NCBI GenBank assembly: GCA_017546725.1
Contig: JAFYRX010000048.1
Location: 1 to 44,928 of the forward strand
Length of the DNA stretch: 44,928 nucleotides
Reading direction: 5' to 3'
Source: Alistipes sp.
Lineage (GTDB): Bacteria > Bacteroidota > Bacteroidia > Bacteroidales > Rikenellaceae
Shown: piece by piece, positions 1 through 44,928 of the stretch
How positions within the stretch are numbered: the stretch's first letter is position 1
How the letters are laid out: each line of letters opens with the position of its first letter
Position numbers and translations under genes: made by a program
The notes under the pieces: model-generated
What the model was told of the DNA's origin: nothing
What the model saw: only the letters and a program-made list of their open reading frames with translations
Database searches by the model: none

Positions 1-1015
1 TACGAGAGTGGATACCCTCCACCTCCTTGAAACCGAATGGGAAGTTAAACTCGATATCGGTAGCTGCATTTGCGTAGTGAGCCAACTTGTCGTGGTCGTG
101 GAAACGGTAGTTTGCATCGCCAAAGCCCAAAGCACGGTGCCAAGCCATACGAGTCTCCTTCCACTTGTTCCACCACTCCATCTCGGTACCAGGCTGTACG
201 AAGAACTGCATCTCCATCTGCTCGAACTCACGCATACGGAAGATAAACTGACGAGCAACAATCTCGTTACGGAACGCCTTACCAATCTGTGCGATACCGA
301 AGGGGAGTTTCATACGACCTGTCTTCTGAACGTTCAAGTAGTTCACGAAGATACCCTGTGCAGTCTCGGGACGGAGATAGATAGTGTTAGCACCTTCGGC
401 AGTGGAGCCCATCTGTGTAGAGAACATCAAATTAAACTGACGCACATCGGTCCAGTTACGAGTACCCGAAATGGGGCAAACAACCTCGCAATCGAGGATA
501 ATCTGCTTCAACTCCTCGAGGTTATTATCGTTGAGTGCATCAGCAAAACGCTTGTGAATAGCATCACGCTTTGCAGCGATGTCTGCAACACGAGGCGAAG
601 TAGCACGATACTGCTCCTCATCGAAAGCCTCACCGAAACGCTTGCGAGCCTTATCAACCTCCTTCTGAATCTTCTCATCCTGCTTGGCCATCCAATCCTC
701 GATGAGAACATCGGCACGATAACGCTTCTTTGAATCCTTATTATCGATAAGAGGGTCGTTAAATGCAGCAACGTGGCCCGAAGCCTCCCAAGTACGCGGG
801 TGCATAAAGATAGCGGCATCGATACCAACGATATTCTCGTTGAGTTTAACCATAGAATCCCACCAATAACGCTTGATGTTATTCTTAAGTTCTACACCAT
901 TCTGACCATAATCATAGACTGCTCCGAGTCCGTCATAAATCTCGCTTGAGGGGAATATAAAACCATACTCCTTACAGTGTGCGATAAGTTTCTTAAACAA
1001 CTCCTCCTGTGTCAT
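1..1015 (-). CDS. glyS: Glycyl-tRNA synthetase, 5' part (truncated by window edge)
   Basis: Charges tRNA-Gly with glycine in the cytoplasm. The reverse strand is open without a stop from an ATG at 1015 to base 1, about 338 codons, so the C-terminal part lies outside the window. The N-terminus ([19 protein letters not shown]) and the following block with [19 protein letters not shown] are typical of the single-chain dimeric class II GlyRS. Class II motif 2 is visible further on, with an Arg-rich [19 protein letters not shown] stretch. The residues [12 protein letters not shown] match the glycine and adenylate pocket of this family. A TATCTTTG -7 box at 1052-1059 lies just upstream, giving a leader of about 30 nt. 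It is separated from radC by 160 bp and is probably its own transcript. Confidence 0.95.
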
Positions 1016-1051
1016 ATCTTAAAATTATTTTATTGATATCGTTATAATTGG

Positions 1052-1059
1052 CAAAGATA
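1052..1059 (-). promoter_or_regulatory. Putative glyS promoter, -7 box
   Basis: Read on the minus strand this is TATCTTTG, a full match to the Bacteroidetes TAnnTTTG -7 element, about 37 bp before the glyS start codon. No clear TTTG -33 element is present at the expected 19-21 bp spacing, so only half of the bipartite signal is supported. Confidence 0.55.
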
Positions 1060-1175
1060 AGTATTTTTCCTAAAACATTTAGCACTTAAAGCCCGTTTTT
1101 ACGCAATAAAGCATTAAGTAAGACTGAAAACAACCTCACAGCACCCCAAATCGGGCAATCGACAATGGTTTAGAA

Positions 1176-1826
1176 TTATAACAACGACTCTCGACGGAAC
1201 GAATAGTGGCCCTCACGAGAGATAATGATGTGGTCCAAAAGACGGATATCGAACAGCGCAGCGGCATCCTTGATGCGTTGCGTAAGTTGCTTATCGGCCA
1301 CACTCGGCTCGGCAGCACCCGACGGGTGATTATGCACCAAAATAATCTGCGTCGAGAGCAACTCCAACGCTCGTTTTACAATTAAACGATGGTCCACAAT
1401 AGTAGCCTGCACACCGCCTTGACTTACTCTTTGACGCTCCAGCAATCTATTTGATGAAGTGAGGTACAAAACCCAACACTCCTCGTGGCTAATCGTATCG
1501 AAATGCGGGCGCATCAGACGCACCACATCGTTGTCCGTAGAGACCGCCTCAACATCGTTCACCGTAGCCATAGCCACTCTACGGCCATATTCTGCCGCCA
1601 AATGTAAGCGTTCGGCACGACGCAAACCAATTCCCTCGACCATACGCAGACGACTCAACTCCTGACGCGGAAGTGCCGCCAACGAGCCACATTGAGCCAA
1701 AACAGATGTTGCGACGCTCAACGCATCACGTTTATCATCCGACGACTCAATCAGCAAGGCCAACAACTCCTCATCCGTCAGCGACGTAGCGCCACGAGAG
1801 AATAGTTTATCGTGCATATTTTTCAT
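1176..1826 (-). CDS. radC: RadC family JAB/MPN domain protein
   Basis: 216 aa. The N-terminal third (MHDKLFSRGATSLTDEELLA, then a helix-hairpin-helix-like VEGIGLRRAERLHLA) and the C-terminal metalloprotease-like JAB domain are both present. The JAB domain has the HNHPSG signature followed by an Asp (SVADKQLT) and LLDHIIIS, so the zinc ligands His-x-His and Asp look intact. RadC was historically linked to DNA repair, but its biochemical role is unsettled. The ATG at 1826 follows the rnc stop by 9 bp and has an AAGAGAAG ribosome-binding-like stretch; an in-frame ATG at 1817 is an alternative. It is the last gene of the acpP-fabF-rnc-radC run. Confidence 0.93.
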   Translation of the reverse strand: MKNMHDKLFSRGATSLTDEELLALLIESSDDKRDALSVATSVLAQCGSLAALPRQELSRLRMVEGIGLRRAERLHLAAEYGRRVAMATVNDVEAVSTDNDVVRLMRPHFDTISHEECWVLYLTSSNRLLERQRVSQGGVQATIVDHRLIVKRALELLSTQIILVHNHPSGAAEPSVADKQLTQRIKDAAALFDIRLLDHIIISREGHYSFRRESLL

Positions 1827-1835
1827 ATCTTCTCT

Positions 1836-3113
1836 TTAGAATAACTCCTTCTGTTCATTATTTGCAGAGGGTGTTGCCGACGTAGTTGCCGCATCCGTAG
1901 CCGCCTCGTTCTTTGCAGGACTCTTGCGACGTGGAGCACGCTTCACGGCGGGCTTACGCGTTTTGGGTTGTTTGGGTTTATCCTCAGTCTGCTGTGACAC
2001 CTCTACTGATGCAGATTCCTCTGTTGCAGGGGCTTCTTCAATGAGCTGCTCCTGCGACTTCTCCACCTCTTTCGCCGCTGAATGCTCCACACCCGGCGTT
2101 GCAGGCTTTGCAGCACGTCTTCTACGAGATGGTTGTTTTTTTGGCTCAACGGGTTTCTCCTCGGTCGGCGCATCCTGCTTGGGCTTCTCCTCGGCTATTG
2201 GCTCAACATTGGGTTCTACTGCCTTCGGCTCTACAGGTTTCTGCTTGGGTTGGGGTTTCGACTCCGCCTGCGGTTTAGGTTGCGACAGAGGCTGTGCTTT
2301 AGGCTGAGACTTCTGCTCCACCTTACGGTTACGATTCTGCGAAGCATCGATATTATCCAACTTATCAAGCAACTTTGCACAATCATCATCATTCAGGCCC
2401 AGCGAAACCGAATGTGCTGCACGCTGCTCTGCCTCCTTCTTCGAATCTCCTGCGCCATAACCAACCTCCATATTATCAATCAGCACCTTACTATAGAAGA
2501 ATGGGTGAGTCGATGAATATGTCTTATCGTGCGACGTTGCGAAGTGTATCGTATGATGATTCTTCTGACACCACTCTATCAAACGGCTCTTGAAATCGGT
2601 CTCCGACTCAAGCAACGAGCCCACCTTGATATAATCGACAAATATGCGATTAATCAAAAGACGATTGACAAAGTCGTAGCCCTGGTCAAGATATATTGCA
2701 CCCATCATAGCCTCAAAAGCATCTCCATAGATATGTTTTTGTGAGAGGTTGTTCGAAGAGTGTGTAATCACATAATCATCCAAGCCAATTCGTTTGGCTA
2801 CCTCATTCAACGTCTGACGCGAAACCATCTTCGAACGCAACTGAGTCAAAAAGCCCTCATTTTTATCGGGGAACTCAATAAACAGATAATCAGACGATAC
2901 AGACTCAAGCACTGCATCACCCAAAAATTCCAGGCGCTCGTTATTGATATGCTGACCATTATCCAGCACAACAGATGCCGACTTGTGAATCAGAGCCAAC
3001 TTATAGAGTTCGATATTGTGAGGAATGAAACCAAACATATCATCTATTGCGGCATAAAAGGCCTTATCTTTACCAAAATTACGACGAAATGGTCGCAACA
3101 AAAAATCTAACAT
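1836..3113 (-). CDS. rnc: Ribonuclease III with long disordered C-terminal tail
   Basis: Endoribonuclease for double-stranded RNA, acting in rRNA and mRNA processing. The catalytic domain occupies about residues 15-165, with the signature NNERLEFLGDAVLE (about 57-70) and GDAFEAMMGAIYLDQGY (about 130-146); D66, D131 and E134 are the expected metal ligands. A double-stranded RNA-binding domain follows (about 173-241), ending in GDSKKEAEQRAAHSVSLGL. Bacterial RNase III normally stops near 220-250 aa, whereas this protein has 425. Residues from about 255 are low-complexity, rich in K, P, E and Q, with basic patches RRRRAAK and KRAPRRKSPAK. The tail is in frame with no sign of a frameshift. It lies 83 bp after fabF, a gap containing a hairpin. 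Confidence 0.95.
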   Translation of the reverse strand: MLDFLLRPFRRNFGKDKAFYAAIDDMFGFIPHNIELYKLALIHKSASVVLDNGQHINNERLEFLGDAVLESVSSDYLFIEFPDKNEGFLTQLRSKMVSRQTLNEVAKRIGLDDYVITHSSNNLSQKHIYGDAFEAMMGAIYLDQGYDFVNRLLINRIFVDYIKVGSLLESETDFKSRLIEWCQKNHHTIHFATSHDKTYSSTHPFFYSKVLIDNMEVGYGAGDSKKEAEQRAAHSVSLGLNDDDCAKLLDKLDNIDASQNRNRKVEQKSQPKAQPLSQPKPQAESKPQPKQKPVEPKAVEPNVEPIAEEKPKQDAPTEEKPVEPKKQPSRRRRAAKPATPGVEHSAAKEVEKSQEQLIEEAPATEESASVEVSQQTEDKPKQPKTRKPAVKRAPRRKSPAKNEAATDAATTSATPSANNEQKELF

Positions 3114-3136
3114 ATTACTATTCTAAACAACGATAT

Positions 3137-3162
3137 GGCTGTCACACTCTTGTCCGACAGCC
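3137..3162 (-). promoter_or_regulatory. Intercistronic hairpin between fabF and rnc
   Basis: The 83-bp gap holds a perfect 7-bp inverted repeat, GGCTGTC with GACAGCC, around a 12-nt loop. The minus-strand transcript has no U-run after it, so a terminator is unlikely. It ends 23 nt before the rnc start codon. A role in mRNA processing or rnc control is inferred from position only. Confidence 0.45.
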
Positions 3163-3196
3163 TAAATATATTTTCTCGCCCCGCCCGATACGGGTA

Positions 3197-4447
3197 TTAC
3201 ATCTTTCGGAAAATAATCGACGAATTATGACCACCAAAGCCGAAAGTATTGCTCAATGCTGCTCGCACCTCACGATGCTGACACACTCCCAACGTAAGGT
3301 TGAGATTACTGTCTATCTCCGCATCCAGCGTCTCGACATTGATAGTCGGCGGTATGATGCCTTTGGTAATAGCCATTACGCATGCCAACGCCTCAACGGC
3401 AGCCGTTGCACCCAACAAATGACCAACCATAGACTTCGTAGAAGAGATATTAAGATTGTATGCGTGGTCGCCGAACAACGATTGTATCGCCTTTATCTCG
3501 GCTACATCGCCCAACGGAGTAGATGTACCGTGTGCATTAATGTAATCAATCTCGCAAGGCTCCATATCGGCATCCCTCAATGCTTCACGCATCGCTATCA
3601 TCGCGCCCTTACCCTCGGGATGGGGTGCGGTCATATGATGTGCATCAGCCGACATTCCGCCACCGACAACTTCGCAATAAATCTTTGCTCCACGTTTTTT
3701 AGCGTGCTCCAACTCCTCGAAAACAAGCGCTCCACCACCCTCGGCTATAACAAAGCCGTCACGAGCAGCATCAAACGGACGCGATGCGTGAGCGGCATCG
3801 TCATTACGCGTCGAGAGAGCCATCATTCCACAGAAACTACCGACTCCAGGCTCATTTATAGTAGCCTCCGAGCCACCTGTCAGCACAACATCAGCCTTAC
3901 CCCAGCGTATGAGGTTCAAAGCATCTATCATAGCGTGATTTGATGAGGCGCAAGCCGATACTGTCGAATAATTGGGCCCCATAAAGCCATACTTGATAGA
4001 GATAAAGCCTGCAGGCAAATCCACTACCATACGCGGAACAAAAAAAGGACTAAATCGAGGGGTAAAATCCCCCTCGACATAGCCTTTACACTCTTCGTAG
4101 AACGTAGTCGTTCCACCTGTACCAGACCCCCATACGACACCTACTCTCTCGAGATTGATGGCATCATTATCGACGACAGCAGCATCACGCAAAGCCTCAT
4201 CGGCTGAAATCATCGCAAACTGCGCAAAGCGGTCGTATTTACGAACCTCCTTACGGTCGAAATAGCGGGTCCAATCGTAATCTTTTACTTCGCAAGCAAT
4301 GCGCGAACGGAATTTCGATGCGTCGAAATGAGTTATCGGAGCAGCAGCACTAACGCCATCCTGAAGATTTTGGAAATACTCTTCGATATTATGTCCCAAC
4401 GGGTTAATCGTTCCGATGCCCGTAACAACTACTCTACGTCCCGACAT
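3197..4447 (-). CDS. fabF: 3-oxoacyl-ACP synthase II (KAS II)
   Basis: Elongating condensing enzyme of type II fatty acid synthesis; condenses malonyl-ACP with acyl-ACP in the cytoplasm. The 416 aa length is normal for the family. The catalytic cysteine lies in STVSACASSNHA (C166), and the two catalytic histidines lie in NAHGTSTPLGD and KSMVGHLLGATAAVEAL. The glycine-rich C-terminus (NTFGFGGHNSSIIF) is also canonical. The ATG at 4447 is preceded by AGGAG. It sits 37 bp downstream of acpP, the usual acpP-fabF order, and upstream of rnc, an arrangement common in bacteria. Confidence 0.97.
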   Translation of the reverse strand: MSGRRVVVTGIGTINPLGHNIEEYFQNLQDGVSAAAPITHFDASKFRSRIACEVKDYDWTRYFDRKEVRKYDRFAQFAMISADEALRDAAVVDNDAINLERVGVVWGSGTGGTTTFYEECKGYVEGDFTPRFSPFFVPRMVVDLPAGFISIKYGFMGPNYSTVSACASSNHAMIDALNLIRWGKADVVLTGGSEATINEPGVGSFCGMMALSTRNDDAAHASRPFDAARDGFVIAEGGGALVFEELEHAKKRGAKIYCEVVGGGMSADAHHMTAPHPEGKGAMIAMREALRDADMEPCEIDYINAHGTSTPLGDVAEIKAIQSLFGDHAYNLNISSTKSMVGHLLGATAAVEALACVMAITKGIIPPTINVETLDAEIDSNLNLTLGVCQHREVRAALSNTFGFGGHNSSIIFRKM

Positions 4448-4484
4448 AACTCCTACGCGTCTTGCGAATTATAATTGGTCGAAA

Positions 4485-4721
4485 TTATTTCTTGTGAGCC
4501 TCAACGTACTCGATTGCAGCGCCAACTGTAGTAATCTTCTCGGCATCCTCATCAGGAATCTGAATATCAAAAGCCTTCTCAAACTCCATAATAAGCTCTA
4601 CTGAATCAAGCGAATCTGCGCCCAAGTGTGCTGTAAAACTTGCTTCGGGTACAACCTCTGACTCCTTTACGCCCAACTTGTCAACGATAATCTCAACAAC
4701 TTTTGCCTGAATCTCTGACAT
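4485..4721 (-). CDS. acpP: Acyl carrier protein
   Basis: 78 aa acidic protein that carries growing acyl chains on a 4'-phosphopantetheine arm. The attachment serine is S37 in the motif [10 protein letters not shown]. The helix that follows ([21 protein letters not shown]) is the typical partner-recognition region. It is the first gene of acpP-fabF-rnc-radC and is divergent from pepE across a 164-bp spacer containing a candidate -7 box and an inverted repeat. Confidence 0.97.
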
Positions 4722-4785
4722 AACTTTAACTTTTTTAGTTTAACAATTTATTATTGATTGGTTTAACTTTCAATCTATTTCTGCG

Positions 4786-4793
4786 CAAAAATA
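4786..4793 (-). promoter_or_regulatory. Putative acpP operon promoter, -7 box
   Basis: The minus strand reads TATTTTTG, matching TAnnTTTG, 65 bp before the acpP start. No good -33 TTTG is seen at the correct distance, so this is a half-site prediction. Confidence 0.4.
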
Positions 4794-4837
4794 ACACTTT
4801 TTTTATTAATTTTGGCATCAGAACAAAAATATTTTAC

Positions 4838-4856
4838 GTGCGTATACGATACGCAC
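4838..4856. promoter_or_regulatory. Perfect 8-bp inverted repeat in the acpP/pepE divergent spacer
   Basis: GTGCGTAT, three bases ACG, then ATACGCAC. It lies 30 bp before pepE and about 45 bp upstream of the acpP -7 box. There is no T-run, so it looks more like a dimeric protein-binding site than a terminator; no binding factor can be named. Confidence 0.4.
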
Positions 4857-4885
4857 AATATTAAACACCTATAAACCAAAATGTT

Positions 4886-5587
4886 ATGAAACTTTTACTC
4901 ATATCAAACTCAACAAACGCAGGCGAGGCATATTTGCAATACCCCATCGGACAGATTGCCGAGCATTTGAAAGGCATAGACGAAGTAGTATTTGTACCCT
5001 ATGCTGCCGTTACATTCTCATACGCGGCATACGAAGAGAAAGTGCAGAACAGATTTAACGAGATAGGAATCAAGGTGCGCTCGGTACACCGCGCAAAGAA
5101 TCCACGAAAAATGATTCTCGAAGCAAAGGCTATATGTGTCGGCGGCGGAAATACATTTGCACTGACAAAAAAGATGCAGGAGCAGGGCTTAATGCAGGCT
5201 ATTCGCAAGAAGGTAAAGGAGGGAACGCCATACGTTGGTTGGTCGGCTGGTAGCAACGTCACCTGCCCCACAATCTGCACAACAAACGATATGCCTATCG
5301 TGCAGCCCGAATCATTCAAGGCTATCGGTGCTGTTAAGTTCCAAATCAACCCCCACTATCTGGACGCCAATCCCGAAGGTCACGCCGGCGAGACTCGCGA
5401 GCAGCGCATATTGGAGTATATCGAGGCTAATCCACGCCGTTGGGTTGTTGGTTTGAGAGAGGGATGTATGTTGCGTTATCAGGATGACAAGTTGGAGTTA
5501 ATCGGTTCTCGTCCGATGCGCATTTTCAAGAAAGGCGTCGAGACATTTGAGGTTAACGCAGGCGATGATTTGAGTTTCCTCCTATAA
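4886..5587 (+). CDS. pepE: Peptidase E (alpha-aspartyl dipeptidase)
   Basis: Family S51 serine peptidase that cleaves dipeptides with N-terminal aspartate in the cytoplasm. At 233 aa it has the usual length. The nucleophile serine is S120 in VGWSAGSNV. An Asp follows in TTNDMPIV (D135) and a His in INPHYLD (H157), which fit the catalytic set of the family. CVGGGNTFALTKKM is the conserved glycine-rich loop. The gene is monocistronic: a terminator follows within 80 bp and acpP is divergent upstream. Confidence 0.93.
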   Translation: MKLLLISNSTNAGEAYLQYPIGQIAEHLKGIDEVVFVPYAAVTFSYAAYEEKVQNRFNEIGIKVRSVHRAKNPRKMILEAKAICVGGGNTFALTKKMQEQGLMQAIRKKVKEGTPYVGWSAGSNVTCPTICTTNDMPIVQPESFKAIGAVKFQINPHYLDANPEGHAGETREQRILEYIEANPRRWVVGLREGCMLRYQDDKLELIGSRPMRIFKKGVETFEVNAGDDLSFLL

Positions 5588-5621
5588 TAATATCGTAGAG
5601 TAATTACATAATTTAACACAA

Positions 5622-5667
5622 AGACTTGGGCTGCCATAGCCAATTGGTTGCGGCAGTCTTTTTATTT
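5622..5667 (+). terminator. Rho-independent terminator after pepE
   Basis: CTGCC at 5631-5635 pairs with GGCAG at 5652-5656, with an inner CCAATTGG palindrome and flanking pairing, followed by TCTTTTTATTT. It separates pepE from lgt. Confidence 0.7.
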
Positions 5668-5690
5668 GGGAGACTTTATATATTATATAT

Positions 5691-6608
5691 ATGTTGTTCG
5701 ATATTGTTTGGAATCCCGACCCTGCCATATTCTCGATAGGCGGATTTGCCTTGCGCTGGTATGGGGCTTGTTGGGCTATGGCCTTTGCACTATGTTATAT
5801 GGTCATCGTGCGCATATTCCGCAAAGAGAATATCAATACGGAATATGCCGATTCGCTGTTGATATATGTCTTTTTAGGCACATTCATAGGTGCAAGATTA
5901 GGTCACTGCCTATTCTATGATGCAGAGTATTATCTGGCCCACCCTCTTGAAATAGCCATCCCCGTAGCAAAGACCGCGTCGGGCTGGAAGTTTATAGGCT
6001 ATGCAGGTCTGGCAAGTCACGGAGCAACCGTCGGCATCATTACCTCTATATGGTTATATGCCCGTAAATATAAATTCTCGCTTTGGGATTTGTGGGATAA
6101 GATTGCATTAGTATCACCATTGGGAGGAGGATTCATCCGCCTAGGCAATTTCTTCAACTCGGAGATTCTAGGTGCACCAACAGATATGCCCTGGGGTATA
6201 ACATTCAGCAAGGTAGATATGTTATCACGCCACCCTGCGCAGTTATATGAGGCTATAGGTTACTTCATCATCTTCGCCATAGCATATTACGTCTACACCC
6301 ACAAACGCAAGAAGTTGGGCGAAGGTTTTATATTCGGACTATCGGTATTTCTGATTTTCACGATTCGTTTCTTTATCGAATACATCAAAGAGGTGCAAGA
6401 ACCATTTGAGATTTCGATGCGAGAGAATTGGGGTGTAGATATGGGACAATTATTGAGCATTCCTTTTATGGTAGTATGTGCTGCGGTAATGTATTATGCC
6501 TTCCGTCGCAACCAACGCAATGAGAAGTGCGCTGCAACTGCACCTTCTGCAAACATAGCACCAGAATCCTCGCAAAAACAGTCTAATAAAAAATTCAAGA
6601 AACGCTAA
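5691..6608 (+). CDS. lgt: Prolipoprotein diacylglyceryl transferase
   Basis: Inner-membrane enzyme that transfers diacylglycerol from phosphatidylglycerol to the lipobox cysteine of prelipoproteins, the first step of lipoprotein maturation; many predicted lipoproteins in this window would depend on it. It is 305 aa with several hydrophobic segments. Family motifs visible are FALRWYGACWA, GARLGHCLFYDAEYYLAHP, a GGGFIRLGNFFNSEILG signature and HPAQLYEA. The last 30 or so residues are a hydrophilic, Lys-rich cytoplasmic tail (SSQKQSNKKFKKR). The next gene, yraN, begins 12 bp downstream, so the two are probably co-transcribed. Confidence 0.95.
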   Translation: MLFDIVWNPDPAIFSIGGFALRWYGACWAMAFALCYMVIVRIFRKENINTEYADSLLIYVFLGTFIGARLGHCLFYDAEYYLAHPLEIAIPVAKTASGWKFIGYAGLASHGATVGIITSIWLYARKYKFSLWDLWDKIALVSPLGGGFIRLGNFFNSEILGAPTDMPWGITFSKVDMLSRHPAQLYEAIGYFIIFAIAYYVYTHKRKKLGEGFIFGLSVFLIFTIRFFIEYIKEVQEPFEISMRENWGVDMGQLLSIPFMVVCAAVMYYAFRRNQRNEKCAATAPSANIAPESSQKQSNKKFKKR

Positions 6609-6620
6609 CTGCGCTTAACG

Positions 6621-6986
6621 ATGAATAATAAAGCGACAACGGGAGCACGTGGTGAAGCGATTGCAACAGAGTATCTGCGACAAAACGGGTATTTGATATG
6701 TAACCGTAATTGGCGCAGTGGACACTATGAGATTGATATTGTAGCCACCAAACTCGGCATAACACATATTATCGAGGTACGTACTCGCAAGGCAGGCTCG
6801 TTGCTCTCGCCAGAAAAAAGCATCTCAGCCACCAAAGCCGAATCCATCCGCAAGGCCGCAGCGGCATACCTGCGACAGATGCGCATAGAAGGCGAAGTGG
6901 AATTCGACCTGATTGCTATAGATATGTTCCCCGACGGGAGTTATGACGTAAGAATGATTAACGACATAGTCCAATCGGGGTGGTAA
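6621..6986 (+). CDS. YraN/UPF0102 family protein
   Basis: 121 aa, the normal length for this small restriction-endonuclease-like fold family. The conserved core is ARGEAIATEYLRQNGY, then YEIDIVA and THIIEVRTRK; the acidic and basic residues of the nuclease-like E-ID-x-EVR pattern are present. A nuclease activity has been proposed for the family, but its biological role is unclear. It is 12 bp after lgt. A promoter for the next gene begins directly after its stop codon. Confidence 0.88.
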   Translation: MNNKATTGARGEAIATEYLRQNGYLICNRNWRSGHYEIDIVATKLGITHIIEVRTRKAGSLLSPEKSISATKAESIRKAAAAYLRQMRIEGEVEFDLIAIDMFPDGSYDVRMINDIVQSGW

Positions 6987-7018
6987 TTTGGACTAATAGA
7001 GAAAATAACTTACCTTTG
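6987..7018 (+). promoter_or_regulatory. Consensus Bacteroidetes promoter for waaA
   Basis: TTTG at 6987-6990 and TACCTTTG at 7011-7018, separated by 20 bp, match the -33/-7 consensus exactly. Transcription should start near 7025, which places the waaA start codon at 7043 rather than at the upstream in-frame ATG at 6980. Confidence 0.8.
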
Positions 7019-7042
7019 TGCAAGAAATTCAACAGAGTCATT

Positions 7043-8272
7043 ATGCTGTTATATAATATTTGCATAGCCCTATATGCGCAAATCGCAAAGATTATAGCGT
7101 TATGGAATCCCAAAGCAAAACAATGGGTAGATGGGCGAAAAGACATATTCGAGCATATGGCTCGCAAGATAAACAAGGCCGATAAAGTCATTTGGCTACA
7201 CGTCGCATCACTCGGAGAGTTTGAACAGGGACGTCCTATCATCGAGCAGGTACGCAAGGAGCATCCCGAATATAAGATTCTTCTTACATTCTTCTCGCCT
7301 TCGGGTTACGAGATTCGTAAAAATTATGATGGGGCAGATTATATCTTCTACTTGCCTATTGATACTCCACAGAATGTTAAGCGCTTCCTGGATATTGCAC
7401 ACCCCGAAATAGCTGTTTTTGTAAAATACGAGTTCTGGCTCAACTACCTCTATGAACTCAAGGCCCGCAACGTACGCACATTTGTAATTTCGGCTATTTT
7501 CCGTGCTGATTCAGTATTTTTCAAGTGGTACGGTAGCCGTTGGCGTCAGGCTCTGGATAGTTACGAGCAGATATTTGTTCAGAACGAGGAGTCACAAGCA
7601 TTGCTTCACGAAATCGGATTTGACAATGTTACAATTGCTGGCGACACCCGCTTTGACCGAGTAGCGGCCATAGCGCAGGCGGCCAAGAAGATAGACATCG
7701 TAGAGAGATTTAAGGGCGATAGCCGCCTATTTGTGGCAGGCTCGACGTGGGGGCCAGACGAGGATATTCTGCAAGAGTTGATTAACGACAATCCTAAAAT
7801 TAAATTTGTCATTGCCCCTCACGAGATGAACGAGGGCCGTATCAACAAAATCATAGAGGCCACTACAGAGGGTGCTGTACGTTATACACAATGCAACGAA
7901 CAAACATCGTTTGAAGGAGTTCAGGTGCTGATACTTGATACGGTAGGTATTCTCTCGTCGGTTTATGGCTATGCATCGTGGTCGTACATTGGAGGCGGTT
8001 TCGGTGTAGGCATCCACAATACATTGGAGGCTGCGACATTTGCCCTGCCTATTGCGTTTGGTCCTAATTACAAGAAGTTCAAGGAGGCTCGAGATATGGT
8101 AGCCTTAGGAGTAGCGACCAAAGTAGAGAGTGCCGAAGATTTACAGAAGTGGTATACACCTCTGCGCGACAATGAGCAGACATTGCAACAGGTAAGCACT
8201 ACAGCCAAGGAGTACACATCGAAGCATCAGGGTGCCACATCGCTGATTATGAAAATCGTATTTGGAGAATAA
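7043..8272 (+). CDS. waaA: 3-deoxy-D-manno-octulosonic acid (Kdo) transferase
   Basis: Transfers Kdo from CMP-Kdo to lipid A precursor at the cytoplasmic face of the inner membrane. With the start at 7043 the protein is 409 aa and begins MLLYNICIALYAQIAKI, the membrane-anchoring N-terminus typical of this family. The putative catalytic glutamate is E59 in HVASLGEFEQG. The C-terminal GT-B half contains FVAGSTWGPDEDIL, FVIAPHEMN and SYIGGGFGVGIHNTLEAA, all characteristic. The reading frame extends upstream to an ATG at 6980, but a consensus promoter lies inside that extension. Also known as kdtA. Confidence 0.94.
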   Translation: MLLYNICIALYAQIAKIIALWNPKAKQWVDGRKDIFEHMARKINKADKVIWLHVASLGEFEQGRPIIEQVRKEHPEYKILLTFFSPSGYEIRKNYDGADYIFYLPIDTPQNVKRFLDIAHPEIAVFVKYEFWLNYLYELKARNVRTFVISAIFRADSVFFKWYGSRWRQALDSYEQIFVQNEESQALLHEIGFDNVTIAGDTRFDRVAAIAQAAKKIDIVERFKGDSRLFVAGSTWGPDEDILQELINDNPKIKFVIAPHEMNEGRINKIIEATTEGAVRYTQCNEQTSFEGVQVLILDTVGILSSVYGYASWSYIGGGFGVGIHNTLEAATFALPIAFGPNYKKFKEARDMVALGVATKVESAEDLQKWYTPLRDNEQTLQQVSTTAKEYTSKHQGATSLIMKIVFGE

Positions 8273-8332
8273 TCTCTAGAACGACATTACCAATAGTCTA
8301 TATATTATAAATAAGGAAACAATCTCTTACCT

Positions 8333-9391
8333 ATGAATAGACTCTTTACCTTTATTATAACCATCCTATTTGCACTCACATTAAACATTGCGTGCGGCAA
8401 CAAATCTCTACCTCGGGCATCACAAAGCGAGATGGAGCAGTTTAAAGCAGCAGGCGACAAGGTCTTCGCAGATGTATGGGGTGACCCAGGAAATGTACTG
8501 CACAGCCTTATGGTAGTAAAAAACGGTAAAGTTGTTTATGAACATTGGGATACTGGATACTCACCCGACCAACTGCACGTTATGTGGTCGGCGGGTAAAA
8601 CATTCACCGCGACAGCCATCGGCTTTGCTGAACAAGATGGACTATTAAAGACTTCGGACAAGGTGGTAGACTTCTTTACTCAATCAGAACTACCCGCAGA
8701 GCCTCACGAATGGCTTTTGGAACTTACCATACACGACCTCCTCATTATGTCATCAGGATGGACCGACTACATCTATAGTGCTATGCGAGGAGAGTTGGAT
8801 GATTGGGTAAAAACCACTCTCGCATCACCTTTTTCATTTAAGCCAGGTGATAAATATCACTATAACAGTATGAACACTTATATTTTGTCTGTTATAATCA
8901 CAAAACTTACAGGCAAAAAACTTATAGACTATCTCGACGAAAAACTATTCAAGGAGTTGGGTATCGATGATTCTTACTGGTGCGAATCGCCTCAAGGCTA
9001 CAATACCGCTGGATGGGGACTCTATCTCACCACAGAATCATTTGCCAAGATGGGCCAATTTATTCTGCAGAGAGGAGAGTGGAATGGCAAACAACTCCTC
9101 AACGCAGAGTGGTTTGACAAAGCATTGCAACCACATATAATGCAATACAAAAACGTCATTACCGACCCTGCGGCGATAGAGGAGATAAAGAAATCAGGTC
9201 ACCAATGGAAACAGGGTTATGCTTATCAAATGTGGTGTTGTAAGGATGGAGCATTTAGAATGCACGGGGCCAATGGTCAATTAGGCATTGTCTTCCCCGA
9301 CAAAAATGCAGTCGTAGTAACTACGGCTTACACAAATAACGACGCCAAAATCCTGGACTCTATTTGGGCAAACATATATCCGTTATTATAA
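8333..9391 (+). CDS. NylB/class C beta-lactamase-like serine hydrolase lipoprotein
   Basis: 352 aa. A lipoprotein signal peptide ends at LNIAC (C21). The domain is of the beta-lactamase/esterase type (COG1680). The nucleophile motif SxxK is SAGK (S86-K89), the Tyr motif is in KYHYNSMNTYILS, and HGANGQLGIVFP stands in for the third KTG-like motif. The Tyr-Asn-Ser arrangement resembles 6-aminohexanoate-oligomer hydrolases and esterases more than true beta-lactamases. The substrate cannot be inferred, and antibiotic resistance should not be assumed. It lies 60 bp after waaA and is followed by a bidirectional terminator. Confidence 0.85.
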   Translation: MNRLFTFIITILFALTLNIACGNKSLPRASQSEMEQFKAAGDKVFADVWGDPGNVLHSLMVVKNGKVVYEHWDTGYSPDQLHVMWSAGKTFTATAIGFAEQDGLLKTSDKVVDFFTQSELPAEPHEWLLELTIHDLLIMSSGWTDYIYSAMRGELDDWVKTTLASPFSFKPGDKYHYNSMNTYILSVIITKLTGKKLIDYLDEKLFKELGIDDSYWCESPQGYNTAGWGLYLTTESFAKMGQFILQRGEWNGKQLLNAEWFDKALQPHIMQYKNVITDPAAIEEIKKSGHQWKQGYAYQMWCCKDGAFRMHGANGQLGIVFPDKNAVVVTTAYTNNDAKILDSIWANIYPLL

Positions 9392-9413
9392 TGCGATAAC
9401 AACACTATCAGTC

Positions 9414-9467
9414 AAAAAAAAGTAATGGTGCCACAACTCAAAAGTCGTTGGCACCATTATTTTTCTT
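9414..9467. terminator. Bidirectional terminator
   Basis: Perfect 11-bp inverted repeat TAATGGTGCCA / TGGCACCATTA (9423-9433, 9449-9459), flanked by an A-run on the left and TTTTTCTTT on the right. It serves the convergent hydrolase (plus) and desulfidase-like (minus) genes. Confidence 0.85.
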
Positions 9468-9485
9468 TAATCTCAGAGCGTATTA

Positions 9486-10772
9486 TCAGCACTTCTCGGT
9501 CATAATATTAAGAATCATCTTATCTGTCTCGTCCATACCTTCACGACCAATAGTGGTGAGATTATGAATCGAGGCATCAACATCTTCATCGATGATACCC
9601 TCCAACTTCGACACGCAACGATGCTCCATAGCCATCATTGCCGACAAAACGGCAGTTGATACACCGCTGGCCAACTTCAATGCGCAACTTGGCTTTGCTC
9701 CATCGCATATCATACCAGTAAGGTTGGCAATCATATTCTTAACAGCCATAGAAATCTCCTCATAACCGCCACCCATTAGATAGGTGATACCGCAACTTGA
9801 GCCCGAGGCCGCAACCACGCATCCGCACAATGCAGACAAACGGCCCAAACTCTGTTTGATATAGATAACGGTCAAATGACTCAATATCAGGGCACGAATC
9901 ATCTGCTCCTCCGATGCTCCACACTCCTCGCCATAAACAACAACGGGCAGAGTTGCAGTTATACCCTGATTACCACTACCCGAGTTACTCATCACGGGAA
10001 TCATAGCGCCTCCCATACGGGCATCACACGCTGCCGATGTAGTCGATATAATACGAGAGAATATGCTATCACCCATAATCTTTATCTCGCGTGCACCTCG
10101 CAATGTCTTACCCAGCGAGTGGCCATAGTCAGCCGCAAAGGCGCTCTCGGCAGCCGCCTTGTTCAAACGACGCGACTCAAGAATAAAACTCAACTCCTCG
10201 ATAGGCGACTCCGTAGCAAACTCATATACTCGCTGCAAAGTTAACTCTTCATCCTGCTCCTTAACCTGCTCGGCAGAGGGTTTACGCTCATCAAGCATAA
10301 CCTCGTCATCACGACGCAAATAGACAAACGTAGTATGACCACCCGAAATTACGGCCTCGGCATAGTGGCCCGCAGCGGTAACAACGACCTCGATATACAA
10401 CTTCTCGGTAATACCCTCCTTGAGTTGTACAGATATACGTTTCTCCTCAATAAACCGACGGCCCGCCTCTACGGCCTTGTCATCAGCATCCTTCAACACC
10501 TCGAGTCCATACTCCGAGCGACCAACAAGCACACCCAACGCGATAGCGATAGGCAAGCCTATCATTCCCGTACCAGGAATACCTACGCCCATAGCATTCT
10601 TGAGGATGTTGGCACTCAATCTCACCGACACAGAATCGGGCTTTGCTCCCAACAACTCAGTAGCACGAGCCACGCACAACGATACAGCGACAGGCTCGGT
10701 ACAACCTATGGCAGGAACAACTTCACGTTTTATGAGGGCGACGATGGCCTCTCTCTCGGATGATGACAGCAT
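9486..10772 (-). CDS. L-cysteine desulfidase-like protein (UPF0597/CyuA/YhaM family)
   Basis: 428 aa, normal for UPF0597. Family members related to CyuA degrade L-cysteine to pyruvate, ammonia and sulfide using an oxygen-sensitive Fe-S cluster. The N-terminal motif IGCTEPVAVSLCVA (C24) is diagnostic. Later cysteine-containing motifs are CGCVVAASGSSCGITYLMGG and MICDGAKPSCALKLASG, which would supply cluster ligands as in serine dehydratases. The context (bacterioferritin upstream on the same strand) does not define a pathway. Substrate specificity (cysteine versus serine) is inferred from the family only. Confidence 0.88.
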   Translation of the reverse strand: MLSSSEREAIVALIKREVVPAIGCTEPVAVSLCVARATELLGAKPDSVSVRLSANILKNAMGVGIPGTGMIGLPIAIALGVLVGRSEYGLEVLKDADDKAVEAGRRFIEEKRISVQLKEGITEKLYIEVVVTAAGHYAEAVISGGHTTFVYLRRDDEVMLDERKPSAEQVKEQDEELTLQRVYEFATESPIEELSFILESRRLNKAAAESAFAADYGHSLGKTLRGAREIKIMGDSIFSRIISTTSAACDARMGGAMIPVMSNSGSGNQGITATLPVVVYGEECGASEEQMIRALILSHLTVIYIKQSLGRLSALCGCVVAASGSSCGITYLMGGGYEEISMAVKNMIANLTGMICDGAKPSCALKLASGVSTAVLSAMMAMEHRCVSKLEGIIDEDVDASIHNLTTIGREGMDETDKMILNIMTEKC

Positions 10773-10797
10773 AAAAAATAAGTTTTACAAATTTTGA

Positions 10798-10829
10798 CAA
10801 AGTTACAAACTGTAGAGGATTATAACAAT
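10798..10829 (-). promoter_or_regulatory. Putative promoter of the cysteine desulfidase-like gene
   Basis: On the minus strand the -7 box TAACTTTG (10798-10805) matches TAnnTTTG exactly. A -33 element ATTG (10826-10829) lies 20 bp upstream, one mismatch from TTTG. The predicted start is about 20 nt before the gene. Confidence 0.6.
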
Positions 10830-10902
10830 ACCAAAAATGTAAAACTTATTACCCTTACGGCTATTTTACTACATTTTTATTTTCGCGAGCAACATTTTGC
10901 GG

Positions 10903-11406
10903 TTATTTTTTCGCGAGGGACTTACTACGCCCAACCGACTGCATCGTAAGATAGAGTTGACCATAATCGACCATATTTTGCATCTCGTTGCGGAAATTAT
11001 CGAGATGCGACTCCTCCTCGGCTGCCAAATCCTGGAATATACGTTGCGTTACGCTATCGTCCGCAGCAGCACAACTCTTCGAGGCTGCATTGTAGTGACA
11101 GATGGTAGACTTCTCCAACTTAATAGCAAAATCGAACATCGCCTCGACCTCGTGCAGTTGGCGTGTAGGCTCTATAGGATTCAAATCGACATCACCTCCG
11201 AGGAACAGTATTCGCTCGGCAAGCATCTCGACGTGGCGCATCTCCTCGATAGCCACCTTATGCATATAACGGGAGATATACTCATAGCCTGCATCCTCCA
11301 TTCGGATGTGAAAATAGATGTACTGCATCGATGATGCAATTTCGCGACGAACGGCATCGTTCAACAGGTTGATGCTCGTCTGATACTTGTTTACAATCTC
11401 TTCCAT
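10903..11406 (-). CDS. bfr: Bacterioferritin
   Basis: Iron-storage four-helix-bundle protein of 167 aa when started at the ATG at 11406 (MEEIVNKYQTSINLLND). The frame is open further upstream, but that stretch crosses a terminator hairpin and does not resemble a ferritin. All ferroxidase ligands can be placed by analogy with E. coli Bfr: E22, E55, H58, E98, E131 and H134. M56, in IEEMRHVEMLAERILFLGG, aligns with the haem-ligand methionine. The start codon is only 4 nt from the T-run of the upstream gene's terminator, so translation or transcription control at this point is possible. Confidence 0.9.
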   Translation of the reverse strand: MEEIVNKYQTSINLLNDAVRREIASSMQYIYFHIRMEDAGYEYISRYMHKVAIEEMRHVEMLAERILFLGGDVDLNPIEPTRQLHEVEAMFDFAIKLEKSTICHYNAASKSCAAADDSVTQRIFQDLAAEEESHLDNFRNEMQNMVDYGQLYLTMQSVGRSKSLAKK

Positions 11407-11410
11407 ACAC

Positions 11411-11450
11411 AAAAAAAATTTGGAATGTACTTCGCAAAATACATTCCAAA
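11411..11450 (-). terminator. Terminator-like hairpin directly before bfr
   Basis: Perfect 11-bp inverted repeat TTTGGAATGTA (11419-11429) and TACATTCCAAA (11440-11450). On the minus strand it is followed by eight T residues (11418-11411). It would end the acyl-CoA synthetase transcript, or act as an attenuator for bfr. Confidence 0.8.
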
Positions 11451-11500
11451 CAATCCAATACAATAAAATTGTAAACTCAGTCGCGTAATCGTTTATTATT

Positions 11501-13138
11501 TTATTTATACAGGAATCTCTTAATTGAACGCTTGGGAGTATGCTCAAAGCCCTCCTCCATTATCTCAACACCAAGCACCTGGCTATATGCAGGCAACTGC
11601 TGGTTCAAATCCTTGCGATTCTGCTCCATTGTAGCCAAAATCTCCTCTTTGCTCATACCATCGGTATTCTCAGCGACAGCAATCAAAGCATAGAGACGCT
11701 TATCACGCTCAACGATGAGTGACTCGGCAACGTAAGGCATAGAGTTAAGTTTGCTCTCAATCTCCTCGGGGTAGATATTCTGACCATTAGCAGTCAAAAT
11801 CATACACTTGCTACGGCCTCGGATGAAGATATTGCCCTGAGCGTCGATAATACCCAAATCGCCCGTACGCAAGTAACCATCCTCAGTAAATACGGCTGCC
11901 GTTGCTTCGGGATTCTTATAGTAGCCCAACATCACATTGGCACCCTTAACCTGAATCTCTCCTACAACCTTTGCGGGGTTGGGTGAGTCGATACGAACAT
12001 CAACATTATCAACGGCACGACCTGCAGAACCTACACAGAAAGTCTCCCAAGGCTCATAGCCAATCAACGGAGCACACTCTGTCATACCATAACCTACAGT
12101 ATAGGGCAAACCTACCTTACGCATAACATCCTCGACAGGACGGCTGATAGCAGCACCACCTACGACAATCGAAGTGATATTACCGCCAAAGGTATTAAGC
12201 AGAGTCTTGCGCACCTTACCATAGATAAGGTTACGAACGCCAGGAATAGCCGTTGCAATTCGCATCACGGGCTTATTCAGTGTAGGCATAACCTTACCCT
12301 TAAATATCTTCTCCAATACCAAAGGTACTGTAATAAACAGATAAGGTTTGATATCACTCAACGCCTTCAACAGGATTGTCGGCGTGGGAGTCTTACCCAA
12401 GAAATAGACGTGAGCACCACCACACAACGGATAGATAAACTCGAATGCCATACCATACATATGAGCCATAGGCAACATCGACATCAAAGTATCGCCCTCC
12501 TTGACGGGGATGCGGTTCAATGCAAACTCGATATTTGACGAGATGTTACGAGAGGTAAGCATTACACCCTTAGGTGAACTTGTAGTACCAGAAGTGTAAT
12601 TGATTACTGCCAAATCGTCCAAATCGCCAATTGTATAATCAGCAACCTCGTGCTTCAACGAACTACTATATACTGCGGGGATGTGCTTATTATTCTCCTC
12701 GATAATAGACTCCAACAAACCCTCCTCGCGAGAGTAAAGAGCCGAAAAATCATCGGTATTTACAGCAGCCTTCAACTTAGGCATCATATCGAGTGGCATA
12801 TTATCCCACATCTTCGCCTCGGTGAACAATACCACACTCTCCGAATGGTCGGTAAGAGTTGCAATATCTGCAGGCAAGAAATCGTTCAAGATAGGCACAA
12901 CTACCGCACGATAAGTTGTAGTTGCCAAGAAGGTAATTGCCCAATGTGCACTATTTTTAGCAGCGACTGCAACTTTGTCACCAGGCTGAACACCCAAACC
13001 TGCAAAGATGGCGTGGATTCGCTTGATATCTGTCGCAATATGAGCGAAGGTATAAGTCTTGCCATTGTAATCGCTCAGCGCTGGATTCTCCCACTTAGCG
13101 CAAATTGTATCTTTTAAGATACTTAAATAATGTTTCAT
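11501..13138 (-). CDS. AMP-dependent acyl-CoA synthetase (long-chain fatty acid type)
   Basis: 545 aa ANL-superfamily enzyme that activates a carboxylic acid to acyl-AMP and then acyl-CoA. The P-loop-like AMP-binding motif is INYTSGTTSSPKGVMLTSRN. VGYGMTECAP and YLRTGDLGIIDAQGNIFIRGR are the A5 and A7/A8 motifs. The A10 lysine lies in HTPKRSIKRFLYK at the C-terminus. Overall it resembles long-chain fatty acid-CoA ligases, but chain length cannot be read from the sequence. It appears monocistronic: a terminator precedes it (13306-13339) and another follows (11411-11450). Confidence 0.9.
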   Translation of the reverse strand: MKHYLSILKDTICAKWENPALSDYNGKTYTFAHIATDIKRIHAIFAGLGVQPGDKVAVAAKNSAHWAITFLATTTYRAVVVPILNDFLPADIATLTDHSESVVLFTEAKMWDNMPLDMMPKLKAAVNTDDFSALYSREEGLLESIIEENNKHIPAVYSSSLKHEVADYTIGDLDDLAVINYTSGTTSSPKGVMLTSRNISSNIEFALNRIPVKEGDTLMSMLPMAHMYGMAFEFIYPLCGGAHVYFLGKTPTPTILLKALSDIKPYLFITVPLVLEKIFKGKVMPTLNKPVMRIATAIPGVRNLIYGKVRKTLLNTFGGNITSIVVGGAAISRPVEDVMRKVGLPYTVGYGMTECAPLIGYEPWETFCVGSAGRAVDNVDVRIDSPNPAKVVGEIQVKGANVMLGYYKNPEATAAVFTEDGYLRTGDLGIIDAQGNIFIRGRSKCMILTANGQNIYPEEIESKLNSMPYVAESLIVERDKRLYALIAVAENTDGMSKEEILATMEQNRKDLNQQLPAYSQVLGVEIMEEGFEHTPKRSIKRFLYK

Positions 13139-13268
13139 ATTTTTAGGATATAACTAATTATTCTTATCTCAATTCGAATCCCACAATTATCTGTTTGCAG
13201 AATTCCGAATGCGAATATCGCGCTTTGGTCCAAAAGATAAAAATAATAGGGCCAGAGAGGCTATTCGA

Positions 13269-13281
13269 GGGATGAAATCCC
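13269..13281. repeat. Small hairpin in the LytTR to acyl-CoA synthetase spacer
   Basis: GGGAT, gaa, ATCCC is a 5-bp stem with a 3-nt loop inside the 231-bp spacer (13139-13369). On the plus strand it is followed by TTTT; on the minus strand, the direction of both neighbouring genes, it has no T-run. Its function is unknown. Confidence 0.3.
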
Positions 13282-13296
13282 TTTTAGGGGTAAAAT

Positions 13297-13339
13297 CATA
13301 AAATATGGGGCGAAAAAATATAAACATATTTTCGCCCCA
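13297..13339 (-). terminator. Terminator at the end of the nine-gene minus-strand run
   Basis: 11-bp inverted repeat TGGGGCGAAAA (13306-13316) and TTTTCGCCCCA (13329-13339). On the minus strand the stem is followed by TATTTTATGATTTTA. It closes the transcript that ends with the LytTR gene. Confidence 0.8.
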
Positions 13340-13369
13340 CTGTAAAATTCAAAGCATCCAACCCACTTT

Positions 13370-14254
13370 TCAGGCTACATCAGGCCCTGACATCAGCAGA
13401 TTCTGGACATTTTCGATATAGGTTTTAGAGATAGGTATATCGGGAACACCATCGATGCCCAACTCCACAAATATACCCTCCTTTTCACGTCGCAGCACCT
13501 TAACCAGGTCGAGATTTACAACATAGGAGCGATGACATCGACGGATGTGTGTTGACTCCAGATGCTCGGCTATATGCTTGAGCGTATTACGAACCATAAC
13601 CTTCTTTGGCTGATTGTTGTTGACATACCACACGCATACATAGTTATCTGCCGACTCCACAAAAAGCAAGTTTTCGCGTCGAATCGAAAGACGCATATCG
13701 CCCTTGTCATCATATATCTGGATATACGCCGCCTGCAACAGAGTTTCATCTTCGGCAAGACGCTGCGTCAGCGTACGAAGTTGCGCTACACGCTCCTGCC
13801 AAATAAAGAAGATATAACACATCGTATAGGGGATAAGCAGTATAAAGAAGGTCTTGAATGTCGAGTTTCTAAACAACACCATAACGCTCTTATCGGTGTC
13901 GGTAAACGACGACACGATAGTAAAGATTAGCGACATAATCAAAATCTCGCACGCTATCCATAATATATAATGTATATATGATATTTCGCGATGACGAGTA
14001 TATAGCCCCATCATCCATCTGCTGACTGTCGCAACAGCCATACCTACGAGAATCAATCCCAACGTAATCAACTGTACAGCCAATTCGCGCGAAGGGATAT
14101 TCAACCACGCAAGGGTTTTGCCCTGCGGGTCAATCTTGTCGAAGTCAAAAGGTGTATAAATCGATATAAACAAGAGTGCAAAAATGGGCACGAAGATAAT
14201 CATCGTGATTTGATTCGACCTCTTGTATATAAATTGTGGTATTGGCTTAAACAT
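13370..14254 (-). CDS. Membrane-anchored LytTR-type transcriptional regulator
   Basis: 294 aa. Four hydrophobic segments at about residues 18-35, 58-80, 92-117 and 133-152 are followed by a probable coiled linker (about 155-180) and a C-terminal LytTR DNA-binding domain (about 185-285) with NLLFVESADNYVCVWY, VRNTLKHI and HIRRCHRSYVVNLDLV. There is no receiver domain, so it is not a classical response regulator; the membrane part probably senses the signal itself. It lies last in the minus-strand run, 31 bp after the thioesterase gene, and is followed by a strong terminator. Its target may be its own operon, but no binding site was identified. Confidence 0.85.
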   Translation of the reverse strand: MFKPIPQFIYKRSNQITMIIFVPIFALLFISIYTPFDFDKIDPQGKTLAWLNIPSRELAVQLITLGLILVGMAVATVSRWMMGLYTRHREISYIHYILWIACEILIMSLIFTIVSSFTDTDKSVMVLFRNSTFKTFFILLIPYTMCYIFFIWQERVAQLRTLTQRLAEDETLLQAAYIQIYDDKGDMRLSIRRENLLFVESADNYVCVWYVNNNQPKKVMVRNTLKHIAEHLESTHIRRCHRSYVVNLDLVKVLRREKEGIFVELGIDGVPDIPISKTYIENVQNLLMSGPDVA

Positions 14255-14285
14255 CTATAAAAGGATTATAGTTTAACACGACAGC

Positions 14286-15014
14286 CTACTTCAATTCCAA
14301 TGCTGCACGGCACAATGCATCGCCAGCCGCATTACGGAACTCATAGATTCGCTGTGCATCACGCTGCTCACACCAAAGCGACAAATCATCACCATAACGA
14401 GCCTCGCGCATAAAATTGATATCCATACGCAGAGCCTCCATCTTCTCTGGCACCTCGATTGGCATTGAGTCAAAGATAATATCAATATAACGCATAGTGT
14501 TCATATGTAGATTGAAATCGATGTCGCTATATACCACACGATGCTGCGCAACAAGTTCTCCCTCGACTGCTGCAAGACGACGCGGACGCTCACACGGCGA
14601 CGGAGCATCAACCATATTACCCTCGTGAGCCTGCGCCATAGCATTCATATCGGCTGGCATACGGGTATTAAAGTCAAGCATACACCACTGCGATACAGCA
14701 CGACCAAACTCTTTGCCACTGGCATCAACCAACTGGAAATTACGGGTAGATGCAAGGCGGTTATAGTCGCTAATCCACGTATAGAGCGTAAAATCACTAT
14801 ACTTCTTGGGTTGATAATCTAACTCGAAACAGATACGCGACAATACCCAGCCATAGTTATTTTTAGCCAAAGTCTCAACTCCGAAACCTCGCGAATGAGC
14901 ATCATCACCTGCTGCACCGAGAATCAAATCGAACATCGACGATACCGACATACGGCCTGTAAAATCGACGTGCTTGGGGTCAATCTTGTATTTGAATATA
15001 CTCTTTTCCATCAT
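14286..15014 (-). CDS. Acyl-ACP thioesterase
   Basis: 242 aa double hot-dog protein that hydrolyses acyl-ACP and releases free fatty acid. The catalytic D-x-N-x-H-x-N motif is DFNLHMN (D166, N168, H170), and the N-terminal hot-dog contains KHVDFTGRMSVSSMFDLIL and YGWVLSR. Bacterial homologues of plant FatA/FatB have this layout. It may begin at either of two adjacent ATG codons (15014 or 15011). It is 19 bp after the FAD lipoprotein gene and 31 bp before the LytTR gene. A link to the arylacetate genes upstream is unproven. Confidence 0.88.
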   Translation of the reverse strand: MMEKSIFKYKIDPKHVDFTGRMSVSSMFDLILGAAGDDAHSRGFGVETLAKNNYGWVLSRICFELDYQPKKYSDFTLYTWISDYNRLASTRNFQLVDASGKEFGRAVSQWCMLDFNTRMPADMNAMAQAHEGNMVDAPSPCERPRRLAAVEGELVAQHRVVYSDIDFNLHMNTMRYIDIIFDSMPIEVPEKMEALRMDINFMREARYGDDLSLWCEQRDAQRIYEFRNAAGDALCRAALELK

Positions 15015-15033
15015 TAATTATTTTAACACATAT

Positions 15034-17034
15034 TTATCTATTCTTCACAACCAGCACTGCATCTGCACATATCTGACCTGTAACCTTGCCACCGTTGGTG
15101 AACTCCACATAACAAGGTTTGCCCTTTTGCAAGTCGTACTCGCCCAATGCAACCCACTCGCCAGAGGTCTGTCCCTTGATGGTAATCTTACCAGCATCGA
15201 GCCATACTAACTCATCCTTTTGGCCATCATTCACTACAATTTCTGAGACTTTTGACGAGCCACCACGACGAATGAAGTAGGTATAAACTGTATATTTTCC
15301 ATCGCTCGCAACCTCAAACGGGAAACGCAAACGCTCATCCTTGCGCGTGGGGTCAAGCACAAAATAAGAACGGCCATAGCCATTATTTGCCTTTACTCGC
15401 TTCCAGCCCGACTCTGCCGCGGGGTTAATATCAACATCATCCACTACAACATCTGGTGCGCTACCATCGAGCAACGGGTCTTCGGCATACATCCTTTGAA
15501 TCTCCTTGACGTCAATCTCCTGCACCTTAACTCCGCCATCAATAGCCAAACAAGCAGCCTTTGCTGCGCTCTGTGCCAAAAGCATAAACACCGGCTCCAT
15601 ACGAATAGAACCATAGGCTATATGGCTGGCAGATAAACATACAGGGACAAGCAAATTATCGCACTCCTCACGTTTGGGAGTAATTGAACGATAAGCAATA
15701 TCATACGGCAATCCACCCGAAATCTCGACATTACCCTCATTCTTAACCATCGCAACGCCATCCTTCTCGATTACTATACGCTGGCAGTTATGCGAGTCCA
15801 TAGTATATGCGGCCATACCGATACCATCCTCTACCGAGGTCTTATTCTCGCAATCTGCCTGGGTTGCTACATACTCGCCAACCATACGACGTGACTCACG
15901 GATATATAATTGCGGAGTCCAATGCTCTGTATCGAGATATTCATCCTTGGGCAGACCATACGACAACATCTGCTCACGCAACGCCTGCGGCACTCTCTCA
16001 TCGTGTCCCATAAACCACAGCAAACCGAAAGTATAATCCTTATGAGCCTGAATAATCTTCTCTCGCTCAGCATAAGATGCCTCGGGATAGTTGTGATTCA
16101 TACCAATCATATCGGTCGAAAAGGCTCCACGATTGTTGATATCGGTCTTGTTATTGGGCATAGGGCTGATAATGAAGTAGGTATTGAGTTTATCAGACTT
16201 CATCGCCTCAATCACTCGCAACAGCAATTCATAATGCGACGGATTATAGTTTTCGGGGCACTCGATAGGGAGCATATTATCTTTATCCGTAGTCAGACAT
16301 ATACGATAGTTATATGCCTGTACCATATTATCGCCACTACCCGTCTCGGCCATCTTTGCGGGTGAGATACCCCACAACAAACCGCTCTCGGGATTACCCT
16401 TTTCAACATAGGGGTCTACCCCATCGGGGAATTGGTGATTCTGCAACATATGCACACCATTCCACGTCTCGCCATATTGGCTGTTGGGCTCTCGGCCTAC
16501 GACATACTCCACACCCGAGCGAGCCATCAAATCACCCTCATATGAGCAGTCGATAAATACTTTGGCATTAACACGCGTACGGCCACAGAATTTCTCGACG
16601 TTCTCTAACTTAATAGAAGTAATCGAAGTGCCCTGCTTATCGGCCGAGAGGATACGATGACCATACAAGACCTCGACATCACCTCGTTCAATATAATCGT
16701 TATAGACCTTTTCGGCTACACTCGGCTCAAAAACCCAATGCTCTAAAGAGTTGTAATGGGCGCCTACACGACGGTAGAAGTCCAGCGAAAGTCCCTTAAC
16801 AACTTGCTTATTTCCAATATCTGTTTGGCCCAAACCACCCGACGACATTCCGCCCAAACGGCAACCAGGCTCAATAAGCAACACTGTTTTACCCTGTTGT
16901 GCGACAGCATAGGCGGCGATAACGCCAGCCGAAGTACCTCCATAGACACACACGTCGCACTCCAACTCCTGACGTGAGCAACCCACACCAACGAGCATTG
17001 CCAGAGCGACAACCGACAACAACAACTTTTTCAT
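15034..17034 (-). CDS. FAD-dependent oxidoreductase lipoprotein
   Basis: 666 aa. A signal peptide ends in a lipobox, VGVGC (C19), so the protein is predicted to be membrane-attached outside the cytoplasm. The FAD-binding Rossmann motif is VYGGTSAGVIAAYAVAQQG with a following acidic residue at LLIEPG (about residues 31-57), typical of the FAD_oxidored family. MSSGGLGQTD and the later AAYTMDSHNCQR and ASHIAYGSIRMEPVFM are shared features of that group. The last 130 or so residues form a beta-rich region with a YGRSYFVLDP stretch resembling golvesin/xly-type carbohydrate-binding domains. The substrate is unknown. It sits between the ACT gene (26 bp) and the thioesterase gene (19 bp). Confidence 0.82.
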   Translation of the reverse strand: MKKLLLSVVALAMLVGVGCSRQELECDVCVYGGTSAGVIAAYAVAQQGKTVLLIEPGCRLGGMSSGGLGQTDIGNKQVVKGLSLDFYRRVGAHYNSLEHWVFEPSVAEKVYNDYIERGDVEVLYGHRILSADKQGTSITSIKLENVEKFCGRTRVNAKVFIDCSYEGDLMARSGVEYVVGREPNSQYGETWNGVHMLQNHQFPDGVDPYVEKGNPESGLLWGISPAKMAETGSGDNMVQAYNYRICLTTDKDNMLPIECPENYNPSHYELLLRVIEAMKSDKLNTYFIISPMPNNKTDINNRGAFSTDMIGMNHNYPEASYAEREKIIQAHKDYTFGLLWFMGHDERVPQALREQMLSYGLPKDEYLDTEHWTPQLYIRESRRMVGEYVATQADCENKTSVEDGIGMAAYTMDSHNCQRIVIEKDGVAMVKNEGNVEISGGLPYDIAYRSITPKREECDNLLVPVCLSASHIAYGSIRMEPVFMLLAQSAAKAACLAIDGGVKVQEIDVKEIQRMYAEDPLLDGSAPDVVVDDVDINPAAESGWKRVKANNGYGRSYFVLDPTRKDERLRFPFEVASDGKYTVYTYFIRRGGSSKVSEIVVNDGQKDELVWLDAGKITIKGQTSGEWVALGEYDLQKGKPCYVEFTNGGKVTGQICADAVLVVKNR

Positions 17035-17060
17035 ACAAAAACTTTTATCGCAAAAAGAGT

Positions 17061-17471
17061 TTACAAACTATCAAAAATATTGCATCCGCACTGCTGCAAC
17101 ACCTCTACACATCTGTCGATATCGTTAGCGCGAATAACTACGTTCGCCTTATCGCCCTCGGCAAAGGCGTACATATACTCGATAAATACCTCCTTCTCGG
17201 CCAAATGCTCCAAAATTGATGACAATGCACCCGCCTCATTCGAGCAACTAATACATACGACGTCGGTAAGCATTACAGCGAAGTTCTCCTCACGAAGCAC
17301 CTCTACTGCCCTATCGGCATCGGATACAATCAGACGCAAGATACCAAAGTCGGGAGTCTCGGCCATCGAGAATGCGTGCATATTAAAGCCGTGCTTACCC
17401 AGGATTTTGGCCACCTCGTTAATACGACCTGTCTTATTCTCAAGGAATACTGATAACTGTTTAATTCTCAT
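17061..17471 (-). CDS. Tandem ACT domain protein
   Basis: 136 aa with two ACT domains in tandem: residues about 1-65 (IKQLSVFLENKTGRINEVAKILGKHG) and about 68-136 (VVCISCSNEAGALSSILEHLAEK). ACT domains bind amino acids and regulate enzymes. Proteins of this type are commonly found next to phenylacetate-CoA ligase and indolepyruvate oxidoreductase genes, as here (16 bp after the ligase gene). The likely role is sensing aromatic amino acids or their derivatives, inferred from context. Confidence 0.85.
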   Translation of the reverse strand: MRIKQLSVFLENKTGRINEVAKILGKHGFNMHAFSMAETPDFGILRLIVSDADRAVEVLREENFAVMLTDVVCISCSNEAGALSSILEHLAEKEVFIEYMYAFAEGDKANVVIRANDIDRCVEVLQQCGCNIFDSL

Positions 17472-17487
17472 ACTATTTTGGCTTTAA

Positions 17488-18798
17488 TTATTTTAACTTA
17501 CGGTTATCTATAACGTGCTTACCCTTACCCTGACTGCGCTCGATGCTACCAGGCTCCATCAATCGCACATCGACACCAATCGAGAGAACGCTCTTGAGTT
17601 TGTCGCCCAACGCCTTCTTCATTGCAAGCATACTACCAATATCGTCGCTAAAGAAGTTACGACGCACCTCAACCTGCACCTGCAACGTATCGAGGTTATT
17701 GACTCTATCGACAACAAGCATATACTGCGGCTCAAACTCCTGCATCTCAAGAATTACGCTCTCGACCTGTGACGGGAATACGTTGATACCACGAATAATC
17801 AACATATCATCGCTACGGCCTACGATGCGACCCATACGCACCGATGTACGGCCACACGCACACTCACCATCCATCAGCGAACAGAGGTCTTTTGTGCGGT
17901 AGCGCAACAGAGGCATACCCTCCTTGGTCAGCGTTGTAAATACCAACTCACCCTGCTCTCCATAAGGCAACTGCTCGAGGGTGTCGGGATTGATAATCTC
18001 GGGATAGAAGTGGTCCTCGCAGATGTGAGAGCCGTTCTGCTCGCTACACTCATACGACACACCTGGGCCCATAATTTCGCTCAAACCATAGAGGTTGTAA
18101 CCCTTCAAACCCAAACGCTCCTCAATCTCGTGGCGCATATTCTCAGTCCAAGGCTCTGCACCAAAGGCACCGACACGCAGGCTGATATCATCCTTCGTGA
18201 GTCCCATCTTATCGAGTGTCTCGGCAAGATAGAGCGCGTAAGAGGGGGTACAAGCAATACCTGTAGTCTTGAGGTCACGAATCAGGCGGATATGCTTCTC
18301 GGTGTTACCCGTAGATGTCGGGATAACCGTAGCGCCCAAATTCTCAACGCCATAGTGCGCACCCAAACCGCCTGTAAATAGGCCATAGCCATAACTTACA
18401 GAGAAGGTATCGTCGCGCGTAATGCCATAGGCAGTAAGGCAGCGAGTCATAACCTCTGACCATACGGCCAAATCCTTGCGCGTATAACCTACAATAGTAG
18501 GATTACCCGTTGTACCCGACGAAGCGTGCACACGAATAATCTCCGACGCAGGTGCTGCCTGAAGACCATAGGGATAGTTGTCGCGCAAATCCTGCTTGGT
18601 GGTAAATGGCAACTTTACGATATCGTCAATCGAGTTAATATCTTCGGGGGCTACGTCCATAGCCTGCATCTTATTACGATAGAAGGGAACATTATGATAG
18701 ACATAGGTCACCAACTTTTGCAATCGCTTGCTCTGCAAAGAGTGCATCTCGTCACGACTCATACACTCCTTATTGGGATTCCAAATCATAGTTTTCAA
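17488..18798 (-). CDS. paaK: Phenylacetate-CoA ligase-like (arylacetate-CoA) enzyme
   Basis: 436 aa, the length of PaaK-type ligases, which interconvert arylacetate plus CoA plus ATP and arylacetyl-CoA. The AMP-binding motif is VHASSGTTGNPTIVGYTRKD. YGLSEIMGPGVSYEC and GRSDDMLIIRGINVFPSQVE are conserved PaaK-family stretches, and the C-terminus ends SIERSQGKGKHVIDNRKLK. In an operon with iorAB it more likely runs in the thioester-to-acid direction, giving ATP; this is inference from the context. It follows the aminotransferase gene by 36 bp and precedes the ACT gene. Confidence 0.9.
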   Translation of the reverse strand: MKTMIWNPNKECMSRDEMHSLQSKRLQKLVTYVYHNVPFYRNKMQAMDVAPEDINSIDDIVKLPFTTKQDLRDNYPYGLQAAPASEIIRVHASSGTTGNPTIVGYTRKDLAVWSEVMTRCLTAYGITRDDTFSVSYGYGLFTGGLGAHYGVENLGATVIPTSTGNTEKHIRLIRDLKTTGIACTPSYALYLAETLDKMGLTKDDISLRVGAFGAEPWTENMRHEIEERLGLKGYNLYGLSEIMGPGVSYECSEQNGSHICEDHFYPEIINPDTLEQLPYGEQGELVFTTLTKEGMPLLRYRTKDLCSLMDGECACGRTSVRMGRIVGRSDDMLIIRGINVFPSQVESVILEMQEFEPQYMLVVDRVNNLDTLQVQVEVRRNFFSDDIGSMLAMKKALGDKLKSVLSIGVDVRLMEPGSIERSQGKGKHVIDNRKLK

Positions 18799-18834
18799 TA
18801 TTTTATTCTAATTAACCTAACTTTTCAATTTAAT

Positions 18835-20148
18835 TTAACATAGAGGATGGTCCTCGCTAAAGGCCTTCATACGCTCGGCCAAAACATCGTACAACTCCTC
18901 ACGCATACGCGAACAGCAAGCCCTGACGCCCTGTTGCTCGCTACCCGTAGTCGAGAGCGAGATACTGCTCACTCCATAATAGAGCAACTCCTTGAGCAAA
19001 TCACCACCACTCATCTGGCCATAGCCTATCGTAAAGAAGAATCCATCACCGACGCTCTGCGTAACATCCTCATCATAGACTATACGGAAGCCGTTATCGG
19101 TAAATATCTGCTTCATACGCTCTGTACGGCGAGCATATTCGCGCGTATCCTCCACAAAGTTAATCTCGCCATCACTCGCCAAGCGCAACATCTCGGCATA
19201 GGCATACTGCGTAGATGCCGTACAGCCCGATGTAATCATATAGAGAATAGAGGCGATAAGAGTCTGACCAAATACTCCCGAATCGTTATATCGCTCGGCC
19301 AAAGCGGGGAAGTGTCTATCAAACAACTTGTCACTTATGCAGAGCATAGCCATACGCTGACCTGCATAACTGAATATCTTTGATGACGAAAGCATCAAGA
19401 TATAGTTATCAGTATATCGTGCTACCGTAGGTGCATAAGGAGGCTCAAACGGATGGCCCAAATCACGACGGAAATCCATACAGAAATATGCCAAATCCTC
19501 CATCACTACAACATCGTATTTGGTAGCCAACTCTCCGATGATAGCCAACTCCTCCTCCTCAAGACATATCCACGCAGGATTGTTGGGATTGGAGTAGACA
19601 ATCGCTGCCACGTCGCCTGCCGAAAGCATCTCCTCCAACTTCTCGCGCAACTTCTCACCACGATAATTATATATATCAAACTCCTTCCACGAAGCACCTA
19701 TTACTCTTAACTGCGACTTCTGAATCGGGAAACCAGGGTCGATGAACAACACCTTATCCTTGCCCTTTTCGCGTTGCGTGCAGGCTATAAACGAGCCAAA
19801 CGAGCCAGCCACGCTACCAACAGTAGGCACACAAGCACGAGCCGACACATCGACATTCAAAAAGGCCTTCACAAAGCGAGAGGCCTCGCTTTTGAGTTCC
19901 GCAACACCCGCTGCGGCAGGATATTGCGAGCCTACACCCCTGTCTAGCGCAGCCTTCTCGGCCTCAACGCCTCGAGCATTTACGGGCAGACCGGGTGAGC
20001 CCTGGTCCATACGCACAAACGGGATACCCGTCTGCGTCTCAAGATATTGTGCCACGAGCAACACCTCACCAATGGTCGCACGCGAGAGGTCTGCAATATG
20101 CAACTCCTCGACAGCCTTTGCAACCAACTCTTCGCTAAAAATCTTCAT
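18835..20148 (-). CDS. PLP-dependent class I/II aminotransferase, probably aromatic
   Basis: 437 aa fold type I aminotransferase. The Schiff-base lysine is K257 in LMLSSSKIFSYAGQRMA, with R265 as phosphate ligand. D218 in VVMEDLAYF contacts the pyridine nitrogen. YSNPNNPAW contains the usual Asn. Substrate preference cannot be read directly. The position between iorB (16 bp) and the PaaK-like ligase suggests conversion of aromatic amino acids to arylpyruvates. Confidence 0.88.
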   Translation of the reverse strand: MKIFSEELVAKAVEELHIADLSRATIGEVLLVAQYLETQTGIPFVRMDQGSPGLPVNARGVEAEKAALDRGVGSQYPAAAGVAELKSEASRFVKAFLNVDVSARACVPTVGSVAGSFGSFIACTQREKGKDKVLFIDPGFPIQKSQLRVIGASWKEFDIYNYRGEKLREKLEEMLSAGDVAAIVYSNPNNPAWICLEEEELAIIGELATKYDVVVMEDLAYFCMDFRRDLGHPFEPPYAPTVARYTDNYILMLSSSKIFSYAGQRMAMLCISDKLFDRHFPALAERYNDSGVFGQTLIASILYMITSGCTASTQYAYAEMLRLASDGEINFVEDTREYARRTERMKQIFTDNGFRIVYDEDVTQSVGDGFFFTIGYGQMSGGDLLKELLYYGVSSISLSTTGSEQQGVRACCSRMREELYDVLAERMKAFSEDHPLC

Positions 20149-20164
20149 ACTCTTCGGCTATAAA

Positions 20165-20746
20165 TTATTGCTCATTCACTGCATTCCAACCCAAATCGAA
20201 GGCGCACAGATTCATCTCAACTATAGCCTCACCCTTTGCGGCGAATACTCGCTTGATGCTCTCGCGCAACTGCTCGGCCGAGAGAATCTCAATGTAGCGG
20301 GCTGCCATACCGAGCAACACCACATTTGCACTCTTGGGCATATTGTTCTGACGTGCCACGTCCTCGATGGGCAACACCACCGTGTGGGGCATCTTGGCCA
20401 ATTCGGCCATAAGTTGCTCCTCATCGGGGTAGTTGGGTATATTCTTGAAGGGTTGCGACGAGGTTACAATCCAACCCTCCTCCTTCAAGTAAGGGATGTA
20501 ACGCAACGCCTCCATAGGCTCCATAGAGATTATCAGGTCGGCTGCACCCTCACGAATCAAATCGGAGTAGATAGCCTCGGTCGAGAGGCGCAGTGTTGAT
20601 TGTACATCACCGCCACGCTGACTCATTCCGTGTACCTCGGCCTGCTTGAGATTGACGCCTGCGGCTGCTGCCGCTTCGCCTATGATGGTGGCAATGGTGA
20701 GGATACCTTGTCCTCCGACACCTGCCAATATTATATCTTTCTTCAT
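20165..20746 (-). CDS. iorB: Indolepyruvate oxidoreductase subunit beta
   Basis: 193 aa gamma-type domain of 2-oxoacid:acceptor oxidoreductases. The N-terminus MKKDIILAGVGGQGILTIAT and the motif EVHGMSQRGGDVQSTLR are diagnostic for IorB. With IorA it converts indolepyruvate or related arylpyruvates and CoA to arylacetyl-CoA, CO2 and reducing equivalents. Its ATG overlaps the iorA stop codon by one base (TAATG), indicating translational coupling. Confidence 0.93.
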   Translation of the reverse strand: MKKDIILAGVGGQGILTIATIIGEAAAAAGVNLKQAEVHGMSQRGGDVQSTLRLSTEAIYSDLIREGAADLIISMEPMEALRYIPYLKEEGWIVTSSQPFKNIPNYPDEEQLMAELAKMPHTVVLPIEDVARQNNMPKSANVVLLGMAARYIEILSAEQLRESIKRVFAAKGEAIVEMNLCAFDLGWNAVNEQ

Positions 20747-22347
20747 TACTTCTGCGCTCTTTTTTGACGTAATTTACGATTAAGAGTCTGAATACACTCT
20801 CGGCGGGGGATAATCACCGACACACCATTATACTCTATCTCCTCACGGATAATGCTGGTTATCTCCTCCATATTCTTGGGCAGAGGCACAACGACTCTGA
20901 CGTGCGCGGGGTCAACACCCAAACCGACACATATAGCCTCAAACTTATTAGTACCAGCCGAATCCTGACCGCCTGTCATTGCGGTGGTGAGGTTATCGGA
21001 GATAATAACTGTAATATTGGAATTATCATTTACAGCATCTAACAAGCCTGTCATACCCGAATGGGTAAAGGTAGAATCGCCAATAACAGCAATAGCAGGA
21101 TACAATCCTGCGTCGGCAGCACCCTTTGCCATAGTTATAGATGCACCCATATCGACACAACTATCGATAGCACGGAACGGAGGTAATGCACCGAGCGTAT
21201 AGCATCCGATATCACCAAAGATGCGGGCATCGGGATACTCGGCAGCAACCTTGTTCAACGCATCATATACATCACGGTGACCACAACCCTGACACAATGC
21301 GGGTGGACGCGGAACAACATTCTCAGCCTTAGCATAACCCTGCTTAACGGCAATGCCCAACGCCTCGCCTACATTATCTGGATTAAGTTCTCCCATTCGC
21401 GGCAAATCACCCGTCAAGCGACCTCGCAACTTGTAATCGGCGCCGAGCAACGCAGCCACCTGCTCCTCAACAACTGGCTGGCCATCCTCGGCAACAAGCA
21501 ACTCGTCACACTCCGCAGCCAACGCCTTGATAGCGTCAGCGGGGATTGGATAGTGAGTCACCTTCAATACGGGAATACCCAACGCTGCGGGATTGTGCTC
21601 CATAACATAATTATAGGCTATACCACAAGCCACAACGCCCAAACGAGCACGGCCCTCTACCGCTGATGTATGATTAAATGGCGACTCCTTAGATAGGATT
21701 GCCAAATCCTCCTGCTTCTCGACGAGCATAGCATATTGGCGACGCGCATTGGCTGGCAACAGCACCCAATTTGTACGGTCACTATCGGGTAGAGTCGCAT
21801 ACTTTTCAACCTTCTCTGCCATCTGCACATCGGCACGCGAGTGCGCCAAACGCGTAACTACACGCATCAACACAGGCAAGCGCAACTGCTCCGACATCTC
21901 AAAGGCAAAAAGCATCATATCGTAGGCCTCCTGCTGTGACGATGGCTCAAGGATGGGTATCATAGCAAACTTACCATAGAAGCGCGAATCCTGCTCGTTC
22001 TGCGAAGAGTGCATCGAGGGGTCATCGGCAGCAAGCACCACCAAACCGCCATTCACGCCCGTAATAGCAGAATTAACAAAGGCGTCAGCCGCCACATTCA
22101 TTCCCACGTGCTTCATACATACCAACGCACGCTTACCCGCATACGACATACCGAGAGCCGCCTCCATAGCGGTCTTCTCATTGGTACACCAACGGCTACG
22201 TACATCGGGAGCATTTGCCTGAATATACTCAGTTATCTCGGTGGACGGAGTACCTGGATAAGCATATACGCCACTTATGCCAGCATCTATGGCACCTTGC
22301 GCCACAGCCTCATCGCCCAAAAGTAGTTTTTTATTATTTTCTATCAT
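20746..22347 (-). CDS. iorA: Indolepyruvate oxidoreductase subunit alpha, lacking the ferredoxin domain
   Basis: 533 aa TPP-dependent subunit. The N-terminal part (KLLLGDEAVAQGAIDAG, YPGTPSTEITEYIQ) is the pyrimidine-binding side. The C-terminal half contains CQGCGHRDVYDALNK, GDIGCYTLGALPP and a GDSTFTHSGMTGLLDA TPP/Mg motif. Archaeal and clostridial IorA usually add a C-terminal two-cluster ferredoxin domain with CxxCxxC motifs; here the protein ends at PRRECIQTLNRKLRQKRAQK with no such motif. Electron transfer must therefore differ or need another protein. iorA is 21 bp after the omega-amidase gene. Confidence 0.92.
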   Translation of the reverse strand: MIENNKKLLLGDEAVAQGAIDAGISGVYAYPGTPSTEITEYIQANAPDVRSRWCTNEKTAMEAALGMSYAGKRALVCMKHVGMNVAADAFVNSAITGVNGGLVVLAADDPSMHSSQNEQDSRFYGKFAMIPILEPSSQQEAYDMMLFAFEMSEQLRLPVLMRVVTRLAHSRADVQMAEKVEKYATLPDSDRTNWVLLPANARRQYAMLVEKQEDLAILSKESPFNHTSAVEGRARLGVVACGIAYNYVMEHNPAALGIPVLKVTHYPIPADAIKALAAECDELLVAEDGQPVVEEQVAALLGADYKLRGRLTGDLPRMGELNPDNVGEALGIAVKQGYAKAENVVPRPPALCQGCGHRDVYDALNKVAAEYPDARIFGDIGCYTLGALPPFRAIDSCVDMGASITMAKGAADAGLYPAIAVIGDSTFTHSGMTGLLDAVNDNSNITVIISDNLTTAMTGGQDSAGTNKFEAICVGLGVDPAHVRVVVPLPKNMEEITSIIREEIEYNGVSVIIPRRECIQTLNRKLRQKRAQK

Positions 22348-22368
22348 ATCTCCTAACTAATTTCAACA

Positions 22369-23118
22369 CTAAATATCTGCATCACTCAAAACGGGGAATT
22401 TTTGGCGAAAAGCCTCCAACGCCTCCATATCTATCTCGGCCGTAGCCTCACACTCCTCGCCCCTTGCGCAAGAGGCTATACACTTGCCATAAGGGTCAAT
22501 TATGACACTACCGCCGCAATACTCGCACGAGGGGTCTGTACCGACACGGTTTACACCCGCAACATAACATTGATTCTCGATAGCACGCGCCACAAGCAAT
22601 GCACTCCACGCCTCAACACGAGGTGTGGGCCAACTTGCCACATAGAGTATCATATCGTAATCTCCCCTATTACGCGACCATACGGGAAAACGCAAATCGT
22701 AACACACCTCAAGCAGGAAACGCACTCCACGAAACTCTACCACTTTACGCTCCTCGCCTGCCGTAAAACGCAGATGCTCGCCACCATAGGTGAACAGATG
22801 TTTTTTATCGTAATACGTCACTTCACCGTCTGGAGTCACAAAATAGAATCTATTATAATACTTGTCGCCATCCTTAACAGCGACACTACCCGCTATGGCA
22901 GCATTTGTACGGGCTGCCGTCTGCTTCATCCACTGCAAAGTGGGACTATCTGCACTCTCGGCTATACCTTCGGGGCAAATACAAAATCCAGTCGAGAACA
23001 TCTCGGGCAAGACATACAAATCGGAATGGGGATTACGGGCGATAGCCTCATCGGCACGTTGCCGATTGACCTCAGGCGCAGCCCACTCAATATCTCGTTG
23101 AAGTATTGTTATTCTCAT
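22369..23118 (-). CDS. Nitrilase-superfamily amidohydrolase, omega-amidase-like
   Basis: 249 aa from the ATG at 23118 (MRITILQRDIEW); an in-frame ATG at 23139 would coincide with the promoter -7 box and is rejected. The catalytic triad is visible: E39 in YVLPEMFSTGF, K105 in YDKKHLFTYGGEH and C139 in LEVCYDLRFPVW. The motif YVLPEMFSTGF is typical of the omega-amidase (Nit2/YafV) branch, which hydrolyses alpha-ketoglutaramate or alpha-ketosuccinamate formed by glutamine and asparagine transaminases. It is first in the minus-strand run and divergent from a glutamine synthetase gene. Confidence 0.87.
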   Translation of the reverse strand: MRITILQRDIEWAAPEVNRQRADEAIARNPHSDLYVLPEMFSTGFCICPEGIAESADSPTLQWMKQTAARTNAAIAGSVAVKDGDKYYNRFYFVTPDGEVTYYDKKHLFTYGGEHLRFTAGEERKVVEFRGVRFLLEVCYDLRFPVWSRNRGDYDMILYVASWPTPRVEAWSALLVARAIENQCYVAGVNRVGTDPSCEYCGGSVIIDPYGKCIASCARGEECEATAEIDMEALEAFRQKFPVLSDADI

Positions 23119-23138
23119 TTTACCTACGCTTAACAACA

Positions 23139-23146
23139 CAAAGATA
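23139..23146 (-). promoter_or_regulatory. Putative promoter of the aryl-amino-acid run, -7 box
   Basis: The minus strand reads TATCTTTG, a full match to TAnnTTTG, 21 bp before the omega-amidase start. No clear -33 TTTG is seen at the usual spacing (the strand reads an oligo-T stretch there). The predicted leader is under 20 nt. Confidence 0.6.
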
Positions 23147-23241
23147 CAAAATTATGGGTTACGAAGTAAAAAAACTGCATATTTTCCCACCTTTGGCAGA
23201 ATATTTAGTAAAATTTCAAACATATTGATGAAGAAAATGCA

Positions 23242-23249
23242 TATCTTTG
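23242..23249 (+). promoter_or_regulatory. Putative glutamine synthetase promoter, -7 box
   Basis: TATCTTTG matches the Bacteroidetes -7 consensus. It is divergent from the omega-amidase promoter, with the two boxes 95 bp apart. The -33 element is not clear. The leader would be about 90 nt, with nothing recognisable in it. Confidence 0.6.
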
Positions 23250-23345
23250 TAGATAGATTATTTCGGGCGTGGCACTATTATAGCAACCGTCAAGAATCAT
23301 ATTCAGGGTAAGGAACGAATAAAAATTTATAATACACAGAATATT

Positions 23346-24848
23346 ATGAGCAAAGAATTAGCATTATGCCCCAACAGGCTTGTGGGATATCTCGGCAAAT
23401 CGAACAAGGAGTTTACAAAAGCCGACATCATTCGCTTCATCACCGAGAACGAGATACAGATGGTCAACTTTATGTATCCTGCAGGTGATGGCAGATTGAA
23501 GACACTGAATTTTGTAATCAACAACGCCGCATATCTGGATGCCATACTCACTTGTGGCGAGCGTGTAGACGGCTCAAGTCTATTCCCCTTCATCGAGGCT
23601 GGCAGCAGTGACCTCTATGTATTGCCACGATTCTCGACTGCATTCCTGGACCCGTTTGCAGAGATTCCTACGCTAGCAATGCTCTGCTCATACTTTAACA
23701 AGGATGGTGAGCCATTGGAGAGTTCTCCCGAGAACACACTTCGCAAGGCTTGCAAAGCATTCAACGACGTTACAGGTATGGAGTTCCAGGCAATGGGCGA
23801 GTTGGAGTATTATGTAATCGCTCCCGAATGCAGATTGTTCCCCGCAACTGACCAGAAGGGCTATCACGAATCGGCTCCATACGCCAAATTCAACGAATTC
23901 CGTCAGCAATGTATGGCCTACATAGCACAGGCTGGAGGTCAAATCAAGTACGGTCACTCGGAAGTAGGTAACTTTACAATCAACGACGTTACATACGAGC
24001 AGAACGAGATTGAGTTCCTGCCCGTCAAGGCCGAGGATGCTGCTGACCAATTGATGATTGCAAAGTGGATTATCCGCAACCTCGCATATCAGTATGGTTA
24101 CGACATTACATTTGCGCCTAAGATTACCACAGGCAAGGCTGGCTCGGGATTGCACGTTCATATGCGCATCGTAAAGGATGGTCAAAACCAGATGCTCGAT
24201 GGTGGCGTATTGTCAGCAACGGCTCGCAAGGCTATTGCAGGTATGATGGAGTTGGCTCCTTCTATCACAGCATTCGGCAACACCAATCCTACATCATATT
24301 TCCGTCTTGTTCCACACCAGGAGGCTCCCACCAACATCTGCTGGGGTGACAGAAACCGTTCAGTTCTGGTACGTGTTCCGCTGGGCTGGGCTGCAAAGAG
24401 CGATATGTGTAAGATTGCAAATCCCTTGGAGGCAGAAAGCAACTACGACACATCGCAGAAGCAGACTGTCGAGATGCGTTCACCCGACGGTTCGGCTGAT
24501 GTATATCAGTTGATTGCAGGCTTGGCTGTAGCGTGTCGTCACGGTTTTGAGATGGAGAATGCGTTGGAGGTAGCCGAGAAGACTTATGTCAATGTAAACA
24601 TCCACCAAAAGGAGAACGAGGATAAGTTGAAGAATTTGGCTCAGTTGCCCGACAGTTGCGAGGCTTCAGCCGACTGCTTGGAGCGTCAGCGTGAGGTATT
24701 TGAGCAGCACAATGTCTTTAGCCCTGCAATGATTGACGGCATCATCAAACGTCTGCGCTCTTACGGCGACAAGACTTTGCGACAGGAGATTGACGGCAAT
24801 CAGGAGGAGATGCTCAAATTGGTAAACCGCTATTTCCACTGCGGATAA
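23346..24848 (+). CDS. glnA: Glutamine synthetase (GlnA-type)
   Basis: 500 aa. Forms glutamine from glutamate, ammonia and ATP in the cytoplasm. The beta-grasp N-terminus (FTKADIIRFITENEIQMVNFMY) is followed by the catalytic domain with MGELEYYV (metal-binding Glu), an SGLHVHMRI histidine motif, NPTSYFRLVPHQEAPTNICWG (ATP/glutamate site) and an R-S-V-L-V-R-V-P stretch. The Tyr-containing adenylylation loop of the enterobacterial enzymes was not recognised. It is one of the short Bacteroidetes GS forms, not the 700-residue GSIII. Divergence from an omega-amidase gene suggests linked glutamine nitrogen metabolism. Confidence 0.9.
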   Translation: MSKELALCPNRLVGYLGKSNKEFTKADIIRFITENEIQMVNFMYPAGDGRLKTLNFVINNAAYLDAILTCGERVDGSSLFPFIEAGSSDLYVLPRFSTAFLDPFAEIPTLAMLCSYFNKDGEPLESSPENTLRKACKAFNDVTGMEFQAMGELEYYVIAPECRLFPATDQKGYHESAPYAKFNEFRQQCMAYIAQAGGQIKYGHSEVGNFTINDVTYEQNEIEFLPVKAEDAADQLMIAKWIIRNLAYQYGYDITFAPKITTGKAGSGLHVHMRIVKDGQNQMLDGGVLSATARKAIAGMMELAPSITAFGNTNPTSYFRLVPHQEAPTNICWGDRNRSVLVRVPLGWAAKSDMCKIANPLEAESNYDTSQKQTVEMRSPDGSADVYQLIAGLAVACRHGFEMENALEVAEKTYVNVNIHQKENEDKLKNLAQLPDSCEASADCLERQREVFEQHNVFSPAMIDGIIKRLRSYGDKTLRQEIDGNQEEMLKLVNRYFHCG

Positions 24849-24865
24849 TCAGCAGTATATATTAA

Positions 24866-24908
24866 ATCAAGAGGCTACAACCATTACGGCTGTAGCCTCT
24901 TGATTTTT
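24866..24908. terminator. Terminator between glutamine synthetase and convergent hydrolase
   Basis: 14-bp perfect inverted repeat ATCAAGAGGCTACA (24866-24879) and TGTAGCCTCTTGAT (24891-24904), followed by TTTT on the plus strand. The minus strand also has a short T-rich flank, so it may act both ways. Confidence 0.85.
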
Positions 24909-24926
24909 ACATCATTGCCACTATCG

Positions 24927-27218
24927 CTACATACTCTCAATTTGGCGAAGCGCAGAACAGATGCTTATATAAGCCTCAACCAAGTCGGCGGGCAAATAAA
25001 AATATTGATTCGATGACTCGAAAGCGACAGAAGAATCGGCAGACAGAATAGGCAACATCTGGCGTATCAATTCCTGCTCCTGCAAACATTGCTCGCGCAT
25101 TATTTTCTTATACTGCTCACGCTCCTCGGCGCTTTCGCTCTTCCTAAATTTATTACGGGCCTCAAAGAAACGGGCCTGAACAGCCGATGACTTATGATGA
25201 ATACGCACCGCCTCGGCACGATGCAACTGCGTCAAGACCTTGTCTCGAACATCGCCTTTGGCTACTTTATGAGCCTGACGGAGCAGATTTACACCCTGCT
25301 CGAAGCCGTCGGCGCACTTCTCGTGCAAAGCAATCCATACATCCAACGGATAAACCGAGCGCCAAGCATCGTAATTATCGTACGGTATACCCACCATAGT
25401 AGCCGCATACTGCGTAACATTCATATAGAATGGATTGGATGGACCAGCGTGCTGCGGACCTGTATATACAGTACTAATATGATACGGATAATTCTCAAAT
25501 CCTTCAGAACATTTACGCCAAGCCTCGCGGACCAACTCTCCTACCTTATCACCATATTCACTGCGGGCGAACTCCGAAACGACATATTCAGCCGCATCTC
25601 CTGGTTTGATTGATTGGAACAATTTAAGGTTTTCCGATGGATAACCACCCAAACTCCAACTCAACATCACACCATTTACATTCTGTTGCGATAGATTTGT
25701 TGCGTGACGGGCAACCAAATCCAACACGGGAACTGACGGAACGATAGCCATCTCCCAAGTCGCATTAACCTGCACCTTGGCTACGGTTTTAAGTCCTGCA
25801 CGACGCGCCATCTCCCAATTACGCTGTGCACGAGGGCCAGGACCTACCGCTGACAGAGAGTATTCGCCTACAGATGAGGCTACACCGCCTCGCTCAATAG
25901 GCTTCGACCATTCACTAACCGACATAAACCAACACTCCTTGGGTAGTTGATTGATAATCTTTTCACACTTATCATCGGGCCATCCCCAATCCCACACAAG
26001 AACTTTTGCATCGGGTGCCGCCTTATGAACGCCCTGCTCGATTGCAGTATTAATCTCGGCTATCATATCGGCATAATCACGCTCTTTACATAGTGGACAT
26101 TCGTGATAGTTACGCGACACACAAGTGGTGTGATTCTCCGATGCAGTGATGGTAAAGACTCCGCCCAAACCATCGACCTGACTAAAGAGGCTCTCCATCG
26201 AGCGGCTCAGCCACGCCAACACTTCAGGATTTGACGAGCAGAACGAATATAAATCGCCCAATTTTGAGCCCGCGTATGACATACGCTGGGGCGAGCCATC
26301 GAAATACTCTTCACCCATAGCACGCGGCTCGTTGAGATAGAGATATATCTTGATTCCATATTTGGCAGCACGCTCTACCAAACGATTCATTCCCGCAATA
26401 CGTTCTGCGGCACGTTCATCACCCGGAAAACCCTTTTCGTCGGGCTCAACCAAAGTTCTCAACACAGAGTGTAACCATATTCCGTTTACACCTACCTCCT
26501 GCAATCTGCGGAACAACTCCTCGGGATATGAACTCAACTCCTTGTCCAAAAGAGGGTCACCGAAATCTGCAAAATAGGGGAATATCATTCTTAACTCAAA
26601 ACCGTTGGAATCTGAATTTGCGGGTTGGTCAGATTTTATAGTCTGCACCTTATCGAACTCGCGCATAAACCCGAAACGAGGCTCCTCAACACGTAAAGCC
26701 TTCTTGCCCAATGTGCGCACATCAGCCGCAATCTGGGCCGCACGCTGACGCATCTCCAAGGTTGGCTCCACATAACGCAAAGGCTCACACCAAGGTTTTA
26801 GATTACCCAATTTCACATATAGGAAATCATCCTCTATTAGACGAAAACGCAACTCCTCGCGACTCATACCCAACAATTGAGTCAATTGTTCGTATGGCAA
26901 AAGATGCCAATTACGTCGCGTAATAGTCATATAACCGCGCGTTGTAGCCCATTCGGGCTCAATGGTCTGCTTGCGGGGCAGACCCATCGACACAGCCAAC
27001 TGTTCGACATTCTCTACTGAGGTAGATAACACTTCGGCCAATCGCGACTTATCAACAACACTCCAATTTCGCCACACAAAAGCATACTGGCGATGGGGAA
27101 AATAATCGAGTTCCAATGCGGCTTTGCGTCCCTCCTCACCAGGCAGGGCCACTTGTCCTTGTGCGAAAGCCGAAACGACGCAAAAAGTAAATAATAAAAT
27201 AGAAGTTAAACGTTTCAT
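24927..27218 (-). CDS. Secreted TIM-barrel glycoside hydrolase-like protein, family unassigned
   Basis: 763 aa with a cleavable signal peptide (MKRLTSILLFTFCVVSAFAQ). The central part looks like a TIM barrel: LQEVGVNGIWLHSVLR, then AAKYGIKIYLYLNEPR, GVFTITASENHTTC, LVWDWGWPDDK and GVMLSWSLGGYPSENL. Candidate acidic catalytic residues are the Glu in SENHTTC and the Asp residues in WDWGWPDD. A CPLC motif (NYHECPLCKERDYAD) may be a structural metal or disulfide site. The C-terminal third is helical and may be an accessory domain. It recalls hexosaminidase-like and DUF-type barrels of Bacteroidetes, but I cannot assign a family. It is convergent with glnA and divergent from the beta-galactosidase gene. 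Confidence 0.7.
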   Translation of the reverse strand: MKRLTSILLFTFCVVSAFAQGQVALPGEEGRKAALELDYFPHRQYAFVWRNWSVVDKSRLAEVLSTSVENVEQLAVSMGLPRKQTIEPEWATTRGYMTITRRNWHLLPYEQLTQLLGMSREELRFRLIEDDFLYVKLGNLKPWCEPLRYVEPTLEMRQRAAQIAADVRTLGKKALRVEEPRFGFMREFDKVQTIKSDQPANSDSNGFELRMIFPYFADFGDPLLDKELSSYPEELFRRLQEVGVNGIWLHSVLRTLVEPDEKGFPGDERAAERIAGMNRLVERAAKYGIKIYLYLNEPRAMGEEYFDGSPQRMSYAGSKLGDLYSFCSSNPEVLAWLSRSMESLFSQVDGLGGVFTITASENHTTCVSRNYHECPLCKERDYADMIAEINTAIEQGVHKAAPDAKVLVWDWGWPDDKCEKIINQLPKECWFMSVSEWSKPIERGGVASSVGEYSLSAVGPGPRAQRNWEMARRAGLKTVAKVQVNATWEMAIVPSVPVLDLVARHATNLSQQNVNGVMLSWSLGGYPSENLKLFQSIKPGDAAEYVVSEFARSEYGDKVGELVREAWRKCSEGFENYPYHISTVYTGPQHAGPSNPFYMNVTQYAATMVGIPYDNYDAWRSVYPLDVWIALHEKCADGFEQGVNLLRQAHKVAKGDVRDKVLTQLHRAEAVRIHHKSSAVQARFFEARNKFRKSESAEEREQYKKIMREQCLQEQELIRQMLPILSADSSVAFESSNQYFYLPADLVEAYISICSALRQIESM

Positions 27219-27346
27219 ATATTTTCAATTTAATCTCGCAATGAATTATTATAGAAACGAAGATAAAAAATATTAAGTGGAATTGCAAGATGCAACCCTA
27301 AAAATTCACTCTATACCTTATAATTATCACAAATCACAGTCTCAAA

Positions 27347-27378
27347 TTTGTTTTTTTGACGAAAAGAGCGTATTTTCG
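27347..27378 (+). promoter_or_regulatory. Putative beta-galactosidase promoter
   Basis: TTTG at 27347-27350 and TATTTTCG at 27371-27378 are 20 bp apart; the -7 box has one mismatch to TAnnTTTG. The predicted start is about 35 nt before the ATG. Confidence 0.55.
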
Positions 27379-27420
27379 TAAATTAATACATATAACGAAT
27401 AAAATTATAACAGATACAAT

Positions 27421-30400
27421 ATGAGAAGATTAATCATTTTTGCAATGGCGGCATTAGGTGCAATAGCCGCAACAGCACAAAACTTTTCACCGTTGAAGGG
27501 CTTTGCTTATGGCGAGCAGGATGCACCGAGAGGTTATGAGTCTGAAAAACCCGAATGGGAGTCACCCGAGGAGTTGTCGCTCAACAAGGAGCAACCCAAA
27601 GCGTGGTTCTTTACCTTCAACAGCGAAGAGAGCGCAAGAAAGGTATTGCCCGAGAATAGTGCATACTACAAGTCGCTCGACGGCACCTGGAAATTTAATT
27701 GGGTAAGCCACCCCAAAGAGCGCCCGCAGGATTTCTACAAACCTTCGTTTGACGTTTCGGCTTGGGATGATGTAGAGGTACCAATGAACTGGAACGTCTA
27801 TGGTCTGCAGAAAGATGGTAGCCAGAAGTATGGTACACCCATTTATGTCAATCAACCCGTAATTTTCAAGCACTCGGTAGCCGTAGGCGACTGGAAGGGT
27901 GGCGTAATGCGTGAGCCTGCTCCGCACCACACAACCTATAAGCACCGCAACGAGGTTGGTTCATACCGCCGCCAATTCACCATTCCCGAAGAGTGGGATG
28001 GCCGACAGATTTACATCAACTTCGACGGTGTTGATTCGTTCTTCTATCTTTGGATTAACGGCCAATATGTAGGTTTCTCGAAGAACTCACGCAACTTGGC
28101 TGCATTTAACATTACAAAGTATTTGGTTAAGGGCGAAAATATGGTAGCCGTTGAGGTATATCGTAGTTCTGACGCTTCGTTCCTCGAATCACAGGATATG
28201 TTCCGCCTGCCGGGTATATTCCGCACGGTATCATTGACCGCTACCAACCCCGTCGAGATACGCGATTTACGAGTTACAACCGACCTCGACAACAATTACA
28301 AGGACGCAACAGCCAATATCAGCGTCGATATACGCAACCTCACAAAAAAGGCAGCAAAAGGTTACAGACTGCGGGCTGCAATCTACAAGAACGAACTCTA
28401 TAGCGACGAGAACACTCCGTTGGATGAGGCAAGAGCGATAACACTAGTCAATATCATCGAGCCTGCGGCTATGACTACTACATCTTTGGCTATAAATGTC
28501 AAGAATCCCGACAAATGGAGTGCCGAAGAGCCCAACCGCTATACGCTTGTCGTTAGCCTTGTGAACAAGAAGGGCAATGTAGTGGAGCGAGCATCTACCC
28601 ACTTCGGTTTCCGTGAGATTGAAATCCGCGACACCAAAGCCGAGGATGATGAGTTCGGATTGGCTGGTCGCTACTACTATCTCAACGGTAAGCCCATTAA
28701 GATGAAGGGTGTAAACCGCCACGAAAACAACCTTGAGCGCGGTCACGCCATCACTCGCGAGCAGATGCACGATGAGGTAATGCTTATGTTGCGCGGTAAC
28801 ATCAACCACGTCCGCTGTGCCCACTACCCCGATGCTCCATATTGGTACTACTTGTGCGACAAGTACGGCATTATGCTGGAGAATGAGGCTAACCTCGAGA
28901 GTCACCAATACTACTATGGAGACGCTTCGCTCTCACACGTTCCCGAATTTTTGGATGCTCACATTGCCCGTGTAATGGAGATGGCGCACGCTACCATTAA
29001 TCACCCCTCGGTGGTCATCTGGTCACTCGGAAATGAGGCTGGTCCTGGTGAAAACTTCGTAAAGGCTTACAAGCGATTGAAGGCTTTTGATGCAACACGT
29101 CCTGTACAGTATGAGCGCAACAACAACATCGTCGATATGGGTTCTAACCAATACCCATCTATCGGCTGGACTCAATATGCCGTTACGGGTAAGGCCCCGA
29201 TTAAATATCCGTTCCACATCTCGGAGTATGCCCACTCGATGGGTAATGCCGTAGGTAATCTGCAGGATTATTGGGATGCCATCGAGAGCACAAACTTCTT
29301 TATGGGTGGTGCTATATGGGATTGGGCTGACCAAGCATTTTGGAACTACGACAAGCAGACAGGCGAGAGATATATGGGTTATGGAGGCGACTTCGGAGAC
29401 CGCCCTAACGACCACACATTCTGTATGAATGGTATAGTATTCCCCAATCACACCCCAAAACCGCAATACTACGAGGTCAAGAAGGTCTATCAGAACGCAG
29501 GTATCACACTTACTGACAATGGAGAGATTAAGATTTTCAACAAGCGTTACTTCCTGCCGCTTAACGACTTGCAGATAAGAGTTTCATTATGGGAGGACGG
29601 TAAGCAGATTAAGGAGTATATCCACCCCAAGATGGATATTGCAGCCCGCCAGAGCAAGAGTTTCAAGCCTCAGTTAGACCTCTCGGCACTCAAGGCCGAG
29701 AAGGAGTACTTCATCAAGGTGCAACTCCTCCTCAACGAGGATATGCCTTGGGCCAAGAAGGGTTATATACAGATGGAGGAGCAGTTGCCGTTAAAGGCTG
29801 CCGTAAAAACCCAATACATTGCCGATGCTGCGAAGTGCGACACAGAGTTAAAGGTTGCAACAAATGGCTCGATTACAACCATCACAGGAGGCAAGGAGCC
29901 ATTCACCATTGCCTTCAACAACGAGAGTGGTGCTCTGCATAGCCTGACCTATAACTCTACACCCGTCATCGAGGAAGGTAACCCTATGCGACTCTACACA
30001 TATCGTGCGCCTGTAGATAACGACAACTGGGCATTCAGCCGTTGGTTTGCATTGGGATTGTTCGACACCGAGGACAAGGTGCTCTCAAGCAAAACAACAG
30101 GCATCAACGAGGATGGTACAATCGTAATGCAATACGTCGTACGCACGCAGGCTAAATTCTACGGCAAGCGAGTAAAGAACGAGGATAATAGTTTCTCTCT
30201 TACAAATGAGGAGAAGGAGATGACGGAAGATGATTTCCACTTTATCTCAAACCGCATTTGGACTATCTACCCCGATGGCTCTATCGAACTCAACAGCGTT
30301 GTAACAGGCAGTGAGGGCTCGATAAACCTTGCGAGAATGGGTTATGAGGTGCTTTTGTCGAAGGATTTGACCAACTACACCTACTATGGCCGTGGCCCGC

Positions 30401-31461
30401 AGAACAACTACAACGACCGCTCAACGGGTGCCTTTATCGAGCAGCACAACAGCACAGTCAAGGAGCAGTTTGTACACTTCCCCAAGCCACAGGATATGGC
30501 CAACCGCGAGGATGTACGCTGGGCTACACTCACCAACGACAAGGGTAACGGCATTATGGTCGTTTCGACAGAGGGTATGTCGACTTCTGCACTGGAGTGG
30601 AACTCGGTAGAACTCACCGAGGCTGCACACCCCTATCAGTTGCCTGCATCGAAGGGTACTTGGCTCAATATCGACAAGAAGGTAAACGGCCTCGGCGGTA
30701 ACAGTTGCGGTCAGGGTGGCCCTCTTGCTCCAGATGTTGTTAAGTCGGGCGAGAACTCTGTTGGATTCATTTTGCGTCCTGTAAAGAGCGGAGATGACTA
30801 TACAGAGAAGGCAAACGTATTATCATCAGGCGCAACACCTATTATGTTGTCACGCAACGTACGTGGTGTAGTTACGATGAGTTGCGCAAAGGCTGGTGCC
30901 GAGATATATTATAAGGTGGGCGAAAAGGGAAAGCCTACGCTCTACACCGAGCCGATAGATATGAGCAAGGGTGGCGAACTTATCGTATGGGAGAAGAGTA
31001 TGCCTACATTGACCGCAACATACTCTTATGCAGAGGTTACATCTATCCCCGTAAGCATAGCATTTGCATCAAGCCAGGAGACAGGCAACGAGGCTACGAA
31101 TATCATCGATGGAGACCCGACTACGTTCTGGCACACGATGTATTCGGTAACAGTTGCTAACTTCCCGCACTACATCGACTTCGATGCCAACACCGAAGTA
31201 AACATCAAGGGATTTAAGTATTTGCCTCGTCAGGACGGTAGTCCCAACGGTAATATCAAGGCCTACAAGATTCAGGTCAGCAACGATGGCAAGAATTGGT
31301 CGGAGCCTATAACACAAGGAGAGTTTGCTAACGGCTCAAAGTTGCAGACCGTAATGTTTGCCGCTCCGGTTAAGGCCCGTTATGTGAGATTCACAGGATT
31401 GAGTTCACAGAATGGCCAGGATTTCGGCTCTGGAGCAGAGTTTGAACTGATAAAGGAGTAG
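27421..31461 (+). CDS. GH2 beta-galactosidase with C-terminal discoidin-like domain
   Basis: 1346 aa, exported (signal peptide MRRLIIFAMAALGAIAATAQ). The order is: sugar-binding jelly roll (about 60-270), immunoglobulin-like domain, TIM barrel (about 405-700), a further beta domain and the beta-galactosidase small chain (about 830-1120). Next come a small domain like the C-terminus of hexosaminidases (about 1140-1200) and an F5/8 type C (CBM32-like) domain (about 1205-1346) with IIDGDPTTFWHT and VKARYVRFTGL. The acid/base is E539 in SLGNEAGPG and the nucleophile E602 in HISEYAHSMGN. It is about 300 residues longer than E. coli LacZ because of the accessory domains. It probably acts on host or plant galactosides in the periplasm or at the surface. 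Confidence 0.93.
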   Translation: MRRLIIFAMAALGAIAATAQNFSPLKGFAYGEQDAPRGYESEKPEWESPEELSLNKEQPKAWFFTFNSEESARKVLPENSAYYKSLDGTWKFNWVSHPKERPQDFYKPSFDVSAWDDVEVPMNWNVYGLQKDGSQKYGTPIYVNQPVIFKHSVAVGDWKGGVMREPAPHHTTYKHRNEVGSYRRQFTIPEEWDGRQIYINFDGVDSFFYLWINGQYVGFSKNSRNLAAFNITKYLVKGENMVAVEVYRSSDASFLESQDMFRLPGIFRTVSLTATNPVEIRDLRVTTDLDNNYKDATANISVDIRNLTKKAAKGYRLRAAIYKNELYSDENTPLDEARAITLVNIIEPAAMTTTSLAINVKNPDKWSAEEPNRYTLVVSLVNKKGNVVERASTHFGFREIEIRDTKAEDDEFGLAGRYYYLNGKPIKMKGVNRHENNLERGHAITREQMHDEVMLMLRGNINHVRCAHYPDAPYWYYLCDKYGIMLENEANLESHQYYYGDASLSHVPEFLDAHIARVMEMAHATINHPSVVIWSLGNEAGPGENFVKAYKRLKAFDATRPVQYERNNNIVDMGSNQYPSIGWTQYAVTGKAPIKYPFHISEYAHSMGNAVGNLQDYWDAIESTNFFMGGAIWDWADQAFWNYDKQTGERYMGYGGDFGDRPNDHTFCMNGIVFPNHTPKPQYYEVKKVYQNAGITLTDNGEIKIFNKRYFLPLNDLQIRVSLWEDGKQIKEYIHPKMDIAARQSKSFKPQLDLSALKAEKEYFIKVQLLLNEDMPWAKKGYIQMEEQLPLKAAVKTQYIADAAKCDTELKVATNGSITTITGGKEPFTIAFNNESGALHSLTYNSTPVIEEGNPMRLYTYRAPVDNDNWAFSRWFALGLFDTEDKVLSSKTTGINEDGTIVMQYVVRTQAKFYGKRVKNEDNSFSLTNEEKEMTEDDFHFISNRIWTIYPDGSIELNSVVTGSEGSINLARMGYEVLLSKDLTNYTYYGRGPQNNYNDRSTGAFIEQHNSTVKEQFVHFPKPQDMANREDVRWATLTNDKGNGIMVVSTEGMSTSALEWNSVELTEAAHPYQLPASKGTWLNIDKKVNGLGGNSCGQGGPLAPDVVKSGENSVGFILRPVKSGDDYTEKANVLSSGATPIMLSRNVRGVVTMSCAKAGAEIYYKVGEKGKPTLYTEPIDMSKGGELIVWEKSMPTLTATYSYAEVTSIPVSIAFASSQETGNEATNIIDGDPTTFWHTMYSVTVANFPHYIDFDANTEVNIKGFKYLPRQDGSPNGNIKAYKIQVSNDGKNWSEPITQGEFANGSKLQTVMFAAPVKARYVRFTGLSSQNGQDFGSGAEFELIKE

Positions 31462-31473
31462 AGTCAATCCACA

Positions 31474-31523
31474 AAATAACAAACCCCCAAAAGTTTGTGC
31501 TAACTTTTGGGGGTTTGTTATTT
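31474..31523. terminator. Very strong bidirectional terminator
   Basis: A perfect 22-bp inverted repeat (31474-31495 with 31502-31523) around a 6-nt loop. It begins AAATAACAAACCCCC, so each strand ends the stem in TTTGTTATTT. It separates the convergent GH2 and GH95 genes. Confidence 0.9.
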
Positions 31524-31538
31524 AAGACCTATAACTAC

Positions 31539-33770
31539 TTAACGAATGACCGATAATTGCTCTCCCGCTTTCATCATCTGCTTAGTCTGCTCTCCGCTGA
31601 TGGGATTTACAAAAGAGACTTCACCATCGTTTTCGGCATAAATAGTAAACTTGGTTACCTCACCACCTCTCTTCTCGGCTGAAACAAGATAACCACCTAC
31701 GGCTCTAAGATTCTCAAACGAAACATCTGCCCAATCGGCTGGAATAGCAGGGAAGATACGGATTGTACCCGAATGACTCTGCATCAACATCTCGTGGATT
31801 CCTGCGGCAAAGGCAAAGTTACCCTCCAAAGTAAATGGTCTGTACAAGAATTGTGATTTACCCGTACGCGACTGGTCTCCATTGGCGTGGAACGTATTCT
31901 TCAGGCAGAAACACTCGGCAAAGATACGCAAAGCCTTCGCGGCCTCCTCTCCATTCATCGCACGCGCCTGCAGATTACCGAACCAACTATATGAGTATCC
32001 CGTCCAATAATCAGGACCAATATCCGACATTCTCTTCAATGTAGCCTTGATGATTTGCTGTGCCTGCTCGCCATCGCTCCAATCCAATATTCCCAATGGA
32101 TGTATAGCCATAGCGTGTGAGAAATGGCGGTGCGACATATTGTAAGGCACACCGTCAGCAACAGTCAAACTGCCATCGGCATAGACGCTCAGCGCAGGTA
32201 ATTGGCTCTTTATTTCGCCCCAATGCTTACTCTCGTCTGTAAGATTCAAAGCGGCGGCCATCTCCTCGGCTGCCTCAAAAGCAAATATCGTCAATGCCAA
32301 GTCGTAATTGGTCATATCGGTAAACCACGCTCGGATTGAGTTATCGAAAAACTCGGGGCTCGATGTAAACTCCAAACGACGAACGCCCTTATCATCGACA
32401 AAAGAACTCTGCTCCAAATAGATAGCAACATCTTTTACGAAAGGATATGCTCTCTGCTCGAGAAAATCCTTGTCAGCCGAATACTTCCAATGCAGATAGA
32501 AGTGTTGTGCCAACCACGCGCTTATGGTCTGCGACATTGAGTATTGTGTCCAGCCCCCCATCTGCTCACCCACCAGAGTACAAACTCCGGGGACATTGAT
32601 TCCATCGGTTTCGAAAAACTCGCGAGTATATTTACGGTAGGTATCACGCTGATTCCACAACGTATTGAGATAACCCAGCCCCTCTTCAAGTCGGTTACCT
32701 GCGTATGCGGGCCAATAACTCAATTGAGTATTCAAGTCGTGGTGGTAATCACCCTTCCAGGGCGGCAACTTACCATTATCGGCGGTCCATACAGCCTGCA
32801 ATGATATGGGATAAGAGTCCTTACGAGTAGCAGAACCGAACTTATACATCTCATTGTAATACTGCTTCTGCAAAATGCTGTCGGGCAACGTAACCGATGA
32901 CTGCGCCCAATACTTATTCCAATAATCAAGATGCGACCTGTAATCACTCTTGATACCTCGAGCCATAGCCTCTGCGGCCTGCGTCGCTGCTACGTCATCT
33001 GCCAAAGATGAAGATATACTCCATACTCCGTAGAGGTCCTTACCTTTTTGCTCCCAACTCACAACTACATCGTAGTAGAAATCACCATAGCCCTTCTGAT
33101 GATATGTGATTTGATTATCCTCGACAACAACATCGCCTTGCTCATATCCCAAACGCTGCAAATCCTGGCCCTCAACCGAGTTTACCGCTGCGCTCTTCGA
33201 GGTTTTCTTATATTTGGGGGCAATCAATTCTGGAATCAGTTCCTCCTTCAGATTCTTGAAGGCAAACCATCCTATAGGCTTCGTTGCGTGAACAAAGGTC
33301 TGCATCTGCATTCCGTCAGCCCAATCAATCTCGCAAAGTGCATTATCGATGAACAATCTTACCGACTGAGGTTCTCCAAATTGCTCAAGCGGAAATTCAA
33401 GTGCTGCACCAGGAATCTTCGAAGGGGCAGGTATCTGCTCATATGGAACATCTATCTTACGTTGTACGGCCTCATAGTTATTCTTGCGAATCTGCTCTTT
33501 AACCCACGAGAATTTGTAATTATCACCAGCAAGACTATCCGACGGACGTAAATCCCATAAATCTACGCGGTCCAACGAAAGACGCAATTTGCCCTCATTC
33601 GCCCACACCAACGCGCCTACAGTCGCATTTCCGAGAGGCATACCCTCATCCCAACTTGTGGCGATTTCCGGGAATACCAAATCACTTGCCGAGGGTGTAG
33701 TCGGACAATGATTGCTATTACAAGCAACAAAAAACACTGCAGCGAACAATAATATAATCTTAAATTTCAT
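31539..33770 (-). CDS. GH95-like alpha-L-fucosidase/galactosidase lipoprotein
   Basis: 743 aa with a lipoprotein signal (AAVFFVAC, C17). The N-terminal beta domain starts with WDEGMPLGNATVGALVW and LSLDRVDLWDLRP, the GH95 hallmark. The (alpha/alpha)6 barrel includes SLQAVWTADNGKLPPW, HHDLNTQLSYWPAY and FTLEGNFAFAAGIHEMLMQSHSGTIRIFPAIPADW. GH95 enzymes release alpha-1,2-linked L-fucose or L-galactose. Two sites differ from the usual family: the barrel motif reads D-L-N where N-I-N is typical, and LEGNF replaces the usual IDGNFG. Activity may be altered. It is 31 bp downstream of the gingipain-like lipoprotein gene, probably in one transcript. Confidence 0.83.
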   Translation of the reverse strand: MKFKIILLFAAVFFVACNSNHCPTTPSASDLVFPEIATSWDEGMPLGNATVGALVWANEGKLRLSLDRVDLWDLRPSDSLAGDNYKFSWVKEQIRKNNYEAVQRKIDVPYEQIPAPSKIPGAALEFPLEQFGEPQSVRLFIDNALCEIDWADGMQMQTFVHATKPIGWFAFKNLKEELIPELIAPKYKKTSKSAAVNSVEGQDLQRLGYEQGDVVVEDNQITYHQKGYGDFYYDVVVSWEQKGKDLYGVWSISSSLADDVAATQAAEAMARGIKSDYRSHLDYWNKYWAQSSVTLPDSILQKQYYNEMYKFGSATRKDSYPISLQAVWTADNGKLPPWKGDYHHDLNTQLSYWPAYAGNRLEEGLGYLNTLWNQRDTYRKYTREFFETDGINVPGVCTLVGEQMGGWTQYSMSQTISAWLAQHFYLHWKYSADKDFLEQRAYPFVKDVAIYLEQSSFVDDKGVRRLEFTSSPEFFDNSIRAWFTDMTNYDLALTIFAFEAAEEMAAALNLTDESKHWGEIKSQLPALSVYADGSLTVADGVPYNMSHRHFSHAMAIHPLGILDWSDGEQAQQIIKATLKRMSDIGPDYWTGYSYSWFGNLQARAMNGEEAAKALRIFAECFCLKNTFHANGDQSRTGKSQFLYRPFTLEGNFAFAAGIHEMLMQSHSGTIRIFPAIPADWADVSFENLRAVGGYLVSAEKRGGEVTKFTIYAENDGEVSFVNPISGEQTKQMMKAGEQLSVIR

Positions 33771-33801
33771 TACGCTCTAATGATTAAACGGTCGCTACTC
33801 C

Positions 33802-35271
33802 TTAATTATTCAAATCGAGTACTACCTCGTAAGTTGAATTAGGCTCGAAGTCAGCATTGTAAATCAACAGGAAGTTCTCATCCAAAGCCACATTCCACGC
33901 CTGGCCTTCGGCAAGCGAAGGATTGCAAAGACGCTGCGGGAAGAAGTAACTGAAAGGCAAATCAAGAACGTGCTCCTGCTTGAACTTATCACCCTTCATT
34001 CTCTCGAGGCTGAAATTCTCTTTGGTCTTAATCGTAACGTAGCATTTCTTACCACGAATCTCCGATGTAACCTCAAAATCGGTCTCGCCATCAACCTCCT
34101 GAAGACGTACCTCCCACTTCGGGTCTCCATAATATGCCAACACATCTCTATCGTGCCAGAAACCTATCTGGTCCATATCGGGCCTATCCCCCAAAACCTC
34201 CTGCAAACGCTGGCGAGCCAAGCGGAACTCATCCTTACCAAAATCGGGGTAACGCTCACGCAAAAGCGAGGGGTACCACTGGTGCTGCTGATGCAAGAAA
34301 TCCTGCTGATTGACAAAGATAGCCTCCGAGAGAGTGTATCGGCCAGGATTGGTAACCCAATATTTCAAGCCACCCCAACCGTTACGGCCGTGCCAGGTAG
34401 TTACAACGTAACCAATCATTGTCGCAGCATTGGCATCGTTCATCCACGCGATAGCCATACTCTCCTTAGTGTTATTCACGTTTCCAATCAAGCAGTTACC
34501 TACAGCAAAATAAACCTTACGCTTACCGCTCTGCTCGATATCCCACGTCTCTTTTGTAAAGCGGTCCTCAGCATAAAGACCACCATCCTTTGGCTTGAAA
34601 TTACCCAACGAGAAAGGCATCTCGAGATTACGTTCCGTAGCGTGTGCGGCTGTTACAACCAAATCGGGATTGTACTTAACGTATATATCAGAAAATTTGC
34701 GCAAAATCTCGGTTGGTGCGATACTATCACGTTTAACCTCGCTGTGACGGCCTTGTTTCTCGCCCCAGTGGCCCTTGTGGTGGTCATCAACCCAGCCGTA
34801 ATTGTCAAACCACTTTGCACTGTTAAGTTCTGTGATAGTTGCTACAGCATCCTTGACGAGCAACGGCTCGGTGCTGTTATCTACCATACGCATAGCAGCC
34901 GCAGCATCGTAGCCTGTAATCATACCCCAAACAAAATCGGCATAGATATCGTCATCCACTTCACGGCTGGCCAAATGCATATCGATAACATAGTCACGTC
35001 CGAGGTTTTCAGGCTTCTCAACAATAGCCACATAGCGAGGCTTAATCTCGCGCAATGCATCCAACAATTCACAAGGCGACTCCTTGTAGATAATCAACTC
35101 TGCTGAGTGCTTTTGCTGCAACGCCTCGGCAACCTTCAACCACTCGGCATCCTGCTGTACAGCCTCACTTGCCAATACTACATAAGTGTCATCCATAACA
35201 ACTTTTGCACAACCCACAAACGAAAAGAGCGACAAAAGAGAGACTCCGCAAAACAATAAAATCTTCTTCAT
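33802..35271 (-). CDS. Lipoprotein resembling gingipain/caspase-fold (clan CD) peptidases
   Basis: 489 aa with a lipobox (SFVGC, C21). No standard family was recognised by name. The layout resembles C25-like caspase folds. A strand-helix start (YVVLASEAVQQ, AEALQQKHSAELIIY) leads to PRYVAIVEKPENLGRDYVIDM, an aspartate-rich DDDIYADFVWGMITGYD region as in peptidase C25, then two hydrophobic strands. One strand ends in a histidine (DLVVTAAHATERN, H210) and the next in a cysteine (KVYFAVGNCLIGN, C260), the expected His/Cys dyad. The C-terminal region is beta-rich. Peptidase activity is inferred only. It is followed by the GH95 gene on the same strand. Confidence 0.6.
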   Translation of the reverse strand: MKKILLFCGVSLLSLFSFVGCAKVVMDDTYVVLASEAVQQDAEWLKVAEALQQKHSAELIIYKESPCELLDALREIKPRYVAIVEKPENLGRDYVIDMHLASREVDDDIYADFVWGMITGYDAAAAMRMVDNSTEPLLVKDAVATITELNSAKWFDNYGWVDDHHKGHWGEKQGRHSEVKRDSIAPTEILRKFSDIYVKYNPDLVVTAAHATERNLEMPFSLGNFKPKDGGLYAEDRFTKETWDIEQSGKRKVYFAVGNCLIGNVNNTKESMAIAWMNDANAATMIGYVVTTWHGRNGWGGLKYWVTNPGRYTLSEAIFVNQQDFLHQQHQWYPSLLRERYPDFGKDEFRLARQRLQEVLGDRPDMDQIGFWHDRDVLAYYGDPKWEVRLQEVDGETDFEVTSEIRGKKCYVTIKTKENFSLERMKGDKFKQEHVLDLPFSYFFPQRLCNPSLAEGQAWNVALDENFLLIYNADFEPNSTYEVVLDLNN

Positions 35272-35319
35272 AAATATTATTCTTTAAATTATTTTTTGAT
35301 TCTTATGCGTTAATTTGTA

Positions 35320-35327
35320 CAAAGATA
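35320..35327 (-). promoter_or_regulatory. Putative promoter of the lipoprotein-GH95 pair, -7 box
   Basis: The minus strand reads TATCTTTG, an exact TAnnTTTG match, 49 bp before the lipoprotein start. No convincing -33 element was seen. The rest of the 215-bp divergent spacer holds a weaker plus-strand TATCTTTA at 35443-35450 for the next gene. Confidence 0.5.
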
Positions 35328-35486
35328 TAATTTATTAGAATACATTATTAATTATCACCGTTTTTTATTTCATTTCGCATTCAAACATTTAGGCAACGAT
35401 TCGAAAAAAGAGCGAAAAGAGCGTCATATCAAAAATTATTACTATCTTTATCTCTTAATTATAAGACAAACTCATAAACTTAAGTT

Positions 35487-37277
35487 ATGAAGAACCCGAA
35501 AATTGAAAAATATATAGTTACAGGATTTTGGGCGGTGCTATGGGCTGCAATAATGATATATATGCAAATCAAGCACTCATTCCACTTCCCGTATATTGAG
35601 CAATCACAGATATTCCTGTTTGATGGGGCATATTTGAGCGAGAAATTATGGCAGGTGGCTGGCGTAGCAATTCTTATTGAGGAGTTTATTACACAATTCT
35701 TCTGCATACCTTACGTAGGACCTATCTTTGTTGCATCGGCTCTCGTTGGTGTAGGACTAATCACGCAAAGCATCGTCAAGAAGATTGCTCCAAATGCAAA
35801 TGCTCCATTATTGGCACTAATGCCCGTCGCACTGCAACTTACGACAATGGTCGATTACGACTATCAATATAGCGGAATAATATCGTACATAATAGCAGTA
35901 GCCGCCATACGCCTTTACCTGCAATTTGAAAGGCAGACCACAAAAGTCATTGCATCGTCGTTACTGGCGCTTTTGCTATATTGGGCAGCAGGTCCTGCCG
36001 CGATTATGTTTGTTGCGGCAATTGCTATATACGAACTATTTATAGCCCCCAGCAAGGCCTATTTTACGTTATTGCCTATGGCAATAATTGCCGCCGCAGG
36101 TTGGATAGCCATATACTACCTGCATCTGCTTGGCGAAGTGAGATACGCATTCTCTCCCGACCTCTATTATAAGCCTATGCTACAGCCCGACAAGGCGTTC
36201 TATTATGCGTGGGTGGCAATGCCCATCATCTGCTTTATTGCCACCTTACTACGTCGCAGAGGTGAGATTTCGTCTGCTCGCAAATGGGCGGAAGTGGCTG
36301 CGCAGTTGGCTGTGGTGGCATTGGTTGTAAGTTTCACATTCAAAGACAAAGAATATCTGCAACCTATGGTAACGAAGTTCAAAGAGTTGGATTACTATCT
36401 GCGATATGAGCAGTGGGACGATGCTCTGAAACTCGCAAAAGAGCAGGGAGCAGATAATACTTTACACATATTGATGCAGAATATTGCCCTTATCCAGACC
36501 GATGCCCTGGGCGACAAAGCATTTGCTTATACGCAGTTGGGACCCGATGGCATCACTATGGACTGGAGCGACAACAATCCGTTTATATTCAGCATATTGA
36601 GCGACCTGCATTTCGCTCTAGGTAATACGTCAATTGCACAGGAGGTAGCATTTAAGAAAAACAGCGAGAGCATAGCCGTTAATCACAGTTACAACTCTCG
36701 TATGTTGAAGCGATTGGTGCTGACCAACATAATTTATGGCGGAGAAAGTGGCTACGATGTTGCCGAGAAGTACATAGCAATACTCGAAAAGAGTCTCTTC
36801 TACCGCGATTGGGCAACAGAACAACGCGCATACCTCTACGACAAGACTCCTCTAACGCCAATGATGCAGGAGCAGCGACAGAATATGCACAACATCGATT
36901 TGAGTTATCGTATGGCCGATAATTTCGATGTATTGAACGACATCAGCCATTGCAATCTCTCGCGCCGAACATTCGAGCATCAGTGTATGGGTTACTTGCT
37001 GAATATGGACCTTGAGAATTTCTATCAAATCGTATCGCGCGTATATGGCACCGCCACTATGCCCACATTGCCGCAAACATTTGCCGAGGCGTTGTTGATA
37101 TACACAACACTCAACAAATCTATTCAGGGCAATTACGCCATAGACGAAACTACACAAAAACGTTTCCTGGAGTTCCAAAATTTTGCGGCTCAGAACTACA
37201 ACAATAAGAATCTCGCTGCAATTATGCGCAAATCCTACGGCGAGACCTATTGGTACTATTATATGTTTACAAAATAG
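35487..37277 (+). CDS. DUF6057-like multi-pass membrane protein
   Basis: 596 aa. The N-terminal half is hydrophobic, with many predicted transmembrane segments (for example FWAVLWAAIMIYM, LLALMPVALQLTTMV, ALLLYWAAGPAAIMFVAAIAIYELF, LLPMAIIAAAGWIAIYYL, WVAMPIICFIATLL and AAQLAVVALVVSFTF). The C-terminal half (from about residue 290) is soluble and helical, with tetratricopeptide-like segments such as LRYEQWDDALKLAKEQG. It resembles the Bacteroidetes DUF6057 group, whose function is unknown. The TolB-like lipoprotein gene starts 6 bp downstream, so the two are surely co-expressed. Confidence 0.75.
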   Translation: MKNPKIEKYIVTGFWAVLWAAIMIYMQIKHSFHFPYIEQSQIFLFDGAYLSEKLWQVAGVAILIEEFITQFFCIPYVGPIFVASALVGVGLITQSIVKKIAPNANAPLLALMPVALQLTTMVDYDYQYSGIISYIIAVAAIRLYLQFERQTTKVIASSLLALLLYWAAGPAAIMFVAAIAIYELFIAPSKAYFTLLPMAIIAAAGWIAIYYLHLLGEVRYAFSPDLYYKPMLQPDKAFYYAWVAMPIICFIATLLRRRGEISSARKWAEVAAQLAVVALVVSFTFKDKEYLQPMVTKFKELDYYLRYEQWDDALKLAKEQGADNTLHILMQNIALIQTDALGDKAFAYTQLGPDGITMDWSDNNPFIFSILSDLHFALGNTSIAQEVAFKKNSESIAVNHSYNSRMLKRLVLTNIIYGGESGYDVAEKYIAILEKSLFYRDWATEQRAYLYDKTPLTPMMQEQRQNMHNIDLSYRMADNFDVLNDISHCNLSRRTFEHQCMGYLLNMDLENFYQIVSRVYGTATMPTLPQTFAEALLIYTTLNKSIQGNYAIDETTQKRFLEFQNFAAQNYNNKNLAAIMRKSYGETYWYYYMFTK

Positions 37278-37283
37278 CAGAGT

Positions 37284-38768
37284 ATGAGAAAGTTATTTAT
37301 TATATCAACCGCCCTTGTCGCACTCGCCGCAATGCTGTGCGGTTGCACCTACAACGAGCAGGAAGGTCGAATGAGCGACAAACCGCTGGCCATATTCCCC
37401 GACTATGCCGACGTGACCATCCCCGCCAACATAGCACCGCTTAACTTCCGCATCGAGGGCTCTAACGCAAAGGCGCAGGCGCGCTTCGTTTCGGGCGAGA
37501 GTTCTGTTGTAGTGAGCAGCAGCGACTCGCGAATCATCATTGCGGAGCGTAAATGGCGTAAGATTGTCGATGCCGCCACAGCTGGTGACGGCACGATAGA
37601 GGTAATAGTTTCGGCAAAGGAGGCTGACGGCTGGGTGACATACAAACCCTTCACGATTAACGTCGCGCCCCACCCTATCGACTCACACATAGCCTACCGA
37701 CTCATCGAGCCTGGCTACGAGTCGTGGTGCGAGATGGGCATCTATCAGCGTAACATCGAGACATTTGAGCAGAAACCTATCATCGAGAACTCGGCTGCGG
37801 ACTACGGTTGTATAAACTGCCACTCATTCTGCCAGCAAAACCCCGACAAGATGCTGTTCCATATGCGCCAGATGCACACGGGAACTATAATTACCGACGG
37901 CACGAAAATCGAGAAACTCAACACCACAACCCCCGAGACTCGTTCTCCGCTGGTCTATCCCTCGTGGCATCCTTCGGGTAAGTATGTTGCCTTCACCAAC
38001 AACCTCACACGATTAATCAATCTACCGAACGACCACAACCGCGTAGAGGTCTATGATGGCGCATCGGACGTGGTTGTATATGATGTGGAGCGCCACGAAA
38101 TCATTACCTCACGCAACCTATTCTCGACCAAATATTTCGAGACCTTTCCCACATTCTCGCCCGACGGAGGCAAACTCTACTTCTGCACGGCCGATTCGGT
38201 GGCTATGCCCGACGAGTTCAAGAGTGCGAAATATAGCCTCTGCGCGATAGACTTTGACGAGGAGACTCGTCGCTTTGGCGAGCGTGTCGATACGCTTTAC
38301 AACGCTCATACGGGTGGTCGCAGCGTCTCGTTCCCGCGCGTATCGCCCGATGGTCGCTATATGCTTTACGCTTTGGCCGACTACGGCAACTTCTCGATTT
38401 GGCACCGCGATGCCGACCTCAAGATGATTGACCTCACTACAGGCAACGAGGTCGATATGACCGCAGCCAACAGCGACGCCGCCGAGAGTTACCACTCGTG
38501 GAGCAGCAACTCGCGCTGGATACTCTTCAACAGCCGTCGCGTAAACGGACTCTACACCCACGCCTACATAGCCTATGTCGACGAGCAAGGCAAGGTGCAT
38601 AAGCCGTTCCTATTGCCACAGCGCGACCCCGACTTCTATGACCGCTTTATGAAATCGTACAACATACCCGAATTTATCACGGGCGAGGTGGAACTCAACT
38701 CCTACGACATCGCCCAATTCGCCAAAGAGGATAAGGGTATCGACCTGAAATTCAAGATGCAGGAGTAA
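37284..38768 (+). CDS. TolB-like beta-propeller lipoprotein with a CxxCH motif
   Basis: 494 aa. The lipobox is MLCGC (C21). After an N-terminal beta domain (about 30-130) comes YGCINCHSF (C176, C179, H180), the sequence of a c-type haem attachment site, followed by Met and His residues (LFHMRQMHTG) that might supply a second ligand. The C-terminal part contains WD40-like/PD40 blades: YPSWHPSGKYVAF, FPTFSPDGGKLYF and FPRVSPDGRYMLY. The G+C of this gene appears higher than that of its neighbours. It follows the DUF6057-like gene by 6 bp. Haem binding is not proven; a zinc or disulfide role is possible. Confidence 0.78.
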   Translation: MRKLFIISTALVALAAMLCGCTYNEQEGRMSDKPLAIFPDYADVTIPANIAPLNFRIEGSNAKAQARFVSGESSVVVSSSDSRIIIAERKWRKIVDAATAGDGTIEVIVSAKEADGWVTYKPFTINVAPHPIDSHIAYRLIEPGYESWCEMGIYQRNIETFEQKPIIENSAADYGCINCHSFCQQNPDKMLFHMRQMHTGTIITDGTKIEKLNTTTPETRSPLVYPSWHPSGKYVAFTNNLTRLINLPNDHNRVEVYDGASDVVVYDVERHEIITSRNLFSTKYFETFPTFSPDGGKLYFCTADSVAMPDEFKSAKYSLCAIDFDEETRRFGERVDTLYNAHTGGRSVSFPRVSPDGRYMLYALADYGNFSIWHRDADLKMIDLTTGNEVDMTAANSDAAESYHSWSSNSRWILFNSRRVNGLYTHAYIAYVDEQGKVHKPFLLPQRDPDFYDRFMKSYNIPEFITGEVELNSYDIAQFAKEDKGIDLKFKMQE

Positions 38769-38832
38769 TCCCCACCCGTTTGGGTACGAATTTTGCACCA
38801 CACCAAAACGAACACCGTTAAATTGTATCGTT

Positions 38833-39090
38833 ATGTTTTGGTTATGGTATCTGCTTATAGGCTTGGTGGCGGGATGGCTCGCCAACCTTATCGTGCGCGG
38901 TAGTGGCGCGGGGCTTCTGTTGAATATTATCGTCGGTATCATTGGTGGATTCTTGGGTGGCTGGCTTGTCGGCTTGGTGGGCTGGATACCCCTCACCACC
39001 TTTGGGGCATTGGTCGCATCGGTCATCGGTGCAGTCGTATTTCTCTGCATCGCATCACTCTTTGCAAACCGCAAAACGGAACGTTATTGA
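38833..39090 (+). CDS. GlsB/YeaQ/YmgE family small membrane protein
   Basis: 85 aa, two or three hydrophobic, glycine-rich segments: LWYLLIGLVAGWLANLIVRG, GLLLNIIVGIIGGFLGGWLVG and FGALVASVIGAVVFLCIASL. This matches the transglycosylase-associated stress protein family (YeaQ/GlsB), small inner-membrane proteins of unclear function that often respond to stress. The 64-bp gap upstream contains a weak ACCC-GTTT-GGGT hairpin. A terminator follows at 39116. Confidence 0.88.
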   Translation: MFWLWYLLIGLVAGWLANLIVRGSGAGLLLNIIVGIIGGFLGGWLVGLVGWIPLTTFGALVASVIGAVVFLCIASLFANRKTERY

Positions 39091-39115
39091 CCTTTGCCCG
39101 ATAGCAAATAGGCAG

Positions 39116-39151
39116 AAAAATCGTTTGGCTTTTTGTCGAACGATTTTTTTT
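39116..39151 (+). terminator. Terminator after the GlsB-like gene, overlapping the next promoter
   Basis: AAAAATCGTT (39116-39125) pairs with AACGATTTTT (39139-39148), followed by more T residues to 39151. Its loop contains the -33 TTTG (39132-39135) of the next promoter. Confidence 0.7.
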
Positions 39152-39162
39152 GCTTAACTTTG
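39132..39162 (+). promoter_or_regulatory. Consensus promoter of the structured RNA / fimbrillin locus
   Basis: TTTG at 39132-39135 and TAACTTTG at 39155-39162, 19 bp apart, match the Bacteroidetes consensus fully. Transcription should start near 39168, about 240 nt before the next protein start. Confidence 0.78.
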
Positions 39163-39167
39163 TCTTG

Positions 39168-39390
39168 CAACTGGCAAAAATCCGTTGTAATGTAACATAT
39201 TATTAATTAGCGTTTGCTATTTGTTCCAAGAACTCTGAAACGTAGGAAATTTCAAAAGTGCAAATCGGAACAGATTATGCGAATGCCCGCTTGTGTGGGC
39301 ATTCTTGTCTGTTTGTACCGGTTTTCCTACGACCGCAGAGTTGGGCAAGTTTGTTCACACTTTGTGTTCGTAGGTGGAGTGGGTAGCAGT
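39168..39390 (+). ncRNA. Long structured RNA, 6S/Bacteroidales-1-like or a 5' leader
   Basis: This fills most of the 319-bp stretch (39091-39409) without a protein gene. Nested stems are visible. The outer pair is AACTCTG (39231-39237) with CAGAGTT (39336-39342). CGTAGGAAA (39241-39249) pairs with TTTCCTACG (39323-39331). AACAGA (39269-39274) pairs with TCTGTT (39308-39313), extended by CGG/CCG. The terminal hairpin is GAATGCCCGC with GTGGGCATTC around TTGT. A 16-nt one-sided internal loop (39250-39265) interrupts the rod. Such a rod with a bubble resembles 6S RNA. Bacteroidetes 6S-type RNAs are known to sit behind this promoter type, but I cannot match the family by eye. The ends are approximate; no clear terminator separates it from the downstream gene. 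Confidence 0.55.
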
Positions 39391-39409
39391 CGCATAAAAC
39401 ACTAACAAA

Positions 39410-40906
39410 ATGAAACGCTTAATTAAAATTTTGGCGGTATCAACACTTGGTGTGTTGATGATTGGTTGCTCTAAAGATTCATCAGAAGGGCAGATTAGTT
39501 CTACAAATTACGAGTTGAAACTCCGAGGAGACATCAAGGCTCCCACATCGGGAACTCGTGTAAATGCAAACGGCTTTGAGGCCAACGACAAAGTAGGAGT
39601 CTATGTATCATCTACAGGCTCACTCGCATCACAAGGCAACACACTCGACAATGCAGCCTACACCTACTCAAACGGTAATCTTAACGCATCAGAGGGTAGC
39701 GAGGTTTATTGGGATTCAAAGGATGCCCTTTTATCTGTTTATGCCTATTATCCGTATGTCGCAAATGTTGCGAACAACTCTGCATACGAATTCTCGGTAG
39801 AGACTAATCAATCAACTGATGTTAATTTCTACAATAGCGATTTTATCACAGCACAAGCAGTAAATCTTGCACCGCAAGAGACTCCCGTTTCACTTACTTT
39901 CACTCACTCATTGAGCAAAGTCTTGGTGTCGTTCGTAGCAGGCGAAGGCATTACTGCGAGCGAGTTGGCCGCAGCAGAAAAGACCTTTACCATAGGAGGG
40001 TTAGCAACAAGTGGAACTATTAATCTTGCAACAGGCGTAGCAACTGCTGGAACAACAACAGCTACTATTACTCCGCTTGAAAGCAACGGAACTGACTATG
40101 CCGCCATTATCTATCCTCAAGATGGTGCTGTTTCATTTAATTTAGAGTTAGACGGCGAGGTATTCTCTTACACAACTAATATAGATTTTGAGGCTGGTTA
40201 TCAGTATAAATTTAATCTGACTATCAACACTTGGAACTCTCCCGAGATGACATTAACCACTACATCTATCGACTCTTGGGATGATGGAGATGACCATTCG
40301 GGAACAATGTCTAATACTATCTCATTCCCCGATGCTACACTAAAATCAGTAATTTTGAACTCATACTTGTACACACGACACGAAAACGGTGCCGTAGGTG
40401 AACAAACCGAAACACTAATTGATGCAAATGGTGACGGCGAGATTTCTTATGATGAAGCAAAAGCTGTATATGTTTTAGTTCTACAATCAAGTTCTATATC
40501 AAATTTATCAGGACTTGAATATTTTACTAATCTTGATTATCTCGTCATTACAGGGTCTGCTATGGCATCTATTGATTTGTCAAGTTGTACTTCTCTAATC
40601 CAATTCGATTTTCACAGTAATAGCGGGACTACATCATTAAAACTTTCAAATAATCCGAACCTAAAACGCATTGGATGTGGAAGTAATAGTAATCTAAAAA
40701 CATTGGATATATCAGGGGCAACATCGTTAGAGGACCTAATGTGTAGTGGCAATGCGATAGAAGTTTTAGATGTGTCTAACAACTTGTCGTTGAGTAGTGT
40801 CAGCATATCAGGCGAACAATCGCTTCAAACATTGTATGTTCATAGTTCACAGAATACAGAAGGTTGGAGACTTCCCAATGGAGTAACCCCGACGATAAAA
40901 AACTGA
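39410..40906 (+). CDS. Fimbrillin-like lipoprotein with EF-hand-like motif and leucine-rich repeats
   Basis: 498 aa. The lipobox is LMIGC (C20). Residues about 30-300 resemble fimbrillin-family domains: YELKLRGDIKAPTSGTRVN, YWDSKDALLSVYAYYPY, VSLTFTHSLSKVLVSF and TTTSIDSWDDGD. Then DANGDGEISYDEA (338-350) is an EF-hand/dockerin-like calcium loop. The C-terminal 140 residues are irregular leucine-rich repeats (ISNLSGLEYFTNLDYL, LKTLDISGATSLEDL, IEVLDVSNNLSLSSV). The C-terminal third looks AT-richer than the neighbours. It is a probable surface adhesin or pilus-related protein. The 240-nt untranslated region upstream holds a structured RNA. Confidence 0.8.
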   Translation: MKRLIKILAVSTLGVLMIGCSKDSSEGQISSTNYELKLRGDIKAPTSGTRVNANGFEANDKVGVYVSSTGSLASQGNTLDNAAYTYSNGNLNASEGSEVYWDSKDALLSVYAYYPYVANVANNSAYEFSVETNQSTDVNFYNSDFITAQAVNLAPQETPVSLTFTHSLSKVLVSFVAGEGITASELAAAEKTFTIGGLATSGTINLATGVATAGTTTATITPLESNGTDYAAIIYPQDGAVSFNLELDGEVFSYTTNIDFEAGYQYKFNLTINTWNSPEMTLTTTSIDSWDDGDDHSGTMSNTISFPDATLKSVILNSYLYTRHENGAVGEQTETLIDANGDGEISYDEAKAVYVLVLQSSSISNLSGLEYFTNLDYLVITGSAMASIDLSSCTSLIQFDFHSNSGTTSLKLSNNPNLKRIGCGSNSNLKTLDISGATSLEDLMCSGNAIEVLDVSNNLSLSSVSISGEQSLQTLYVHSSQNTEGWRLPNGVTPTIKN

Positions 40907-40933
40907 TTAATTAGTGATTTTTAGGCGCAAAAG

Positions 40934-40964
40934 TTTGTTAGTGAAAATAAATTGCTTACCTTTG
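40934..40964 (+). promoter_or_regulatory. Consensus promoter of rpmE2
   Basis: TTTG at 40934-40937 and TACCTTTG at 40957-40964, spaced by 19 bp, match the consensus. The predicted start is about 35 nt before the ATG. Confidence 0.8.
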
Positions 40965-41004
40965 CAGTCGCTAAAAAGTATTTAATTCAAAAACATTACA
41001 AACA

Positions 41005-41268
41005 ATGAAGAAAGGTATTCACCCCGAAAGTTATCGTTTGGTGGCGTTCAAGGATATGTCGAACGACCACGTGTTTTTGTGTCGGTCCGCCGTTTCGACA
41101 AAAGAGACCATCGAAGTGAACGGCGAAACCTATCCTGTATACAAGATGGAAATCTCTAACACATCTCACCCCTTCTACACAGGTAAGATGAAGTTGGTTG
41201 ATACCGCAGGTCGTGTGGATAAGTTTATGAGCCGCTACGCAAAGCGCTACGATAAGAAGAACAAGTAA
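41005..41268 (+). CDS. rpmE2: 50S ribosomal protein L31 type B
   Basis: 87 aa, the length of the type B (zinc-free) L31. It starts MKKGIHPESYRLVAFKDMSN and contains ISNTSHPFYTGKMKLVDTAGRVDKF, the conserved C-terminal block. The four-cysteine zinc site of type A L31 is absent. It has its own consensus promoter and terminator, so it is monocistronic and strongly expressed. Confidence 0.95.
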   Translation: MKKGIHPESYRLVAFKDMSNDHVFLCRSAVSTKETIEVNGETYPVYKMEISNTSHPFYTGKMKLVDTAGRVDKFMSRYAKRYDKKNK

Positions 41269-41290
41269 TCCTAAGCGGATTTACTTACGA

Positions 41291-41325
41291 AATATGCTCG
41301 GTCGAATGACCGAGCATATTTTTTT
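41291..41325 (+). terminator. Terminator after rpmE2
   Basis: 13-bp perfect stem AATATGCTCGGTC / GACCGAGCATATT with a GAAT loop, followed by a T-run. It faces the convergent nagB gene and may also end that transcript. Confidence 0.85.
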
Positions 41326-41352
41326 GTCTGGAATTCACTTATGCTGGCAAGC

Positions 41353-42111
41353 CTACAAAAGTTTTGAACTATCGTTATCAAGATAGAGAATTGCACCCGG
41401 CTTGCGACGTAATATGCTGGCGGGACAAATCTCGCTAACGTCGCCCTCGATTGTCGCCTTCACAGCCTCGGCCTTCGTAGCGGCTGGCACGATGCAGAAA
41501 TGACGCGATGCAGCCATAAGAGCAGGAATAGTCAGCGTCATTGCGTGAGTAGGCACATCATCAAGCGAAGCAAAACAGCCATCATTGACTTGTTGCATTC
41601 GGCATTTGTTATCCAAATCGACAACCTTAACCCAAGCCGCATCGTTGAAGTCAGCAACGTGAGGGTCATTAAAGGCTATGTGGCCATTCTCGCCAATTCC
41701 CATAAACACCACATCGGTAGGATACTCCTTGAGCAGTTGTGTATAGTTTTCGCAGGCCTCCTCGGGGGCAATTGAACCGTTTAGATAGTGGACCGAGCGG
41801 AATGGCACTTTATCGAAAATCGCTCGACGCAAAAAATTACCAAAGGCTTGCGGAGCATCAGAATTAATGCCTATATACTCATCCATATGGAAGGCATTAA
41901 TCCTCGCCCACTCAACATCCTGCTCTGCCAACGACGCCAAAAACTCATTCTGCGAAGGAGCCGCCGCAAAAATAGCATTAATCGTCGGTTTCTTCTCGAG
42001 CATCTCACGCAGGCACTCTGCGGCGTCAATTGCCGCTGCCTGGCCCATTGACTCTCGCGTAGGATATATTTTCACTTGCAGATTGTCTGCAAAAAACTCT
42101 TTAGATGTCAT
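41353..42111 (-). CDS. nagB: Glucosamine-6-phosphate deaminase
   Basis: 252 aa. Converts glucosamine-6-phosphate to fructose-6-phosphate and ammonia in the cytoplasm. The active-site Asp lies in INAFHMDEYIG, and GIGENGHIAFNDP holds the ring-opening His. The Asp found in E. coli NagB just before it is Asn here, as in the Gram-positive enzymes. It is last in the permease-nagA-nagB operon, 12 bp after nagA. Confidence 0.92.
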   Translation of the reverse strand: MTSKEFFADNLQVKIYPTRESMGQAAAIDAAECLREMLEKKPTINAIFAAAPSQNEFLASLAEQDVEWARINAFHMDEYIGINSDAPQAFGNFLRRAIFDKVPFRSVHYLNGSIAPEEACENYTQLLKEYPTDVVFMGIGENGHIAFNDPHVADFNDAAWVKVVDLDNKCRMQQVNDGCFASLDDVPTHAMTLTIPALMAASRHFCIVPAATKAEAVKATIEGDVSEICPASILRRKPGAILYLDNDSSKLL

Positions 42112-42123
42112 TGTTTCGTACTT

Positions 42124-43308
42124 TTATATGTTATAAACTATTTGACCATTAACGATTGTCGACTGTATATTAACCTCATCGTCGAATACTACGATATCTG
42201 CATCATAGCCTACCTCTACGGCGCCCTTCTTATCTGCAATGCCCATAATCCTCGCAGGTGTCTCAGTTGCCGAGCGCACAATCTCGGGCATAGGGCGCTC
42301 GGTTAATTGCTGCACGGTACGCACCACCCTATCCATAGTAGCCACGCTACCAGCAAATGCCGAGCGGTCAAGTAACTTTGCGACGCCATCTTCTACCACA
42401 ACCTCTTGACCTTGCTCTAGACTGCCAAGCATATAGTTCCCATCGGGCATTCCCGCCGCACGCATTGAATCTGTAATAAGAGCGATTCGTTCGGCACCCT
42501 TGATTTTATACACAAGATTGAGCAACGACTGAGGAACGTGTATTCCATCGCCTATAATCTCGATTGTAACGTCGTCGTTGAAATACCCATACTCGATTAC
42601 GCCAGCGTAACGATATGCATTGCGGCGAGTTATGGTACTCATACAAGAGTAAAAGTGTGTCAAATGAGTAAATCCCGCATCAAAGGCACGCTGACACTCC
42701 TCAAAGGTTGCACCCGTATGCCCCATAGCCATAAGTATTCCCTCGTTTCTCAACGTAGTAGCCATCTCTGCGGCACCATCCAACTCGGGGGCGAGGCTCC
42801 AACGAGCAATATCTCCCTTACTTGCTTTAATTATAGCATCATACTCCTCACGCAGGGGATTTCGCAAATAACGCTCATCTTGCGCACCACGATAATCATA
42901 AGCAAAGTATGGGCCCTCGAGATGCAATCCACCCATAGCGGCACCTACGATATTGGCCGATTTGGCCTTTTTATATTGTTCGACACTCTGATGCAGAGAT
43001 TCGGTCGTACTTGACAACGTGGTAGGATAGAGCAAAGTCGTGCCGTGCTTGGCGTGCATTGTCAAAGCCTTCTCATAGGCATCTAGCGTACCATCCATAA
43101 AGTCACCACCGCCTGCACCGTGAGTATGCAGGTCAATAAATCCCGCAGAAACCCATTTACCGCTGGCATCAATTATAGTCGCGTCATCGGGGATATGTAC
43201 ATTCTGCGAGCCTACACTGATAATCTTGCCATCCTTGATTATAACATCGGCACAGGTGTACACTCCTCGATTTATTACCTTTCCTCCTATTATCTTGATA
43301 ACACCCAT
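42124..43308 (-). CDS. nagA: N-acetylglucosamine-6-phosphate deacetylase
   Basis: 394 aa amidohydrolase-superfamily enzyme. Removes acetate from GlcNAc-6-phosphate before NagB acts. The metal and catalytic motifs are FIDLHTHGAGGGDFMDG, LHLEGPYFAYDYRG, AMGHTGATFEE, LTHFYSCMS and ITDSMRAAGMPDG (catalytic Asp). It is 13 bp after the permease gene and 12 bp before nagB. Confidence 0.93.
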   Translation of the reverse strand: MGVIKIIGGKVINRGVYTCADVIIKDGKIISVGSQNVHIPDDATIIDASGKWVSAGFIDLHTHGAGGGDFMDGTLDAYEKALTMHAKHGTTLLYPTTLSSTTESLHQSVEQYKKAKSANIVGAAMGGLHLEGPYFAYDYRGAQDERYLRNPLREEYDAIIKASKGDIARWSLAPELDGAAEMATTLRNEGILMAMGHTGATFEECQRAFDAGFTHLTHFYSCMSTITRRNAYRYAGVIEYGYFNDDVTIEIIGDGIHVPQSLLNLVYKIKGAERIALITDSMRAAGMPDGNYMLGSLEQGQEVVVEDGVAKLLDRSAFAGSVATMDRVVRTVQQLTERPMPEIVRSATETPARIMGIADKKGAVEVGYDADIVVFDDEVNIQSTIVNGQIVYNI

Positions 43309-43321
43309 AATAACTCAATTT

Positions 43322-44641
43322 CTATTTGCTCACCCTTTTCCAATGTTCGATTTTGTGGCCATAAGTGGCATAGAAAATCATATAGAGGAAACAGGGAACA
43401 AGCACCCAATAACCAGTGCGGAAACTTATGCTATCTGCAATTGCGCCATATATTAGCGGGAGTATAGCATTACCACACAATCCCATAACCAAAAGCGATG
43501 AACCAATATTGGTAAAACGTCCCAAATTGCGTATAGCGAGAGGCCAAATACCTGCATAAATTAACGAATTAGGTATGCCCAACAGGACTAAACACCAAAG
43601 CGACAAATCGGTATGAAGTCCAAAAACAGTCACATCGCCTGAAACAAATATGACGCCCAACGAAAGAATTAATCCCAGCGTTGTACATCCCAACAAAGCC
43701 TTTTGCTGGCTCAAGTATTTGGGGATAAGAGCAATACCACAGACATAGCCAATAAGGATACAAGCCAACGTGAGCGAAGGCAGAATCTTTGCTTCATCGA
43801 GCGTAACTCCCATAGTTGCCGCATAGCGTATGCTTGTATCAATCGAAATCACCTGCGAGCCTGTATGGCAGAACATAGCCAACGCACCCAAGATAAGATA
43901 GGGATACGACAGCACGCTCTTACGGCTCTCGCCATCATCATCTATCGAAGCATTATCTTTCGTAGGATTGATATCAGGAATTGCTGATTTATAGAACACT
44001 ATTCCAAATGCAAAAAGCAATACGCCCAAACAAATATATGGTAGAATCACGCCCGAAATCAATTGGTCCAAGGCCGCCTCTTTGGCTGCTCCTACAAGCG
44101 TTCCGTTGCCCACCTGCTCCATAATGACTTTGTCGCTCTGGCGAATCACTAAAGCCGAGAATATGAGAGGAGATACAATGCCTGCAAACTTGTTACATAT
44201 ACCCATTATACTAATTCGGCGCGCTGCGCTCTCAATAGGGCCAATAATGGTTACGAACGGATTGGCTGCAGTCTGCAGAATAGCAAGTCCTGTACCCAGC
44301 GTAAACAGAGCCAAAAGGAATAGCCCGTATGTACGGGTTAACGCAGCAGGAGTAAAGAGGAATGCGCCTACGGCCATAATCCACAAACCATATTTCACTC
44401 CTCGCTTGAAACCTATGCGATTAAGCATAATAGATGCAGGAATCGTCATCACAAAGTAAGCGATGTAGAACGCAAAAGCCACCAAATAACTCTGGAACTC
44501 GTTCTTTAAATCGCACGCAATGCGAAAATAGGGAATTAAAATTGAATTAACCCAAGAAACGAAACCAAAGATAAAAAACAGGCAACCTGTCATAAGTAGC
44601 GCCTTCCAATAGTTTGGTGCAGAGTTGGCAGTTTTAACCAT
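43322..44641 (-). CDS. FucP-type MFS sugar permease, probably for GlcNAc
   Basis: 439 aa, with about 12 predicted membrane segments. The N-terminus (CLFFIFGFVSWVNSILIPYFR) and the LQTAANPFVTIIGP stretch are typical of the FHS family (FucP, GluP, NagP), which import sugars by proton symport. As the first gene of an operon with nagA and nagB it most likely imports N-acetylglucosamine, but this is inferred from context. A cytoplasmic kinase for GlcNAc is not in the window. Confidence 0.9.
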   Translation of the reverse strand: MVKTANSAPNYWKALLMTGCLFFIFGFVSWVNSILIPYFRIACDLKNEFQSYLVAFAFYIAYFVMTIPASIMLNRIGFKRGVKYGLWIMAVGAFLFTPAALTRTYGLFLLALFTLGTGLAILQTAANPFVTIIGPIESAARRISIMGICNKFAGIVSPLIFSALVIRQSDKVIMEQVGNGTLVGAAKEAALDQLISGVILPYICLGVLLFAFGIVFYKSAIPDINPTKDNASIDDDGESRKSVLSYPYLILGALAMFCHTGSQVISIDTSIRYAATMGVTLDEAKILPSLTLACILIGYVCGIALIPKYLSQQKALLGCTTLGLILSLGVIFVSGDVTVFGLHTDLSLWCLVLLGIPNSLIYAGIWPLAIRNLGRFTNIGSSLLVMGLCGNAILPLIYGAIADSISFRTGYWVLVPCFLYMIFYATYGHKIEHWKRVSK

Positions 44642-44707
44642 AATGAGTAAGTTATGAAGTTTGTGGTTGGTAATACAGATAATTCTCTAAAAAATCATCT
44701 CCTTTTA

Positions 44708-44739
44708 CAAAGATACCTTTTTTACAATAAAAAAGCAAG
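44708..44739 (-). promoter_or_regulatory. Putative nag operon promoter
   Basis: The minus strand has TATCTTTG (44708-44715) with CTTG (44736-44739) 20 bp upstream, one mismatch from the -33 TTTG. The predicted leader is about 60 nt. The transposase fragment lies less than 100 bp further upstream. Confidence 0.65.
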
Positions 44740-44823
44740 TTTTTTTTCAAAACCTCATTTGCCAAGTGGCTACTGCAATTGATGTATTGGATCACCTGCA
44801 ATTTCCGGTGGGGAGATAAAAAA

Positions 44824-44928
44824 TTAGGCAAATAAAGTTTTGAGTCTGTATATGAAGAATGGTATATCACTGACACCTCGAAACTGATTTCTGAAAGCCT
44901 TTACTTTTGCATTGAAACTCTCGGCAGA
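44824..44928 (-). CDS. Transposase, C-terminal end (ISL3/ISAon1-like), truncated by the window edge
   Basis: The last 34 codons and stop of a reading frame that enters from the right edge. It begins SAESFNAKVKAFRNQFRG and ends FIYRLKTLFA. This resembles the C-terminus of DDE transposases of the ISL3/ISAon1 group, in which an N-x-x-A/E-S-F-N-x-K-x-K-A-F-R stretch contains the final catalytic Glu. The IS left end should lie between here and the nag promoter, but no terminal repeat was resolved. The element may be complete outside the window. Confidence 0.72.
   Translation of the reverse strand, partial: SAESFNAKVKAFRNQFRGVSDIPFFIYRLKTLFA

Follow-up and report, generated by a model that had tools for sequence, protein, structure and literature searches.

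The window that we analysed is a 44,928-nucleotide stretch of an Alistipes genome, and our subject lies towards its 3' end, just ahead of a fimbrillin-like lipoprotein gene (Table 1). The downstream protein belongs with the fimbrillin-like proteins, as it scores 187.3 bits against PF13149 (curated cut-off 27); LRR models score under their cut-offs on its C-terminal part. The leader and the fimbrillin gene together take up roughly 1.8-1.9 kb (within 39091-40945) and are flanked by genes for a Transgly_assoc protein and for ribosomal protein L31.

An earlier note on this DNA had described a consensus promoter and, behind it, a strongly structured RNA with no protein gene before the fimbrillin gene. 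This description holds. The promoter-like TAACTTTG is present and has the form TAnnTTTG, which is the -7 promoter consensus of the Bacteroidetes. No open reading frame (ORF) of 80 or more amino acids (our threshold) occurs in 39091-39409. The minimum free energy (MFE) of 39166-39409 is -82.7 kcal/mol (z = -5.18), and 0 of 200 shuffles were as good; for 39220-39360 the MFE is -52.3 (z = -5.11 versus shuffles). The nested stems are where they were said to be: AACTCTG/CAGAGTT (helix P1), CGTAGGAAA/TTTCCTACG (strands A and B), AACAGA/TCTGTT, and a 10-bp terminal hairpin at 39281-39304. The one-sided bubble is there too, but it spans 14 nt in the MFE fold of 39220-39360 rather than the 16 nt claimed. 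Similarly, the rod that had been likened to an open-promoter mimic does exist, but as one of two competing states. Beyond these stems, a 5' block (39210-39227), the segment before the U-rich stretch (39343-39360), and a second CGTAGG (39369-39374) are complementary to other parts of the RNA and give it alternative pairings.

Table 1. Features of the leader and its surroundings, with positions in the window
Feature	Position	Strand	Basis or remark
Transgly_assoc gene, upstream of the terminator			PF04226
Intrinsic-terminator-like hairpin and T-run	39119..39151	+	3' of the Transgly_assoc gene, stops just 5' of the leader promoter; by eye
Promoter -7 element TAACTTTG, Bacteroidetes-type TAnnTTTG	39155..39162	+	Sequence; TAnnTTTG is enriched upstream of family copies
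Micro-ORF ATG TAA (start, then stop directly), 5' of strand 1	39190..39195	+	Sequence
AT-rich block ACATATTATTAAT	39195..39207	+	Precedes strand 1 in many copies, by eye
Strand 1: hairpin UAGC-GUUU-GCUA and UUUGUUCC	39208..39227	+	Complementary to strand 2
Helix P1, 5' arm (AACTCTG)	39231..39237	+	Covariation
Strand A (CGUAGGAAA)	39241..39249	+	Partner B; covariation
Strand 2: 5' arm of the central hairpin (GGAACAG...GCGAAUGCCCGC)	39267..39290	+	Pairing tests, covariation
Strand 3: 3' arm of the central hairpin (GUGUGGGCAUUCUUGUC)	39293..39309	+	Partner is strand 2 or strand 4
Strand B (UUUCCUACG)	39323..39331	+	Partner is A or C; covariation
Helix P1, 3' arm (CAGAGTT)	39336..39342	+	Covariation
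Strand 4 (GGGCAAGUUUGUUCACAC), adjoins the U-rich stretch	39343..39360	+	Alternative partner of strand 3
U-rich stretch UUUGUGUU, interrupted in the window copy	39361..39368	+	Family median of the longest run is 6
Strand C (UUCGUAGG), repeats part of A	39367..39374	+	Alternative partner of B
Start-codon-proximal block GGUAGCAGUCGCAUAAAACACUAACAAA	39382..39409	+	Similar block at the equivalent place in other copies, by eye
Fimbrillin-like lipoprotein gene (Mfa_like_1), LRR-like C-terminal part	39410..40906	+	PF13149, E 6e-55

Relatives of this RNA are widespread. A blastn search of 61 genomes found a relative that is 76% identical, from another family of the order, 5' of an N-6 methylase gene, and a wider search found matches in 21 of 393 genomes of the order (E 0.001, own genome included). 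The pattern TAGCGTTTGCTATTTRTTC occurs in at least 116 stretches of public genome contigs; by their titles, the listed loci are mostly from Bacteroidales or families therein, and many are from rumen and gut. (In this pattern-selected set the 5' block is fixed by the search pattern itself, and some loci, such as L035 and L070, were drawn from two collections.) We aligned 53 copies as a seed and built the covariance model R1 from them. R1 matches 112 of the 116 listed pattern loci, of which 52 are in the seed and several are cut at the end of the locus. At E 0.001 it also finds copies in 25 of 41 genomes; across the order it reaches 38 of 129 genomes at E 1e-5, and across the phylum 15 of 247 at E 1e-6, with the window's own genome included in all three counts. 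Of those 15 genomes, 12 are from the same class but another order and 2 are from elsewhere in the phylum. The window's genome has three copies (C59, C27, and C18).

Some genomes and contigs have unusual arrangements. G052 has 26 copies, many of which lie no more than a few hundred bases from a contig end (by eye), as if these loci were repeated or variable between strains. In L004, the 5' block alone (1501-1536 and about 1938-1975) precedes tandem DUF1016-like genes, which we named by eye, and a full element (L213) lies further along the contig. A viral contig contains the 19-base pattern (L158:2559-2577), and its likeness to the element, judged by eye, covers roughly the first 90 nt; R1 does not match this contig at E 0.001. 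A blastn search of plasmid and phage collections with one copy of the element found no match.

The helices covary strongly among these homologues, which is a check that the earlier note had proposed. In the 53-copy alignment, P1 and A:B are paired in 92-95% of cells, and 12 of their 14 pairs show double changes. The covariation score of the whole structure in this alignment is 0.416, as compared to 0.208 for shuffled alignments and at most 0.136 if the structure is slid. A set of 44 R1 matches, 43 from outside the seed, scores 0.590 versus 0.197; in this set double changes occur in 45 of 52 pairs, and P1 is 98.8% paired with all six of its pairs doubly changed; this alignment was fitted to R1 and so leans towards the model. 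No Rfam model matches anywhere in the window at its gathering score, and none matches the element itself in 40 other loci. The structure is real, and it is part of a widespread RNA family without any matching Rfam model.

The copies also share a promoter, a U-run, and a regular distance to the next gene. Of 199 copies, 127 have a TAnnTTTG in the 120 nt before them, as compared to 18 ± 4 in shuffles and 28 on the reverse strand. A U-run sets in 0-4 nt beyond the last hairpin in 184 of 201 copies, versus 24 and 6 at control offsets. In the window, the U-rich stretch UUUGUGUU is interrupted, so termination there may be poor. If we search 1000 nt for the first ORF of at least 100 amino acids, its median start is 229 nt after the start of strand 1; the start lies at 180-260 nt for 81 of 115 copies, and 4 copies have no such ORF. 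(An earlier tally of 108 elements, from 93 of 98 matches and 15 of 16 in L142-L157, admitted only starts at 175-340 nt; under this rule 21 of the 108 had no ORF start, and we repeated the measurement with a range of 0-1000 nt.) Judged by comparing the copies, this is a promoter-driven leader in which strand 4 is usually followed by a U-run and the start of an accessory gene lies about 229 nt from the start of strand 1. The earlier note had offered two alternatives, a long regulatory leader of the fimbrillin gene or a 6S-like RNA. The covariation and the regular ORF distance support the first of these; the second is not supported. We are nearly certain that the family is a cis-acting leader RNA.

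The genes behind the leader are diverse. In the pattern-selected set, a DNA methyltransferase (MTase) motif is present in 43 of 87 downstream proteins but in just 2 of 88 upstream neighbours (Fisher p = 4e-14, which is optimistic given the copies' shared ancestry, as all of our p values are). This count is motif-based and misses MTase genes that are cut at locus ends, and 88 of 98 upstream neighbours entered the comparison. By Pfam, the 87 downstream proteins include N6_Mtase (18), Eco57I (18), N6_N4_Mtase (16), MmeI_Mtase (13), EcoRI_methylase (6), HSDR_N_2 (5), MethyltransfD12 (4), and C-5 methylase (3), with overlapping counts. These methylase and restriction-modification (R-M) families are absent among the best 25 of 133 Pfam families for the 88 upstream neighbours, where the commonest family is DUF1016, with 4. 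PADLOC agrees that the downstream genes are of the R-M type, and it matches PDC-S02 models in 4 of the upstream set. L002 and L018, which are from two families, share the leader and a methylase gene, whereas the 90 nt upstream that we compared are mostly different.

In the wider set the picture is different: 45 of 67 downstream proteins are signal-bearing or lipoprotein-like by a crude rule, versus 18 of 76 upstream neighbours, and just 2 of 67 have the methyltransferase motif. Secreted proteins are not a rule for the whole family, as 17 of 87 downstream proteins in the pattern-selected, R-M-rich set have a signal-like or lipobox-like start versus 27 of 88 upstream. As for the other copies in the window's own genome, the C18 copy (L170) also precedes a fimbrillin gene (PF13149, 217.5 bits), and the copy in L169 precedes the gene for a small protein that starts like a lipoprotein and matches nothing in Pfam. 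L250 and L255, from two families of another order, have look-alike small proteins after the leader (by eye).

We asked which strands of the leader pair with each other by ranking each copy's own partner among the partners from other copies (131 copies; a mean rank of 0.5 is expected by chance). The mean ranks were 0.189 for 1:2, 0.123 for 2:3, and 0.183 for 3:4, while 1:3 (0.485), 1:4 (0.491), and 2:4 (0.497) were at chance. That 1:2, 2:3, and 3:4 are selected together and the others are not is the pattern predicted for an attenuator in which 2:3 competes with 1:2 plus 3:4. Similar copies were removed before these ranks, the ranks for strand C, the counts of 3:4 and local hairpins, the count of regions with micro-ORFs, and the ORF distances; they were not fully removed before the promoter, U-run, MTase-motif, Fisher, and ATG-stop counts.

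Other tests point the same way. Complementarity between strands 3 and 4 is present in 124 of 132 copies, versus 45 with shuffled strands; both parts of this pairing lie on a single diagonal, and 12 of its 15 pairs show double changes. The hairpin part of strand 1 has at least 7 contiguous pairs with strand 2 in 106 of 132 copies, versus 21. In the UUURUUC part of 1:2, double changes occur in 2 of 7 pairs, and the R and its partner change together (GC in 19 and AU in 32 of 53 copies). We had also considered a local hairpin just before the U-run as the conserved terminator. Of 132 copies, only 60 have it (12.6 if the arms are shuffled), and in the wide set it is paired in 56.7% of cells; we replaced it with 3:4.

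Nearest-neighbour energies complicate this picture. Across 129 copies, the median is -60.3 kcal/mol for the rod versus -48.7 if 3:4, whose hairpin has a long loop, is forced, and the rod is favoured by a median of 11.7 kcal/mol. For the window copy the values are -57.3 and -51.3, a difference of 6.0 kcal/mol. Because the modelled energies favour the rod, the terminator state would need co-transcriptional timing (kinetics) or a factor.

Our preferred reading, to which we give a probability of roughly 0.68, is that positions 39208-39376 hold one copy of an attenuator leader that acts in cis, has spread through the Bacteroidetes, and works by competition among strands 1-4. If strand 1 pairs with strand 2, then strand 3 would be free to pair with strand 4, and transcription would stop. 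If strand 1 is occupied or folds on itself, then the long 2:3 rod would form together with P1 and A:B, there would be no terminator, and the gene would be expressed. After read-through, strand C could take B, which might tune translation.

What might the leader sense? One candidate is a ribosome that translates a micro-ORF, only a few codons long, just 5' of strand 1. ATGs between the promoter and strand 1 are depleted (155 versus about 230 in shuffles), and 90 of these 155 are closed by a stop within 2 codons, versus 21% in shuffles. There is no excess of start codons followed directly by a stop, as in the window (17 of 155, p = 0.11). Among 24 copies that we fetched from the window's genus, 17 have GCCTATG, and all 17 of these stop after one to four further codons. 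The micro-ORFs end 5' of strand 1. They are present in 85 of 196 upstream regions (58 ± 6 in shuffles) and absent from the other 111, so we do not consider a micro-ORF to be a universal part of the leader, and we keep ribosome sensing via micro-ORFs only as a hint.

The arrangement resembles that of trp-type transcription attenuators, which have strands 1-4. As in those attenuators, 1:2 plus 3:4 compete with 2:3, these pairings are selected, and a terminator arm is followed by a U-run (which is interrupted in the window copy). Unlike those attenuators, the leader lacks a leader peptide overlapping strand 1 in most copies: of 132 copies, 6 have an ATG ORF that begins in the 75 nt upstream and runs into strand 1 (33 when GTG and TTG also count as starts), and the window has just ATG-TAA. 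Also, one RNA is common to unrelated genes, and it has the extra helices P1 and A:B and a fifth strand, C.

Two other systems are similar by description. The tetQ leader of Bacteroides, which belong to the same order as the window's organism, is an attenuating leader with a very short leader peptide (reportedly of 3 codons), but it serves a single resistance gene. The pil1 attenuator of Streptococcus gallolyticus (PMC3894217) also links a leader peptide to attenuation, in this case of a pilus operon, but it has phase-variable repeats and one simple terminator. Two Rfam families, DUF805b and DUF805 (RF02914 and RF03081), are cis-regulatory motifs as well. Neither matches in the window. DUF805b does match about 17-25 nt after the end of the leader model in three loci (L024:1605-1641, L029:1314-1349, and L126:1829-1864), and DUF805 matches further on in L024 (1733-1797). 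DUF805b differs from our element in that it spans only the start-codon-proximal part of these three copies; it may be a 3' module of some of these leaders. Among titles and the beginnings of abstracts, we found no description of this RNA or of an R-M leader RNA in this phylum. PMC8040213 names thousands of candidate RNAs, so this RNA might have been predicted before without being named.

The same strands could be controlled in other ways. A protein such as a NusG paralogue of the UpxY type, or another RNA-binding protein, might bind strand 1 and cause read-through. UpxY proteins occur in this phylum, where accessory and surface genes have this leader in common, and the hairpin of strand 1 could plausibly be bound. 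On the other hand, many genomes that have the leader have just one or two copies of it, and we think that control by a protein is unlikely.

Alternatively, control could be mainly translational, via pairing of B-P1' with C and folding near the start codon, with the U-run being incidental. B-P1' pairs with C at ranks of 0.333 and 0.340, while unpredicted pairs range from 0.41 to 0.56, so strand C appears to pair with B-P1' somewhat better than chance, a modest effect. The regular distance to the start codon and the interrupted U-run of the window copy would also fit. And a review lists the tetQ leader of CTnDOT as a translational attenuator (PMC5418344, citing Wang et al. 2005). Nevertheless, the U-run directly 3' of strand 4 in most copies argues for termination in most of the family, and we doubt that translational control is the main mechanism. 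For the window copy itself, the stop may be weak, and strand C may be the more important point of control.

It is also possible, although we consider it quite improbable, that the same expression platform is controlled by a metabolite such as S-adenosylmethionine or a related compound. A riboswitch of this kind would make sense of the excess of MTase genes downstream in one subfamily and of the compact conserved 5' block. But copies from other clades precede genes for secreted or lipoprotein-like proteins with hardly any MTase motifs, the conservation of the 5' block is largely explained by 1:2 pairing, and neither the T-box nor the known riboswitches of Rfam match at gathering score in the window or in 40 other loci.

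The element might instead act as DNA. Two congeneric genomes (G014 and G010) lack the leader and the fimbrillin gene at this place: their Transgly_assoc gene is followed by the gene for L31, with another small gene in between in G014. (In G016 these genes are also neighbours, but in the opposite orientation, so this is not an empty site.) The comparison indicates that the leader and the fimbrillin gene came or went together. This absence as a unit from between the same neighbours, and the tandem copies on the same strand within a few kilobases in L179, L182, and L206, could suggest a recombination site or a cassette end that moves the adjacent gene. We considered an integron-like or other recombination site because of this insert and the sporadic occurrence of the element, and we rejected it: R1 finds a single copy in the window and none at the other end of the insert, and there is no target duplication (by eye). 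Furthermore, the covarying pairs, the promoter, and the U-run are all in the sense of an RNA. That the element acts as DNA is very unlikely.

Equally, although the promoter, the long rod (which recalls Bacteroidales-1 and other 6S RNAs), and a possible stop some 160 nt beyond the start of strand 1 could yield a free RNA, there is very little chance that this is a 6S-like or other trans-acting small RNA, as it is a leader with competing strands, occurs in several copies per genome (three in its own), and is regularly spaced ahead of diverse genes rather than free standing. The earlier note had also proposed an Infernal search with the models for Bacteroidales-1 and other 6S RNAs. None of these matches the window at gathering score, and no 6S model is among the weak Rfam matches in the window. 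The Bacteroidales-1 model (RF01693) has no matches in the window's genome (85% complete); it matches 2 of 41 genomes, one of them above the cut-off, and neither is the window's.

Returning to the attenuator, how R-M systems can be switched without killing their host is a long-standing question; controller proteins, promoters, and antisense RNAs are the solutions known. With a conserved structured leader before MTase genes from several families that are unrelated to each other, an RNA-based answer can be put to the test. We can imagine, although it is more of a speculation than an expectation, a phylum-wide attenuator that is gained and lost along with the gene and that brings R-M systems (in some clades) or surface proteins (in others) under a common sensor, with the ribosome on the micro-ORF reporting the state of translation and deciding if the defence or surface gene is to be transcribed. 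If so, the state that is sensed could be, for instance, that of a host shut off by a phage or that of a cell just entered. The phylum concerned dominates the gut and the rumen, and many of its unannotated accessory genes gain a common regulator to look for.
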